NCBI GenBank assembly: GCA_016000085.1
Contig: JAECRT010000001.1
Coordinates: 154,285-218,284, forward strand
Direction: 5' to 3'
Origin: Sphingomonadaceae bacterium
GTDB lineage: Bacteria; Pseudomonadota; Alphaproteobacteria; Sphingomonadales; Sphingomonadaceae
DNA: 64,000 nucleotides
Below are positions 1 to 64,000 of this stretch, in pieces (the stretch's first letter is position 1; each line of letters starts with the position of its first letter). Position numbers and translations under genes: made by a program. The notes beneath the pieces are model-generated. The model saw only the letters and a program-made list of their open reading frames with translations, did no database searches and had not been told where the DNA came from.

Positions 1-972
1 CCCTGGGCCTTTTATGCCGATCCCGGCAAAGGCGTGGACATCGCCACCGGCCTTCGTGCGGCCTTGCCTGATGCCGCTCGCCTCATAGTCGTTAAGGGTT
101 GCGACGTCGCCCGCCCGATCGATGGCGGCATAGCCCGTGCGGTCGAGAGGGCAAAAAATGCCGATGTCGTCCTGTTGGCGATCGGCGAGGCACAAGACAT
201 GTCGGGCGAAGCCCAATCCCGCACCACCATAGAAATCCCTGCCGCTCAGCAGGCGCTTGCCGATGCGGTCGCGGCCACGGGCAAGCCTGTGATTGTCCTC
301 CTCCGCCACGGCCGCGCGCTCGCCCTGCATGACGGTGTCGCCAATGCGCAGGCAATTCTGGCGACATGGTTTCTGGGGTCAGAAGCAGGCCATGCCATCG
401 CCGACATTCTGTTCGGCAATGTCGATCCATCGGCCAAATTACCGGTCAGCTTCCCATGGGAATCCGGGCAGGAGCCGTTTTTCTACGACCGCAAGTCAAC
501 CGGTCGCCCGGTAATCGACAATCGTACCGAATATAGAGCACGCTATGCCACCACTGACAACAGCGCCCGCTATCCTTTCGGCCACGGCCTGTCCTACACC
601 CAGTTTGAATTGACCGACCTCAAATTGTCCGACGCGGCACTACGCTGGGACCGGGCGATCGAAGTCACCGCGCGCCTGACCAACAAGGGCAAACGCAAGG
701 GCAGCGAAGTCGTCCAACTCTATATTCGCGACCGCGTCGCCAGCCGCACCCGGCCGATCCGCGAACTCAAACGCATCCAGCGCGTCACGCTTGCATCGGG
801 CGACAGCATGCTGGTCCGCTTCTCGCTATCGCGCACCGATCTTCAATTTGTGGGCACGGGCAGCCGCATCATCGCCGAACCGGGCCTGTTCGACCTTTGG
901 CTCGGCCAGTCGTCGGTCGATGGTCTGCACACCCAATTCACCCTCTATGCGCAAGAAGCGACCAAGGGTTGA
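1..972 (+). CDS. GH3 family beta-glucosidase, C-terminal part (5' truncated by window edge)
   Basis: Frame 1 is open from base 1; GH3 C-terminal domain (ILFGNVDPSAKLPVSFP, YPFGHGLSYTQFE) followed by a FnIII-like domain (EVVQLYIRD..RPIRELKRIQRV). Confidence 0.9.
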   Translation, partial: PWAFYADPGKGVDIATGLRAALPDAARLIVVKGCDVARPIDGGIARAVERAKNADVVLLAIGEAQDMSGEAQSRTTIEIPAAQQALADAVAATGKPVIVLLRHGRALALHDGVANAQAILATWFLGSEAGHAIADILFGNVDPSAKLPVSFPWESGQEPFFYDRKSTGRPVIDNRTEYRARYATTDNSARYPFGHGLSYTQFELTDLKLSDAALRWDRAIEVTARLTNKGKRKGSEVVQLYIRDRVASRTRPIRELKRIQRVTLASGDSMLVRFSLSRTDLQFVGTGSRIIAEPGLFDLWLGQSSVDGLHTQFTLYAQEATKG

Positions 973-990
973 GCATCGACCAATGCAAGG

Positions 991-1923
991 TCAAGACTGG
1001 ATTGCCGGATCGGCCTCTCGATCGAATTGCGTGGTGGAGATGCGATCGCGTCCCTTCTGCTTGCTGTCGTAAAGCTGTCGGTCGGCCTCTATAATCCAGT
1101 TTTCGGCCGCCATTTCACGCGAACATCGGGCGCTGGCCACACCGATGCTGACGGTAATGTACGGGCTGACCTGTGATTGCGCGTGGGGAATGTTGAGCGA
1201 CTGGATCTGCAACCGAATTTCCTGCGCGACCAACTCTGCGCCCTGGGGATCGGTGCCCGGCAAGACACAGGCAAATTCTTCCCCGCCATAGCGGGCCGGC
1301 AGGTCGGTCGCACGCTTAACCGCCCGCGTTAACGCCGCGCCGACCATCGTGATACAGCGGTCGCCGGCAGGATGGCCGTAGGTATCATTGAATTGTTTGA
1401 AGAAATCGATGTCGAGCATGATGACCGACAGCCAGTCTCCAGTACGGGACAGGCGCGCCGCCTCGGTCTGTAACGCGCGCTCCAGATGGCGCCGATTGCT
1501 CAGGCCGGTCAGCGCATCCGTTACCGCCAGGGTCGCCAGTTGATCGCGCAGCCGCTTCAATTCCACATGATTGCTCACGCGCGCGCGCAGGATCGCGGGC
1601 TGGATCGGCTTGGTCACATAATCAATCGCGCCCAGCGAAAGCCCGCGCATCTCGTCCTCAGTATCCCCCAGCCCGGTCGTGAAAATGATCGGGATATCGG
1701 CGAGCAACGGGTCAGCCTTGATCTGGCGGCACACTTCAAACCCGTCGATCCCCGGCATCAGCACGTCGAGCAGCACCAGATCAGGCTGCGACACCCGCGC
1801 CGTATCCAGCGCCTGCTGGCCCGACGTAGCGAAACAGACCTCATAGTCATCTTCCAACACGGCGTTCATGATCTCGATGTTGGAGATTTCATCATCGACT
1901 ATGAGAATGGTCGCCCGGTTCAT
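991..1923 (-). CDS. Response regulator with GGDEF domain (PleD-like diguanylate cyclase)
   Basis: N-terminal receiver ([24 protein letters not shown]) and C-terminal RYGGEEF signature. Confidence 0.93.
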
Positions 1924-4727
1924 GCCGTCGTTCCCGCATAATCGGCATCGATCAGCGTCAAAGCGCTTTCATAGTCCAGCCGCTCCAACGCCTGATATAC
2001 CGCATGGTCCGATTGCTGTGCATCGGACAGGCCAGCCGCCAACGCAAAACGGCCGAAGCTGGCGCGCGCACCCAGACTGCGGCGTAACACAAGTTCACGC
2101 AATTCCTGCCAAGCAGCACGGATCGTATCATCGTCGCCCGCACCCGTCACAACCGATACCGCGCTTTTTGGTCCCTCGGTCAGGCTTCGTGCGGCGGCGA
2201 TTGCAGGCAGGATCGCAGTTTCAAGAATGGCGATAGCAGCCTGCGCCTGCGCAGTTTCTGCTGCTGCCAGCAGCTTCTCAATGTCCGACGCACTGGCTTG
2301 TACCACGGGCAGTTCCAGCGACCCGGCCACGCCCTTGAGGCTATGAGCCAGCCGCCGCGCATCCGGTAACAAGCCTGCCGAGATATGTGCCCGCAAATCC
2401 TGTGCGACATGGGCATAACTGGCCCCAAAGCTGACGATCAGTTTGTGCAATAGCGCAGCCTTGCCGTTCACCCGTCGCAGTGCGGCCGGAATGTCGAAGG
2501 GCGGCAGGGTGTCGGGCAGGATCGTCGCCTGCGGTTCAGCGATCGCGCTCTGCTCTGCCACGACTGTCGATCGATCCGCCTTCAGCCAGCGATCCAGCGT
2601 CCGTACCAAAATCTGGGGGTCAACCGGCTTGGCAATATGATCGTTCATGCCTACGGCAAAGCAACGCTGCTTTTCCTCCTCATAGGCATGGGCTGTCATG
2701 GCGATCACCGGCAGTTGATCGGCTGTCCAACTTTCGCGAATGATCTTCGTCGCGCTGATGCCATCCATCTCGGGCATCTGCACGTCCATCAGCACTGCGG
2801 CATAGGTCGCGCCATTGTCCTGCACCTTGTCGCAGGCGGTTCGACCATTTTCGGCGCAATCCACCGACAGTCCGGCATCACTCAGCAATTCCAGTGCAAT
2901 TTCGCGGTTGATCTCATTATCTTCGACCAGCAGGACATGCAGCCCGCGCAGATGTTCCGCCACCATGGGCAATGCCTCTACCAAAGGCGCAACCTGCACC
3001 GTCGTCGCGACATCCTGTGCAAACATGCCTTTGATTGTGTCGAGCAGCGTTTGCGGCACCACCGGCTTGGTCAAGAAAGCCGTCACTTGGCTGTCATTGG
3101 CCCCCAGGACGAAATCGTCCGCACCATAGGCCGTGACGATCAGCGTCCTGGGCCGTGCGTTGCGATATGCAGTGCCGCTCATCATTTCGATCGCCTGCAT
3201 GCCGTCCATTCCCGGCATCTTCCAGTCGAGCAGGACCAGATCATAGGGCTTGCCGCCCTCGTCCGCATGCGCGACCGCGGCCAGCGCCTCATTGCCCGAC
3301 GCCACCAGATCCACGGCGACGCCCCATCCGGCAAAGACATCATGCATGATCTGCCGGGACGCCGCATTGTCGTCCGCCGCCAACACACGCAGCCGCCGGA
3401 TATGATCAGGCACATGCATTTCCAGAGCGGACACATCGTCTTCCATCGCCATCAGCATGTCGCAGGTAAAGACGCTGCCCTCGCCCGGCGCGCTGTCCAC
3501 GCGAATGGTGCCGCCCATCTGCTCGACAATCTGGCGACAGATGGCCAGCCCCAACCCGGTGCCGCCGAAACGACGCGTGGTCGAACTGTCGGCTTGGGTG
3601 AAGGAATGGAACAGCGACGTCTGCTGTTCAATCGTCATGCCGATGCCGGTGTCACGCACGGACAGTTGGAGCCTGACTTGACCATTACGCTCAGAACTGA
3701 TGCCGACACTGATCGTCACCGTCCCGCCTTCGGAAAATTTGACGGCATTGCTCAAGAGGTTCAGCACAACCTGATTGAACCGTATCTCGTCACCGACCAC
3801 CCGTTCCGGTACGATGGCGTCGAAACGGGAAATGACCCGCACCCGCTTCGCTTCGGCATCGGCCGCGACCATCAGTATCTGGTTCTCGATAGCGCTGCGC
3901 AGCGTGAAGGCCCGCGCCTCCAACGTCAGCTTGCCTGCCTCGTTCTTCGAAAAATCGAGAATGTCGTTGATCAGTCGGAGCAGGGACACGCCCGCGCCGT
4001 TGATCTTGCTGACATAATCCTGTTGCTTGGGATCAAGGTCAGTGCGCGCGACCAGATGGCAAAAACCCAAGATCGCGTTCATCGGCGTGCGGATTTCATG
4101 GCTCATATTGGCAAGGAACAGGCTCTTGGCGCGATTGGCGTCCTCGGCCTCGCGTGTGCGCTCCTCCAGTGCTTCGTTCTTCGCCAATATCTCCTCGGCC
4201 ATCCGCTGGTTGCGCGCGAAGCTTTCGACCAACTTGTCGCTCAGCCACACCAGCACGGCGGTCTGGAAAGCGACGATCAACGCGTGAAGCAGAACGCGCT
4301 CCAGATTGCCCTGCCCCGGGAAAACGGCAGATGGCAGCAGATATTGCAGCAGCAAATGATGCAGCGCGGTCGCCATCGCGGCTACCAATATCGCCCGCCT
4401 GTCGCACCAGGCGATGGTCAGCGCCAGCATGGCGAAGAAATACATGTGCATGTCCATCTGCCACGCATGGCCGCGCAGCAGCAGCAGCAGAATGGCAGGC
4501 TCGCCCATCAGGGCGACGGCTGACAAATAGCGGGTGGCAGGCGCAATTCCCCGGCGCCACCAGATAAGATGATAGGAGCCTGCCAGCATCGATCCGGCCA
4601 CCACCGCACCAACCGGCGACCGACCCGTAAGCAACGCGACAGCGGCGAGAAGAGGGACATGGGCCCAAAACAGCGCCACCAGAAACCGCCCGAATTGGAA
4701 ACGCAATTTGTCGAGTTCCAGGGTCAT
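1920..4727 (-). CDS. Membrane hybrid sensor histidine kinase with two receiver domains and Hpt domain
   Basis: N-terminal TM helices, H-box [23 protein letters not shown], two receivers ([27 protein letters not shown]) and Hpt ([11 protein letters not shown]). 4-nt overlap with the downstream GGDEF gene. Confidence 0.93.
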
Positions 4728-5158
4728 AGGCTACCTTCTTCTAATATGGGGGCGACGCATCCACCGCGCGCCGGCGCAGCAACGACCAACCAGGCCCCCG
4801 CCCTGCGCAAAGCAGTCGGAAAATCGGGGTGGTTTGAACCGGCGATGATTATGTTGCGGAAATGGCCCGGTTCGACGAACCCGCCATCTGCGGCGCGAAC
4901 TAGGTTGATCGTATCGGCCAGGCTGGACCCGGGCGGCGCAACAACCAGATACTGACCGGAATTTGCGCCCGACACGATCCACGCCACACCCAGCCCGACC
5001 AGTCCGGTCACGAGCAACAAGGCTGCGGGCAGACACTCAGACAAGACCCCTGTCACTGACCGCGTGCGAGGGCGCATGCGGTCAGTAACGCAATATATCG
5101 AGGCTTGCCGCTGGCGGCGCGCCGATAGGGAAAATGCCATCAAATTCATGATGTACAT
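4724..5158 (-). CDS. Small predicted membrane protein of unknown function, co-transcribed with histidine kinase
   Basis: One TM segment ([16 protein letters not shown]); stop/start overlap with the downstream kinase gene. Start codon uncertain. Confidence 0.6.
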
Positions 5159-5299
5159 TAAGCCCGATAAGCCTTTTATATCGGTTAATAGCGTATAAGG
5201 ATATGGCAGATAGTTTCCGCAAAACGGGCATCATCATGAATTAATTATAGAAAAATTCAACCATTTCGGATTTACTTGTTCGCTATGGCATGATGCCCG

Positions 5300-7033
5300 T
5301 CAGAATGCGTCCCCCTCGAGCGCCATGATTGTGCGTTCACCCGCGGCGATACCGGTCGCCAGTCCCTGCGCCTGCGATAGCATCCGTTCAGCAAAAAAGT
5401 CGGCCACGGCCCGCTTGCCTGCATGCTGGGGCGTGTCATCCGTCGCAGCGACGGCCATGCGCGTCCACATCCAGCCCATTGCCACCAGCGCGAACAGGCG
5501 CAAATAATCGACCGCCGCCGCGCCGGTCGCATCCACCGACGCGCCGCGCAACGAAGCCGTAACATCGCGCAGCAGATCCAGCGCCGTGCCCGTCCGGTTC
5601 GCTATCGTTACGTTACCGGCCGCCGCCAGGTCCGCCGCGATCAGGTCGAAGAACCCGTCTACCACCGCACCGCCCGCGAGCGGCAACTTGCGCCCGACCA
5701 GATCCATCGCCTGCACGCCATTGGTGCCTTCGTAGATTTGGGCAATGCGCGCGTCGCGCACATATTGTTCCATGCCCCATTCGCGAATGTAGCCATGGCC
5801 GCCGAAAACCTGCTGTGCCTGCACCGCACTTTCAAAGCCGAAATCGGTAAAGGCCGCCTTCACAACCGGGGTCAGCAGCGCGACCAGCGCATCTGCCTTC
5901 GCGCGTTCGTGCGCATCGGCATGATGATGCGCACGGTCCAATTGCAACGCGGTCCAGCCAGCAAGTGCACGTCCGGCCTCCACAAAGGCGCGGATATTGA
6001 GCAGCATCCGCCGCACATCGGCATGCTCGATGATCGCAACCGGCGCGCGCGCGCCATCGCCGCTGCGGCCCTGCAATCGCTCCTTGGCATAGCCCGCCGC
6101 CTGCCCATAGGCCGCGCCCGCTATGCCCAACCCCTGCACGCCGACCATCAGCCGTTCGGCATTCATCATCGTGAACATGGCGGCCAGCCCGCGATGCGGC
6201 TCACCCACCAGCCAGCCGGTCGCGCCATCATAATTCATGACGCAGGTCGGCTGAGCATGAATGCCCATCTTCTTTTCCAACGATCCGACCGACAGACCGT
6301 TGCGCACGGTAAAACCTCCGTCCGCATCGGCCAGGAATTTGGGCACCAGAAACAGGCTGATCCCCTTCACGCCCGCCGGCGCATCAGGCAGTCGCGCGAG
6401 CACCAGATGGACGATATTCCCGCCGAAATCATGATCGCCCGACGAAATGAAGATCTTGGTTCCGGTGACCGCATAGCTGCCATCGCCATTCGGCGCCGCC
6501 TTAGTCTTGAGCAGGGCCAGGTCAGTGCCCGCGCCGCTTTCGGTCAGCGCCATCGCGCCGGTCCATTCGCCGCTCACCATCGGCGGCAACCAGATGGCCT
6601 TCAATTCATCGCTGGCATGGGCCATGATCGCCTCGCATGCCCCTCGCGTCAGTCCGGGAAACAAGCCGAAGGAAAGGTTGGTGGCCGACATCATCTCGTC
6701 CAGCCAAAGCTGAAGGATGAACGGCAGCCCCTGCCCACCATGCGCGGGGTCCGCCGACAATGACGTCCAGCCCGCCGCCGCAAAGTCGCGCCATGCCTGC
6801 GCAAAGCCCGTCGGAGTCACAACCGCACCATCTACCAGCCTGGAACCCTGCTCGTCCCCCTCGCGGTTCAATGGATACAGCCGGTCAGCGCACATACGCC
6901 CCGCCTCTTCCAGCACAGCCACCGCGAGATCGACGTCGACCTCCTTGCCCGTCTCCGCCATCGCCCGGTCAAAGCCGAGCACATCGCTCAGCAGGAAGCG
7001 GTAATCATCGATTGGCGGAACATAGCTGTACAT
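5300..7033 (-). CDS. Acyl-CoA dehydrogenase (long, ~577 aa, with C-terminal extension)
   Basis: ALTESGAGTDLALLKTKA, VFGGHGYIREWGMEQYVRDARIAQIYEGTNGVQAMDLVGRKL. Confidence 0.93.
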   Translation of the reverse strand: MYSYVPPIDDYRFLLSDVLGFDRAMAETGKEVDVDLAVAVLEEAGRMCADRLYPLNREGDEQGSRLVDGAVVTPTGFAQAWRDFAAAGWTSLSADPAHGGQGLPFILQLWLDEMMSATNLSFGLFPGLTRGACEAIMAHASDELKAIWLPPMVSGEWTGAMALTESGAGTDLALLKTKAAPNGDGSYAVTGTKIFISSGDHDFGGNIVHLVLARLPDAPAGVKGISLFLVPKFLADADGGFTVRNGLSVGSLEKKMGIHAQPTCVMNYDGATGWLVGEPHRGLAAMFTMMNAERLMVGVQGLGIAGAAYGQAAGYAKERLQGRSGDGARAPVAIIEHADVRRMLLNIRAFVEAGRALAGWTALQLDRAHHHADAHERAKADALVALLTPVVKAAFTDFGFESAVQAQQVFGGHGYIREWGMEQYVRDARIAQIYEGTNGVQAMDLVGRKLPLAGGAVVDGFFDLIAADLAAAGNVTIANRTGTALDLLRDVTASLRGASVDATGAAAVDYLRLFALVAMGWMWTRMAVAATDDTPQHAGKRAVADFFAERMLSQAQGLATGIAAGERTIMALEGDAF

Positions 7034-7062
7034 CGGATCTCTCCAAAAAACGTTGCGCGTTC

Positions 7063-7089
7063 TTTATACCAAACATCTGTTACAGTCAA
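7063..7089 (-). promoter_or_regulatory. Candidate promoter of acyl-CoA dehydrogenase with embedded AACA-GA-TGTT inverted repeat
   Basis: Minus strand TTGACT - 15 nt - TATAAA; the spacer contains AACAGATGTT (plus-strand 7072-7081). Suboptimal spacing. Confidence 0.4.
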
Positions 7090-7129
7090 TTTCAAAGCCC
7101 GCCTGCGCTCTTGCAATGGCGCCGAAATC

Positions 7130-7708
7130 CTATTCGTGCCGGAAGATGGTAACGATCTGCGCAGCGATCATTCCGCTTTCCAGCCGCCCCGGCCGATACC
7201 AGTCCGCAGCGCTATTCAACTGCGACAACAGAAGGTTGCGATAAATAGACGGATCAATGGACTCAGGCAGCGGTAGCGCGTCGACCAGTTCGCGAAACAC
7301 CCCTTCGAACCGATCTCGCCGCGCCACTAGTAGCTCTCGCACCGCTTCGGGCACTTCGCGAAAATCGTTCATCATCGGCAGGGTGAGCGAGTCCGGCGCA
7401 AGCTGAATGTCCAGCAAGCACGCACAGGCCGCCTCCAGCCTGTCCCATGGATCGGCCCGCGTCGCGATTGCCGCCACGATCCGGCCCTGCGCTTCATCAA
7501 GGGCAGCATCGTGCAGTTCGACAAACAAAGCGTCTTTCGACTTGATGTGGTGATAGAGCGAACCGCCCAGCACGCCCGCCTGTTCGCCAATGTCGCGCAT
7601 CGACGTGCCCCGATAACCCTTGCGCGCAAAGAGTTGCGCCGCGATGGCCAATATCTGGTGGCGGCGACCCGGACGCTCATCGGCGGAGGCTACATCCTTC
7701 TTCGTCAT
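7130..7708 (-). CDS. TetR family transcriptional regulator
   Basis: N-terminal HTH: ILAIAAQLFARKGYRGTSMRDIGEQAGVLGGSLYHHIKSKDALF. Confidence 0.93.
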   Translation of the reverse strand: MTKKDVASADERPGRRHQILAIAAQLFARKGYRGTSMRDIGEQAGVLGGSLYHHIKSKDALFVELHDAALDEAQGRIVAAIATRADPWDRLEAACACLLDIQLAPDSLTLPMMNDFREVPEAVRELLVARRDRFEGVFRELVDALPLPESIDPSIYRNLLLSQLNSAADWYRPGRLESGMIAAQIVTIFRHE

Positions 7709-7810
7709 ACCAGCGCGCTAGCACAGACTATGGCCAATGTTACCGGATTTGTTACGCTTGGCCGACGCTCTCCCTCCGCAGGTCTGGACGTCGAGGCGAA
7801 ATCTACTATA

Positions 7811-7822
7811 TACCGCACGGTA
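7811..7822. promoter_or_regulatory. Putative TetR operator TACC-GCAC-GGTA (copy 1)
   Basis: Perfect inverted repeat TACCN4GGTA overlapping the 5' end of the plus-strand tetR; same motif recurs at 8494 and 8543. Confidence 0.65.
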
Positions 7823-7827
7823 TGGAA

Positions 7828-8433
7828 ATGACTGCAACCCAAGGTGGGAGAGGCCGCCCCAGGGAATTCGACCCCGAAGAAGCCTTGGCTGCTGCACTCC
7901 AGGTTTTCTGGAGGCGCGGCTATGATGGCGCGTCCATGGCCGAACTCACCGAAGCGATGGGTATCACCAAGCCCAGCCTTTACGCCTGTTTCGGCAACAA
8001 GGAAGCGCTGTTCCGCAAGGCGTTGGACCTCTATGAGCGCGACAAGCTCTGCTACATCAAATCCGCTTTGGAAGCACCCACGGCCAAAGGCGTGGCGGAG
8101 CGAATCCTGCGCGGGTCGCTGGCGATCCAGACCGGCGGCAACGATCCCAGGGGGTGCCTCGGCGTCATCAGCTCAGTCGGCGGCACCGCCCACGCTGAAT
8201 CTATCCGTGACGAGATCATGGCCCGTCGCGCTTCGTCCGACCGCGCGCTCGTCGAACGGTTCGAGCGTGCCCGCGCCGAAGGCGACCTGCCTGCCGGTGT
8301 GGAACCTCAAGCCATGGCCTGCTATCTGACAACCGTCATTCAGGGCATGGCGATCCAGGCTGGCGCGGATGTGCCGCGCGAACGGCTGGAACAATTGATC
8401 AACACCACGCTCGCCATGTGGCCAAGCAACTAA
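7828..8433 (+). CDS. TetR/AcrR family transcriptional regulator, likely local repressor of the RND operon
   Basis: HTH: EEALAAALQVFWRRGYDGASMAELTEAMGITKPSLYACFGNKEALF. ATG at 7822 or 7828 both possible. Confidence 0.92.
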   Translation: MTATQGGRGRPREFDPEEALAAALQVFWRRGYDGASMAELTEAMGITKPSLYACFGNKEALFRKALDLYERDKLCYIKSALEAPTAKGVAERILRGSLAIQTGGNDPRGCLGVISSVGGTAHAESIRDEIMARRASSDRALVERFERARAEGDLPAGVEPQAMACYLTTVIQGMAIQAGADVPRERLEQLINTTLAMWPSN

Positions 8434-8493
8434 ACGGAAATAGTACATATTTCAGGCGCATGCGCCGTTGAAAATGCTGCAACGCAAATAAAA

Positions 8494-8505
8494 TACCTAT
8501 CGGTA
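8494..8505. promoter_or_regulatory. Putative TetR operator TACC-TATC-GGTA (copy 2)
   Basis: Inverted repeat matching copies 1 and 3. Confidence 0.6.
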
Positions 8506-8515
8506 CAAAATGCGG

Positions 8516-8544
8516 TTGACGACCAGTCGCCTTCTTAATATATA
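8516..8544 (+). promoter_or_regulatory. Putative sigma70-type promoter of the RND efflux operon
   Basis: TTGACG (8516-8521), 17-nt spacer, TATATA (8539-8544); downstream edge overlaps operator copy 3. Confidence 0.6.
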
Positions 8545-8554
8545 CCATGTGGTA
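8543..8554. promoter_or_regulatory. Putative TetR operator TACC-ATGT-GGTA (copy 3)
   Basis: Perfect inverted repeat overlapping the -10 element of the predicted promoter. Confidence 0.65.
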
Positions 8555-8824
8555 CACAATGATGCCGGGCACATAGCCTTGGGAGGCCATCATGCAACAT
8601 TATCCAACGACAAGCTGTCGATGACAGCATCTTAAAAGGGCGGATTCCCGGTAACGGGCTCCTCCACATATTATCATTTTCATCCGTTCTATCGTCATGC
8701 CCGCGTGGGCTTGGCGACGCACGGATGCACGCCCTGATCAAGGGGTATTTCTTCGGGACGCCACCGCCGCGCTTTTCCGCACGAACGGTCGCGCCATTTT
8801 TCAGCAACAGGGAAGGAACAGGAC

Positions 8825-9220
8825 ATGGCTTTCCTCAATTTTGCACAACCCCTGGCGGGGCCGGACATGGCGGTGGGTGCAACCCCCGCCCTGCCAGTCC
8901 CTGCTTCGGACTTCACGGCGCAGGAATGGCAGATCGTCGCGCTTGCCCGCACCGATGGACTCCATTCGCTGCGGGGTCCGAGCCGGTTCGATCGGCTGCG
9001 CACCTGGATTTTCGGTGAGGAAACCAGCCTCGTGCTAGCCAGCGAACGGCTGGAAGCACTGCGTCGCCTGGCCGTCGAAGCTTGGCATAAAGGCTATGCC
9101 GTCCCGCTTTCAGCCCTCGCCGCGTTTCGCGCCGCCGGCTTTTCGACCGGCCAGCTTGAACTGCTGCTCGCCACCATCAGCGCGGGCCGCCATGCCCGCA
9201 CACGCCGGAGTTTTGCATGA
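8825..9220 (+). CDS. Uncharacterised 131-aa protein, first gene of RND efflux operon
   Basis: ORF preceded by GGAAGGAACAGGAC; last bases overlap the ATG of the MFP gene (ATGA, 9217-9220). Confidence 0.75.
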   Translation: MAFLNFAQPLAGPDMAVGATPALPVPASDFTAQEWQIVALARTDGLHSLRGPSRFDRLRTWIFGEETSLVLASERLEALRRLAVEAWHKGYAVPLSALAAFRAAGFSTGQLELLLATISAGRHARTRRSFA

Positions 9221-10479
9221 ACCAGATGACCAAAATTGCCGCTGACGCGCCTGTGTTTGCGGCAGGAACCTCGTCTCGCTGGCGCTGGTCGCGGCGTCAC
9301 GGCGGTGTCGCCGCCATAGCTCTGATCGCCGTGCTAGGGATCGGCTGGAAATGGATCGAACAACCACAGGCGCGGGCGTCGGCCGCCACGCTGGCGGCGG
9401 TCGGCGTCTCCGCGCCGCTCGCCCGCAGCGTGACGCAATGGGACGATTATGTCGGCCGCTTCGCCCCCAGCCAGACGGTCGAAATCCGTCCGCGCGTGTC
9501 GGGCGCGGTGACCGCCATCCATTTCCGCGATGGCGATTCAGTCCAACGGGGCCAATTGCTTTTCACGATCGACCAGCGCCCTTTCCTCGCGGCTCTGGCT
9601 GAGGCCCGCGCCAATGTGGCCTCGGCGCGCAGCGGCCTGATGCTCGCGCACAATGACTATGCCCGCCTCCAGCGGCTGACCGGCGACGAAGCCGTGTCGG
9701 CGAGCGAGGCGGACATGTTGCGCTCCCGCCTTCAAGCGGCGCAGGCGGCATTGGCCGGAGCGCAGGCGCGCGAACGGCAACGGGCGCTCGATGTCGAATT
9801 TACCCAGGTTCGCGCACCGATTTCCGGGCGCGTCTCCGACCGTCGCGTCGATATCGGCAATCTGGTGTCTGGCGCCGAAGGCAGCGGCGCAACCCTGCTC
9901 ACTTCGGTCAACCGGCTCGACCCCATCTATTTCAACTTCGACGCCTCCGAAGCGCTCTACCTCAAGTCGCAACGCGACAAAGGCGATAGCGGCGCGGTCG
10001 AGGTGCGCTTGCAGGACGAAACCGACTATCGCTGGAAAGGCAAGCTCGACTTCACCGACAATGGCCTCGATCCCCGGTCTGGCACCATCCGCATCCGCGC
10101 CCTGTTCGACAATCCCGGCAATTTCCTGACGCCCGGCCTGTTCGGCAATATGCGCCTCGCCAATGGTGGCAAGGCCAACGCCCTGCTGGTCCCCGACGAA
10201 GCGATCCAGTCCGATCAGGCGCGCAAGACCGTGCTAGTCGTCGGCAAGGATGACAGCGTCGCGGTCAAGCCGGTCGAACTGGGTCCACTGGTCGATGGCC
10301 TGCGCATCATCCGCTCCGGCTTGTCGCCCGATGATCGGGTGATCGTGTCCAACATTCAAGCCGCGATGCCGGGGGCGAAGGTGGCGGTGCGCCCAGCGCG
10401 TATCACGCCCACTCCCGCGCCCGTTACGCCAGTCGACAGCGCAGCCCCGATCGCCGCCCAGGCGACCTTTACCCGCTGA
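9217..10479 (+). CDS. RND efflux periplasmic adaptor (membrane fusion protein)
   Basis: Biotinyl-lipoyl-like/HlyD motifs: VEIRPRVSGAVTAIHFRDGDSVQRGQLLFTIDQRPF; typical MFP C-terminal domain. Confidence 0.94.
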   Translation: MNQMTKIAADAPVFAAGTSSRWRWSRRHGGVAAIALIAVLGIGWKWIEQPQARASAATLAAVGVSAPLARSVTQWDDYVGRFAPSQTVEIRPRVSGAVTAIHFRDGDSVQRGQLLFTIDQRPFLAALAEARANVASARSGLMLAHNDYARLQRLTGDEAVSASEADMLRSRLQAAQAALAGAQARERQRALDVEFTQVRAPISGRVSDRRVDIGNLVSGAEGSGATLLTSVNRLDPIYFNFDASEALYLKSQRDKGDSGAVEVRLQDETDYRWKGKLDFTDNGLDPRSGTIRIRALFDNPGNFLTPGLFGNMRLANGGKANALLVPDEAIQSDQARKTVLVVGKDDSVAVKPVELGPLVDGLRIIRSGLSPDDRVIVSNIQAAMPGAKVAVRPARITPTPAPVTPVDSAAPIAAQATFTR

Positions 10480-10583
10480 ACCCAATCACCGCGCGCCAGC
10501 GCTGAACCAGACAAAAACTGACCCGTGGTCCGGCCCTCGCCGGATCGCGCGTCACCCCTTTGCCCTACGCCAAGGATAAGCCG

Positions 10584-13500
10584 ATGCGCTTTTCACGCTT
10601 CTTCATCGACCGGCCGATCTTCGCCGCCGTCATCGCGGTGGTCATCACCGTGGTCGGCGCGCTCGCCTTCATCGGCCTGCCCGTGTCCCAATATCCCGAC
10701 ATCGTGCCGCCAACCGTCACCGTGTCCGCCCAATATCCCGGCGCATCCGCCGAAACGGTCGCCTCGACCGTGGCTGCGCCCATCGAACAGGAAATCAACG
10801 GCGTCGACGACATGCTCTATCAGAGCAGCCAGTCGACCGGCGATGGCAAGGTCGTCATCACCGCGACCTTCAAGATCGGCACCGATCTGGATGCCGCGCA
10901 GGTGCTGGTGCAAAACCGCGTTGCGGTCGCCGTTCCGCGCCTGCCGGAGGAAGTACAGCGCCTTGGCGTCGTTACGCGCAAGACCACGCCCGAATTTCTG
11001 ATGGTCGTGAACCTGCAATCGCCCGACGGCGCGTTCGACCGCAATTATCTGTCCAATTATGCGCTGACGCAGGTGCGCGATCGCCTCGCGCGCCTCGACG
11101 GCGTGGGCGATGTCCAGCTATTCGGATCACGCGACTATGCCATGCGCATCTGGATCGACCCCGATCGCGCCGCCGCGCTCGATCTGACGGCGGGCGAGAT
11201 CGTCTCGGCCCTGCGCGCGCAAAATGTGCAGGTGTCGGCCGGTTCGATCGGCCAACCCCCCTATGATCGGGGCGAAGCCTTCCAGCTTGGCGTCGAAATG
11301 CAGGGCCGCCTGACGGAGCCGGGCCAGTTCGCCAATATCGTTATCCGCACCGATGCCGACGGGCGTCAGGTCCGCGTGGCCGACGTCGCCCGTGTCGAAC
11401 TGGGCGCGCAGGATTATGGCGCGAACACCTATCTGTCGGGCAAGCCCACCGTCGTCATCGCGGTAATGCAGCGCCCCGGCTCCAACGCGCTCGACGCCGC
11501 GGAAAAGGTGAAAGCGGAAATGGACAGCCTGTCCGCCCGCTTTCCCAAGGGGCTGGAATATAGCGTCATCTACAACCCGACCGAATTTATCAGCCAGTCG
11601 ATCGACGCTGTTTACCACACGCTGGTCGAAGCAGTGTTGCTGGTCGTCCTCGTTATCTTGGTTTTCCTCCAGAACTGGCGCGCCGCGATCATCCCAATCA
11701 TCGCCATCCCTGTCTCCCTTATCGGCACCGCGGCGATCCTTGCAGGGCTGGGTTACAGCCTGAATAACCTGTCCCTTTTTGGGCTGGTGCTGGCCATCGG
11801 CATCGTGGTCGATGATGCGATCGTGGTGGTGGAAAATGTCGAACGCAACATCGCGAGCGGCATGACTCCATTAGAAGCGGCCCGCACCTCGATGGACGAG
11901 GTATCTTCCGCCCTTGTCGCCATCGTCCTCGTCCTGTGCGCCGTGTTCGTGCCGACCCTCTTCATCACCGGCATCTCCGGCGCGTTCTATCAGCAGTTCG
12001 CGGTAACCATCTCGACCGCCACTATAATTTCGCTGATATTGTCCCTGACACTTTCCCCCGCCGCCGCTGCACTACTGCTGCATGGCAAGCATGGCCCCCG
12101 CGATCGCAGCGACGATCCGCTCTGGCGGCAGAAAATGGGCATATTAGTGGACGGCTTCAATACCGGTTTCGACCGCCTCAGCACGGGCTATGGCCGCCTC
12201 ACCCGCTTACTCGTCGCCCGGCCCAAGAAGATGTTGCTGACCTATGCCGGTCTGATCGTCGCGACGATCGCCTTGTTCTGGGTCACTCCCGGCGGCTTCA
12301 TCCCGGCGCAGGATCAGGGCTATTTCCTGGCCGTCGCCCAGCTGCCTCCTGGCGCATCGCTGGAGCGTACGGACAAGGTCACGAAGGAAATCGCCGCGCG
12401 TATCATGCCGATTAAAGGGATAAGGGGAGCTGTGATGTTTGCCGGTTTCCATGGTGCGTCGCAGACGCAGGCACCCGACGCAGCGGCCATCTACTTCCCG
12501 TTCAAGAGTTTTGCCGAACGAAAAGCCGAAGGCGCTACTTACGCCGGGATCATGGAGCAGGCGCATAGAGCGTTGGCGGGCTACGATAAGGCGCAAATCC
12601 TTCTGCTGCCTCCGCCCACTATCTCCGGCCTAGTGCCCCCTGGCGGCTTTCGTCTGATGGTGGAGGACCGCGAAGGGCGAGGCTATGCGGCGCTCAACAA
12701 GGTTGCAGGTGACTTCATCGCCAAGGCGAATGAGGAAAGCGGCCTGTCCCAGATCTATACGCTGTTCGGCATCGGCACGCCGCGAATCTACGCCGACGTC
12801 GATCGCCGCAAGGCCGATCTGCTGGGTGTACCCCCACAACGCGTGTTCGAAGCGATGCAGGTCTATCTTGGCTCCGCCTTCGTCAACGATTTCAACTTGC
12901 TGGGCCGCACTTATCGCGTGACGGCACAGGCCGATGCCGACCATCGCGGGTCCGTCGCCGACATCGCCAACCTGAAAGCACGTTCGAATAGCGGTGCCAT
13001 GGTACCGATCGGATCGGTATCGACTTTCGAGGACAGAACAGGCCCCTACCGCGTGGTGCGCTACAATCTGTTGCCGGCGATCGAGATCGATGGCGACAAG
13101 GCGCCCGGCTATTCTTCTGGTCAGGCGCTCTCGACGATGGAAAAACTGGCCGAAACCAACCTGCCGGCGGGCTATGGCACTGAATGGACGGGTGTTGCCT
13201 ATCAGCAGATCAGCGCAGGCAATACCGCCGGTATCGTGTTCGGCATGGCGGTGTTCTTCGTCTTCCTCGTGCTGGCGGCGCAATATGAAAGCCTCACATT
13301 GCCGCTGTCGATCATCCTAATCGTGCCGATGTGCCTGTTCGCAGCGATGCTGGGCGTAAACCTGCGGGGCATGGACAATAATATCCTGACCCAAATCGGT
13401 CTGGTCGTGCTGATCGCGCTGGCGGCCAAGAATGCGATCCTTGTGGTCGAGTTCGCCAAGCAGGCGGAAGAGGAACGAGGCCTGTCGCCCGTCGAAGCCG

Positions 13501-13772
13501 CCATTCAGGCAGCCCAGACACGCCTGCGCCCGATCCTGATGACCAGCTTCGCGTTCATCCTGGGGGCGGTCCCTCTGGTGATCGCAACCGGCGCTGGCGC
13601 GGAACTCCGCCAAGCGCTGGGAACAGCGGTCTTCTTCGGCATGACGGGCGTTACCGCCTTCGGTCTGCTCTTCACCCCAACCTTCTATGTCGTGTGCCGC
13701 GCACTGGGCGACCGCTTCTCCCGCAACAACAGGGACGGCGGTCAGGCGATCGCGCTGCAACCGGCTGAATAG
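10584..13772 (+). CDS. RND multidrug efflux permease (HAE1/AcrB-like)
   Basis: MRFSRFFIDRPIFAAVIAVVITVVGALAFIGLPVSQYPDIVPPTV; LAIGIVVDDAIVVVENVER; LIALAAKNAILVVEFAKQ. Start assigned to ATG 10584. Confidence 0.96.
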   Translation: MRFSRFFIDRPIFAAVIAVVITVVGALAFIGLPVSQYPDIVPPTVTVSAQYPGASAETVASTVAAPIEQEINGVDDMLYQSSQSTGDGKVVITATFKIGTDLDAAQVLVQNRVAVAVPRLPEEVQRLGVVTRKTTPEFLMVVNLQSPDGAFDRNYLSNYALTQVRDRLARLDGVGDVQLFGSRDYAMRIWIDPDRAAALDLTAGEIVSALRAQNVQVSAGSIGQPPYDRGEAFQLGVEMQGRLTEPGQFANIVIRTDADGRQVRVADVARVELGAQDYGANTYLSGKPTVVIAVMQRPGSNALDAAEKVKAEMDSLSARFPKGLEYSVIYNPTEFISQSIDAVYHTLVEAVLLVVLVILVFLQNWRAAIIPIIAIPVSLIGTAAILAGLGYSLNNLSLFGLVLAIGIVVDDAIVVVENVERNIASGMTPLEAARTSMDEVSSALVAIVLVLCAVFVPTLFITGISGAFYQQFAVTISTATIISLILSLTLSPAAAALLLHGKHGPRDRSDDPLWRQKMGILVDGFNTGFDRLSTGYGRLTRLLVARPKKMLLTYAGLIVATIALFWVTPGGFIPAQDQGYFLAVAQLPPGASLERTDKVTKEIAARIMPIKGIRGAVMFAGFHGASQTQAPDAAAIYFPFKSFAERKAEGATYAGIMEQAHRALAGYDKAQILLLPPPTISGLVPPGGFRLMVEDREGRGYAALNKVAGDFIAKANEESGLSQIYTLFGIGTPRIYADVDRRKADLLGVPPQRVFEAMQVYLGSAFVNDFNLLGRTYRVTAQADADHRGSVADIANLKARSNSGAMVPIGSVSTFEDRTGPYRVVRYNLLPAIEIDGDKAPGYSSGQALSTMEKLAETNLPAGYGTEWTGVAYQQISAGNTAGIVFGMAVFFVFLVLAAQYESLTLPLSIILIVPMCLFAAMLGVNLRGMDNNILTQIGLVVLIALAAKNAILVVEFAKQAEEERGLSPVEAAIQAAQTRLRPILMTSFAFILGAVPLVIATGAGAELRQALGTAVFFGMTGVTAFGLLFTPTFYVVCRALGDRFSRNNRDGGQAIALQPAE

Positions 13773-13783
13773 GACTAAGTGTC

Positions 13784-15202
13784 ATGACAAGAAACTTTCC
13801 AAAAAGCGTCATCGCCCTTTTGCTCGGCGCCAGCGCCCTGACAGCGTGCGCCACAGGGCCGGACTATCACCCCCCTGCCACGACGACGAGTGCCGCCGCG
13901 CCGTTCATCGGCACGGCCAGTCCGGCGGTCAGCACCGCAGCAGCAGACGATCACTGGTGGCGGCTCTATAGCGACCCCATACTCGACAGGCTGGTGACCG
14001 ATGCCCTGGCGGCCAACACCGACATCCGCGTCGCGGTCGCCAGACTGGAGCGCGCCCGCGCCCAGTTGCGCGGCGCACGATCGGATCGGCTACCCAGCAC
14101 CGCGCTCAGCGGATCGCCCGGCTATGGCCGGGTGTCCGAAAGCCAAGCCCTGCCAGGCATGGACCGGGAGAACTGGACGGTCAGTGCTGGCCTCAACGTC
14201 GCGTATGAAATCGACCTGTTCGGCCGGGTGAAGCGTAGCATCGAGGCGGCGCGTGGTGACGTGGGCGCGGCGGCGGGCGATGCCGACGCGGTGCGGGTCG
14301 CTGTCGTCTCCGACACGGTGCGCGCCTATGTCGACGTCACGGCATCGGCCCAACGGATCGCGGTGGCGCAGGAGACGGTCGATCTGCTCGACAAGTCGAT
14401 CCGCATCACCAATGCGCGGTTTGAGGCGGGGCGCTCGGACCGGTTGGACGTAATCCGCGCGACCACCCTGCGCGACCAGCAAAAGGCATTGATCCCCAAT
14501 CTGGTGGCCGACCGCGATGCCGCGCTGTTCCGGCTGGCGACACTGACCGGGCGGACGCCACAGGATCTGCCCGCCGATGTGCGCGACAGCAAGGTCACGC
14601 CTGACCTGACCCAACCGATCCCGGTCGGTGACGGGCAAGGCTTGCTCGCGCGTCGCCCCGATGTGCGGGCCGCCGAACAGAGACTGGCGGCGGACACCGC
14701 GCGCGTCGGTGTGGCTACGGCGGATCTCTACCCCCGCATCACACTGGGCGGATCGATCGGCACTACCGCGGTCGGCGGCGGCAATTTTTTGGGCGGCGGC
14801 CCGCTCAACTTTCTGCTGGGGCCGCTCATCAACTGGGCCTTCCCCAATCAGGAAGCGAACCGGGCGCGGATTGTCGCGGCCAAAGCCGATGGCGCGGCGT
14901 CGCTCGCAACGTTCGACGGCACAGTGCTGCGGGCGCTGGAGGAAACCGAAACGGCCTTGTCATCCTATGGCAATGCGCTGGAACGACGGGAGACTCTCAA
15001 GTCCGCGCGGGACGAGGCGGCCCGAGCGGCGCGCATCAGCCTTGCTCGCCAACGCGAAGGGCAGATCGATTTCCTGACCGTTCTGGATGCGCTACGGACG
15101 CAGGCGGCGGCGGATGCTGACTTGGCTACCGCAAATCGCGCGGTTGCCTTTGCGCAGGTGGACCTGTTTCGTGCGCTCGGTGGGGGGTGGACCACGACCT
15201 GA
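13784..15202 (+). CDS. Efflux outer-membrane lipoprotein (NodT/OprM family)
   Basis: Lipobox-like LTACATGPDYHPP; WWRLYSDPILDRLVTDALAANTDIRVAVARLE. Confidence 0.95.
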   Translation: MTRNFPKSVIALLLGASALTACATGPDYHPPATTTSAAAPFIGTASPAVSTAAADDHWWRLYSDPILDRLVTDALAANTDIRVAVARLERARAQLRGARSDRLPSTALSGSPGYGRVSESQALPGMDRENWTVSAGLNVAYEIDLFGRVKRSIEAARGDVGAAAGDADAVRVAVVSDTVRAYVDVTASAQRIAVAQETVDLLDKSIRITNARFEAGRSDRLDVIRATTLRDQQKALIPNLVADRDAALFRLATLTGRTPQDLPADVRDSKVTPDLTQPIPVGDGQGLLARRPDVRAAEQRLAADTARVGVATADLYPRITLGGSIGTTAVGGGNFLGGGPLNFLLGPLINWAFPNQEANRARIVAAKADGAASLATFDGTVLRALEETETALSSYGNALERRETLKSARDEAARAARISLARQREGQIDFLTVLDALRTQAAADADLATANRAVAFAQVDLFRALGGGWTTT

Positions 15203-15314
15203 TCCATTGCGCTCGACTGGCTAACTTGAACCACCGGCTCAGACCGTTGGCGAGACGGACAGGATAGCTCAGCCAACTTGCTGGCCGTGGAGAAACCAGA
15301 TAATCGACGCAGCC

Positions 15315-16010
15315 ATGGCCGATATTCGTGAGTTTCGTTTTCCTGATGCTCGGGCCGCCGCCGATGCGCTGGCGCAGGCGATTGCCGATCGGCTGGCGGC
15401 GGCGATTGCCGAACGCGCGACGGCGACCGTCGCCTTGTCTGGGGGCCGGTCGCCCGCTGCGGTATTCGAAGCGTTGCACGATGTGGCGCTGCCCTGGGAC
15501 AAGGTCGTCATTACGCAGGTCGATGAGCGGTGGGTGCCGATGAATCATCCCGACAGTAACAGCCAGTTGATCCGTTGCCATCTATTGCAGGGGTTCGCCG
15601 CTGCCGCCCGCTTCGTGCCGATGAAGAATGACGCCTCGACCGCGCGGGCCGGTCAGCCGGAATGCGAGGCGGCGCTGCATGCCCTGCCGCTGCCGTTCGA
15701 TGTCATGCTGCTGGGCATGGGCGAGGATGGCCATACCGCGTCGCTCTTTCCCGAAGCAGCGGAATTGCAGGAAGGGCTAACGACACGGGCGCTGACACTA
15801 GCGCTCACGCCGCCCGCCGCGCCCCACGAGCGCATGTCGTTGAGCGCGCGGGGATTGCTTGAAAGCCGGGTGCTGATCCTACAAATCGGCGGCGCGGCCA
15901 AGGAGGCGGTCTATCGCGCGGCGCTGGCGCAGGGGCCGGTCGAGGACATGCCGATCCGCGCGATCCTCCGCCAGACCAAGGTGCCGGTCGAAGTCTGGAT
16001 CAGCGAGTAG
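15315..16010 (+). CDS. pgl: 6-phosphogluconolactonase
   Basis: ALSGGRSPAAVFEAL, TQVDERWVPMNHPDSN, LLGMGEDGHTASLFP. Confidence 0.93.
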   Translation: MADIREFRFPDARAAADALAQAIADRLAAAIAERATATVALSGGRSPAAVFEALHDVALPWDKVVITQVDERWVPMNHPDSNSQLIRCHLLQGFAAAARFVPMKNDASTARAGQPECEAALHALPLPFDVMLLGMGEDGHTASLFPEAAELQEGLTTRALTLALTPPAAPHERMSLSARGLLESRVLILQIGGAAKEAVYRAALAQGPVEDMPIRAILRQTKVPVEVWISE

Positions 16011-16461
16011 AAACCCCGCTGCCTTGCAGCAGCGCCATGCGCAGGCACTGGCACACTATTTCGTCGCGCTGGTTAATCAGTCGGTGGGTGAAGGTGACGA
16101 TGCCCGCGCCCGGACGCGATTTGCTGGCTTTCAAATCGGTCACTTCGGTTTCCGCGCGAAGCGTGTCGCCAAGGAACACCGGCTTTGGCATGACGAGCTT
16201 TTCATAGCCCAGATTGGCGATCAGCGTGCCCAGCGTCGTGTCGCCCACCGACAGGCCGACCATCAACGCGAAGGTGAAGGTGCCGTTGACGAGGATCTGA
16301 CCAAACTCGCTCGCCTTTGCCGCTTCCGCGTCGATATGCAGCGGCTGCGGATTATGGGTCATGACGGAAAAGAGAAGATTGTCGGTCTCCGTTACGGTGC
16401 GACGGATGTCATGGGCGATGCGATCGCCAATGGTCCACTGATCAAACGCGCGACCGGCCAT
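16000..16461 (-). CDS. MaoC family (R)-hydratase/dehydratase
   Basis: Hot-dog fold MaoC signature: TVTETDNLLFSVMTHNPQPLHIDAEAAKASEFGQILVNGTFTFALMVGLSV. Confidence 0.85.
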   Translation of the reverse strand: MAGRAFDQWTIGDRIAHDIRRTVTETDNLLFSVMTHNPQPLHIDAEAAKASEFGQILVNGTFTFALMVGLSVGDTTLGTLIANLGYEKLVMPKPVFLGDTLRAETEVTDLKASKSRPGAGIVTFTHRLINQRDEIVCQCLRMALLQGSGVSTR

Positions 16462-16594
16462 GGGGGTTCGTCCTCTCTTAACTTCGCATATTTCCCGGTA
16501 AATCGGTAATTTTATGTCGATGAAGTGAAATTAAATAACGCGCCGGGTCTTTCAACACTGCCGACCATCGCATGACGAGGGGGCAGTAGGACAG

Positions 16595-18439
16595 CTAGAG
16601 CGCGACGGCCTTATCGACTTTCACCAACAACATGCCCTCACTGACCTGCCCGCCCTCGCTGGCGTTGAGTTCCGCGATGACGCCATCGAAGGGCGCGACC
16701 AGGCTATGCTCCATTTTCATAGCTTCCAGGGTAAGAAGCTTCTGGCCTTTTTTGACATCATCGCCCGCGCTGACCGCGACGGCGATAATGCGACCGGGCA
16801 TGGGTGAGAGAATGGCGCCGTCGGAGGCGTCCGTCCCACCCGCCCCACCCGCACGCCATGGCGCCAGTCGCCAGACCTGCCCGCCCTGCACGACGAGCAC
16901 ATCGGCCAGCGGTTCGTCCGCGCCTTCACGCGGATCGCAGCGGATGACGATCTTTTCGCCGTCGAGCAGAAACGCGGCTTCGTCATGTACCGGCGCATTG
17001 AGGCGGAAGCCTGCCAGCGCGCCACCACGCATCAGGCTGGCGGCCGCGTCGGCAAGGGCGTCGTCGTCCGGGTGGGCAGCGGGCATCAGTGCGTCGCCCT
17101 CTCGCCCGATCAGGCCGGTGTCGAGCCGGGCCGCGACGAAATCGGGATGATCGAGCGCCTTGACCAGAAAACCCGCATTGGTCTTGAGCGGCCAGATGGC
17201 GGTATCGTCCAATGCTTCGGCCAGTGTAGCGCGCGCGGCGTCGCGGGTCGCGCCATGGGCAATGACCTTGGCGATCATCGGATCATAATAAGGTGATATG
17301 ACCGCACCCTGCGCTACCCCGGTATCGATCCGGCACCCCTCGCCCAGTTCGAACGTGTCGAGCGTGCCGATCGAGGGCAAAAACCCCTTGGCCGGGTCTT
17401 CGGCATAGAGCCGCGCTTCCATCGCCCAGCCATTGATCGACAATTCCGCCTGCGCCTTGGGCAGCGGTTCGCCAGACGCCACGCGCAATTGCCATTCGAC
17501 CAGATCCTGACCGGTAATCTCTTCAGTTACCGGATGTTCGACCTGAAGCCGGGTGTTCATTTCCATAAACCAGATGCGATCGGCGCGCAGGCCTTCCGAT
17601 CCGTCGGCGATGAACTCTATCGTGCCAGCGCCGACATAGTCGACCGCCTTGGCAGCGCGAACCGCCGCAGCACAGATGGCTTCGCGCGTCGCTGCGTCCA
17701 TGCCGGGCGCAGGGGCTTCCTCGATCACCTTCTGGTGACGGCGCTGTAACGAGCAGTCGCGCTCGAACAGGTGGACGACATTGCCATGCGTGTCGCCAAA
17801 TATCTGCACTTCGATATGGCGCGGGTTTGTGACCCATTTTTCCAGCAGCACCTGGTCGTTGCCAAAGGAGGAGGCCGCCTCACGCTGGCAAGAGAGCAGC
17901 GCGTCGGCAAAATCGGCGGGGGCGTCGACCTTGCGCATCCCCTTGCCGCCGCCGCCCGCGACCGCCTTGATGAGGACGGGATAGCCTATCGCGTCCGCCT
18001 CCGCCTTGAGGCGTTCTGGGGCTTGGTCGGCGCCCAGATAACCGGGGGTCGTGGGGACGCCGGCATCCTGCATCAGCGTCTTGGCGGCGTCTTTCAGCCC
18101 CATGGCGGTGATGCTGGCAGGGTTCGGCCCGACCCAGATCAACCCGGCATCCTGGACAGCCTGCGCAAAAGCGGCATTTTCGCTGAGGAAGCCATAGCCG
18201 GGATGAATCGCCTGCGCGCCGCTTTCCAGCGCGGCGGCAATGATCTTGTCGCCGACAAGATAGGATTCACGCACCGGCGAGGGGCCGATATGCACGGCCG
18301 CGTCGGCGGAGCGGACATGAAGCGCATGGGCGTCGGCGTCCGAATAGACGGCGACGGTATGAATACCCAGCCGACGCGCGGTACGGATGATCCGGCAAGC
18401 GATTTCGCCGCGATTGGCGATGAGGAGAGACTGGATCAT
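16595..18439 (-). CDS. liuD: Acyl-CoA carboxylase biotin carboxylase/BCCP subunit (methylcrotonyl-CoA carboxylase alpha-like)
   Basis: MIQSLLIANRGEIACRIIRTARRLG; biotin site EAMKMEHSL near the C-terminus; operon context with IVD. Start reassigned to ATG 18439. Confidence 0.88.
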   Translation of the reverse strand: MIQSLLIANRGEIACRIIRTARRLGIHTVAVYSDADAHALHVRSADAAVHIGPSPVRESYLVGDKIIAAALESGAQAIHPGYGFLSENAAFAQAVQDAGLIWVGPNPASITAMGLKDAAKTLMQDAGVPTTPGYLGADQAPERLKAEADAIGYPVLIKAVAGGGGKGMRKVDAPADFADALLSCQREAASSFGNDQVLLEKWVTNPRHIEVQIFGDTHGNVVHLFERDCSLQRRHQKVIEEAPAPGMDAATREAICAAAVRAAKAVDYVGAGTIEFIADGSEGLRADRIWFMEMNTRLQVEHPVTEEITGQDLVEWQLRVASGEPLPKAQAELSINGWAMEARLYAEDPAKGFLPSIGTLDTFELGEGCRIDTGVAQGAVISPYYDPMIAKVIAHGATRDAARATLAEALDDTAIWPLKTNAGFLVKALDHPDFVAARLDTGLIGREGDALMPAAHPDDDALADAAASLMRGGALAGFRLNAPVHDEAAFLLDGEKIVIRCDPREGADEPLADVLVVQGGQVWRLAPWRAGGAGGTDASDGAILSPMPGRIIAVAVSAGDDVKKGQKLLTLEAMKMEHSLVAPFDGVIAELNASEGGQVSEGMLLVKVDKAVAL

Positions 18440-18444
18440 CACGC

Positions 18445-20046
18445 TCACATCCTGAAGATGCCGAACTGCGCACGATCGGCGATCGGCGCGTTCAGCGTTG
18501 CGGCAAAGGCGAGGCCCAGCACATTGCGGGTCTGGGCGGGATCGATGATGCCATCGTCCCATAGGCGCGACGTCGCATAATATGGGTTGCCTTCATCCTC
18601 ATATTTCTGGCGGATCGGCGCCTTGAAGGCTTCGGCCTGTTCCGGCGTCCATTGCGCGGCGTCACGATGCACCGTCGCCAGCACGCTCGCCGCCTGTTCG
18701 CCACCCATCACCGATATCCGCGCATTGGGCCATGTGAACAGGAAGCGAGGTTGATAGGCGCGGCCACACATGCCGTAATTGCCCGCGCCAAAGCTGCCGC
18801 CGATCAGTACGGTGATTTTGGGCACATTCGCCGTGGCGACCGCCATCACCAGCTTTGCGCCATTCTTTGCAATGCCTTCTGCTTCATATTTGCCACCGAC
18901 CATGAAGCCGGAAATATTCTGAAGGAACAGTAGCGGTATGCGCCGTTGGCAGGCGAGTTCGATGAAATGTGCGCCCTTTAGCGCGCTTTCGCTGAACAGC
19001 ACGCCATTATTGGCGAGGATGGCGACCGGCATCCCCCAGATATGGGCAAAGCCGCAAACCAGCGTCGTGCCGTACAGCGCCTTGAACTCGTGAAATTCGC
19101 TGCCGTCGACGATGCGACTGATAACCTCTCGGACATCATAGGGCGCGCGTACATCCTGGGGGATGATGCCGTATAATTCCTGCGGATCATATTTGGGGGC
19201 TTGCGGCTCCCGCATGTTGAGGTCGATCGAAGGCGCGGGTTGCAAGGTGGAAATGATGTCGCGCACGATTGTCAGCGCATGTTCGTCATTTTCCGCGACA
19301 TGATCGACCACGCCCGACCGGCGGCCATGCAGGTCGCCCCCGCCGAGATCCTCTGCGCTGATGACCTCCCCCGTCGCCGCCTGTACCAGAGGCGGCCCGG
19401 CGAGGAAAATCGTGCCCTGATTGCGCACTATCACGGTTTCATCGGACATGGCTGGCACATAGGCGCCGCCCGCTGTGCAACTGCCCATGACGCAGGCGAT
19501 CTGGGGAATGCCGCGCGCGGACATTTGCGCCTGATTGTAGAAGATGCGACCGAAATGCTCGCGATCGGGGAAGACTTCGGCCTGATTGGGCAGGTTTGCG
19601 CCGCCGCTGTCGACCAAATAGACGCAGGGCAACTGGTTTTCGAGCGCGATTTCCTGCGCGCGCAGATGCTTTTTCACGGTCAGGGGGAAGTAGGTTCCCC
19701 CTTTCACCGTCGCATCGTTGCAGCCGATCATCACCTGTCGCCCCGACACTCGCCCAATTCCGGCGATCAGCCCAGCGCCAGGCACTTCGTCACCATAGAG
19801 CCCGTTGGCGGCCAGCTGGCCCACTTCCAGAAAGGGCGAGCCGGGGTCGAGCAGATGTTCGACGCGATCACGCGGCAACAGCTTGCCACGCGCGATATGC
19901 TTGTCGCGGGCGCTGGCGGAGCCGCCTTGTGCGGCATCCGCGACAATGCTGCGCAATTGACTGGCAAGCGCTTCATTATGGGCGAAATTCGCGCGGAAAG
20001 CGTCGCTGTCGGGCGAGATGTTCGATGTGAGGACGGGCGCGCTCAT
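18445..20046 (-). CDS. liuB: Acyl-CoA carboxylase carboxyltransferase subunit (methylcrotonyl-CoA carboxylase beta-like)
   Basis: [87 protein letters not shown]. Start at ATG 20046. Confidence 0.9.
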
Positions 20047-21191
20047 GCCCCGATCAATTCCCGGCCGATCAACATGCGGCGAATTTCGTTCGTGCCTGCG
20101 CCGATGTCCAGCAGTTTGGCATCGCGCATGAAGCGTTCCACCGGCCAGTCCTTGGTATAGCCCGCGCCGCCCAGCGCCTGCACCGCTTCGAGCGCGGTCT
20201 TCATCGCATTTTCGCTCGCCAGCAGGATCGCGCCCGCCGCATCGAAGCGCGTCGTCTTGCCCGCGTCGCAGGCGCGCGCCACCGCATAGACATAGGCGCG
20301 CGCGGAGTTCAGCGCGACATACATGTCGGCGATCTTCGCCTGCATCAACTGGAAGGCGCCGATCGGCTTGCCGAACTGCTTGCGCTCGCGGACATAGGGC
20401 AGCACGACATCGAGGCACGCCTGCATGATGCCAAGCTGAATACCCGACAGGACCGTGCGTTCATAATCCAGCCCCGACATCAGGATGCCGACGCCGCCAT
20501 TGAGCGGGCCCATGATATTATCTTCTGGTACTTCGCAATCCTCGAACACCAGTTCGGCGGTGGGCGATCCGCGCATCCCCATCTTCGCGATCTTCTGGCC
20601 GATCGAAAAGCCCTTCATATCCTTTTCGATGAGGAAGGTGCTGATGCCCTTCGACCCCTCGCCTGTCTTGGCATAAACCACGAGCGTGTCGGCATAGGCC
20701 GCGTTGGTGATCCAGAATTTGGTGCCGTTGAGGATATAACGATCCCCCTTTTTCTCCGCCTTGAGCTTCATCGACACGACGTCCGACCCCGCGCCCGCTT
20801 CGGACATGGCCAGAGAGCCGACATGCTCGCCGGAAATCAGCTTGGGAAGATATCTCGCCTTTTGCGCTTCATTGCCCCAGCGCCGGATCTGGTTGACGCA
20901 CAGATTGGAGTGGGCGCCGTAGCTGAGGCCGATCGATGCCGATGCGCGCGCGACTTCTTCCTGCGCGACGACATGTTCCAGATAGCCGAGGCCCAGACCA
21001 CCATATGTTTCTTCCACGGTGATGCCATGCAGGCCCAGCGCACCCATTTCGGGCCAGAGTTCGCGCGGGAACCAATCCTTTTCATCAATCTCCGCAGCCA
21101 ACGGCGCGATCTTGTCGGTGGAAAAACGCGCGGCGCTCTCACGGATCATATCCGCATTGTCGCCCAGCCCGAAATCGAAATCGGTCATCAA
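20043..21191 (-). CDS. liuA: Isovaleryl-CoA dehydrogenase
   Basis: Acyl-CoA dehydrogenase motifs ([76 protein letters not shown]); first gene of the carboxylase operon. Confidence 0.9.
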
Positions 21192-21260
21192 TCGCTCTCC
21201 TTTGGTACAGGGATAGCAAGGGATGCCGGATATTAAAATTGAAAGTTTCTTTTACCCAGC

Positions 21261-21277
21261 TATAGATACTATCTATA
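21261..21277. promoter_or_regulatory. 17-bp perfect palindrome TATAGATA-C-TATCTATA, putative LysR operator
   Basis: Perfect inverted repeat directly abutting the lysR ATG at 21278, in the lysR/IVD divergent intergenic region. Confidence 0.65.
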
Positions 21278-22156
21278 ATGGAACGCTATCTCCTTCGCTA
21301 TTTTCTGGCGGTCGTCGATCAGGGAAGTTTCTCGCGCGCGGCCGCCCATTGCAACGTGTCGCAACCATCGCTGTCGGTCGGGATCGCGAAGCTGGAGAGC
21401 GCGCTGGAAACACAGCTTTTTTTCCGATCGAACCAGCGCATGCAGTTGACCCGCGCTGGCACGCGCCTGCTGGGCTATGCTCGCCGGATCGAGGCGGAGT
21501 TTAATTCCGCGCAGAGGGCGGTCGCCGAGGAAATGGGCGAGCAGAAGCTGCATTGTCGTCTGGGCGTCCTGCACAGCGTGCCCGGCGCCATCATCGCGGC
21601 GGCAATAGCGGGCCTGCCTGCCGCCGAACGCGTCGGGATCGAAATCGTCTATGGTTCCGAGCGCGACCTTGCAGGGAAACTGGATCGCGGCAGGATCGAC
21701 GTCGCCCTGTCCCTGACGGATCGGGGTGGCAGCCGTTTCATCGAACAGCCCCTGATGCAGGAAAGCTATGCGATCGCCATTGCGGCATCGCATCCCCTCG
21801 CCGATCGCGCGGAGATCGCCGCGGAAGAGATCGCCAGCGAGACGATGATCGTGCGTCGACATTGCGAGGTGCTGCCCGACACCAGCCGACATTTCACCGA
21901 GCGGGGAGTGCGCCCGCCCTTCGCGCTTCGTTGCACCAACGACGAGCGTGTGTTGCAGATGGTCGCGGTCGGGCTGGGCCTGACCGTCATGCCGACCAGC
22001 TATGTCCATCCCGGTGTCGCGCGACCGCGCCTGTCAGGCTTTACCATCAGCCGGTCCATCGGCTTCCTCTTCAGCCGTCATAGCGCCTATATTCGCGAGG
22101 ATAGTCCATCCCTGCTGTCAGGGATCGAAACCCTGCTCACCGATGGGCGCGCTTGA
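21278..22156 (+). CDS. LysR family transcriptional regulator
   Basis: MERYLLRYFLAVVDQGSFSRAAAHCNVSQPSLSVGIAKLESALETQLFFRSN. Confidence 0.93.
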   Translation: MERYLLRYFLAVVDQGSFSRAAAHCNVSQPSLSVGIAKLESALETQLFFRSNQRMQLTRAGTRLLGYARRIEAEFNSAQRAVAEEMGEQKLHCRLGVLHSVPGAIIAAAIAGLPAAERVGIEIVYGSERDLAGKLDRGRIDVALSLTDRGGSRFIEQPLMQESYAIAIAASHPLADRAEIAAEEIASETMIVRRHCEVLPDTSRHFTERGVRPPFALRCTNDERVLQMVAVGLGLTVMPTSYVHPGVARPRLSGFTISRSIGFLFSRHSAYIREDSPSLLSGIETLLTDGRA

Positions 22157-22175
22157 CCGCGCGGTCGGCTTTGGA

Positions 22176-22679
22176 TCAATCAGGAAGGGCCAAGTGCGCG
22201 GTCACGCGATCGGACCATGGGCAGACGTCGAGCGCGTCTTCGAGGCGGTCGAGCAGCCTTACCAAATCCCCCGCTTCGGCGTTCAATTCCTCGGCGCTGT
22301 CGCTCAAAGCCCTCCAGAGCGGCGCAAGCGACGCGACGAGACTATCACCCTGCGGCGTGAGCGAAAGCAGTCGACGCCGGGCGTCGGCCGGATCGCTCAT
22401 AGCGTGAATCAACCTCTCGCCTTCAAGCGCGCGCCTGGCCTGGCTGACCGAAACATGCGTGACGCTCAGCGCCTCGGCGATCTCGCCGACAGTCATCGGG
22501 CCGTTCATAATAATCTGGTTGAGGATGCCGAACCAGCGCTGCTCGAAACGAACGCCCTGTGCCGCATAGATTTGCGCCGTTTCACGATCGAGCCGTTCGG
22601 ACAGTCGGCGAATGCGTGCGCCAAGGGCTGAAGCGCCCGCCGCCCGGCTATAATCGCCCCGCCTTTCCGTCATGCCCAT
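22176..22679 (-). CDS. MarR family transcriptional regulator
   Basis: Winged-helix MarR core: LNQIIMNGPMTVGEIAEALSVTHVSVSQARRALEGERLIHAMSDPADARRRLLSLTPQG. Confidence 0.88.
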   Translation of the reverse strand: MGMTERRGDYSRAAGASALGARIRRLSERLDRETAQIYAAQGVRFEQRWFGILNQIIMNGPMTVGEIAEALSVTHVSVSQARRALEGERLIHAMSDPADARRRLLSLTPQGDSLVASLAPLWRALSDSAEELNAEAGDLVRLLDRLEDALDVCPWSDRVTAHLALPD

Positions 22680-23860
22680 GGCTCGAAAAGGAGCTTTTCG
22701 GCGATAGCCTTGATCGCAGCCTTGCTCGCTGAGGTGGCCGAAGCATTGGTGAATATCGCCACCCCAGTCTTGGAGGCAGGATTAAGATAGACCGCGGTGA
22801 ATACGCCGGGATCTCCGCCCCAATGGTTGATCCGACGCTGGTTCGGACCGCCAGATTCCATCCATCCCAGCCCCTGCCCGCTCACCCAGGACGGCAAGCC
22901 GGACGGCGCACGCATGGTCAGCATCTCCGCCTGATTGGCCGCAGTCAGTATCCGGGTGGCGCCAGCCGATCCTCCATTGGCTGCCGCAGCGACGAAGGGC
23001 ATGAAGCCTGCGATGGAAGCGCGCAGCATGCCCACCGGAAAATCGGGAAAGCCGACAGGTTCCGTGGGGACTATCCGATCATCGACAATATCGTAGGGGG
23101 TAGCCATCAACGACGCGGGGACGCCCGCGATGGTCCAGGAGATGTGCCGCATGCCAAGGGGTTCGAAGATCCGGCGTTGCGTGAACGCACGAAAATCCTC
23201 TCCCGCGACGCGCCCGCCCAGATAGCCGAGCAGCGCGTAACCGACATTGCAATAATCATAGGCTGAACCCGGCGCCGCCGGTGCAAAACTGCCTGTCGCA
23301 GAATAATGTTTCCCGCCCGGCACGAGATAGTCCGTGAGGAAAGTCCTGAGCGCCAATGGCGAATCCCGGCCCGGCGTCCGAAAATCGACTTTATAATAGG
23401 TTTCATCCGAAATGCCCGACACATGCATCAGAAGATGCCGCACCGTGATGGCGGTATCGGGATGCGCGGGGTTTACAACACTGAAATCGAGATAGCGATT
23501 GACGGGCGCGTCAAGATCGATCCGCCCCGCTTGAACCAGCATCATGATCGCCGTCGCTGTCACGACCTTGGTGACGGAGGCGAGGTGGAACATCGTGTCG
23601 GTCGTCACACGCCGATGTTGTGCGAGATTGGCAAAGCCATATCCCCGCGCCATAAGAACCTTGCCCGCCCGAGCCACCCCTATCGCCATGCCGGGGATCA
23701 TGCCTCTTTGAAGTTGCGTCTTCAAAAAGCGGTCCAATGCGTCTTCGCCCGCGCCCGCCTTCACGGCCAAGGCTGGCGTCGCCATGCCAACCATCGCGCC
23801 CACCAAAACCGCTCGCCGATTGAAAGAGAGGATTTGCGCAGGTCGATCGTAATCCGGCAT
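22670..23860 (-). CDS. Serine hydrolase of the class C beta-lactamase/family VIII esterase superfamily
   Basis: SxxK motif (HLASVTKVVTA), YCNVGY motif; Tat-like N-terminus (NRRAVLVGAMVGMATPALA). Start at ATG 23860 preferred. Confidence 0.88.
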   Translation of the reverse strand: MPDYDRPAQILSFNRRAVLVGAMVGMATPALAVKAGAGEDALDRFLKTQLQRGMIPGMAIGVARAGKVLMARGYGFANLAQHRRVTTDTMFHLASVTKVVTATAIMMLVQAGRIDLDAPVNRYLDFSVVNPAHPDTAITVRHLLMHVSGISDETYYKVDFRTPGRDSPLALRTFLTDYLVPGGKHYSATGSFAPAAPGSAYDYCNVGYALLGYLGGRVAGEDFRAFTQRRIFEPLGMRHISWTIAGVPASLMATPYDIVDDRIVPTEPVGFPDFPVGMLRASIAGFMPFVAAAANGGSAGATRILTAANQAEMLTMRAPSGLPSWVSGQGLGWMESGGPNQRRINHWGGDPGVFTAVYLNPASKTGVAIFTNASATSASKAAIKAIAEKLLFEPWA

Positions 23861-23880
23861 AGCAAGTCTCCAACCCATAT

Positions 23881-23896
23881 ATGTAGGCACTTACAT
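23881..23896. promoter_or_regulatory. Inverted repeat ATGTA-N6-TACAT, candidate MarR operator
   Basis: Located ~20 bp upstream of the esterase-marR operon start codon. Confidence 0.5.
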
Positions 23897-24063
23897 TATT
23901 AATCGCGGCAGGAAATGCCAGCGTTCATTTCACTCTGGCGTGAGAGCCGACGGTGATGCCCCACGCCAGACAGCCATTGTGCGACGATCTTCGCACGCCG
24001 CATGGCGGACAGAGGTAGAAGCTGTTACAGGCCCGGCGATAATTCACGTAGGAATTCGCAAAA

Positions 24064-24408
24064 ATGCTGGCGACGATTCAACCAAGCGCGACGTTTAAGG
24101 AAAATCTTCAACAATTACCGCCCGTCGATGGTGTGCAACGCATCGACATCGTCGACGAGAATGGCTCTGTCATCGCCAGCATCGAAAATCAGCCTGGCAA
24201 GCAAGGCTCGCTTGCGGTCTATCAATATCTCAAGCAGCTATTTGGCATGTTGGATGACAAGGCGGCCGACTACGGCCTGGCCTTGTTCGCCGAACACACA
24301 GTGGACGCGCGTAACCGCCCCGGCGCGCATCCCAATATCGACCGCTTGCTTGCGATTGTTGCTGGCGCTGCTCCACTCACTATCGAAGTCATTCCCGCCA
24401 GCCAGTGA
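24064..24408 (+). CDS. Small conserved-looking protein of unknown function (possibly DUF2322-like)
   Basis: 114 aa: DGVQRIDIVDENGSVIASIENQPGKQGSLAVYQYL..ALFAEHTVDARNRPGAHPNIDRLL. Family assignment from memory only. Confidence 0.65.
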   Translation: MLATIQPSATFKENLQQLPPVDGVQRIDIVDENGSVIASIENQPGKQGSLAVYQYLKQLFGMLDDKAADYGLALFAEHTVDARNRPGAHPNIDRLLAIVAGAAPLTIEVIPASQ

Positions 24409-24555
24409 CCCGCTGCCAGGGATCGCTCTCTTTCTCGCGAAGTTGAAGGCATGTCGTTGGCGCTACACCCCTGATTATGGTCGTCAATATGGCCGGCGAT
24501 GTTGAAGCGCGCATGATTGTCGGAAATGTCGGTCTTGGCGTGGCTTAGGCCAATA

Positions 24556-24852
24556 TCAGCCCTGAGCCTTTTTCCGGCGGGTTTCCCAACCCTTCTTTGC
24601 GGCGGCCGATCGGCTCGCGGCGCTCTGGTTCGACCCGCCGATCCGGCCGCCTTTGCGCGAGGAGGCATGACTGTCATCCTTGCCTCGACCTGACACGGAT
24701 TTGTTGCCGCCGCCCGATTCCTTGTTCACGGTCGCCCAAGCGCGGCGTTCAGCCTCTTCCCTGGACACCCCACGATCCTCATAGCCTTCCTCGATATGCT
24801 CGGCCTTGCGCTTTTGCTTGTCGGTATAGCTGGACTTGTCACCGCGAGGCAT
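24556..24852 (-). CDS. KGG-type small basic stress-related protein (often annotated plasmid stabilisation protein)
   Basis: MPRGDKSSYTDKQKRKAEHIEEGYEDRGVSREEAERRAWATVNKESGGG. Confidence 0.82.
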   Translation of the reverse strand: MPRGDKSSYTDKQKRKAEHIEEGYEDRGVSREEAERRAWATVNKESGGGNKSVSGRGKDDSHASSRKGGRIGGSNQSAASRSAAAKKGWETRRKKAQG

Positions 24853-25003
24853 GACGTTTCTCCTTTCGCTGAACTACAGCGCGCGCTTCGTCTTGCGACA
24901 ACAAGCATGGTCGCGGCCTGTTCCCATGAATGGCTTGAAACGCTTGCACTGTCCGTGGGGAAATTCCTTTCCCAATGCCTTCAGAGCACCGCCCGACGAT
25001 CGG

Positions 25004-26347
25004 CTAAAAGCTCGTCGTGAGATTGAATGATGCGTAGCGGGCCGTTGGCTTTGGCGGTGCATTGGGTGCATCACGCAGGAAATGCCCCTTGGCGAGAAGA
25101 AGCCCATTCACTTCCAGCCGCATTCGCGCGGGAAGCAGCCAATAGCGAACCCGCGCTTCGACCTGGTGGCCGGCAAAATCCCCCGATCGCGCCGTGGCAT
25201 CACGGACCCCAGTGGTCGAAAAACTGTCTTCGTCCGAAGCGAGCCACATCGCGCGGTAAACGCAGAACCAGTCCAGCCGTTTGGATGGAGTAGCCTCGAA
25301 CCGCACGCCGGGCGTGGCAATATTGGCGCGGCCAACAGCATTGTAGAGTCCCGCCGGGGCCAGGTCCGCACGGCGCATCCCAAACAACGTGTCGAACCGG
25401 CCATAGTGGCCGCCCCTTTTGTCACCGCTGGCGCGATCGAATTCGATGGACAGTCGGGGCTTCCATCTGCCTGCAAAGCTGTAACCTAAGTCAGCATGGA
25501 CGAAGGTTGCGCTGACGCTTTGAGATGACGCGTCCGGGGCGAGGCCACGACTGATATGGCCACTTTGATAGATTGCCTCCACTTCATAATCCACCGCGCC
25601 CATCGCCGGTTCGGCCATAATGCGCGCGCCGAATGTGTCGAGTGACCGGTCGCGCGTTGGTCGCCCCGGTGCATCACGCTCGCCCAGATGATAGTAGGAC
25701 AACTCGGCCATTGCGGAGCCTACAGCCTTGGTCTTGCTCACCAGTCCGCCCCACAGGACGAGATCGAAGCTTTCGCGATCAATCCTGACGGCATTGTCGC
25801 GTAGTGATGAAGCATCGTCAGGCAATCGGACCTGCGGCAGGCTGTAGATCAATGTCGCCTTGATGTCGTTATGTGCGACAACATCTACCCGCATGCCGGT
25901 ATAGCCATTGGTGGTGTTACGATAGTCATCGGCGGCGACCAGTCGCCTCGAACCCAGATTGAGCGTGAATCGCCCAGCCATAAGAGACAATTTCGTACCC
26001 TTGCCCAGCGGGTCGACAATGTCGGTCGCGATATAGGCCTGAACCAGTTCGAGTGCATTGACTTCGTTCGTGCTTATCGGCGTGCCATGGTCCGCGCCAT
26101 AAACGCGACTGTCGAACAGTTCGGCGCCCACCCTGATCGCGGCAGTGTGATATTCGGCCAGGATTTGTGTCCGGATGTTGGCCAGCCCATCGCTGCTGTC
26201 GAAACCGGCGCGCGCTTGCCCGTCGATCACTTCGTACCGCAGGCGAACACTGCCGCTGAGCTTGAACGGCGGCGACGTATCCGCAGCCTGAACCATGTTC
26301 GGGAAGGCCATCGCCAAAATGGTAAGGCAGGTGAATCGCGCAGGCAT
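25004..26347 (-). CDS. Outer-membrane alginate-export-like porin
   Basis: Signal peptide; KLSGSVRLRYEVIDGQARAG; beta-barrel-like alternation; C-terminal Phe (FNLTTSF). Confidence 0.78.
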   Translation of the reverse strand: MPARFTCLTILAMAFPNMVQAADTSPPFKLSGSVRLRYEVIDGQARAGFDSSDGLANIRTQILAEYHTAAIRVGAELFDSRVYGADHGTPISTNEVNALELVQAYIATDIVDPLGKGTKLSLMAGRFTLNLGSRRLVAADDYRNTTNGYTGMRVDVVAHNDIKATLIYSLPQVRLPDDASSLRDNAVRIDRESFDLVLWGGLVSKTKAVGSAMAELSYYHLGERDAPGRPTRDRSLDTFGARIMAEPAMGAVDYEVEAIYQSGHISRGLAPDASSQSVSATFVHADLGYSFAGRWKPRLSIEFDRASGDKRGGHYGRFDTLFGMRRADLAPAGLYNAVGRANIATPGVRFEATPSKRLDWFCVYRAMWLASDEDSFSTTGVRDATARSGDFAGHQVEARVRYWLLPARMRLEVNGLLLAKGHFLRDAPNAPPKPTARYASFNLTTSF

Positions 26348-26556
26348 GACGCGTCCTTCATAAAGACGCGATTCTTGGGCGGTTGCCTGAAGGGGGGATC
26401 GCAGCCCCCAGTTGCGCGTAAACCCAACCTTTGCTGTCTTGTCAATGCTGATGGTCAGCCGAAATTTGGCAAAAGGTTGTTGTGAATTGTCTTTGTTACT
26501 TCAGGCTGATTGCTACATTTCAGTTCCGGCGCGTCAGCCGCAGCCCGAAACACTGT

Positions 26557-29379
26557 TCATGCCTCACCGATCGATCGTTCCGGCTTGTCGCCCTCGTCAA
26601 TCATCTCTCGAACCTTGTTCGCTATGGCTTCGATCCCGAACGGTTTCGTGATGATGCGCATATCATGTTCCAGCAAACCATTGCCGATCACCGCATTTTC
26701 GGCATAGCCGGTAATGAACAGGATCTTGAGCTTGGGTCTGCACACGCGGCCAGCGTCCGCGACCTGTCGGCCGTTCATTCCCCCCGGCAAACCCACATCG
26801 GTAATCAGCAGGTCGATGCGTGCGTCGGACTGGAGTATCTTGAGGCCGGCTGGACCGTCTGCCGCTTCAATGACATGGTAGCCGCTATCGGTGAGGACGT
26901 CGACGATGAGAGAGCGGACTGACGCCTCATCATCGACGACCAGCACCGTTTCTCCATGCCCCCCACGCTCAAGATGCGTCGGTTCGGATTCCTGTTCCAC
27001 CTCGACAACCGTCCCCGCATGACGGGGGAGGTAGATGCACATGGTCGTCCCGCCGCCGACTTCGGAATAGATCCTCACCTGTCCCCCGGATTGGCGCACG
27101 AAGCCATAGATCATGGACAACCCAAGGCCCGTGCCTTCCCCCAGCGGTTTCGTCGTGAAAAAGGGGTCGAAGGCGCGTTCGATCACCTCGGGCGTCATGC
27201 CTGTTCCGGTATCGCTTACGCACAGCGAGACATATTGCCCCGGCGGCAGTTCGCGCTCGCGGCCCGTGCGATCGTCCAGCCATTTATTGGCCGTTTCGAT
27301 CGTCAGTCGCCCACCGTCCGGCATGGCGTCACGAGCGTTGATGCAAAGGTTGAGGACGGCGTTTTCCAGCTGATAGCGATCAATCTTCGTCATCCACAGG
27401 CCACCGGCACCGACAATTTCGATCTCGATCGATGGCCCCACGGTTCGGCGCAGCAGATCCTCCAGACCGGCAATCAGTCGATTTACGTTGACGGGGGTAG
27501 GATCGAGCGTCTGCCGGCGCGAAAAGGCAAGCAGCCGCTGTGTGAGCGCCGCTGCCCGTTTCGCGGCGCCTTGCGCCGTATCCAGATGCCGTTGAAGCGC
27601 CTCCAACCGATTTTGCGAAAGGCGAAGTTCCAGCAATTCGAGATTGCCCAAAATGCCAGCGAGCAGATTGTTGAAATCATGGGCGATACCACCGGTCAGT
27701 TGACCGACGGCTTCCATCTTCTGGCTCTGGCGCAACGCTTCTTCAGTGGAGGCCAGCGCTTCGGCCGCTTCGGTTTCCGCTGTGATATCACGGCCGAACA
27801 GATAGAGCATTCCGCTTTCCGGCACAGTGGTCCATGCAAAGCGACGAAGTCGATCGTTCTGGGCACGAAACACGCTTTGCGATTGAACGACAGCGGCGTC
27901 GGGACTGGCAAGCCGAGACAATCTTTTTTGCGCCGCTTCCTGTTCCTCTGCAACGAACTCCAGGATGTTGCGGCCTACGGTATCGGCTTGGCTCCATCCC
28001 AGGATGTTCGTCCATGATGGATTGACCGCGGTAATTATCCCTTCCGTTGTCGCAACCACCTTCACGATGGGGGAGATCGCCCAGATCCGCTCCCTGTCTC
28101 GGGCAAGCTGGCGTTCCTGCGTTATGTCACGCGCAACGGCGTGGATGCGGCCAGCATCCGGGACGGCATTCCAATCGAGAAGGCGGTAGCTGCCGTCGCG
28201 GCAACGATAGCGATTTTCAAAGGAGAGGGTTGTGATACCCTGGGCCAGCTTTGCGACTTCTTGCGCCGTGGTAAGCACATCTTCAGGATGGATGAAATCG
28301 GCCAGGATCTGGCCGATCATCTCGTCCGCAGCCCAGCCCAGCAGGCGCGTGGCTGAAGGATTGACCGATCGGATGATGCCGTCGAAGTCGCAGACCAGCA
28401 TGAGATCCTGACTAAGCGTCCAAAGCCGGTCCCGGTCGCGGCGTTGGGCTGACACCGCGTCGATCGTGGCCAGGGCGCCGGCGATCTGCGCCGCTATAAG
28501 TCGCGCGAAACCAAAGCTTGCCTCATCCGCCAGACGATAAGGGTTAAGAGCAAGAACCAGCGCGCCGATCGATCGCGTCTCCCCGGCCTGTTCAACGGCA
28601 AGGATCAGCGCTTCGCGTGGCGGAATTTGCCATGGTCCCGATGGCAGATCCTGACCGACACCCTCGAGCGAAATGATGACTTGCTTTTCGCCTCGTTCGA
28701 TGGCGGAAACCGGCCAGCGATCCGCATCCCCGGAGGCGGGATGTGGGCTATCCGCCAAATCGAACAATATGAGATCCGCGAAGGGAAAGTCCCGGCTTTC
28801 CCGGCCAAAATTCTGGCGAACCGCTTCCGTGACATCAAATCGACTCTGCGCCTTCAACAAACCGGCGGCCAGATCATTCAACTGCTTGATCCGCCGTTCG
28901 TTGATGACCCGGTCCGTCACCTCGCTCACGACGCACATGAGGCCTTCGACTACACCGTCATTTCCAACGAGCGGGCTATAGGAAAAGGTGTGATAGGTTT
29001 CTTCGGGATAGCCATTTCGCTCCAGGAGCAAAAGCAACTGATCGTCCCAGGTCGCCGCGCCATCCCGCATAACCGACATAACACGATCGCGGACATCCTC
29101 GAAAACTTCCTGCCACACATGCGACATCGGCATGCCCAGCGCTGTCGGATGCTTGGACCCAAGGGTCGGAATATAGGCGTCGTTATAGAAGAAGGTCAGA
29201 TCCTCCCCCCAACCAAGCCACATTTCAAAACGTGACATCAGCATGAGTCGCAGAGGCGTCTTGAGGCTCTCGGGCCATCCCGTCGGCGAACCTAGTTTCG
29301 TTGCTTCCCAATCATGCGCTCGCATGAGGGCGCTCATTTTAGAATTGCCGGGAAATGCGTCGGACAAGCGGTCGGTCAT
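26557..29379 (-). CDS. PAS-domain hybrid sensor histidine kinase with C-terminal receiver
   Basis: Multiple PAS segments; GGIAHDFNNLLAGILGNLELL; TGLGLSMIYGFVRQSGG; receiver VLVVDDEASVRSL..DLLITDVGLPG. Confidence 0.93.
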   Translation of the reverse strand: MTDRLSDAFPGNSKMSALMRAHDWEATKLGSPTGWPESLKTPLRLMLMSRFEMWLGWGEDLTFFYNDAYIPTLGSKHPTALGMPMSHVWQEVFEDVRDRVMSVMRDGAATWDDQLLLLLERNGYPEETYHTFSYSPLVGNDGVVEGLMCVVSEVTDRVINERRIKQLNDLAAGLLKAQSRFDVTEAVRQNFGRESRDFPFADLILFDLADSPHPASGDADRWPVSAIERGEKQVIISLEGVGQDLPSGPWQIPPREALILAVEQAGETRSIGALVLALNPYRLADEASFGFARLIAAQIAGALATIDAVSAQRRDRDRLWTLSQDLMLVCDFDGIIRSVNPSATRLLGWAADEMIGQILADFIHPEDVLTTAQEVAKLAQGITTLSFENRYRCRDGSYRLLDWNAVPDAGRIHAVARDITQERQLARDRERIWAISPIVKVVATTEGIITAVNPSWTNILGWSQADTVGRNILEFVAEEQEAAQKRLSRLASPDAAVVQSQSVFRAQNDRLRRFAWTTVPESGMLYLFGRDITAETEAAEALASTEEALRQSQKMEAVGQLTGGIAHDFNNLLAGILGNLELLELRLSQNRLEALQRHLDTAQGAAKRAAALTQRLLAFSRRQTLDPTPVNVNRLIAGLEDLLRRTVGPSIEIEIVGAGGLWMTKIDRYQLENAVLNLCINARDAMPDGGRLTIETANKWLDDRTGRERELPPGQYVSLCVSDTGTGMTPEVIERAFDPFFTTKPLGEGTGLGLSMIYGFVRQSGGQVRIYSEVGGGTTMCIYLPRHAGTVVEVEQESEPTHLERGGHGETVLVVDDEASVRSLIVDVLTDSGYHVIEAADGPAGLKILQSDARIDLLITDVGLPGGMNGRQVADAGRVCRPKLKILFITGYAENAVIGNGLLEHDMRIITKPFGIEAIANKVREMIDEGDKPERSIGEA

Positions 29380-29687
29380 ATTTCCCCAAAACTAACGGTC
29401 GCTGGAATAAGGCTTAGCCGTAATGCTCCTTGGAGACATAGGTTCCTGCTTGCCAAAGCGCGACCGGGCGCTCCAGCAGCCGCGTAGATCTGTTATCGGC
29501 GGGCGATGCTCTGTCAAAGAAAATCGCCATGCCCATTGCCGCGCATCACGATTCGCGCCGAAGTTCATGATACGCATGTGCCGGGGCAAAGTGGTCACCC
29601 GCACCATTATTGGCCAGGTGATGATAGTCGCGCCTGGCGGCTTGCCCAGTTCAGCTTCGTGCCACCAACGGAAGTGAAGGAGAAACC

Positions 29688-30641
29688 CTAAGACGGTCGC
29701 TTCTGCACGACAGCATCCGCCCGCTTTTCCGGTCGAATATAGATGGAGGTAAGTTCAGGGACGGCCTTCCTCATCTCCCGCTCGATCTCCTCGATCAGCT
29801 GCTCCGCCTCGCCCATGGGAAGGTCGTCCGTGAAATCGGCGCTGATGGCGACAAAGACGGCATCCGGTGCGGTATGGATGGTGCGGACATGGTTGACCGA
29901 TGTGATCTGCGGCCGTTTTTCCACTATGTCCCAGACGCGGGCGATGATGGCCGCGTCAGCGCTTTCCCCGATCAGCAGGCCTTTTGCCTCACGCGCCAGA
30001 AAAATAGCGACCCCCGCCAGAATGAGCCCGATCGCAACAGATGCGACCCCGTCGATCCTAGGGTCCGTGAAATAATGGCTTGCCCAGACGCCCAATGCCG
30101 CGAGCGCCAATCCAGCCAATGCCGCGCTGTCCTCGAACAACACGATGAACCCGGCCGGATCCTTGGATCGGCGAATGGACTGCCACCAACTGCTCGCGCC
30201 GCGTTTCCCGTCAAATTCGCGGACGGCAATGGTCCAGGACGTACCCTCTAACAGAACTGCGATAGCGAGAACCACATAGTTGATGGTCGGGTCGCGCAGC
30301 GGTTCCGGATCAGCGATGTGCAGCCACCCTTCATAGATGGACACGCCCGCGCCCACGGCGAAGATCAGAATGGCGACGACAAAGGCCCAGAAATAGAGTT
30401 CCCGACCATATCCAAAAGGATGTGCGGCATCGGGAGGCCGTTTTGCCTTGTGCTGGCCATAGAGCAGCAGGATCTGATTGCCGCTGTCGACCAGCGAGTG
30501 AACCCCTTCGGTCAGCATCGATGATGACCCGGTGATGGCGGCGGCAACGAACTTGGCTATTGCGATGCCGACATTGGCCAGCAACGCGCCATAGAGGACG
30601 ATATTTTCCTTAAAGTGGGCCGCTTGCCCCCGGTTCGTCAC
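29688..30641 (-). CDS. Cation diffusion facilitator family transporter
   Basis: SSSMLTEGVHSLVDSGNQILLLYG, AHPFGYGRELYFWAFVVAI. GTG start at 30641 preferred because the longer ORF overlaps the upstream gene. Confidence 0.9.
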   Translation of the reverse strand: MTNRGQAAHFKENIVLYGALLANVGIAIAKFVAAAITGSSSMLTEGVHSLVDSGNQILLLYGQHKAKRPPDAAHPFGYGRELYFWAFVVAILIFAVGAGVSIYEGWLHIADPEPLRDPTINYVVLAIAVLLEGTSWTIAVREFDGKRGASSWWQSIRRSKDPAGFIVLFEDSAALAGLALAALGVWASHYFTDPRIDGVASVAIGLILAGVAIFLAREAKGLLIGESADAAIIARVWDIVEKRPQITSVNHVRTIHTAPDAVFVAISADFTDDLPMGEAEQLIEEIEREMRKAVPELTSIYIRPEKRADAVVQKRPS

Positions 30642-30646
30642 GCGCC

Positions 30647-31255
30647 TTAGCCGGGATAGGGATGGGATTTTAGCAATCCAGCCAGGTGGGCGGCATTGCC
30701 CGCGACCATCTTCGCTGTCTTGGTCACCATGTCGGGGGTCTTCTCCAAATCCTTGAAATCGGTCGATCCCATCGCCTCGCCCACCCAATAGCATGCCGCA
30801 ACCGCCGGGATCGTCCAGCCGACATCATTGAGCGACTGGAAGATCTGCGCCGATGAAAAATGCGCGCCATCCTCATTACCCACGATCGCGGCGACGGCAA
30901 CCTTGCCATAGCTGGGCATTCGGCCCTGATCGTCGGTTTCCGACAGGAAGGCGTCCATGCGTTCCAGAACCCGTTTCGCCACGCTGCTGATCTGACCCAT
31001 CCAGATCGGCCCGCCGAAGATCAATATGTCATGCTCCAATATCTGCCTGCGCAGGTCCGGCCACGCATCTCCATCACCTTCGTCCGATGTCACGCCCGGC
31101 CTGATATTCAGCGCGGCAACACGGACGGTTTCGGTCAGCACCACGTCATGCTGCGAGAAGGCCTTGTTGAGGACGGCGATCATGGCGTCGGTCGACGAAA
31201 GCGCGCTACCATAGGCCTTGAGCGTGCAATTGAGGGCAAGCGCCTGGAGCGGCAT
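30647..31255 (-). CDS. Flavodoxin/NADPH-dependent FMN reductase family protein
   Basis: LNCTLKAYGSALSSTDAMI; DILIFGGPIWMGQISSVAKRVLERMD. Confidence 0.85.
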   Translation of the reverse strand: MPLQALALNCTLKAYGSALSSTDAMIAVLNKAFSQHDVVLTETVRVAALNIRPGVTSDEGDGDAWPDLRRQILEHDILIFGGPIWMGQISSVAKRVLERMDAFLSETDDQGRMPSYGKVAVAAIVGNEDGAHFSSAQIFQSLNDVGWTIPAVAACYWVGEAMGSTDFKDLEKTPDMVTKTAKMVAGNAAHLAGLLKSHPYPG

Positions 31256-31751
31256 GGCGTGTTTCCTTCCGTCTAGAAAATGGCCTGAAGCAAGAAGCCT
31301 CGCCCGATACCAGACAGAACTCTCACGCCTGCAATCGGTTCTCCCGAGCTAAAGTAAACATGACGAGCAGCTATGCTCTTGCGATCACGGCAGCGCGGAC
31401 GGGAAAAGGGTCTGGTCGCCAGCATCGGCAGCTATGGCGCGACGCTCCAGCTTGCTGGACCGATGGACATCCATGTCGCCCATCTCGCTCTGAGTTCCAT
31501 GGCGGGGCCGCTTGGTGGCAACGCCCTTCCGGCGAGCCATTCGATCAACTGATCGCTCCAAATGGCCAAGCGGTAAGCTCTCCCCTTGGACCTTCCGATA
31601 GGTTAAAACCTGTCCTGTAAGGAGCAGCGTCGAAGAATATATGGAGCGGAGGGCTCTCCTTTCCATCGGTGTCACGCTCACCTCGATAATCCCGGAAGCG
31701 ATACAGGCCCATTTTGACGCATCGGTGGGATAGCCAAGGAAGATAGCCGCC

Positions 31752-34256
31752 TCAAATCGATGGCAGGCTCTGTGCCGCAAAGCCCCAGCCCTTGAGATCT
31801 TTTGCGCGTTTCCACAGCGTTTCCGCATCGTCGATGCTGAAGGGATGGGCATCTTTCATCTCGGCCAGTTCCTCCCAGTCTATCGGCACGGCGACGGGTG
31901 CTCCCGGTCGGGCGCGGGCGGAATAGGGCAGAATGGCGGTGCTGCCACGCTGGTTGCGCAGCCAGTCGATAAATATCCGGTCTTTGCGCTTGGCTTTACT
32001 CATGGTCGCGACGAAACGATCGGGTTCAGCGGCGCTGAGCGCCTGCGCAAAACGGGATGCGAAGTCCTTGTGTGTATTCCAGTCATGGCCCGGCGTCAGT
32101 GGCACGACGACATGCACGCCCTTGCCACCGGAGAGCATGGCGAAGGAGACGAGGCCGAGGTCGCTCAGGTGATCGCGAATATCATCGGCAGCCTGTCGCA
32201 CTTTCGCGAACGCCATAGCTTCATCCGGATCGAGGTCGAAGATCATGCGATCGGGCTTCTCTACGGCATCTGCTCGTGACGCCCAGCCGTGAAACTCTAT
32301 GGTCCCCATCTGCACGCAGGTCAGCAACCCGTCGCTATCCTCAACATAGATATAATCCTCCGATCCGCCGCCTTTCTCGCGGATCGCCACCTGATGAACA
32401 TGGTCGCCAAACGCCCCGCTGTCATGTTTCTGGAAAAAGCATTTCTTTGCGCGGCCCTGTGGGCATCGGACAAGGCTGATCGGCCTGTTCGCGGCGAAGG
32501 GCAACATCAGCGGCCCGATACGGGTATAATAGTCGGCAAGATCGCCTTTGGTCTGGCCGCTGTCGGGGAAAAGAATACGCTCTCTGCTGCTGATCTTCAC
32601 GCTACTTTCGGGGAGCGGCGCAGGTGCGGCCTTCTCCGGTTTTACGGACTTGGCCGGCTTGTCGGTGCGTAATCCAAGGAAGCTGCCATGCCGCACGCGC
32701 CCCTCGCCGGTGAACTCGGCGAAGGCCACTTCCGCAACCAGCATGGGCTTGATCCACTGGACGCTGCGCGCCTCCGCACCGGGAACTTCGGTCGGCATGG
32801 TGTCGATGGCGAGGGGCGCCATCGCAGCGGCGAGGTCGTCCATGGTCGCTGTGTCGAAGCCGGTGCCGACCTTTCCCTTATAGGCCAGCTTGCGTCCCTC
32901 ATGCTGCGCCAACAGCAGCGAGGAGAAAGCGCGGCCCTTGGCTTTGCTCTTTGTCCAGCCGATGACGACGAACTCCTGCCGCCGGGTACATTTCACCTTC
33001 ACCCAGTTGCGCGTGCGATCGCTGCGATAGGGGGCAGCGATGCGCTTGGCGATAATGCCTTCCTGCCCGGCTTCGCATAACGAGCGATAGAGTTTCTCAC
33101 CTGCACCGATAAGATGATCCGCGACATGGATAGGCGGTTGCGCATCGGCAAGCAGCGCTTCCAGTCGTTCCTTCCGCTCGATAGTGGTCAGCGGCTTGAG
33201 GTCCATGCCGTCGAGCGAGAGAAGGTCGAAGGCGAAGAACTGGAAAGGCGTATCGGCCCTTTGCGCGCCATGGCCGCGCTTCAAAACCGCCTGAAGTGCT
33301 GAAAAGCTGGGATTGCCGTCGTCGCCAAAAGCCACGATCTCGCCATCGATGAGCGCGGGCGGCAGGTCGAGCGCGGCAATGGCTTCCACCAGCGGACCGA
33401 ATTTTTCGGTCCAGTCGAGGCCGTTTCGCGTAAATAGATTCACCGTTTGGCCCTTGACTGCGATCATGGCGCGATAGCCGTCATATTTGATTTCGTGCAG
33501 CCACTCATTGCCGGTCGGCACATCGTCCACCAGCGTCGCAAGCTGTGGCTTGACGAACCGCGGCAAAGCGGCGGCGGTGGTCTTGGCTCTGGTTTTGACG
33601 CGCGCATTGTGCGTTTCGGCAGCCTGCATCTTGTCCGCAAAGGCCTTGCCCTTGGCGCCTTTGAGCGATTGCGTGCCACTGATGTCAGCCTTGATCTGCG
33701 CCATCGAACGGTCTGTCAGGACACTGGTGAGCGCGCGTTCGACCAGATCGTCGCTGTTGCTGGCATGACTGTCTTCGATTTTGCGCAGCAACCAGTTCTC
33801 GCGCTTCTCCTCCGGTCGGCCCTTCATGCGTACAAGCAGCCATTCGCCCTTCATCCGCTCACCATGAAGGATGAAGTGGAGGTGCCCATCTTCGAGATCC
33901 TCGACGCTCTTGCCTTCAATCGGCTCCCATGTGCCGCGATCCCACAGCATGACGCTGCCGCCGCCATATTCGCCCTTGGGGATATTCCCCTCAAAACTGC
34001 CATAGTCGATCGGGTGGTCTTCGGTGCGCACTGCCAGCCGCTTGTCGGCCGGATCGAGGCTCGGCCCCCTGGTCACGGCCCAGCTCTTGAGTACGCCGTC
34101 AATCTCCAGCCGAAAGTCCCAATGCAGTCGTGTCGCCGCATGCTTCTGCACAACGAAACTGTTACCCGCGGTTTTCGCGCGCTTGCCCTTGGGTTCCCCC
34201 GTCCGGGTAAAATCGCGCTTGGCATTGTAGCGGGCCAGAGGATCAACCGTGGCCAT
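31752..34256 (-). CDS. ligD: DNA ligase D (phosphoesterase-ligase-polymerase)
   Basis: N-terminal PE domain (FVVQKHAATRLHWDFRLEIDGVLKSWAVTRGPSLDP), ligase motif I KYDGYRAM, C-terminal polymerase (MIFDLDPDEAMAF..LSGGKGVHVVVPL). Confidence 0.96.
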   Translation of the reverse strand: MATVDPLARYNAKRDFTRTGEPKGKRAKTAGNSFVVQKHAATRLHWDFRLEIDGVLKSWAVTRGPSLDPADKRLAVRTEDHPIDYGSFEGNIPKGEYGGGSVMLWDRGTWEPIEGKSVEDLEDGHLHFILHGERMKGEWLLVRMKGRPEEKRENWLLRKIEDSHASNSDDLVERALTSVLTDRSMAQIKADISGTQSLKGAKGKAFADKMQAAETHNARVKTRAKTTAAALPRFVKPQLATLVDDVPTGNEWLHEIKYDGYRAMIAVKGQTVNLFTRNGLDWTEKFGPLVEAIAALDLPPALIDGEIVAFGDDGNPSFSALQAVLKRGHGAQRADTPFQFFAFDLLSLDGMDLKPLTTIERKERLEALLADAQPPIHVADHLIGAGEKLYRSLCEAGQEGIIAKRIAAPYRSDRTRNWVKVKCTRRQEFVVIGWTKSKAKGRAFSSLLLAQHEGRKLAYKGKVGTGFDTATMDDLAAAMAPLAIDTMPTEVPGAEARSVQWIKPMLVAEVAFAEFTGEGRVRHGSFLGLRTDKPAKSVKPEKAAPAPLPESSVKISSRERILFPDSGQTKGDLADYYTRIGPLMLPFAANRPISLVRCPQGRAKKCFFQKHDSGAFGDHVHQVAIREKGGGSEDYIYVEDSDGLLTCVQMGTIEFHGWASRADAVEKPDRMIFDLDPDEAMAFAKVRQAADDIRDHLSDLGLVSFAMLSGGKGVHVVVPLTPGHDWNTHKDFASRFAQALSAAEPDRFVATMSKAKRKDRIFIDWLRNQRGSTAILPYSARARPGAPVAVPIDWEELAEMKDAHPFSIDDAETLWKRAKDLKGWGFAAQSLPSI

Positions 34257-34258
34257 CA

Positions 34259-34396
34259 CTAATTCCTGTTCCCTGAAGCGGCGATGCCGATGACAGCGGC
34301 CAGCCGGATAGGCGTCGTCGTCAGATTGCGAACGTCGCCCTTGAGAATGGGACCATCGATCAAGTGCAAGGGCATGTCAGGATCGCGCAGCATCAT
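34259..34396 (-). CDS. Putative 45-aa small protein between ku and ligD (MMLRDPDMPLHLIDGPILKGDVRNLTTTPIRLAAVIGIAASGNRN)
   Basis: ATG overlaps the ku stop (ATGA, 34393-34396); stop TAG at 34259-34261 lies 2 nt before the ligD ATG at 34256. Below the size cutoff of the supplied ORF track. Confidence 0.45.
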   Translation of the reverse strand: MMLRDPDMPLHLIDGPILKGDVRNLTTTPIRLAAVIGIAASGNRN

Positions 34397-35253
34397 GCGC
34401 TCTTGCGCCTGGGGGCAGCCTTTTTAGGCGTTGCCTTCTTTGCCGCCGGGGGCTTGCGCGCGCCCTCGCCCGCCGATTTCTTGAGCGCCGCCATCAGATC
34501 GATGACGTTGCCTCCCGTGCGACCTGCGGGCTCCTCATCAACATCTTCGATGATGCGCTTGCCCTTGGCCTTTTTCTTCTTGTCGATCAGCCGGTGGAGC
34601 GCGTCGACATAGCGGTCGCGGAACTCTTCCGGTTTGAACGGCGCGGTGCGTTTATCGATGATGCTCGTGGCAAGGTCCAGCATCTCCTCGTCCGCCGTAT
34701 CGTCTGGCAAACCGCGAAAATAGGTTTGGGCTTTCGTGACTTCGTCGGCATAGCGCAGCACTTCGAGCACAAGGCCGCGACCACAGGGTTTGAGCGAAAC
34801 AAGCTGCTCCCGGCCGCGGACGGATAATTGGCCCAGGCCGACCTTCTTCGTCTGGCGCAAAGCGTCACGCAGCACGGCATAGGCTTCCTCCGCCAAGTCA
34901 TCGGCAGGCACCACGAAATAGGGCTTTTCATAATAAAGAACGTCGATCGCGTCAGCGGCCACGAACTGGACCAGATCGAGCGTCTTGCGACTTTCGATTT
35001 TTACGGCCTCAATCTCCTCTTGTTCCAGCAAGACGTAGTTGCCCTTGGACAATTCGAAACCCTTGAGGATCTCATCCCGGTCGACAGGGCCGACGCCAGT
35101 CACGACTTTCTCATAATGGATGGGTTTGCCGGTCGGTTCGTGGATTTGCCGAAAGCTGACGGCTGCACCGGATTTGGTGGCTGGATAGACCTCCACCGGA
35201 ATGGATACGAGCGCCAGTTTGATCTGGCCTTGCCAATATGCGCGTGCGGGCAT
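34393..35253 (-). CDS. ku: Non-homologous end joining protein Ku
   Basis: MPARAYWQGQIKLALVSIPVEVYPATKSGAAVSFRQIHEPTGKPIHYEKVVTGVG. Confidence 0.96.
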   Translation of the reverse strand: MPARAYWQGQIKLALVSIPVEVYPATKSGAAVSFRQIHEPTGKPIHYEKVVTGVGPVDRDEILKGFELSKGNYVLLEQEEIEAVKIESRKTLDLVQFVAADAIDVLYYEKPYFVVPADDLAEEAYAVLRDALRQTKKVGLGQLSVRGREQLVSLKPCGRGLVLEVLRYADEVTKAQTYFRGLPDDTADEEMLDLATSIIDKRTAPFKPEEFRDRYVDALHRLIDKKKKAKGKRIIEDVDEEPAGRTGGNVIDLMAALKKSAGEGARKPPAAKKATPKKAAPRRKSA

Positions 35254-35341
35254 CGAGAACCTCCGCGCTATCAGCGTGTGGAGAAGGCGTTGGTTCCTGC
35301 AACGGCAATATCAATCGCGATTTCGCTGGCGACCATATAGA

Positions 35342-37558
35342 TCAGGCGATCGTCACTATTCGTGCGCTCCCGCCATGTGGCATGGGCTTGACGACGACCT
35401 GATCGCCCATTCGGTCGAATGCTATATCAACCTTGGAAGCCCCGATGCCCAGGCTCCGGATCGTCAGGCTGTGGAGGAAATGCGGCAGTCCTGGCTTGTG
35501 AAATGATATCTGCTCTGCCGCGACATCAAATCGCAGTCCAAGGCTGGACTCGATCAGCGCAAGGGGCGCTGCGGCCGACCAAGCCTGTGGACTACAAGCC
35601 ACCGGATAGAAGGTCGGCCCTTGAGAGCGGCGACGCGGGAAGCCGCAGAACAGTTCGGGCAAGCGCATCATGTCGACATAGGTCGCGGCGGCGAATAGCC
35701 CTTCAAATATCTGGGCTGCCTCACGCTGATAGCCATAGCGGGAAAAGCCCCCCGCAATCAGCGCATTATCATGGGGCCAGATCGAGCCATTATGATAGCT
35801 CATCGGATTATAGAGCTTTTCAGTCGAAGCGATCGTGCGGACGCCCCAACCCGAAAAAGATGCTGGGGCCATCAGCGTGCGAACCACGGCTTCGGCGCGT
35901 TCCGCCCGCGCCAGCCCGGTATAAAGGACATGGCCCGCATTGGATGAGCGCACGCGGCACGGCCTCTTGTCGCCATCCAGCGCAATCACATAGGTGCCTA
36001 GCTCCGCGTCGAAAAAGGCGGTGTCGAAACGGTCACGCAGCCGAGCGGCGCGATCCCGATAATCCGCAGCGCGCCCGTCATCACCCACTGCGCGAAATAG
36101 CGCTTCGGCCGCCTGCCAGGCGCCATAGACATAGGCCTGGACTTCGGCGAGAGCGATCGGACCGCGCGCTATGCTGCCGTCGGCGTGGAAGATCGAATCA
36201 TGACTGTCCTTCCACCCTTGATTTTGCAGACCCTGATCGGTCAACCGACCATATTCGACGAAGCCATCGCCATCACGGTCGCCATGCACATCGATCCACG
36301 AAAGCGCTGCGTCGATATGCGGGAGGATCGTTGTCAGAAAGGCGATGTCGCCGGTGCGTTCGAGATAGGCACCGGCCAGCATCACGAAAAGCGGCGTGGA
36401 ATCGATACTGCCATAATAATGACGGAATGGCACTTCGCCCAATTCCGCCATTTCGCCATGGCGTACCTCATGCAATATCTTGCCTGGTTCGGCATCGGCC
36501 GCCGGGTCAAAGCTGGTTGCCTGATGCGCGGCCAGATATCCCAGCACGCCGCGGCTGATCTCCGGGTCCATCCATAGGGTTTCGAGCGCGGTGATGATGG
36601 CATCTCGGCCGAACACCGTGCTGAACCAAGGGATGCCGGCGTAGGGATAGGGGCCAAATTCGGTATCGGTCGAAAGCATTGAAATGTCGGCGACCGAGCG
36701 ACGCGCAACTTCGTTGAACAGGTCGTTGGACGAATGAAGGGTCGCCCCCCGTTGACGCGCCGCCTGCAACGTCTGCATCGCTTCGCGCAGGGATTTCAGG
36801 AAATGCTTCGGCAGCGGGTCGCTGATTTCAACCCGGCTGCAACAAATACGGGTGAACAGGGCGCAGCGCTGGCCGGGCGGCACCGTCACTTCGAAGCGCG
36901 CGTGGTTGTCAGTCAACTCGGTGGGCATTGGATCGAAATGCAGATGGGTCTGTCGTTCGCGATCGTCCCGCCCGATATAGCCTAGCAGAACGTCTGATGG
37001 GCCGACCTGCGCCTCCCGCATTGTCCCGCGGCGCAAGCGGGTCATGCCGCGAATTTCGAACAGATCGGCAAAGTCGGCGACAAAGCTGAGATCTATGCTG
37101 ATCTGGTGCATTTCAGTGTCGAAATTGCGTACGGTGATCCTTTCGTACAACGCGTCTTTCCAGAGGAAGCGTGTGCGACGCAAATGAATCAAGTCATGCA
37201 ACACAGCGACCCGGCCATCGTCGCCGAAGAAATCGGGGTTGGCGAGATCACAGGTCAGCATCGCATTATCGTCGCGCAGTGCCGAACTCAGCAGGATCGG
37301 CCGCATCCCGTTTACCGTGAGATAAAGGTGAGAAAGATGCCGGGTGTCGCGATGGTACAACCCTTCTGGACTGCCCGGCCCGGAAATGGCGTCGCCGCTA
37401 TGGTCGAACACGGCGAAGCTGTCGCCATGTTTGAGCGTGCGCGGCCTGCGTTCGTGGAGCGAGGCGGTCGCCGGGATGAAAAATTGGGTTTGCGCCTGGG
37501 ACAGCGCCTGCCCCCCAGCGATGCCGGGCGCTTCGGGCTGGGGCTGTATCAGCGTCAT
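35342..37558 (-). CDS. Amylo-alpha-1,6-glucosidase / glycogen-debranching-like protein
   Basis: TLKHGDSFAVFDHSGDAISGPGSPEGLYHRDTRHLSHLYLTVNG; GIPWFSTVFGRDAIITALETLW. Confidence 0.9.
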   Translation of the reverse strand: MTLIQPQPEAPGIAGGQALSQAQTQFFIPATASLHERRPRTLKHGDSFAVFDHSGDAISGPGSPEGLYHRDTRHLSHLYLTVNGMRPILLSSALRDDNAMLTCDLANPDFFGDDGRVAVLHDLIHLRRTRFLWKDALYERITVRNFDTEMHQISIDLSFVADFADLFEIRGMTRLRRGTMREAQVGPSDVLLGYIGRDDRERQTHLHFDPMPTELTDNHARFEVTVPPGQRCALFTRICCSRVEISDPLPKHFLKSLREAMQTLQAARQRGATLHSSNDLFNEVARRSVADISMLSTDTEFGPYPYAGIPWFSTVFGRDAIITALETLWMDPEISRGVLGYLAAHQATSFDPAADAEPGKILHEVRHGEMAELGEVPFRHYYGSIDSTPLFVMLAGAYLERTGDIAFLTTILPHIDAALSWIDVHGDRDGDGFVEYGRLTDQGLQNQGWKDSHDSIFHADGSIARGPIALAEVQAYVYGAWQAAEALFRAVGDDGRAADYRDRAARLRDRFDTAFFDAELGTYVIALDGDKRPCRVRSSNAGHVLYTGLARAERAEAVVRTLMAPASFSGWGVRTIASTEKLYNPMSYHNGSIWPHDNALIAGGFSRYGYQREAAQIFEGLFAAATYVDMMRLPELFCGFPRRRSQGPTFYPVACSPQAWSAAAPLALIESSLGLRFDVAAEQISFHKPGLPHFLHSLTIRSLGIGASKVDIAFDRMGDQVVVKPMPHGGSARIVTIA

Positions 37559-37566
37559 GGAGTCTC

Positions 37567-38661
37567 CTATGCGACGATCTGGAGTTCGGCGTCTTCGCCG
37601 CGCTGGCGGCGCAGCCGGGCCGCGTCCGTACGGGCGCCAGGCAGTTCATGGTACAACGCGACATAGTCTGCCGCCATCCGCTCCGCCGTGAAGCGTGTGT
37701 CAAATGCGCCACGCACCCGGGCGCGGTCGAGATGCGGCAAGGCCGCGACCGCTGCCACGGCTTCATCTTCGCTATCGACGATGAAACCCGATACGCCATG
37801 CTCGATCACTTCAGGCACTGATCCGCATCGGAACGCAATCACAGGCGTCGCACAGGCCATCGCCTCGATCATCACCAGGCCAAAGGGTTCTGGCCAATCA
37901 ATGGGAAACAGCAACGCGCTCGCCTGACCCAGGAATTGCGCCTTTTGCTGTTCATTGATCTCGCCGATATATTCTACATTGGGATAGCGATCGACCAGCG
38001 GGGCGATCTCGCTTTCCCAATAAGCCCGATCCACATTGTCGATCTTGGCCGCGATCTTGAGGTTCAGGCCCGATCGCGCAGCGATGCGGATCGCGCGGTC
38101 TGGCCGCTTCTCGGGCGATATGCGGCCCAGAAACGCGAGATAATTCTCGCCCGCGCCCAATCGCGGCGCCAGCAGGTCGGCAGGTAGGCCATGGTAGATT
38201 GTCCCGCCCCAATTGACCGGTGGCATAGGTAACCGTTGATGGTCGGAAATCGACACCAGACTGTGCTCGGGAAAGGCCCGGTAAAAGGGTGGCAAGTCGG
38301 GCAGATCAAGCCGTCCGTGCAAGGTGGTGACGGTGCGCCCGATAAAATCCTGAGCCATCGGCAAATGGAGCATGTCGATATGAAAGTGCAGCGCATCGAA
38401 TTCATCGGCGCGGCGACGAACCTGCTCCAGCATTATCATATGATAGGGAATGGTATCGACCACAGCCGGATTCAGGCGAAGCGCCATGTCGGTAATCGGC
38501 ACCAGTTCGGCACTGGTCTGCGAATCGCCACTGGCGAACAGGGTGACACTATGACCCTGGCGAACAAGTTCTTCGGTCAGATAGGAAACGATCCGTTCGG
38601 TACCACCATAGAGCCTGGGAGGGACGCTTTCGGCCAATGGGGCAATTTGCGCGATCTTCAT
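37567..38661 (-). CDS. Glycosyltransferase family 4 protein
   Basis: PPRLYGGTERIVSYLTEELVRQGHSVTLFASGDSQT; GRISPEKRPDRAIRIA; EPFGLVMIEAMACATPVIAFRCGSVPEVI. Confidence 0.93.
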   Translation of the reverse strand: MKIAQIAPLAESVPPRLYGGTERIVSYLTEELVRQGHSVTLFASGDSQTSAELVPITDMALRLNPAVVDTIPYHMIMLEQVRRRADEFDALHFHIDMLHLPMAQDFIGRTVTTLHGRLDLPDLPPFYRAFPEHSLVSISDHQRLPMPPVNWGGTIYHGLPADLLAPRLGAGENYLAFLGRISPEKRPDRAIRIAARSGLNLKIAAKIDNVDRAYWESEIAPLVDRYPNVEYIGEINEQQKAQFLGQASALLFPIDWPEPFGLVMIEAMACATPVIAFRCGSVPEVIEHGVSGFIVDSEDEAVAAVAALPHLDRARVRGAFDTRFTAERMAADYVALYHELPGARTDAARLRRQRGEDAELQIVA

Positions 38662-39039
38662 ACAGGCATTCCTCTCAATCGAGTGAAGCCCTCCGTTCCC
38701 CGACCTGCGGTAGGCTGCCTTGCTATAATGCGTTCAGATGCGGGCTAGTTTCATGAAAGGAAGTGTTTCGTCGCAATTCCTGAAAATGAACGCGTGACGG
38801 CTAACAAATACCGACTTTCAGTATGGCATTGAACGATAGCTTTTATGATTTTCCCGGTTTTCTAAGAAACCGATTTGGTGACCCGCCACGCTCGAATGAG
38901 GTGGCGCGGGAACGACGTCCGCATGGACCAGAGCCTTAACGCCGAATGTGCTGACACAGCCAGCGCATACATGATCATGAACAGGCCGACCATTTTCATA
39001 ATCTAATTTCAAGGAGATACAAACCGAAAGGAGTTTTTG

Positions 39040-40269
39040 ATGTCGCACATTCAGTCCATGGCGCGTGAATGGAAGCTCGAATGGCGACAGGGTGTAACCG
39101 CCTTGTTGGCGGGATCGCTGGGCTATTCCCTCTATTCCGCGATATCGAGCCTGTTCGTCGAGCCGTTGCAGCATCAATTCGGCTGGTCGCGCGGCGATAT
39201 CGCGTTCGTACACAGCTTCGGCCTCATTACCGCGTTCATCGCACCCGTCATTGGCCGCCTGACGGATCATTATGGCGTCCGTCCCGTCCTTTCAGTGGGG
39301 CTGGTCCTGACCGCCACCGGGTATCTGCTGCTCTCCTTGATGCAGGGTTCGCTCAGCTATTATTATCTGGCCTATTTCGTGCTGTCGCTGTCCGGCATGG
39401 CGACTACCGGGATAACGGTCACTCGCATCCTGAGCGGGGCGTTCGAGCGTACGCGCGGCACAGCGCTGGCGATCGGACGATCCGGCCTGGCCGTGGCGGG
39501 CGCGTTAATGCCGATGCTGTTGTTCCCGGTGATCGTCCATTTCGGGTCCGCCGGTGGCTTTTTGCTGCTCGCGGCTTTTATCCTGCTGATCCCGCTCCCT
39601 TTGACCTTGTTCTGGCTGCCGCGGGCGCGCCGGATTGCTGCCACTGCGACAAGCAAGCCGCTTGCCAAGGCAGACCCATGGCGTGTTTTGCTCGCCAAAC
39701 CAAAGGTCCGCATCCTGATCGCCGCGTCGGTCTTCAATTATGTGCCGGTGGTCGCGTTGCTGTCGCAAATGAAGCCGTTGGCGATCGAGAAGGGGTTGGA
39801 TACGCTGGCCGCCGTCGGCGCGGTATCGGTGATGGGGACGGCGGCGGCTTTGGGCGCTTTGTTCAGCGGTGTGCTGGTTGATCGCTTCTGGGCGCCGGCT
39901 GTGGCGTTCATCCTTAACCTCGCGCCTGCCATAGGATGTTTGTTCCTGCTGCAGAGCGACGTGTCGCCGGTGCTATTCTACGGCGCGGTGCTGATGATCG
40001 GCCTGGGTCAGGGCGCGGAGATCGACATCGTCGCGTTCATGATCGCGCGTTATTTCGGGTTGCGCAGCTATGCCACGATCTACAGCCTCTCCACTATGTG
40101 CATCGCATTGGGGGTTGCGCTAGGCGCCAGCCTGATCGGCCGCGCTTATGACCATTTCGGCAACTACGATGTCGCGATCATGGCAGCGTCCGCGTCCTTC
40201 GCGGTCGCCGCTCTCTGTTATCTGGCGATGGGGCGCTACCCGACGGCCGAAGAGAGTGCGATGGATTGA
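39040..40269 (+). CDS. MFS transporter
   Basis: 12-TM pattern; APVIGRLTDHYGVRPVLSVGLVLTATGYLLL. SD AAAGGAG upstream of ATG 39040. Confidence 0.92.
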   Translation: MSHIQSMAREWKLEWRQGVTALLAGSLGYSLYSAISSLFVEPLQHQFGWSRGDIAFVHSFGLITAFIAPVIGRLTDHYGVRPVLSVGLVLTATGYLLLSLMQGSLSYYYLAYFVLSLSGMATTGITVTRILSGAFERTRGTALAIGRSGLAVAGALMPMLLFPVIVHFGSAGGFLLLAAFILLIPLPLTLFWLPRARRIAATATSKPLAKADPWRVLLAKPKVRILIAASVFNYVPVVALLSQMKPLAIEKGLDTLAAVGAVSVMGTAAALGALFSGVLVDRFWAPAVAFILNLAPAIGCLFLLQSDVSPVLFYGAVLMIGLGQGAEIDIVAFMIARYFGLRSYATIYSLSTMCIALGVALGASLIGRAYDHFGNYDVAIMAASASFAVAALCYLAMGRYPTAEESAMD

Positions 40270-40296
40270 CCGGACGCTATGCCCGCCCGTCCGGCA

Positions 40297-41307
40297 TCAA
40301 TGCTGGGGACGGATGAAGGTCGCCGTGCCGTGGTCGGAGGCGACATAGACCGGATCACCGACCTTCACGAGTTCCGGTATTTCCGCCAAGGCGAGCGGCA
40401 TCCCGGTCAGTCTTCCGCGCGTGATGCGGCAGAAAGTATCCTCATCAATGCGGAACGTGCGCTGCGCGCCTTCCTCCGTCGTAACGGTGATCGCGCAGGG
40501 ATCGATCGCGGCGACTTTACCCACGGTGGGGATATTGCCCGACATCGGCATACCGCGAATGTCCATCGACAACCGGAAATAGCGATCCGATCGGTTGGCA
40601 AGGCCGCTGTGCGGCGTTTCCATGCTGAAGATCAGCACATCGCCGGGCTGATATACCGTGCGGCGCCACGCATTCGCTGGGATTGCGTCCTCGGCAATAC
40701 CCTCCGGCGGCCGGGGGAAATCGTTCATGCGCGGGCGGTGCATGCCTTCGGCCAGCGCCAGTCCGCCCGTCGCCTCGTCGATCATGACGAGCGGTATCCA
40801 GCAGATTTTGAGTGGCAAGCCCTTGTTGTTGGGTCCGTCGCAATGGATGAAATTGAACCGCTTGCCCGCCCGACCACTGCCCGGCGGCAACGCGTGATAT
40901 TCAGTGTTCGGTACCCAGAAGACATCATCGCCGAAGAGTTCGGAAAAAAATGCGCGGATGTTGGGTTCAACCACGAACCTGTTGCGCGGATAGCGGGCCA
41001 TCAGCGGGTCGGTGCCCGGCGTCCCATCGTTGCGGATCGGGAAATTGTCGAGGGATGCGCCATTGTAAACCGCCGCGTCGGTTCGGTCGGGATCGATAAC
41101 GCCCACTTCGTTCAGTACGTCGAGATAGACCGACCTAAGACGACCGATTGCAGCCTTATCCAACACGTCGCGGAAGAACCAATAACCGTCGCGTTCCCAA
41201 GCAGCCGCAAGCCCCGCAGCATCGCCCAACAGGTGGTTCGATACCGTCAACTCGCGCATCGGAAGGGTATCTGCAAATTCGGATGTGATCATGTCGGTCA
41301 TGGTCAT
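40297..41307 (-). CDS. Phytanoyl-CoA dioxygenase (PhyH) family protein with C-terminal extension
   Basis: RDGYWFFRDVLDKAAIGRLRSVY; Fe-binding FIHCDG and METPHSG. Confidence 0.82.
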   Translation of the reverse strand: MTMTDMITSEFADTLPMRELTVSNHLLGDAAGLAAAWERDGYWFFRDVLDKAAIGRLRSVYLDVLNEVGVIDPDRTDAAVYNGASLDNFPIRNDGTPGTDPLMARYPRNRFVVEPNIRAFFSELFGDDVFWVPNTEYHALPPGSGRAGKRFNFIHCDGPNNKGLPLKICWIPLVMIDEATGGLALAEGMHRPRMNDFPRPPEGIAEDAIPANAWRRTVYQPGDVLIFSMETPHSGLANRSDRYFRLSMDIRGMPMSGNIPTVGKVAAIDPCAITVTTEEGAQRTFRIDEDTFCRITRGRLTGMPLALAEIPELVKVGDPVYVASDHGTATFIRPQH

Positions 41308-42156
41308 TCTTTCGCTGGCTCTGCCGGTCGCGCCGATGCGCGCCCCAAGACCGGCACCGGCGCCTTCGATCAGAAGTGGAAACGTGCCGTCGCTCCATAA
41401 GTACGCGGCGTGCCGGGCGAATGGGAATTATAGCCCAGCGTATTGGTGTTGCTCAGGAGATAGGAATAATGCTCGTTGGTGAGGTTTTTCACGAATAAGG
41501 ACAATCGGAAATTGGACCCCGCGATGTTCGACCAACCGGCATCCAGATTGACGAGATGCCAACCTTTTACTTCGGTAAAACCGCGGACGTAACTGTCGTT
41601 CCCGTTGAAACTGTCGATGTGATAATAGCTCACGCCAAAGGACAAATCGCCGTTCGACTTGTCCATCGGCACGAGATAGCGCGCGCCCAGTGTGTAGGTG
41701 TTGCGCGGCGCACGGGCGAAAGGCGCATTGGATAGATCGGTGCCGCTGAACGGATCGGCAAAATCCTGATATTTGGCATTCGTATAGGCATAGTTCGCCG
41801 ACAATTCGATCGATGCTATTGGGCGGAACAATGCTTCGACTTCGATGCCCCAAATTCTCGCGCCGCCAGCATTTGCCGTAACAGTCGTATTCGGAATGGT
41901 CGTGACGTCGGTCAGCAACCGCTGGATATTTTTATACTTGGCATAATAGCCCGCAAGATTGGTCCGCAGGAACATGTTGCCCGGCCGCCAGTCGCCCTTG
42001 AACCCCAGTTCGATATCGTCGACCGTTTCCGGGCTGAATGTCCGCGCCAGACCGGCCTGGGTCGCGGCGCGCGCGCCATAACCACCCGTACGATAGCCAT
42101 GCCGGTGCGCGGCGTAGAGAAGATGATCGCGATCGAACCGATATTCCAGACTAACG

Positions 42157-42161
42157 TTATA
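42157..42161. repeat. TTATA direct repeat, left flank of the IS element
   Basis: Identical to 43331-43335; consistent with target duplication at a TA-rich site. Confidence 0.7.
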
Positions 42162-43330
42162 CCAGCCTGCGCTGAGCCTGACTCACGTGGGGGATTCCCA
42201 AACTGACGAAATTCTGAATCAATGGCGGCCTGCATTTGGAGGGCGTGACCATGGGATCAGCGATCGGCTTGCGGGATGATTTTGACGGGGCGGCGTTGCG
42301 GCGATTGTCGCGCACGACGAGGAGCGCGAACCAGGCGCGGCGGCTTTTGGCATTGGCCGAGATTTACGATGGTGGCAGCCGGACAGCGGCGGCGCGGATC
42401 GGCGGGGTGGGGCTGCAGATCGTGCGTGACTGGGTTGTGCGGTTCAATGCCCGTGGTCCTGATGGCCTTCTGGATGGCAAGGCGCCCGGCAAGCAATCGC
42501 GGCTCAATGATGCTCAGCGACAGGCGCTTGTCGAGACGGTCGAACGTGGTCCGATCCCGGCGATCCATGGTGTCGTTCGCTGGCGCCTGATCGACCTGGT
42601 CCAATGGCTTCACGACGAGTTCGCGGTGTCGCTCGATGAAACGACCGTGGGGCGCGAGCTGAAGAGGCTGGGCTACGTCAAGCTCACGGCGCGACCCCGC
42701 CACCATGCCCAGAACGAACTTGCCATGGACGCCTTCAAAAAGGGGGCTTTGCCGCCGAGCTGGCAAAGGTCAAAGCAACCCTCCCGAAGGGTACGCCCAT
42801 AGAGATCTGGTTCCAGGACGAAGCCCGCATCGGTCAGAAGAACAAGATCACGCGGCGCTGGGCCAGACGCGGGACGCGGCCATCGGCACCAAAGGATCAG
42901 CGGACAAAATCGGCGTATATCTTTGGCGCTATCTGCCCGGAACAGGGCAAGGGCGCAGGGCTGGTGCTGCCCTTCTGCAATACCGAAACCATGACGCTGC
43001 ACCTGACCGAGATATCGCTCGCCGTCGCCCCTGGCGCTCACGCGGTCGTGCTGATGGACCAGGCTGGGTGGCACATGACCGGAAAGCTCGTCGTGCCCGA
43101 TAACATCAGCATCATCGCTCTGCCGGCAAAATGTCCTGAGTTGAACCCCGTCGAGAACATCTGGCAGTTCATGCGCGACAACTGGCTCTCCAACCGCGTC
43201 TTCGCCTCCTACGACAACATCATCGACCACTGCTGCGAGGCTTGGAACAAGCTCGTCGATCAGCCTTGGCACATCATGACCATCGGTCGCCGCAAATGGG
43301 CGCGTGGGTCATGATCAATGCAGGTTGGTA
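42162..43330 (+). mobile_element. IS630-family insertion sequence (~1.17 kb)
   Basis: Imperfect terminal inverted repeats TACCAGCCTGCGCTGAGCCTGACTCACG (42160-42187) vs reverse complement of 43303-43330 TACCAACCTGCATTGATCATGACCCACG (22/28 identical); internal IS630-type transposase. Confidence 0.88.
42251..43314 (+). CDS. IS630-family transposase, probably produced by -1 frameshifting
   Basis: ORF 42251-42802 encodes N-terminal HTH part; 42964-43314 ORF frame (-1) encodes the DDE part (LMDQAGWHMTG...LPAKCPELNPVENIWQFMRDNWL). Frames join at A5G5 (42737-42746). Confidence 0.87.
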
Positions 43331-43335
43331 TTATA
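43331..43335. repeat. TTATA direct repeat, right flank of the IS element
   Basis: Identical to 42157-42161. Confidence 0.7.
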
Positions 43336-44987
43336 GGTGACCTCGGAAAAGGATTTGTTCGCGTCGAACCGGCAATCCGCCAGCGGCGGCAATGTTTCCG
43401 GCGTTGCGGGATTATTGTCGAGATCGAGCGTGAAGCGACATGCGGTACGCGTAGCGTTCAGGATGGTCACGGCGCGACGATCCTTGTTGTAACGGATACC
43501 CGCCGTCACGCTGAAGCCTGTCCCGTCGTCCGAGAAATTATAGGTGCCCTGCGCAAAGGCCGCATAGCTGCGATTGCGCGCCTTGACGTTGGTATTGCTG
43601 TAGGCCGTACCGGCGAAATCGAACGGTTCGGTCGGTTCGATCAAACCCGGGTCGATCGCGCCCACGGCCGATCGCCCCTGATTATGTCCGCGCTCCTTAA
43701 AATAATAGAGGCCGGTGATCCAGTTCAAATGATCCGACGAACCAAGCAACTGCGCTTCTTCGGAAAACTGGCTGGACTTATCGATACGCCGCTGCGGATG
43801 CAGGGAATTGGACGATCCGTCGATATCGTCTGCAATGTCGTCGGACACCTTGCGATAGCCCAGGATATTCTTGAACGTGATATTGTCCGAAATCTCGAAA
43901 CTCGTCGTGTTGGCGAGTGTGTGGGTACGGACCTTGATATACACGGGAACGCCATTGGCGACGCGAAACATCCCCCGTGCCTGCTGTTGCGCGAGCAGAG
44001 TTTCGAGCGGCTGATAATTGCGTGCTGCCTGGGCGGCAGGCTGGTTGAAGGTTCCATTTGGATTGATCTTGTACAGGAAGATCGGCGTGCCGCCGTCATC
44101 CTCATTGTAAAAGTCATAGACCGTGAGCGATTCTATCGCCTCGGTCGGGCGGAGTAGCAACGACACGCGGGCCGCCTCCTGCGCGGTGTTGTTGATGTTG
44201 CGGCCCAATATCTCGTCATAGACGAAACCATCGTCGCGCAACCGGATACCTGCGACACGGATCGCTGCCTTTTCGCCCAGCGGTATATTCAGCATCGCTT
44301 CGACATTGAATGTATCGAAACGCCCAAAGGTTACGGCTGCGGACCCCTCCAGTTCATTGGTCGGTCGATTGCCGCGAATGATGATCGCGCCACCCGTTGT
44401 ATTCCGGCCGAACAGCGTGCCCTGGGGGCCACGTAGCACTTCAACCGAACCGATGTCGAAGATGGCGCCATTCAGTCCCTGCGTACGCGCGGCCACGACG
44501 TCGCCGAGATAGACCGACACCGAGGAATCGGCGAGCGATGACAGCTCTTGCTGGCTAAGCCCGCGAATGGCGAAAGTGGGCAATGCCCGGCTGCCGCCTG
44601 CACCGGGCACGGCAGTCAGGCTCGGCGCCACGTTCGACAGGTCCATGACGCTCGTGATGTTCGCGCGGGCAATCGTTTCGGCCGTGACGGCGCTGACGGC
44701 GAGGGGAACATCCTGCAGTCGCTCGTCACGACGACGCGCTTGTACGATGATATCGTCGACGCTGAAGGTCTGCTGTGCCTTTTCCGCCGTTGGCGCTCCT
44801 GCCGCCTGGGCGGCTGCCATAGTCGGCAATGCCCACAACAGGCATGCGCAGGACGACATTAATATCTTGTGATTATTCATAAAACCCTCCCCTATTATAT
44901 GTTGGTTATTTTGGTTGTTACGAATGCATGGCTTTGACTTTGCGGGATCGACTATTCCTCATTATCGACCGACGAAGTCTTGATCGA

Positions 44988-45419
44988 TTACAACAGCCCA
45001 CGCTCTTCCGATGTCTGAAGGCTGTCTGGCGAAACGCCCGCTTCGCGCATCGCCGCGATCACGGCGGTCTGAGCGGAAGCAATGCAGGGAAATCCCACAT
45101 AGGGCGTAAGCTGGATCAGTAGACCCTCGAGTTCGGCAACTGTCAGGCCGTTCGCCAGGCCGATCTTCACATGGTTTTTCAGTTCCAGTGACTGGTGGGA
45201 CGCAATCAGCGCGGAAATGACTGCAATGCTCTTTTCCTTGCGGCTGATGCCCTCATGCTGCCAAGCGTCGTGAAACGCCCAACTGGCGGCCATGCGCGTA
45301 ATAGCGGAGGAAAACCGGCCGGATGCGGCAGAATCGCGGAAAGCGCCGCCGAACTGATCACCCATCACGCTGGTTATGAAGCCCACGCCCGATTCCTGCT
45401 TCTCGTCCAACTCGATCAT
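44988..45419 (-). CDS. Carboxymuconolactone decarboxylase/AhpD-like family protein
   Basis: SSAITRMAASWAFHDAWQHEGISRKEKSIAVISALIASHQSLELKNHVKIGLANGLTVAELEGLLIQLTPYVGFPCIASA. Start at ATG 45419. Confidence 0.85.
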   Translation of the reverse strand: MIELDEKQESGVGFITSVMGDQFGGAFRDSAASGRFSSAITRMAASWAFHDAWQHEGISRKEKSIAVISALIASHQSLELKNHVKIGLANGLTVAELEGLLIQLTPYVGFPCIASAQTAVIAAMREAGVSPDSLQTSEERGLL

Positions 45420-45453
45420 CTGGTCGTCCTCCTTTCGATAAATGGTTCCAGCT

Positions 45454-46278
45454 TCAGCTTTCCTCCGCGATCGCAAGATGATGCGCGGGGATCGGTCCGA
45501 TTTCGGTGACTCCGCCATCGACCGGCAACAGCGTGCCCGTGATGAAACGCGCGTCTTCGCTGGCCAGGAACGCCACCGCGCGGGCGATGTCCCATGCATC
45601 GCCTTCGATGCCGAGCGGCCCGATCGCCCGGCGCAGCGTGCGCATGTCAGGTGGCAGCACATGCATGGCGTGCGGAGTCATGATGTGACCCGGCGCGACC
45701 GTATTGGCGCGGATGCCGTCGCGTCCGTGCAAGACGGCAATTTCCCGCGCGAGGGCTGCCATCGCCGCCTTGGACGGGCCGTAGGCGATCGATCCATGCG
45801 CCCGGATACCGGCAATGGAAGAAATGTTGACGATCGACCCTCCACCCGCCGCCTTCATCGCCGGTACGGAATGCCTGCACATCAGCATCGCGCTCATCAG
45901 ATTGATGTCGAGCACACGGGTCCATCCGCTTTCGTCCGCCTCATCGAGCGCAACAGGGGCCGAGATGCCGACATTGTTGACCAGAATGTCGAGCCGACCC
46001 GTGCGCGCGACGGTTTCCTCGACGAACCGGCGGCAGTCAGCGTTGATGGTGACATCGCCGGTGACGACAAAGGCACTGCCGCCAGCGGCGGCAATCTGCT
46101 GACGCGTCATTTCCGCGCTCGCCGCATCGCGATCCACGAGACAGACGGTCGCACCTTCACCTGCCAACACCATAGCGATCGCGCGGCCGGTGCCAACGCC
46201 GCCGCCTTCCGTCCCGGCACCGGTGACGATGGCGGATCGGCCTTCAAGACGGGGGTAGTAGCGCGTGGGTTCGGGCAT
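45454..46278 (-). CDS. SDR family oxidoreductase
   Basis: TGAGTEGGGVGTGRAIAMVLAGEGA; NNVGIS; YGPSKAAMAAL. Confidence 0.93.
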   Translation of the reverse strand: MPEPTRYYPRLEGRSAIVTGAGTEGGGVGTGRAIAMVLAGEGATVCLVDRDAASAEMTRQQIAAAGGSAFVVTGDVTINADCRRFVEETVARTGRLDILVNNVGISAPVALDEADESGWTRVLDINLMSAMLMCRHSVPAMKAAGGGSIVNISSIAGIRAHGSIAYGPSKAAMAALAREIAVLHGRDGIRANTVAPGHIMTPHAMHVLPPDMRTLRRAIGPLGIEGDAWDIARAVAFLASEDARFITGTLLPVDGGVTEIGPIPAHHLAIAEES

Positions 46279-46280
46279 GG

Positions 46281-46418
46281 TCAGCCGCGCAATCTGTTGT
46301 AGGCGCGTTCAGAGAGACGGCCCCCTGAAGCAGTTTGCTCCAGCAAGGTATTGAAATTACAAGGCGTGCTCATGCCAAGCACGCTGAGGACGCGCACCCG
46401 CGTCTCCAGAGTTGCCAT
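46281..46418 (-). CDS. Putative 45-aa small protein upstream of SDR (MATLETRVRVLSVLGMSTPCNFNTLLEQTASGGRLSERAYNRLRG)
   Basis: Strong SD AGGAGG 7-8 nt before the ATG on the minus strand; TGA stop 2 nt before the SDR ATG. Not in the supplied ORF track. Confidence 0.5.
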   Translation of the reverse strand: MATLETRVRVLSVLGMSTPCNFNTLLEQTASGGRLSERAYNRLRG

Positions 46419-46538
46419 CTCTACCCCTCCTGATTCCTCGTGCTCAAGGATATTGCTTGCATGCAGTATGTATCTTCACGACACGCGACCGTGCGGGGGT
46501 AATTTGACAAAAATGGGGTGTATAATTACCATATATCC

Positions 46539-47519
46539 ATGCAAAAGGATGTAGCCGTCATTGCGTTCGATGGTGTTCACCTCGCCAGCTTGGGCCTGTT
46601 CCTCGACCTTTTCGATCTGATGCGACGGCGTGTCGCCAATCAATTCAAGTCGCGCGATGATGTCGGCATGCAAACACGGGTGCGGCTGCTGGGGCTTGGC
46701 GCTGGCTCGATACGCACCGCCGGCAACAGGCGGCTGGAGGTTGATGATCGGCCCAGCGATACGACATCGCATCTGCTGATCCATGTTCCTGATTTCGAAT
46801 GGCCAGAAGAAGACTTCACGCCGCTCGATGACATGCACGCCGGCATTGCCTGGCTGGCGCGTCAGCACGCCGCCGGAGCGAGTATCTCAGCGACGGGGCG
46901 AGGGATTTATCTGCTGGCGGAGGCCGGGCTTATCGGCCATGGCCCGGCGCCACAGTCGTTGCCGATGGCGACAAGCTTTCGCCAACGCTATCCCCACATT
47001 CGCACCGACACGAAATCCGCCATTGTCGATCGGGGAACGATCATGATGGCGCGCGGCATGGCGCATGAGTTGACCATGTTGACGCGGCTGATCGCACGGT
47101 TGATGTCGTCCACCATGGCCGGCACTCTTGCGGACGCCATGGGTTTGGAAACCGACCGGGAAGGGCTGTCTCACGATCCGTTGGTTGCGAGCGCGCAGAT
47201 ATGGCTTGCGGAAAATACGTCCAATCGGACACGCATCAGCGCCCTTGTCCAACATGTCGGCGTCAGCCAACAGACGCTGATCCGCCGGTTCCGCGCGGCA
47301 TTAGACATGACGCCGCGCAAATATCAGCAACTTCTGCGGGTCCGCAGCGCACAAACTCAATTGCGCGATACGGAAAGGCCAATCTCGCAGATCGCAACCA
47401 TCGTCGGCTATGACGACCTCAAATCCTTTCAACACGCATTTCGTCTGCACAGCGGTATGAGCGCAAGCCGCTATCGGGCAACGTCGACCATGCCGAATAG
47501 CGGTTCTTCGGCGATTTGA
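46539..47519 (+). CDS. GlxA-like AraC family transcriptional regulator (DJ-1/PfpI-type N-domain)
   Basis: MQKDVAVIAFDGVHLASLGLFLDLFDLM; C-terminal AraC HTH: RISALVQHVGVSQQTLIRRFRAALDMTPRKYQQLLRVRSAQ..ISQIATIVGYDDLKSFQHAFRLHSGMSASRYRA. Start uncertain. Confidence 0.9.
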   Translation: MQKDVAVIAFDGVHLASLGLFLDLFDLMRRRVANQFKSRDDVGMQTRVRLLGLGAGSIRTAGNRRLEVDDRPSDTTSHLLIHVPDFEWPEEDFTPLDDMHAGIAWLARQHAAGASISATGRGIYLLAEAGLIGHGPAPQSLPMATSFRQRYPHIRTDTKSAIVDRGTIMMARGMAHELTMLTRLIARLMSSTMAGTLADAMGLETDREGLSHDPLVASAQIWLAENTSNRTRISALVQHVGVSQQTLIRRFRAALDMTPRKYQQLLRVRSAQTQLRDTERPISQIATIVGYDDLKSFQHAFRLHSGMSASRYRATSTMPNSGSSAI

Positions 47520-47620
47520 AATCCGGCCGTTCCCAACCCGGTCGCATAAGCTTGACAGCACGAAGCGTCACGGCACGCTGCTGGGAAAGCCAATTGGTGC
47601 TGGTCGTGCGCAGAGCCAAA

Positions 47621-49273
47621 TCAGTGATTGGGTATATGGGTTCCCAGATGACGTCCCGCTAGATAGCCAAAGGTGAGACCAGGGCCCAGCGTCCCGCCTG
47701 CGCCGCCATAGGCTTCGCCCAAGACCGCCGACATGGCGTTACCGGCCGCATAAAGGCCCGGGATCACGTTGCCGTTCCAGTCCAGCACGCGTGCATCGCC
47801 GTTGGTCTTGGGACCGCCGGCGGTGCCAAGGGCGCCGGCTTCCATTTTGACCGCAAAATAAGGCCCCTGGTCGATCACGCCGAGCGTGCGATATGGAGCC
47901 TCGAAATCGGTATCGCCCCACATATAGAAATTGTCGTACGTGGCGTCGCCACGATTGAAGTCGTCATCATGGCCTTTGCGGACCATGTCATTGTACCGCG
48001 TCACAGCGGCCTTCAGACCCTCGGGATCGATACCGGCTATTCCGGCCAGTTCTTCCAGTGTGTCGGCCTGCATCATATAGGACGGGACAGGCCCGCCGGG
48101 CGGGGTATTGAAGGTTTGATATTTGTCGCGGTAACGCTGATCGATGATCAGCCAATAGGGCAGGTTGGCGTAGCTGTGTGTTCCGGCGTCGAAGGCGTGC
48201 AGCGACTTGCCCAGCGCGTTGTAGTTGGCTGCTTCGTTTACGAACCGTTTGCCCGCGCGGTTGACCAGGATGGCGCCCGGACGGGCCCGCTCATCTGATC
48301 CCAACAGATAGTTGGGCTTGGCATTGCGATGCTGTGGCTTGAATTCCAATACGCTCTGCATCCAGAAGGCATTCTGCATATTACCCAGTTGCGCGCCCGC
48401 GTCGATCGCCATCAGCAGGCCGTCGCCTTCATTCTCCGGCACGCTGACAGGCCCCGTGAGCGGACCGCGCAGAAAAGTCTGGACCAACTGCTCGTTCCAT
48501 TCAAAGCCACCGGTTGCGATGATTACGCCGCGTCGCGCACGCACGCGGAAATCCCGGCCATCCGCATCTTCGGCGATAACGCCGATGATCCGGTCGCCAT
48601 CCTTGATGAGCTTGCGGGCGCGCTTTTCGAACTCGATGGGGATGTCGCGATCGAGCACGGCCTTGAAAAGGGATCCGACCAGCGCCTGCCCCAGGCCGCG
48701 GTAATCCTGCGCCTCACGTTCGGCGAGGGTGGCCTCGTCCAGCGTGCCATTGACCGTCTCCATCAGGCTGCCGCGCAGCGGATAGGCCATCTTGCTGGGG
48801 TTCACCCGGGCAGCCCATTTGCCAAGCCGATCGAAGGAGAAAGCCTCATTATCCAGCGAGCGGCCGCCATGGGGCTTGGCGCCCGGCATGTAGGATTGAT
48901 AATCGGGGAAATCGGCGAAAACATGGAGGCGGACGGGCGTCTTATCCGCCAGATAACGGACCATCTCCGGACCGCTTTCCATGAAGGCGCCCAATGTCTC
49001 AGGGTCAAGCCCACCCGGCGCGAGGGCATCGAGATAGGTCACGATATCCTCGTCAGAATCATCTATGCCCGCGTCGATCTGATGATGATTGTTCGGAATC
49101 CAGAGCATGCCGCCGGACATGGCGGTCGTCCCGCCGACCATCCCGGTCTTTTCCAGGATGACCACATTTTTCGCGCCGAAATCATGTGCAGCGATCGCCG
49201 CCGTCAAGGCCGCCCCGCCGGAGCCCAGCACGACAACATCAGCCTCCAGATCCCACTCGGCGCCTTCTGTCAT
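47621..49273 (-). CDS. FAD-dependent oxidoreductase (fumarate reductase flavoprotein/3-ketosteroid dehydrogenase-like)
   Basis: EADVVVLGSGGAALTAAIAAHDFGAKNVVILEKTGMVGGTTAMSGGMLWIPNN; C-terminal GLYAAGNAMSAVLGEAYGGAGGTLGPGLTFGYLAGRH. Confidence 0.9.
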   Translation of the reverse strand: MTEGAEWDLEADVVVLGSGGAALTAAIAAHDFGAKNVVILEKTGMVGGTTAMSGGMLWIPNNHHQIDAGIDDSDEDIVTYLDALAPGGLDPETLGAFMESGPEMVRYLADKTPVRLHVFADFPDYQSYMPGAKPHGGRSLDNEAFSFDRLGKWAARVNPSKMAYPLRGSLMETVNGTLDEATLAEREAQDYRGLGQALVGSLFKAVLDRDIPIEFEKRARKLIKDGDRIIGVIAEDADGRDFRVRARRGVIIATGGFEWNEQLVQTFLRGPLTGPVSVPENEGDGLLMAIDAGAQLGNMQNAFWMQSVLEFKPQHRNAKPNYLLGSDERARPGAILVNRAGKRFVNEAANYNALGKSLHAFDAGTHSYANLPYWLIIDQRYRDKYQTFNTPPGGPVPSYMMQADTLEELAGIAGIDPEGLKAAVTRYNDMVRKGHDDDFNRGDATYDNFYMWGDTDFEAPYRTLGVIDQGPYFAVKMEAGALGTAGGPKTNGDARVLDWNGNVIPGLYAAGNAMSAVLGEAYGGAGGTLGPGLTFGYLAGRHLGTHIPNH

Positions 49274-49468
49274 CGTCCATCTCCCAGTAGCTTAGTTTTA
49301 CTGAAACGTCTGGCGAACATCCTCGCCTGCCGTTCATTTGGATGTAGCTACCGTAAATTTTGTGCCTCCCTGTTAGCCACTCCATAATGTCATAGGGTCG
49401 GCGACTTATGCATAGGCGATATCGCCCGCAGAACATCAATGAGCTTGGTCGAGCAAAGCTGCTACAGT

Positions 49469-50830
49469 TCAGGAAGCGTCACTTCCAGCCTGACCACGTC
49501 TCCACAGCGTCCAGGCCATCGCGCCAAGCAAGGCGGTCGCCGTGAGCAGAATCGCCCACAGCAGCAGTTGACGCCGCGCGGCGCCCACGGCGTTGACCGG
49601 CTGAAGCTGCAATGTGCTCCGTGGCGCGCGAGCCGTCGCAACCGGAAGCGCCCCACTACCCGCCTGCGTCATTACACTATCGAGTGGCAGATAGGTGTCG
49701 GTCGCGGCCTCTCGACCGGCCGCCAAATGAAAAGGAGCGCGACCGCCGGCCACAAAGACGACCTCGCGCGGCGCAAAACCAAAGGCGATGGTCGGTGCCG
49801 AAGTGAAGCCGGTCGACCTCCGGTCCGCCTCGATCCGCAATGCGCGATACGTTCCGGCACTTAGTACAATGTCGCGTGGCACGTTTGCAGCATAGTTCCG
49901 ACGGGCGGCCGTACCTTCCCCCAAAACTGCCCACGACTGTTCGGAATTGTCGCGACCCAGGAGGCGGATCGGTATGATTACTTCATTGCCCGTCGGCATG
50001 ACCCTGATCGTGTCGAGCGGCGTTGCAAACGGCACCGCGAACTCGATGGCGTGCGGATCGCTCAAAGGCGGCGGTGCAGCGGTGATCCACCCACCCCCGG
50101 CCGCAGCCGGACGCATCAACAGTGTCGCCTTGCGCACTGTCACCGGCGACAGTAGCCGCGACGCGGCCTGCCAAGTGATGCGCAGATAATCGTGGCCGAG
50201 CATAGTGTCGCCCAGAGGAACCTTCACCACGGCGTCGTTCCCGCTGGTCGTAGCGCCGCGATAAACGACATTCTCAGCCAGCGGTCGCCAGTTCTTCAGG
50301 TCCGAACTTGCCTCTACTGCAAAGGTGACAGGCTGAGCGCGGGGCACATCGGCTGCGATGGCCAGGCCGCTGGCGCTCCCGGCGATGGCTCGCGTATCCA
50401 ATAGGACACCGACCACCATCGGCTTCGCCGGTTCCGTGGGCTGGGTGCCGTCGATCCGTGCAACGCGGGCGCGCCCATCGCCATCGAGGCGCAAAGATAC
50501 GCCCGTTACGTTCAGCGCGTCGATGGAACCAAGGATTGGCAACGGAGCGAGCGCATAGCTTCGTCCCCCCCCCGCATTGGGGGCGATGCGAGCCATCGGC
50601 ATCGCCCGGTTGTCGGCATCGAAGATGCGTACATCCGCCAGGTCAGCCGCCTGAGAAGCGGCGAGTACTTCCGCCGGGATCGTCAGTCTCTGGACAACTG
50701 ACCCTTTAGCGGCGTCGATCGGCACGCGTAGTGTGTAGTTGGCCGGATCGCCATCCGGCCCGGCCGGTGCCGCTGCGGTCAAGAACCCTGCAAGCAGCGT
50801 TAAGGCGGCGATTTTGCGGATGCCGATCAT
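49469..50830 (-). CDS. DUF3999 family protein
   Basis: Signal peptide, beta-rich ectodomain, C-terminal TM (LLLWAILLTATALLGAMAWTLW); coupled to a DUF2339-type gene. Confidence 0.7.
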   Translation of the reverse strand: MIGIRKIAALTLLAGFLTAAAPAGPDGDPANYTLRVPIDAAKGSVVQRLTIPAEVLAASQAADLADVRIFDADNRAMPMARIAPNAGGGRSYALAPLPILGSIDALNVTGVSLRLDGDGRARVARIDGTQPTEPAKPMVVGVLLDTRAIAGSASGLAIAADVPRAQPVTFAVEASSDLKNWRPLAENVVYRGATTSGNDAVVKVPLGDTMLGHDYLRITWQAASRLLSPVTVRKATLLMRPAAAGGGWITAAPPPLSDPHAIEFAVPFATPLDTIRVMPTGNEVIIPIRLLGRDNSEQSWAVLGEGTAARRNYAANVPRDIVLSAGTYRALRIEADRRSTGFTSAPTIAFGFAPREVVFVAGGRAPFHLAAGREAATDTYLPLDSVMTQAGSGALPVATARAPRSTLQLQPVNAVGAARRQLLLWAILLTATALLGAMAWTLWRRGQAGSDAS

Positions 50831-53670
50831 GCGGGAACGCCCCCTTCCTGGGGCACGATCGCCGTTTTTGGTGGAAGGGGCGCGAGATATCCCACCACCA
50901 GCATCAGCAGTCCTACCACAATGAACGCGACGATCCGCGCGCCTCCACCGGCGTTCCCGAGATCGACCAACAGCAGCTTAACGACGGTCAGCCCGAGTAG
51001 CCCCGCCCCAACCAGCCACAAGGTGCGCCGGCCACGTCGATAGGCGAACGCCATCAGTACCAGCGCGAGCGACGTCCACAGGATCGCCAGCCCTGTCTGG
51101 ACGACGACGTTTGCGAGCATCGCGTCAGGCTCCCACGACACACCCAGCATATGATGCGCGATCCGCAACCACACTGTATTGATCATGATAAAGGCGAGCG
51201 CCGCCAGCGCGCCGAGTGCGCCACGGCCGCTCAGCAGTGCTGCGCGGAGCGGCCGTGGATCGCTGGCCAACATGGCGCGCCGCCACATCTCCAGCCCGGC
51301 AAGCGCCAGCCCCAGTGTCAAATCCACCGGATTGATCAGCGGCAGATAGGGTAGCGGATCTGTTGCGCCCGATGAAAACACCGCCGTCAGCAACGCTCCG
51401 AAGAATGTCAGCCCGGCGATCGGTATAGCGGCATACCAGCCATAAGCGATGGCATGCGTGTCGAGCGGCCATCGCAACGGTATCGGCTGCGCACGCATCG
51501 CTCGACCACCCCACCAGGCCAAGGCAGCCAGCATGGCAGTCGCTGCGATCAGGAAAGTGACCTCTGCCCAGCCGGTGCCCCACAACAGCGCCCGATCGAT
51601 GCCGAGCCACAGGCAATCCGCCAGCATCGCCGTGGCCAACCATATTCCGCCGATATGGATCGCGTCCAACAGCCTATGCCTGTCGGCGGCCGTCGGATCG
51701 TCTTCGTTGCGGTAGGTCATCCACAGGTGAAGGCCGATCGCCGCGATCCAGATCGCCCAGTCCGGCGAATACAGCAAATATCCGCCCGATCCTTTGACGC
51801 TGATGAAGGACAGCGCCAACACCAGCAGGCTTGCGTAGCTTGGCCAGCACGCGACCGGCCAGTTCCACCGTCGACCGATCTGCTGCGCGCCCCCCGCACT
51901 GATCAGATAGGCCAGCATCGCCAGCAGAATTTGCATGCCGGTCGTAAACACCGGCACCGGCAACTGGCCAGCATATGGTGATGGCACCGAGCGCATCGCC
52001 TCGACCGTCCACGCCGCGCACCAGAAGACGAAGCCGAGCAGAAAAACGGGTTTTGCGAGTTGCCCTTCGAACCGCGCATAGAATCGCGCCAGCGTCGATC
52101 CACTATGCGGCAGCGCTGCGCGCAGCCACCAGGCCGTAGCCAATGCCGCCAGAGCGATCAGCATCGCTCCCACAAAACCGGCGTTTGCGAGCGGAAGGGG
52201 AAATGCCTGCCCATGCAAGCTGGCGAGATAGACCAGCGCCGCCATAAGCTGGAGCAGGATACCAAACAGCCGTGGCATCCACCGCGCCTGCCGCATTCCC
52301 ACCCAAAATGCCCCGGCGCCCTCAAGCGCCCATGCCGCCAGGGTCCAGCGCGCGCCGAGCGCCAAGGGAATCGCCAACGTCACGAAGCCGATACCTATCG
52401 CCAGCATCGTCTCGTTCATCACGCGAAAGCTCTCGCGCCGATAGCGCATCGTCCAGGCGGCGACGCCGAGATACAAGGCGGCAAAGCCCAGCGCGGCGAA
52501 CGCGCTGCCGAACGGTCGGTCATGGACCAGGCCCACTTGCAACCCGAACCCGGCCAACGCAGGCCCGAACAGCAATGTCGTGTCGGCGATATTGCCGAGC
52601 CGACCTGGTGTCGCGCGAGCGTAGAGTACGGCCGTCGCGACGTAGATAAGGACGGATGCGATCAGGGTGATCTGGGCCGGTACGAAGTCGGTGGTCCGAT
52701 AGGCAGTCACCCCCCAAATAGTTGCAACGCCAAATGTTGCGAAGAAACCAATCAGGTTGAGCACGCGCCAGGATTGCCGGTGCGCAATGAAGAGGATCGC
52801 GAGGTTCAATATGGTGTAGTAAATGAAAACTACGACAATGTTGCCGCCACCGCTCGACAGCAAAAGCGGTACTGCAAAGCCGCCCGCAAACGCGGTCGCT
52901 GCCAGTGCCTGCGACCGCTGTAGCAAAGCTAGGGCGCAACCGAGCGCGCACACGGCGATCATGAGGATAAACGCCGCGGTGATCGGGAAGAATTCGTACA
53001 GTTTCGCGGCGGCGAACAGGGTGAGATAAACGATCGCGATACCGCCGCCCTGCAGCGCCAATCCGAAATCCGGCCGTGCTGCGCGGGTTCGGAAACCGAC
53101 TGCAAGCAGCGCGATGCCGATGGCAGCGACAAGCGCCAACCGCAGCTCGATCGGGAACAACCCGGCCGACGCCGCATAGCTGGCCAGGAATGACAGGCCG
53201 ACGAACAAAATGATGAGGCCGACGCGGACGATGGTGTTGCCACCAAAGAGCCACGTCTTCGCCGCATCGAAAGCAGTTGCCACCATTGTCTCGATCCAGA
53301 CCGGCTCGGCCTGCGCGGCGGGCTCTGGATCGCGCGGTACTGGCGCGTCGATACGCGTGGTCGAAACAGGCTCGGTCACGCCCCTCGCCGCCAATCCTGC
53401 CGATGCAGTTGGCGGTGCGGTGGCGGATCGGTCGATATTCTGCGCGCCAGGCGCCACTGCGGGGGGTGATGTGGTAATGCCGCGAGCCAGCAGCCCGTCG
53501 ATCTGCGCCCGGAGCAGCTCGGTTTCGCGTAAGATTTCGGCACGCACTCCCCGGCGCAGCGCCCATCCGGCGACACCCCCGAACAAACCGCCCAGGAGAA
53601 AGCCATAGTCCTCGAAGTCGACAAGGACCCAACCGAGGATCGCACTTAAAACTGCCGTCCAAACGATCAT
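50827..53670 (-). CDS. DUF2339 family multi-pass membrane protein
   Basis: ~947 aa with >20 TM segments; WLFGGNTIVRVGLIILFVGLSFLASYAA. Confidence 0.82.
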   Translation of the reverse strand: MIVWTAVLSAILGWVLVDFEDYGFLLGGLFGGVAGWALRRGVRAEILRETELLRAQIDGLLARGITTSPPAVAPGAQNIDRSATAPPTASAGLAARGVTEPVSTTRIDAPVPRDPEPAAQAEPVWIETMVATAFDAAKTWLFGGNTIVRVGLIILFVGLSFLASYAASAGLFPIELRLALVAAIGIALLAVGFRTRAARPDFGLALQGGGIAIVYLTLFAAAKLYEFFPITAAFILMIAVCALGCALALLQRSQALAATAFAGGFAVPLLLSSGGGNIVVVFIYYTILNLAILFIAHRQSWRVLNLIGFFATFGVATIWGVTAYRTTDFVPAQITLIASVLIYVATAVLYARATPGRLGNIADTTLLFGPALAGFGLQVGLVHDRPFGSAFAALGFAALYLGVAAWTMRYRRESFRVMNETMLAIGIGFVTLAIPLALGARWTLAAWALEGAGAFWVGMRQARWMPRLFGILLQLMAALVYLASLHGQAFPLPLANAGFVGAMLIALAALATAWWLRAALPHSGSTLARFYARFEGQLAKPVFLLGFVFWCAAWTVEAMRSVPSPYAGQLPVPVFTTGMQILLAMLAYLISAGGAQQIGRRWNWPVACWPSYASLLVLALSFISVKGSGGYLLYSPDWAIWIAAIGLHLWMTYRNEDDPTAADRHRLLDAIHIGGIWLATAMLADCLWLGIDRALLWGTGWAEVTFLIAATAMLAALAWWGGRAMRAQPIPLRWPLDTHAIAYGWYAAIPIAGLTFFGALLTAVFSSGATDPLPYLPLINPVDLTLGLALAGLEMWRRAMLASDPRPLRAALLSGRGALGALAALAFIMINTVWLRIAHHMLGVSWEPDAMLANVVVQTGLAILWTSLALVLMAFAYRRGRRTLWLVGAGLLGLTVVKLLLVDLGNAGGGARIVAFIVVGLLMLVVGYLAPLPPKTAIVPQEGGVPA

Positions 53671-53850
53671 GCGCCCCGCCCCCGTCCCTATTGTCCCTCA
53701 CTGCATGGCGCACGCGAGACGATAGGTCGAGTGGCTACATGTCAAACGACCATAGCACTGTCAGCCAGCAGGTCGACAATCTGGTGCTGGCGCATGGCAC
53801 GGATGAGAACAAAATACCCGACGCCAATCGTCCGTTTCTAAACAGCCTTC

Positions 53851-55011
53851 TTAAGCCATCATATTCTCGATTTCCGCTGGGGAATAACCGAGCGTGCTGA
53901 GCAATTCAGCCGTATCCGCCCCCGGCAAAGGCAGTGTGGCCGAACGGGCCGCAAGCACCCCGTCGAACGCGATCGGCAATGCCGGCAGGTGTGTCTCTCG
54001 ACCGTCGGGCAGGGTGACCGCCTCCAATGCGCCGGATGCGGCGAGATGGGGATCATCGAACATGTCTTCGGGCCGACCGATCGGCGCAAAAGGCAAGCCG
54101 GTGCCTTCCAGCTTGGCAATCACCTCCGCGCTGGTGAACCCCCCGATCAGCGCACGGACCTGCGGCAGGATACGGTCCCGCGCGAGCACGCGATCATTAT
54201 TCTTACGGATACTGAGATCCGACCACAGCGCGTCCAAACCAAACAGCGCACAGAATTTTTCCCATAGCGCATCGGTGACGACGCCAATGAAGACCGGATC
54301 GTCCCGCGTTTCGAACACATCGTAAATCGCCCAGGCCGAAATCCGGGCGGGCATGGGATCGGCGGCTTTGCCGGTCACTGCGAACTGCGCCATATGCTGG
54401 CCGACCAGATAGACAGTCGTCTCGAACAGCGATGTCTGGACCAGCTGACCGCGTCCGGTACGGTGCCTTTCTTCCAGCGCCGCGAGGATGCCGATCACCC
54501 CAAACATGCCGCCAGTTACGTCGATTACACTGGAACCAGCGCGCAGGGGACGCCCCGGAGGTCCGGTCATATAGGCAAGCCCGCCCATCATCTGCGCCAC
54601 TTCGTCAAGCGCGGTGCGCGCTTCATAGGGGCCAGGCAGAAACCCTTTGGCCGAACAATAGATAAGCCGGGGATTGGCCTCGGCCATGGCGGCATAGCCC
54701 AGCCCCAGTCGATCCAGTGCGCCCGGTCGAAAATTCTCGACCAATATGTCGGCGTTGGCCACCAGCCGCTTTGCAACGTCCAGCCCCTGTTCGGACTTGA
54801 GATCGAGCGAAATGCTTTTCTTGTGGCGATTATACATCGGGAAATAGCCCGATCCCGATCCCAACAGCGTGCGTGTCTTGTCCCCCTCAGCGGGTTCGAC
54901 GCGGATCACCTCTGCTCCCAGCGAAGCGAGCATCGCCCCCGCGGCAGGGCCCATCACCATATGGGTGAATTCAACGACGCGAAGGCCGACGAGCGGCTGG
55001 GGCGTGCTCAT
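53851..55011 (-). CDS. CaiB/BaiF family CoA transferase
   Basis: PLVGLRVVEFTHMVMGPAAGAMLASLGAEVIRVEPAEGDKTR; KKSISLDLKSEQGLDVAKRLVANADILVENFRPGALDRLGLGY. Confidence 0.94.
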   Translation of the reverse strand: MSTPQPLVGLRVVEFTHMVMGPAAGAMLASLGAEVIRVEPAEGDKTRTLLGSGSGYFPMYNRHKKSISLDLKSEQGLDVAKRLVANADILVENFRPGALDRLGLGYAAMAEANPRLIYCSAKGFLPGPYEARTALDEVAQMMGGLAYMTGPPGRPLRAGSSVIDVTGGMFGVIGILAALEERHRTGRGQLVQTSLFETTVYLVGQHMAQFAVTGKAADPMPARISAWAIYDVFETRDDPVFIGVVTDALWEKFCALFGLDALWSDLSIRKNNDRVLARDRILPQVRALIGGFTSAEVIAKLEGTGLPFAPIGRPEDMFDDPHLAASGALEAVTLPDGRETHLPALPIAFDGVLAARSATLPLPGADTAELLSTLGYSPAEIENMMA

Positions 55012-55937
55012 GCTGCGACCTTTCCGAAGCCGAGCGGCAGACCCGCGTCGGGGGTGAAGCCATAAAGCGGCTCTCCCGGCAGCGCCTCGGCCACGATCGC
55101 GCGCACCTTCAGCAATTTATCCAGGTCAATGCCCGTCTCATAACCCATCGCCGCCAGCATGAAGACCAGATCCTCCGTCACAATATTCCCCGATGCGCCC
55201 GGGGCGAACGGACAGCCGCCAAGGCCGCCCAGCGAGGAATCGAGCGTCGTGATGCCCTCATCCAACCCGGCCAGCGCATTGGCGAGGCCGAGGCCACGGG
55301 TATTGTGCAGGTGGAGCGTGTTAAGCCGACTGTCGCCCACTGCCGCTTTTACCTTGCGCACAAGGCGCTTTACTTGCGCGGGATTGGCGTAGCCGGTCGT
55401 GTCCGACAGGCCGACCTCCACGGCGCCAGCCTCGATCGATGCAACCGCAAGCCGAACGACCGCCTCTTCGCTGACCACCCCTTCGATCGTGCAGCCAAAG
55501 GCCGTCGCCAAACCGATCTCAAAATGCGGGCGCGTCTCTTCAGGCTGCGCGGCGACCAGCGCGGCGATGGCGCGGATCTCGGCGATCACCGCTGCATGAT
55601 CCTTACGCACATTTTTCAAGCTGTGCGTTTCTGACATGGAAAAGGGCATCGAGATTTTCTGCGCGCCCGCCGCGATGGCGCGCTCCGCGCCTTTCAGGTT
55701 CGGCACCAGAGCGGCGACGGCCAGTCCCTCTATCCCCCGGGCGAACGCCACCAGTTCAGCCGTGTCCGCCATCTGCGGCAGCAGCGACGGCGGGACGAAG
55801 CTGCCTACCTCAATCTCCGGCACGCCAGCCGCCGCCTCGGCAGCGATCCATGCCTTTTTCGCGTCCAACGGCATGACGCGGGCAATGCTTTGCAGGCCAT
55901 CGCGAGGACCGACCTCGCTGATATGAATGCGGCTCAT
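55008..55937 (-). CDS. Hydroxymethylglutaryl-CoA lyase family protein
   Basis: ISEVGPRDGLQ; GLSDTTGYANPAQV; LHLHNTRGLGLANA; GGLGGCPFAPGASGNIVTED. Confidence 0.92.
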   Translation of the reverse strand: MSRIHISEVGPRDGLQSIARVMPLDAKKAWIAAEAAAGVPEIEVGSFVPPSLLPQMADTAELVAFARGIEGLAVAALVPNLKGAERAIAAGAQKISMPFSMSETHSLKNVRKDHAAVIAEIRAIAALVAAQPEETRPHFEIGLATAFGCTIEGVVSEEAVVRLAVASIEAGAVEVGLSDTTGYANPAQVKRLVRKVKAAVGDSRLNTLHLHNTRGLGLANALAGLDEGITTLDSSLGGLGGCPFAPGASGNIVTEDLVFMLAAMGYETGIDLDKLLKVRAIVAEALPGEPLYGFTPDAGLPLGFGKVAA

Positions 55938-56551
55938 CCGATTATATCTCCAAAATAGACCCAGGGCCGCGCCATCCGGTCGGCGGCCTGGAAAGCCGCA
56001 ATATCGGCCTTATGCTTGAATGTGAGGTCGATCGCGTCGAGACCTTCGAGCAGCATCGCCTTGGCCTCGCCACCAATCTCGAACGGCCAGCTTCGTCCGT
56101 CGGCAAGCGACACGGTCTGGCTGGGCAGGTCCACCGTCACCGGGCCGCCATCGGCCGCGATCTCGGCGATCGCCGTTGCCGGGACCGGCGCAGGCACGAT
56201 ACCATTGCGTGTACAATTGCCCGCGAATATCGGGGCGAAGCTGGGTGCGATCACCGCGCTAATGCCATATTCGGCCAACGCCCAGACCGCATGTTCGCGG
56301 CTCGATCCGCAACCAAAATTGCTGCCGCCCAACAGGATATGCGCGTCGGCATAATACGGCTGGTTGAGTATGAACGCCGGATCGGGGTCGCGGCCACCTG
56401 CCTTCAGATAGCGCCAGGCAGCAAACAGGCCGTCTGCCAAACCTGTCTTGCCAGTGCTTTTCATCTCGCGCGAAGGAATGATCGCATCGGTATCGATATT
56501 GTCGCGCAGCAGCGGCGCGGCGATGGCAGTCAATCGTGTAAAGGGGGTCAT
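55934..56551 (-). CDS. Aconitase-superfamily small subunit (LeuD-like)
   Basis: MTPFTRLTAIAAPLLRDNIDTDAIIPSREMK; LLGGSNFGCGSSREHAVWAL. Confidence 0.92.
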   Translation of the reverse strand: MTPFTRLTAIAAPLLRDNIDTDAIIPSREMKSTGKTGLADGLFAAWRYLKAGGRDPDPAFILNQPYYADAHILLGGSNFGCGSSREHAVWALAEYGISAVIAPSFAPIFAGNCTRNGIVPAPVPATAIAEIAADGGPVTVDLPSQTVSLADGRSWPFEIGGEAKAMLLEGLDAIDLTFKHKADIAAFQAADRMARPWVYFGDIIG

Positions 56552-57930
56552 CTGGCAAGCTCCCGCGGATCGGCGATCATCCCGGCTATGGCGCTGGCAG
56601 CCACCATTTCAGGGCTGGCGATGTGCGTGCGGATGCCGGGGCCTTGCCGCCCTTCAAAATTGCGGTTGGTCGAAGAAACGACCCGCGCGCCAGCGGGAAA
56701 ACTCTCGCCCCCGGCGTAAAAACACATGGAACAACCACTTTCCCGCCATTCGAAGCCCGCCGCCATGAACATGCGATCCAGCCCTTCCGCTTCGGCCGCG
56801 CGTTTCACCGCCGATGATCCCGGCACGCACAGCGCCTTAACGCCTGGCGCGATGGAACGGCCCTGAAGTAGCGCAGCGGCGCGGCGCAGGTCCGACAGGC
56901 GACCATTGGTGCAACTGCCGATGAAGGCGGCGTCGATCGGGATGCCCGCGACCGGCTGCCTCGCCTGAAGCCCCATATAGGCGAGCGCGCGTTCCCCTGC
57001 ATCGACCGGGACTGCGCCTGAAATACCGACGCTCTGCTCAGGTGATGTGCCCCATCCGACCATCGGCTCGATATCGGCGGCATCAATGACGATTTCCGCG
57101 TCATAGGTCGCGCCCGCGTCGCTCGGCAGGGTGCGCCAATGGGCAACCGCGCGGGTCCAGTCCTCACCCTGCGGCGCATAGCGCCGACCCTTGAGCCACG
57201 CATAGGTTGTTTCGTCCGGCGCGATCATTCCGGTCATCGCGGAAAATTCTGTCGCCATGTTGCACAGCGTCATGCGCGCTTCCATGTCGAGTGCCGTCAC
57301 AGCGTCGCCCGCAAACTCGACGGCATGACCCTTGCCGCCGCCCGCGCCGTGGCGCGCGATGAGCGCCAGGATCATGTCCTTCGGCGTCACCCCCACGCTC
57401 AGCGTGCCCGTGAAACGCACGCACATGGTGTGCGGCCTTGCAATGCGCAGCGTGCCGGTGGCCATCGCATGTTCCGCCTCGGACGATCCGATACCCCAGG
57501 CCAGCGCGCCCAACGCGCCTTGCGTGCAGGTATGACTGTCCGGCGCAATCAACGTAAGGCCGGGCAACACGATGCCCAGTTCAGGCGAGACGACATGGAC
57601 GATACCCTGATCGGGATCGGTGACGTCGAACAGCGTCAGACCAGCCTCATGGGCGGCGGCGCGCGTTTCGGTGATGAACGCCTGACCACCCGGCATGAGC
57701 GTCTGATCGCCCCGCCCCGGTCGCGTGTCGACGATATGATCCATCACGCAGAAAACCCGCGCGGGGTCCGCCACCGCGCGTCCGGCCGCTTTCAGGCTGC
57801 CCAGCGCCGCAGCGCCGGTCCGCTCGTGCAGAAAGATGCGATCGATCGCGACCAAAGCCGCACCGCCGGGTAAATCGGCGACGCGGTGCTGGTCCCATAT
57901 CTTGGCAAACAGAGTGCGGGGATCAGGCAG
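56548..57930 (-). CDS. Aconitase-superfamily large subunit (LeuC-like)
   Basis: DSHTCTQGALGALAWGIGSSEAEHAMAT; AFIGSCTNGRLSDLRRAA; FEWRESGCSMCFYAGGE; NRNFEGRQGPG. Probable CTG start at 57930 (GGAGG-N6-CTG). Confidence 0.9.
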   Translation of the reverse strand: MPDPRTLFAKIWDQHRVADLPGGAALVAIDRIFLHERTGAAALGSLKAAGRAVADPARVFCVMDHIVDTRPGRGDQTLMPGGQAFITETRAAAHEAGLTLFDVTDPDQGIVHVVSPELGIVLPGLTLIAPDSHTCTQGALGALAWGIGSSEAEHAMATGTLRIARPHTMCVRFTGTLSVGVTPKDMILALIARHGAGGGKGHAVEFAGDAVTALDMEARMTLCNMATEFSAMTGMIAPDETTYAWLKGRRYAPQGEDWTRAVAHWRTLPSDAGATYDAEIVIDAADIEPMVGWGTSPEQSVGISGAVPVDAGERALAYMGLQARQPVAGIPIDAAFIGSCTNGRLSDLRRAAALLQGRSIAPGVKALCVPGSSAVKRAAEAEGLDRMFMAAGFEWRESGCSMCFYAGGESFPAGARVVSSTNRNFEGRQGPGIRTHIASPEMVAASAIAGMIADPRELAR

Positions 57931-58423
57931 GAATCGCCTCCATGTCCTTTTCCACGCTCGCCCAGTCGCGCGTGACCAATTCTTCCTGAATCGCGGTGCG
58001 CGTCTCAAGCTGCCCGTCGCGGATCCAATGCCAGGTGCGGCACCGCTTCTGGCCGTCGTCCGACAGCTGGATCATCTCGTAGAGATAGAGGCTTGGGTCG
58101 CCCTGACGCTGCCAATACAGCATCACGGTGCGATTTTTTTCGTCCAGTCCGACTTCGGCTGCCCAGCCCTTGATCAACTCATTATCCCACCACACGCGCT
58201 TGTCGTGATAGGTGGCGGGGAAATCACGAATGTCGGTACGGCCATCGTCCCACAGATACCAGTTGGTCTGGTGATAGGGCGCGTCGCTGTCTTCCTTGAA
58301 ACGGCACAGCAGGCGCGACTTATGCTCGTCAATCTTCTCACCAGCAGCGTTATAATAGGTGTAAACGCCGTCCCACACGCCTTCATGGCGTGCGAGCAAC
58401 GGCATATCTTCACGAATTCCCAT
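57923..58423 (-). CDS. Small DUF3598/lipocalin-like protein of unknown function
   Basis: 166 aa: LARHEGVWDGVYTYYNAAGEKIDEHKSRLLCRF...WYLWDDGRTDIRDFPATYHDKRVWWDNELIKGWAAE. Start at ATG 58423. Confidence 0.72.
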   Translation of the reverse strand: MGIREDMPLLARHEGVWDGVYTYYNAAGEKIDEHKSRLLCRFKEDSDAPYHQTNWYLWDDGRTDIRDFPATYHDKRVWWDNELIKGWAAEVGLDEKNRTVMLYWQRQGDPSLYLYEMIQLSDDGQKRCRTWHWIRDGQLETRTAIQEELVTRDWASVEKDMEAIPA

Positions 58424-58436
58424 CCTATTCTCCTTT

Positions 58437-59990
58437 TCAGAAACCCTTGGGTGCCCAGATGTCGTCACGCGACGCCGCCCAGTCCGCCTTGTCCCACACC
58501 CGGATCGGTGGCGCCGCAGCGACCAGCGCATCGCGATCCGCCGCAAGCAGCGTTCCCAGCAAGGCGCGGCCTGTGCGGGCGCGGATCAGGCTGCGATGCT
58601 CTGCGGCCAAAGCCTCCGGCTCGATCTCAGGCGCGGCGAAGGGAATGGCGTTCGCGGCCTTCGCGTCGAACCATGGCCAGAAGAAATGGGCTGCGCGCAC
58701 CGCGCTCCAACCCGCGTTCAGATAGCTGCCGAAACGGTCCGGCGCCTGATCGGGGATCGCCAGAGCGGCCCAGCGCGTCGCATCTTGAGCGAGCGGGATA
58801 TGGGCCGCTATGGCGCCCCAACCCTGTGCCGCAGATCGTGTGGCAATGGCGGCCGCCAGAATAGCCGACACCCCTTCGCCAATTACCACAGGCGCTTGCG
58901 CGGTGCCGATCGCGGCAATGGCGGCGGCGGCGATGGCACTCCAATCGTCTATCGCCGGGGCATGACCATCCTGCCAGTTATCGGACAGGCCATGACCGGG
59001 CAGGTCGATCGCCAGCGCGTCACGGGTATCGAGCAGTTCAGCCGCACGACCCGGAGCATGGATCAGCACCGTTTCAGCAGCGCGGTCGCCTTTCCAATGG
59101 ATCAGCCCGTCAAAACCGGGGGTGATGAGGTGAACAAAACCACCGTCGCTGCTTTCGCCCAGCGCAGGCGTCGGCAGCGCCTCGCCCTCCAGAAGATGCG
59201 CAAGACACGCCGCTTCCAGGTCCGCAGGTGTTGCTACGGCCTCAGCGCGCCAACTGGGCGGCATCGCACCAAGACGGGCGATATGTGCCTGAAGAGGATC
59301 GCCATTATATGCGGCGATCAGGACGGGCACCGTTTCGGCATCGACGGGCGGAATGTCGCGCGGCGCACGCAGAACGGCGCCATAACCCGCCCGATAGGCA
59401 TCGCCGCTGTCCAGCATGTCGCGGATCACCGCATCCGTCTTTGCAGGATCGTCATGCGCCACACTGATTCGCGCCGCATCACGCACATCGAACCAAGGGA
59501 AGAACCAGGTCTGCTCGATAATCCGGTTCCACAGCCAGGTCAGATGCTCGCCATAGGCGCTGGGCACGAACGGCGGCAGATAGGAAGTATCGAAGATCCG
59601 CATCTCTTCCGGCGTCCACACGGCATAGCCGCCGGTCGCGAGGCGGATAAAGCGTTCTGGATGGCGCTTGACCGCACCAATCAGAATGATCCCGCCCGAA
59701 TGGAAGCCATAAGCCGCCGTCTTTTCAATGCCCAGCGCATCCAGCAGTTCGACCAGCGCCTGCGAGAAACCCTCGATATCCGGGTTGCCCGGCAGTGCAT
59801 CGGACTGGCCGAAGCCGGGCGTGTCGGGTGCGATACAGGTGAAATGCGCAGCCCATTTCTCCATCAACGGTTCGTATTCCGCGGAGCTTCGCGGACTTTG
59901 ATGCACCATCAACAGCGTGGGGCCTGATCCGGCCTTGCGATAATGGACTCGGCGATTGCCGACGCGGATGAAATGGCGAGTGATGTTCAT
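58437..59990 (-). CDS. Alpha/beta hydrolase, apparent tandem two-domain protein
   Basis: Domain 1: PTLLMVHQSPRSSAEYEPLMEKWAAHFTCIAPDTPGFGQSD with nucleophile elbow GFHSGG; domain 2 starts ~aa 300 (ETVLIHAPGR...LAIDLPGHGLSDN). Confidence 0.88.
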   Translation of the reverse strand: MNITRHFIRVGNRRVHYRKAGSGPTLLMVHQSPRSSAEYEPLMEKWAAHFTCIAPDTPGFGQSDALPGNPDIEGFSQALVELLDALGIEKTAAYGFHSGGIILIGAVKRHPERFIRLATGGYAVWTPEEMRIFDTSYLPPFVPSAYGEHLTWLWNRIIEQTWFFPWFDVRDAARISVAHDDPAKTDAVIRDMLDSGDAYRAGYGAVLRAPRDIPPVDAETVPVLIAAYNGDPLQAHIARLGAMPPSWRAEAVATPADLEAACLAHLLEGEALPTPALGESSDGGFVHLITPGFDGLIHWKGDRAAETVLIHAPGRAAELLDTRDALAIDLPGHGLSDNWQDGHAPAIDDWSAIAAAAIAAIGTAQAPVVIGEGVSAILAAAIATRSAAQGWGAIAAHIPLAQDATRWAALAIPDQAPDRFGSYLNAGWSAVRAAHFFWPWFDAKAANAIPFAAPEIEPEALAAEHRSLIRARTGRALLGTLLAADRDALVAAAPPIRVWDKADWAASRDDIWAPKGF

Positions 59991-60000
59991 GCCCTATAAC

Positions 60001-60012
60001 TTGTCCGGACAA
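60001..60012. promoter_or_regulatory. Perfect palindrome TTGTCCGGACAA, candidate operator
   Basis: 11 bp upstream of the minus-strand hydrolase ATG in the divergent intergenic region. Confidence 0.55.
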
Positions 60013-60044
60013 ATTCCTCTCGACAAGCCCTTTTCTGTAACTAG

Positions 60045-60059
60045 TGTCGAATTCCGACA
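60045..60059. promoter_or_regulatory. Inverted repeat TGTCG-AATTC-CGACA, candidate second operator
   Basis: Shares TGTC/GACA half-sites with 60001-60012; lies upstream of the SD/start of the plus-strand operon. Confidence 0.5.
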
Positions 60060-60074
60060 ACTATGGAGGTTTGG

Positions 60075-60755
60075 GTGACGATTCTGGGCAATGAAATGGT
60101 CTGCGACGGTCGGACCGCGCGCCAGATTTTTGAGGAAGTGCTGGCCAACCCCGCGCGCAAGAAATTCGGATTCGGGCAAAAACTGGCCATCGTGAACGTC
60201 GATTTCCAGCAAGCCTATACACGGCTGGACCTGTTCAAGACCGCCTATGAAACCGATCCCCGCCAGATCGAATATACCAACACCATCTCGTCGCTTGCCC
60301 GCGCCAAAGGGATGCCGGTGATCTGGAGCCGGGTGGGGTATAAGGACGACGCTGGCGATGCTGGCGTGTGGGGCACCCGCACGGACACGCCCGATTCGCT
60401 TCAGAACATCCGCTACGGCAGCGATCGTCACGCCTATGATCCACGCTGCGAGATCGACGCGAACGACCTGCAATATACCAAGCGGATGCCATCCGCCTTT
60501 TTCGAAACGCCGCTCAACAGCTATCTACGCTGGCACCAGGTAGATACGGTCATTGTAACCGGGGGCAGCACCTCTGGCTGCGTGCGGGCAACCGCCGTGG
60601 ATGCGCTGTCCTATGGTTTCCGCACGATCGTGCCGATCGAAACCTGCGCCGACAAGCATGAGAGCTACCATTTCGCCAACCTGACCGACCTGCTGATCAA
60701 ATATGCCGATGTCGAGCCGGTACAGACGGTTATCGACTGGCTGGAGGCACGATAA
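60075..60755 (+). CDS. Isochorismatase-like cysteine hydrolase (amidohydrolase)
   Basis: LAIVNVDFQQAYTRLD (Asp), VIVTGGSTSGCVRATAVDALSYGFRTIVPIE (Cys). GTG start at 60075 preceded by GGAGG; ATG 60063 is the alternative. Confidence 0.9.
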   Translation: MTILGNEMVCDGRTARQIFEEVLANPARKKFGFGQKLAIVNVDFQQAYTRLDLFKTAYETDPRQIEYTNTISSLARAKGMPVIWSRVGYKDDAGDAGVWGTRTDTPDSLQNIRYGSDRHAYDPRCEIDANDLQYTKRMPSAFFETPLNSYLRWHQVDTVIVTGGSTSGCVRATAVDALSYGFRTIVPIETCADKHESYHFANLTDLLIKYADVEPVQTVIDWLEAR

Positions 60756-61657
60756 TGCAAGAGGGACAGGCCGATCCCGGCCTCTATGATTTCGCCCGCT
60801 ATCGCGAACGCCCCCGGATCAGCTGGCCGGGTGGCAAGACGGTCGCGGTCTGGGTAGCGCCCAATCTCGAATATTATGAGATCGACCCGCCCGCCAATCC
60901 ACATCGCAAGAGCTGGACGAAGCCGCACCCCGACGTTGTAGGCTATGCCCATCGCGATCATAGCAATCGCGTGTCGCACTGGCGCATGGCGGACGCAATG
61001 TCCAAACATGGTTTTCCCGGTTCGGTATCGCTGTCGATCGGCCTGTGCCAGCATCACCCGGCGGTGGTGGCCGACGCCAATGAACGGGGCTGGGAGTTTT
61101 TCAGCCACGGCGTGTACAACACCCGCTACACTTACGGCATGGATGAAGCGCAGGAACGCGCCCTCATCGAGGATTCGATCCATACGGTACGCGAGGCTAC
61201 CGGCCAGACGATCCGGGGGTGGCTGGCGCCCGCGCTGACCCACACACCCCGCACGCTGGATCTGATCGCGGAATATGGCCTGGATTATACCTGCGACCTC
61301 TATCATGATGATCAACCCGGCCCGGTTAAGGTCAAATCCGGCAAGCTGATCTCCATGCCCTACAGCCTTGAGGTCAACGATCATTACGGCTTTTTCGTCT
61401 ATAATATGAGCCCGCGCGACTATGCCGACACGCTGATCCGCCAATATGAACGGCTGGCCGAGGAAGGCGCTCAGTCCGGCACTGTCATGTGCATACCGCT
61501 CCACGCCTACCTCATTGGCCAACCCCACCGGATTGGACCGTTCGAGGAAGTTCTTCGCCATATCGCGGCGGACGGCCGGGCCTGGATCGCCCGCGCCGGT
61601 GAGATCGCCGATCATTATTATGCCCATCATTATGCGGAGGCCGCCCATGGCGCTTGA
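60755..61657 (+). CDS. Polysaccharide deacetylase-fold hydrolase (PuuE/allantoinase-like), copy 1
   Basis: RISWPGGKTVAVWVAPNLEYYE...FPGSVSLSIGLCQHHPAVVADANERGWEFFSHGVYNTRYTYGMDEAQERALI; TAATG coupling to the previous gene. Confidence 0.86.
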   Translation: MQEGQADPGLYDFARYRERPRISWPGGKTVAVWVAPNLEYYEIDPPANPHRKSWTKPHPDVVGYAHRDHSNRVSHWRMADAMSKHGFPGSVSLSIGLCQHHPAVVADANERGWEFFSHGVYNTRYTYGMDEAQERALIEDSIHTVREATGQTIRGWLAPALTHTPRTLDLIAEYGLDYTCDLYHDDQPGPVKVKSGKLISMPYSLEVNDHYGFFVYNMSPRDYADTLIRQYERLAEEGAQSGTVMCIPLHAYLIGQPHRIGPFEEVLRHIAADGRAWIARAGEIADHYYAHHYAEAAHGA

Positions 61658-62561
61658 TCCCGCCTATCTCGACTATCCCCGCCGCGCCGAGGGATATGAC
61701 CATGACCTCTATCCATGGTCCGCGATCCGCGATCGCAGCCCCATCGTCTGGCCCGAGGGCAAATCGGTCGCGGTCTGGCTCTGCGTCAGCCTGGAATGGT
61801 TCCCCATCACCCCATCCGACACGCCATTCCGTGCGCCCGGCCACATGGCGACCGCCTATCCCGATTTCCGCCACTATACGGCGCGCGAATATGGCACGCG
61901 GGTTGGCTTCTACCGATTACTCGACGCCTTTAAAAAGGCGGGCGTCAACGCGTCGATCGCCACCAACGGCGCGATCGCGGAACGCTACCCCAACATCATC
62001 GCCGACATCCTGGCCGACGGGCACGAGATTATCGCCCATTCGACCGATATGAACGGTACGATCGCAACTGGACTGGCCGAAGCCGACGAGCGTGCGTTGA
62101 TCGCGCAATCACTGGCATCGATCGAGGCCGCAGGCGCGCCACGCCCCACCGGCTGGCTCTCCATCGCGCGCTCGCAAAGCTGGAACACCCCTGCGTTGCT
62201 GAAGGAAGCGGGCTTCGATTATGCGTGCGACTGGGTGAATGATGAACTGCCCTACGCCTTCAACAACGGCCTGATAAATCTGCCGCTCAACCATGAATTG
62301 TCCGACCGGCAGATCATCACCGTCCAGCAGCAGTCGGCCGACAGCTATACCCGGCAGATGGAGGACGCGTTCGACTATCTGAGCGGCGAGGCTGCCAGTC
62401 ATGGCGGGCGAATGCTGCCACTGCATATCACCCCCTATATTATGGCCCTGCCCTATCGTATCGCCGCGTTCGAAGCGCTGCTTGGTCGTCTGGCCGCGCG
62501 GCCAGAAGCATGGTTCGCGACCGGCGCGCAGATCACCACCGCATGGAAAGCACAACAATGA
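61647..62561 (+). CDS. Polysaccharide deacetylase-fold hydrolase (PuuE/allantoinase-like), copy 2
   Basis: IVWPEGKSVAVWLCVSLEWFPI...GVNASIATNGAIAERYPNIIADILADGHEIIAHSTDMNGTIATGLAEADERALI. Start at ATG 61647, overlaps copy 1. Confidence 0.86.
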   Translation: MALDPAYLDYPRRAEGYDHDLYPWSAIRDRSPIVWPEGKSVAVWLCVSLEWFPITPSDTPFRAPGHMATAYPDFRHYTAREYGTRVGFYRLLDAFKKAGVNASIATNGAIAERYPNIIADILADGHEIIAHSTDMNGTIATGLAEADERALIAQSLASIEAAGAPRPTGWLSIARSQSWNTPALLKEAGFDYACDWVNDELPYAFNNGLINLPLNHELSDRQIITVQQQSADSYTRQMEDAFDYLSGEAASHGGRMLPLHITPYIMALPYRIAAFEALLGRLAARPEAWFATGAQITTAWKAQQ

Positions 62562-63991
62562 CCCTGCCTGTCATCAATCCCCGGACCGGCGCGGCCGACT
62601 ACAGCATCGCCCCGCTCACCCCCGCCGCGATCGAGACGGCCGCCGCCTCGCTACGCTCTGGCCAACGCAATTGGGCCGCGCTCTCGCCCGTGGATCGCGG
62701 CGTTCATCTCTATACGCTGGCGGATGCGATCACGCGCCACCGTGCCGCGCTGATTGAGGCGCTGGCCGCCGATACCGGCCGCGCCGCCATTTCTGCGATC
62801 GAGGTCGACAGTGCGGTCCGCACATTGCGGCGCTGGGCGGACGATGCACCGGCGCTGATCGCGCTCCACCAGCCGAGCAACAACCCCACCGCCATCCCTA
62901 CCATCACCACCAACACGCGCCTCGTGCCTTATGCGCTGGTCGGTATAATCAGCCCGTGGAACTTCCCCCTCACGCTTGCGCTGATCGACGCGATCCCCGC
63001 GCTGGCGGCGGGCAGTGCCGTGCTCATCAAGCCGTCGGAGATTACGCCCCGCTTCATCCGTCCGCTGATGGCGGCGATTGCCGAGGTGCCGGAGGTAGCC
63101 AATATAATTGCGCTGATCGAAGGTGATGGTGCAACCGGCGCGGCGCTGATCGATCATGTCGATTTTGTCGCTTTCACCGGATCAGTGACGACCGGCCGCA
63201 AGGTCGGCGAAGCGGCCGCGCGTGCGTTCATTCCCGCCAGCCTGGAACTGGGCGGCAAAGATCCGATGATCATTTTGGCCAGCGCCGATCCCGATCGCGC
63301 GGCAGATGTCGCCCTGCGCGCATCCGTGCTCAACACTGGTCAGGCCTGCCAGTCGATCGAGCGCGTCTATGTTGCCCGCGCCATCGCCGAGCCGTTTCTC
63401 GCCGCGCTTACCGCAAAGGCCAAAGCGGTGCGGCTCAACTTCCCGGACATCAGCAAGGGCGATATCGGTCCCTTCATCCATGCCCGTCAGGCTGAGATCG
63501 TACAGGCCCAGATCGACGATGCGGTAGCGCAAGGCGCGCGGTTGCTCGCTGGTGGCCAGGTGGAGACGTTGGGCGGCGGCAAATATCTCCGCCCCACCGT
63601 GTTGGTCGATGTAACCCCCGACATGGCGATCATGGCGGAGGAAAGCTTTGGTCCGGTCATTCCCGTCACAATCTTCGATACCGTCGATGAAGCGGTCGAC
63701 ATGGCCAATTCGGGGATCTTCGGCCTGTCCGCCGCTGTGATCGCCGCGACCATCGAGGAAGGCGAAGCCGTCGGCATTTGCCTGAACGCGGGTGGCATTT
63801 CGATCAATGATGGATCGCTGACGGGGCTGGTCTGGGAAGCAGAGAAATCCAGCTTCGGCGCCAGTGGCCTTGGCCCGTCGCGAATGGGGAATAGCGGGCT
63901 GCTGCGCTTCTTCCGCCGTCAGGCGATCATTCGCCAGTCCGGCACCGCCCTGCCACTCGCCGCCTATTCGGAAGAAGCGCTGGCAGGCTAA
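62558..63991 (+). CDS. Aldehyde dehydrogenase family protein
   Basis: GIISPWNFPLTLALIDAIPALAAGSAVLIKPSEITP; FTGSVTTGRKVGEAAA; LELGGKDPMII; LNTGQACQSIERVYV. Confidence 0.95.
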   Translation: MTLPVINPRTGAADYSIAPLTPAAIETAAASLRSGQRNWAALSPVDRGVHLYTLADAITRHRAALIEALAADTGRAAISAIEVDSAVRTLRRWADDAPALIALHQPSNNPTAIPTITTNTRLVPYALVGIISPWNFPLTLALIDAIPALAAGSAVLIKPSEITPRFIRPLMAAIAEVPEVANIIALIEGDGATGAALIDHVDFVAFTGSVTTGRKVGEAAARAFIPASLELGGKDPMIILASADPDRAADVALRASVLNTGQACQSIERVYVARAIAEPFLAALTAKAKAVRLNFPDISKGDIGPFIHARQAEIVQAQIDDAVAQGARLLAGGQVETLGGGKYLRPTVLVDVTPDMAIMAEESFGPVIPVTIFDTVDEAVDMANSGIFGLSAAVIAATIEEGEAVGICLNAGGISINDGSLTGLVWEAEKSSFGASGLGPSRMGNSGLLRFFRRQAIIRQSGTALPLAAYSEEALAG

Positions 63992-64000
63992 GCCAGCGTG

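Follow-up and report, generated by a model that had tools for sequence, protein, structure and literature searches.

The 45-codon open reading frame that fills the gap between ku and ligD in the window (the whole stretch of DNA analysed, 64,000 nucleotides) is almost certainly the eroded remnant of a gene of the MgtC/SapB family (PF02308). As judged from comparison with related loci, mgtC was eroded in frame and its remnant quite probably persists as a bridge by which ribosomes would pass from ku to ligD. What appears to be conserved is translational continuity and not a peptide. The frame had been located exactly by the sequence-only reading of this DNA, including its ATGA overlap with the ku stop and its TAG 2 nt from the ligD ATG, and the assignments of ku and ligD made there were confirmed by Pfam. 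The coordinates of all features are listed in Table 1.

Table 1. Features of the ku-ligD region, numbered from the first nucleotide of the window.
Feature	Position	Strand	Basis
Putative EcfG (general stress) promoter GGAAC-N16-CGCT, 44 nt upstream of the ku ATG	35273..35297	minus	Consensus of PMC7083833, PMC6599016
ku (Ku70/Ku80 beta-barrel domain, PF02735)	34393..35253	minus	Pfam
45-codon ORF, almost certainly an mgtC remnant and probable bridge from ku stop to ligD start	34259..34396	minus	Sequence, ORF translation, MgtC profile
Island 1: mgtC codons 1-17, MLRDPDMPLHLIDGPIL; intact relatives have MELNPDTPLHLIDGPAL or alike	34343..34393	minus	Alignment, profile
Island 2: mgtC codons 98-119 minus one codon, KGDVRNLTTTPIRLAAVIGIA; relatives have KGEVRNLTTAAHIWLAAVIGIA	34280..34342	minus	Alignment, profile
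SD-like AGGA (GGAACAGGAAT) within the remnant, 8-9 nt upstream of the ligD ATG	34262..34272	minus	Sequence
Island 3: final mgtC codons ASGNRN, TAG, then ancestral TGA	34256..34279	minus	Inspection
ligD (phosphoesterase, ligase and primase-polymerase domains)	31752..34256	minus	Pfam

No family was assigned to the 45-aa product in a Pfam search. Against a profile built from 29 ku-linked MgtC sequences it scored 21.1 bits; 20,000 shuffles gave at most 9.6 bits, and all other stop-to-stop frames of the window at most 6.2 bits. In a search of 94 same-genus genomes, the two halves of the peptide matched longer ORFs of several genomes, collinearly and in one frame. These longer ORFs are located between ku and ligD and belong to MgtC/SapB (PF02308, E about 1e-26). 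Position and overlaps of the remnant (TGATG with ku, TGATG with ligD) are the same as those of the intact homologues.

Compared with intact genes, 336 nt are missing from the remnant in three losses of 240, 3 and about 93 nt, each of which is in frame. Codons 18-97 (240 nt) are absent between islands 1 and 2, the NLTTAAHIW motif has lost one codon, and towards the 3' end about 31 more are gone. About 70% of the mgtC codons were lost in this way; 44 codons and a new TAG are left. Right behind the TAG lies the ancestral in-frame TGA (34258-34256), which overlaps the ligD ATG; intact relatives end with DRKE, followed by a TGA within TGATG. The match of island 3 (NRN versus intact DRKE) is short and was made by inspection. 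Most MgtC columns with a conservation of at least 95% are gone, and substitutions have altered several of those still present, among them the invariant residues A, H and W in the NLTTAAHIW motif. A functional MgtC requires a complete PF02308 domain with its conserved residues, which the remnant does not have, and its product can no longer be an MgtC. For the 35 retained codons, dN against intact genes was 0.15-0.27, versus 0.07-0.15 between intact genes; the raised dN, in a remnant known from one genome, may be taken as suggestive only. Other short ku-ligD gaps contained no mgtC remnants above noise. The 20-aa frame of locus L031 ends with GDRNI and a stop codon, like the MgtC C-terminus, a likeness that is very short and was noticed by eye.

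At its upstream end, the remnant begins with an ATG (34396-34394) that forms an ATGA with the stop codon of ku, the TGA at 34395-34393. Another ATG in the same frame (34393-34391), which corresponds to the position of the mgtC start in relatives, forms a TGATG with this stop. At the downstream end, 2 nt separate the TAG (34261-34259) from the ligD ATG (34256-34254), and the ligD frame can be extended upstream to a GTG at 34259. The openness of the frame is unremarkable, as 26% of shuffled gaps were open with the ATG given; when the window's own gap was shuffled by dinucleotides, a frame reaching from the ku stop to the start of ligD arose by chance in about 10% of cases.

About 180 sphingomonad ku loci were compared. 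Intact mgtC was present between ku and ligD at 22 of the 78 GTDB loci scored and again at 22 in a later set of 100 loci from the family. Many species of Sphingobium, Novosphingobium and other Sphingomonadales carry it; the gene has about 157-167 codons there and overlaps or abuts ku on one side and ligD on the other. Public annotation lists Ku, MgtC/SapB and LigD consecutively in Sphingobium yanoikuyae, with overlaps of 1-4 nt, and in Aurantiacibacter atlanticus with nearly the same overlaps. As judged from dN/dS, intact mgtC in these relatives is under purifying selection (0.03-0.10 in most close pairs; 0.36 in one pair that is nearly identical and has hardly any changes). MgtC distances track those of Ku plus LigD (Mantel r 0.82, p 1e-4).

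On the Ku+LigD tree, the presence or absence of mgtC requires at least 11-12 state changes, even if starred branches alone are counted. The loci nearest to the window are without mgtC and have ku abutting or nearly abutting ligD, with the exception of L031, where a gap of 61 nt separates the two genes. These data are best explained by an old gene that was lost repeatedly; the state count alone cannot separate gain from loss, and loss is favoured because the window carries a remnant. Two further damaged copies were found. In genome G074 (L112, G074:C1:597000-605000), mgtC is interrupted by an IS21-like element of 2.4 kb that encodes a transposase and an IstB-like ATPase; at L067, about 40 internal codons were lost in frame.

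MgtC is not tied to NHEJ everywhere, because close homologues without a nearby ku exist in the order: those at L144, L145, L147, L148 and L151 are 57-66% identical and have no ku within 1.5 kb. Outside Sphingomonadales, a small sample of 22 class-level hits was inspected, and none had a ku-linked MgtC within about 1.5 kb. Some loci differ in the genes around mgtC. Sphingobium sp. AP50 carries ku-mgtC-ligD twice, and in the second set (L061) the ku homology shifts frame near the 3' end. L138 (G089) has mgtC-ligD without an upstream ku, and the preceding gene resembles a CapA-type gene by eye. In the genome of the window, a second Ku that is 63% identical is encoded elsewhere (G000:C48:19346-20182, locus L236).

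Bridging frames were then counted at loci without mgtC. A bridge was defined as a frame with its start codon at -4 to +10 of the ku stop and its end at -4 to +10 of the ligD start. Gaps of 40-400 nt were used, and the ligD start was set by homology in both sets. Bridges were present in 18 of 30 gaps (9/16 in the first set and 9/14 at loci fetched afterwards). The first set is exploratory and the second set alone is a replication, because the definition was set after L031, L062 and L068 had been seen. Dinucleotide shuffling of whole gaps gave an expectation of 2.05 for the first and 1.71 for the second set, about 4 in total. A harsher null that keeps both 10-nt ends, and tests openness only, gave 5.86 and 5.07 (p 0.02 and 0.002). 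In ordinary same-strand gaps of the same loci, called by a home-made gene caller that placed 31 of 39 starts exactly on an annotated plasmid stretch, 18 of 126 (14%) were bridged, with 11.3 expected. The difference between ku-ligD and ordinary gaps gave a Fisher p of 9e-7 for all 30 gaps and 1e-4 for the second set alone, in counts of loci that are related by descent; the 30 gaps form 23 sequence clusters, 16 of which contain a bridged member. When the ligD target was shifted 15-21 nt upstream, 1-2 of the 30 gaps were bridged.

The bridging ORFs are mostly unrelated to each other in sequence. In the gaps of L079, L200, L217, L226 and L243, the bridging translations resemble common sphingomonad intergenic repeats read in frame. 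Among all mgtC-less loci, the gap is 10 nt or shorter at 81 of 119. An SD-like site precedes ligD at 7 of these 81 loci, by rough estimate about the chance level, and at 17 of the 30 gapped loci. Translational continuity is not strictly required, because 12 of the 30 long gaps are unbridged under the -4 to +10 definition and mgtC is split by the insertion sequence in G074.

These comparisons favour the view that selection maintains uninterrupted translation through ku into ligD, and a bridging role of the remnant in the window is considered fairly likely. The ancestral operon would have been ku-mgtC-ligD, with neighbouring genes overlapping or abutting. In the lineage of the window, mgtC would have decayed by in-frame deletions of 240, 3 and about 93 nt, and a new TAG would have arisen just upstream of the old stop. 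A ribosome finishing ku at TGATG would restart immediately on the remnant, stop at the TAG 2 nt short of the ligD ATG, and then restart on ligD. LigD output would thus be proportional to Ku, with no untranslated gap; the benefit might lie in the ratio of LigD to Ku or in shielding the mRNA from polarity. Under this proposal the frame stays open because it still serves as a bridge. Ribosome re-initiation at the remnant, and selection retaining the bridge for that purpose, are what we infer here. In reporters, an intergenic distance of about 20 nt nearly abolishes termination-reinitiation coupling (PMC10666635). The role as a coupling ORF, which had been suggested from the sequence alone, gained support from the in-frame deletions, from the overlapping or abutting mgtC genes of relatives and from the frequency of bridges in ku-ligD gaps versus ordinary gaps.

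A more general form of the proposal is held with confidence slightly better than even. In sphingomonads, selection would ensure that ribosomes can travel from ku to ligD without interruption, and any available sequence could serve: overlapping genes, an intact mgtC, its eroded form or unrelated short ORFs, some of them repeat-like. Such short frames would be retained for where they start and end, and not for the peptides they encode. MgtC would be a recurrent third gene of the stress-controlled NHEJ operon in Sphingomonadales.

The frame might instead be plain pseudogene debris. In that case mgtC is simply being lost, the frame has no role and is open by chance, and ligD uses its own SD sequence. 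In the window ligD could indeed start independently, because the SD-like AGGA is present, and the frame could be open by chance, as 26% of the shuffles were. The absence of mgtC from most of the nearest relatives, the repeated state changes on the tree and the insertion sequence within mgtC of another lineage are likewise as expected for a gene under loss. The remnant was found in one genome, and three in-frame losses may occur by chance. Debris alone is nevertheless regarded as unlikely, given that all three losses preserve the frame together with the register of the ancestral stop, and that unrelated bridges recur in ku-ligD gaps far above the level in ordinary gaps.

A functional micropeptide working with Ku or LigD, the other role that the sequence-only reading had offered for the frame, is very improbable. 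The location within the NHEJ operon and the open frame would suit such a peptide, and operon-borne short peptides can act on their neighbours. Homology to MgtC accounts for the sequence, however, and near-invariant MgtC residues are the ones that were deleted or changed. The full peptide was found only in the window's own genome among the 94 same-genus genomes; it was absent from the other 93 and from the five nearest loci by tree path. Among relatives the frame is not conserved and the gap varies in length, and bridges elsewhere have no sequence in common. An intact mgtC in the true genome that was collapsed in the draft (89 contigs, 83% complete) is hardly credible either, since three separate in-frame losses together with substitutions in the retained islands are atypical of assembly error and no MgtC above the family cut-off was found elsewhere in this 83% complete assembly.

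The ku operon of the window is putatively under EcfG control, as deduced from the promoter motif in Table 1, whose -10 box CGCT is one base off CGTT. The ku-ligD operon belongs to the EcfG general stress regulon in Sphingopyxis granuli (PMC7083833), and so does ku in Sphingomonas melonis (PMC6599016); in these two species dependence of expression on EcfG was shown. The motif GGAAC-N15-18-CG(C/T)T was found at 31 of 79 loci, the window included, where shuffles gave 0.3. GGAAC itself was present in the 150 nt upstream of ku at all 79 loci, where shuffles gave 11.7. In mgtC-bearing species, mgtC would by inference ride on the same EcfG-type transcript. Directly upstream of ku and on the same strand (35342-38661, minus), genes for a glycogen-debranching-type enzyme and a glycosyltransferase are located, which may belong to a cluster with stress or carbohydrate functions.

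By this analysis a tempting microprotein claim was replaced by a dated gene decay, and the coupling idea was recast as a comparison with controls. If the proposal is true, it provides a rule for short intergenic frames, some of which would be conserved in topology and not in sequence, and dN/dS tests of the peptide would miss the role of bridging frames. An association of MgtC membrane proteins with the NHEJ operon, in a group of bacteria common in the environment, is also indicated. In the literature searched, a paper linking MgtC with ku-ligD was not found, which is no proof of novelty. MgtC and LigD were each named once in a single paper, MgtC and non-homologous end joining occurred together in two, and MgtC is unmentioned in a 2020 survey of bacterial NHEJ.

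Four known systems were used for comparison. With MgtC/SapB (PF02308) the remnant shares two islands that align in order to ku-linked MgtC proteins, and its intact homologues are members of the family; it lacks codons 18-97 and the greater part of the C-terminal third, and the Pfam domain is therefore absent. In the mgtCBR operon of Salmonella, mgtQ is a short ORF between mgtC and mgtB whose translation promotes the downstream gene (PMC8092293). The likeness lies in a short intergenic ORF of an operon, the translation of which promotes the next gene; however, mgtQ needs specific codons and mRNA structure, whereas the ku-ligD bridges are without common sequence. Termination-reinitiation at ATGA or TGATG (PMC6728339, PMC10666635) is resembled by the TGATG at the end of ku and by the stop 2 nt before the ligD ATG. 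Such coupling is known for adjacent genes, whereas here a non-functional remnant, and elsewhere unrelated short ORFs, would span a long gap. With the sphingomonad ku-ligD operon of the EcfG regulon (PMC7083833, PMC6599016) the window shares adjacent same-strand genes for Ku and a three-domain LigD, and GGAAC-N16-CGCT before ku. Published accounts of that operon name only ku and ligD, whereas in the window and in many relatives the two are separated by a third gene or by what is left of it.
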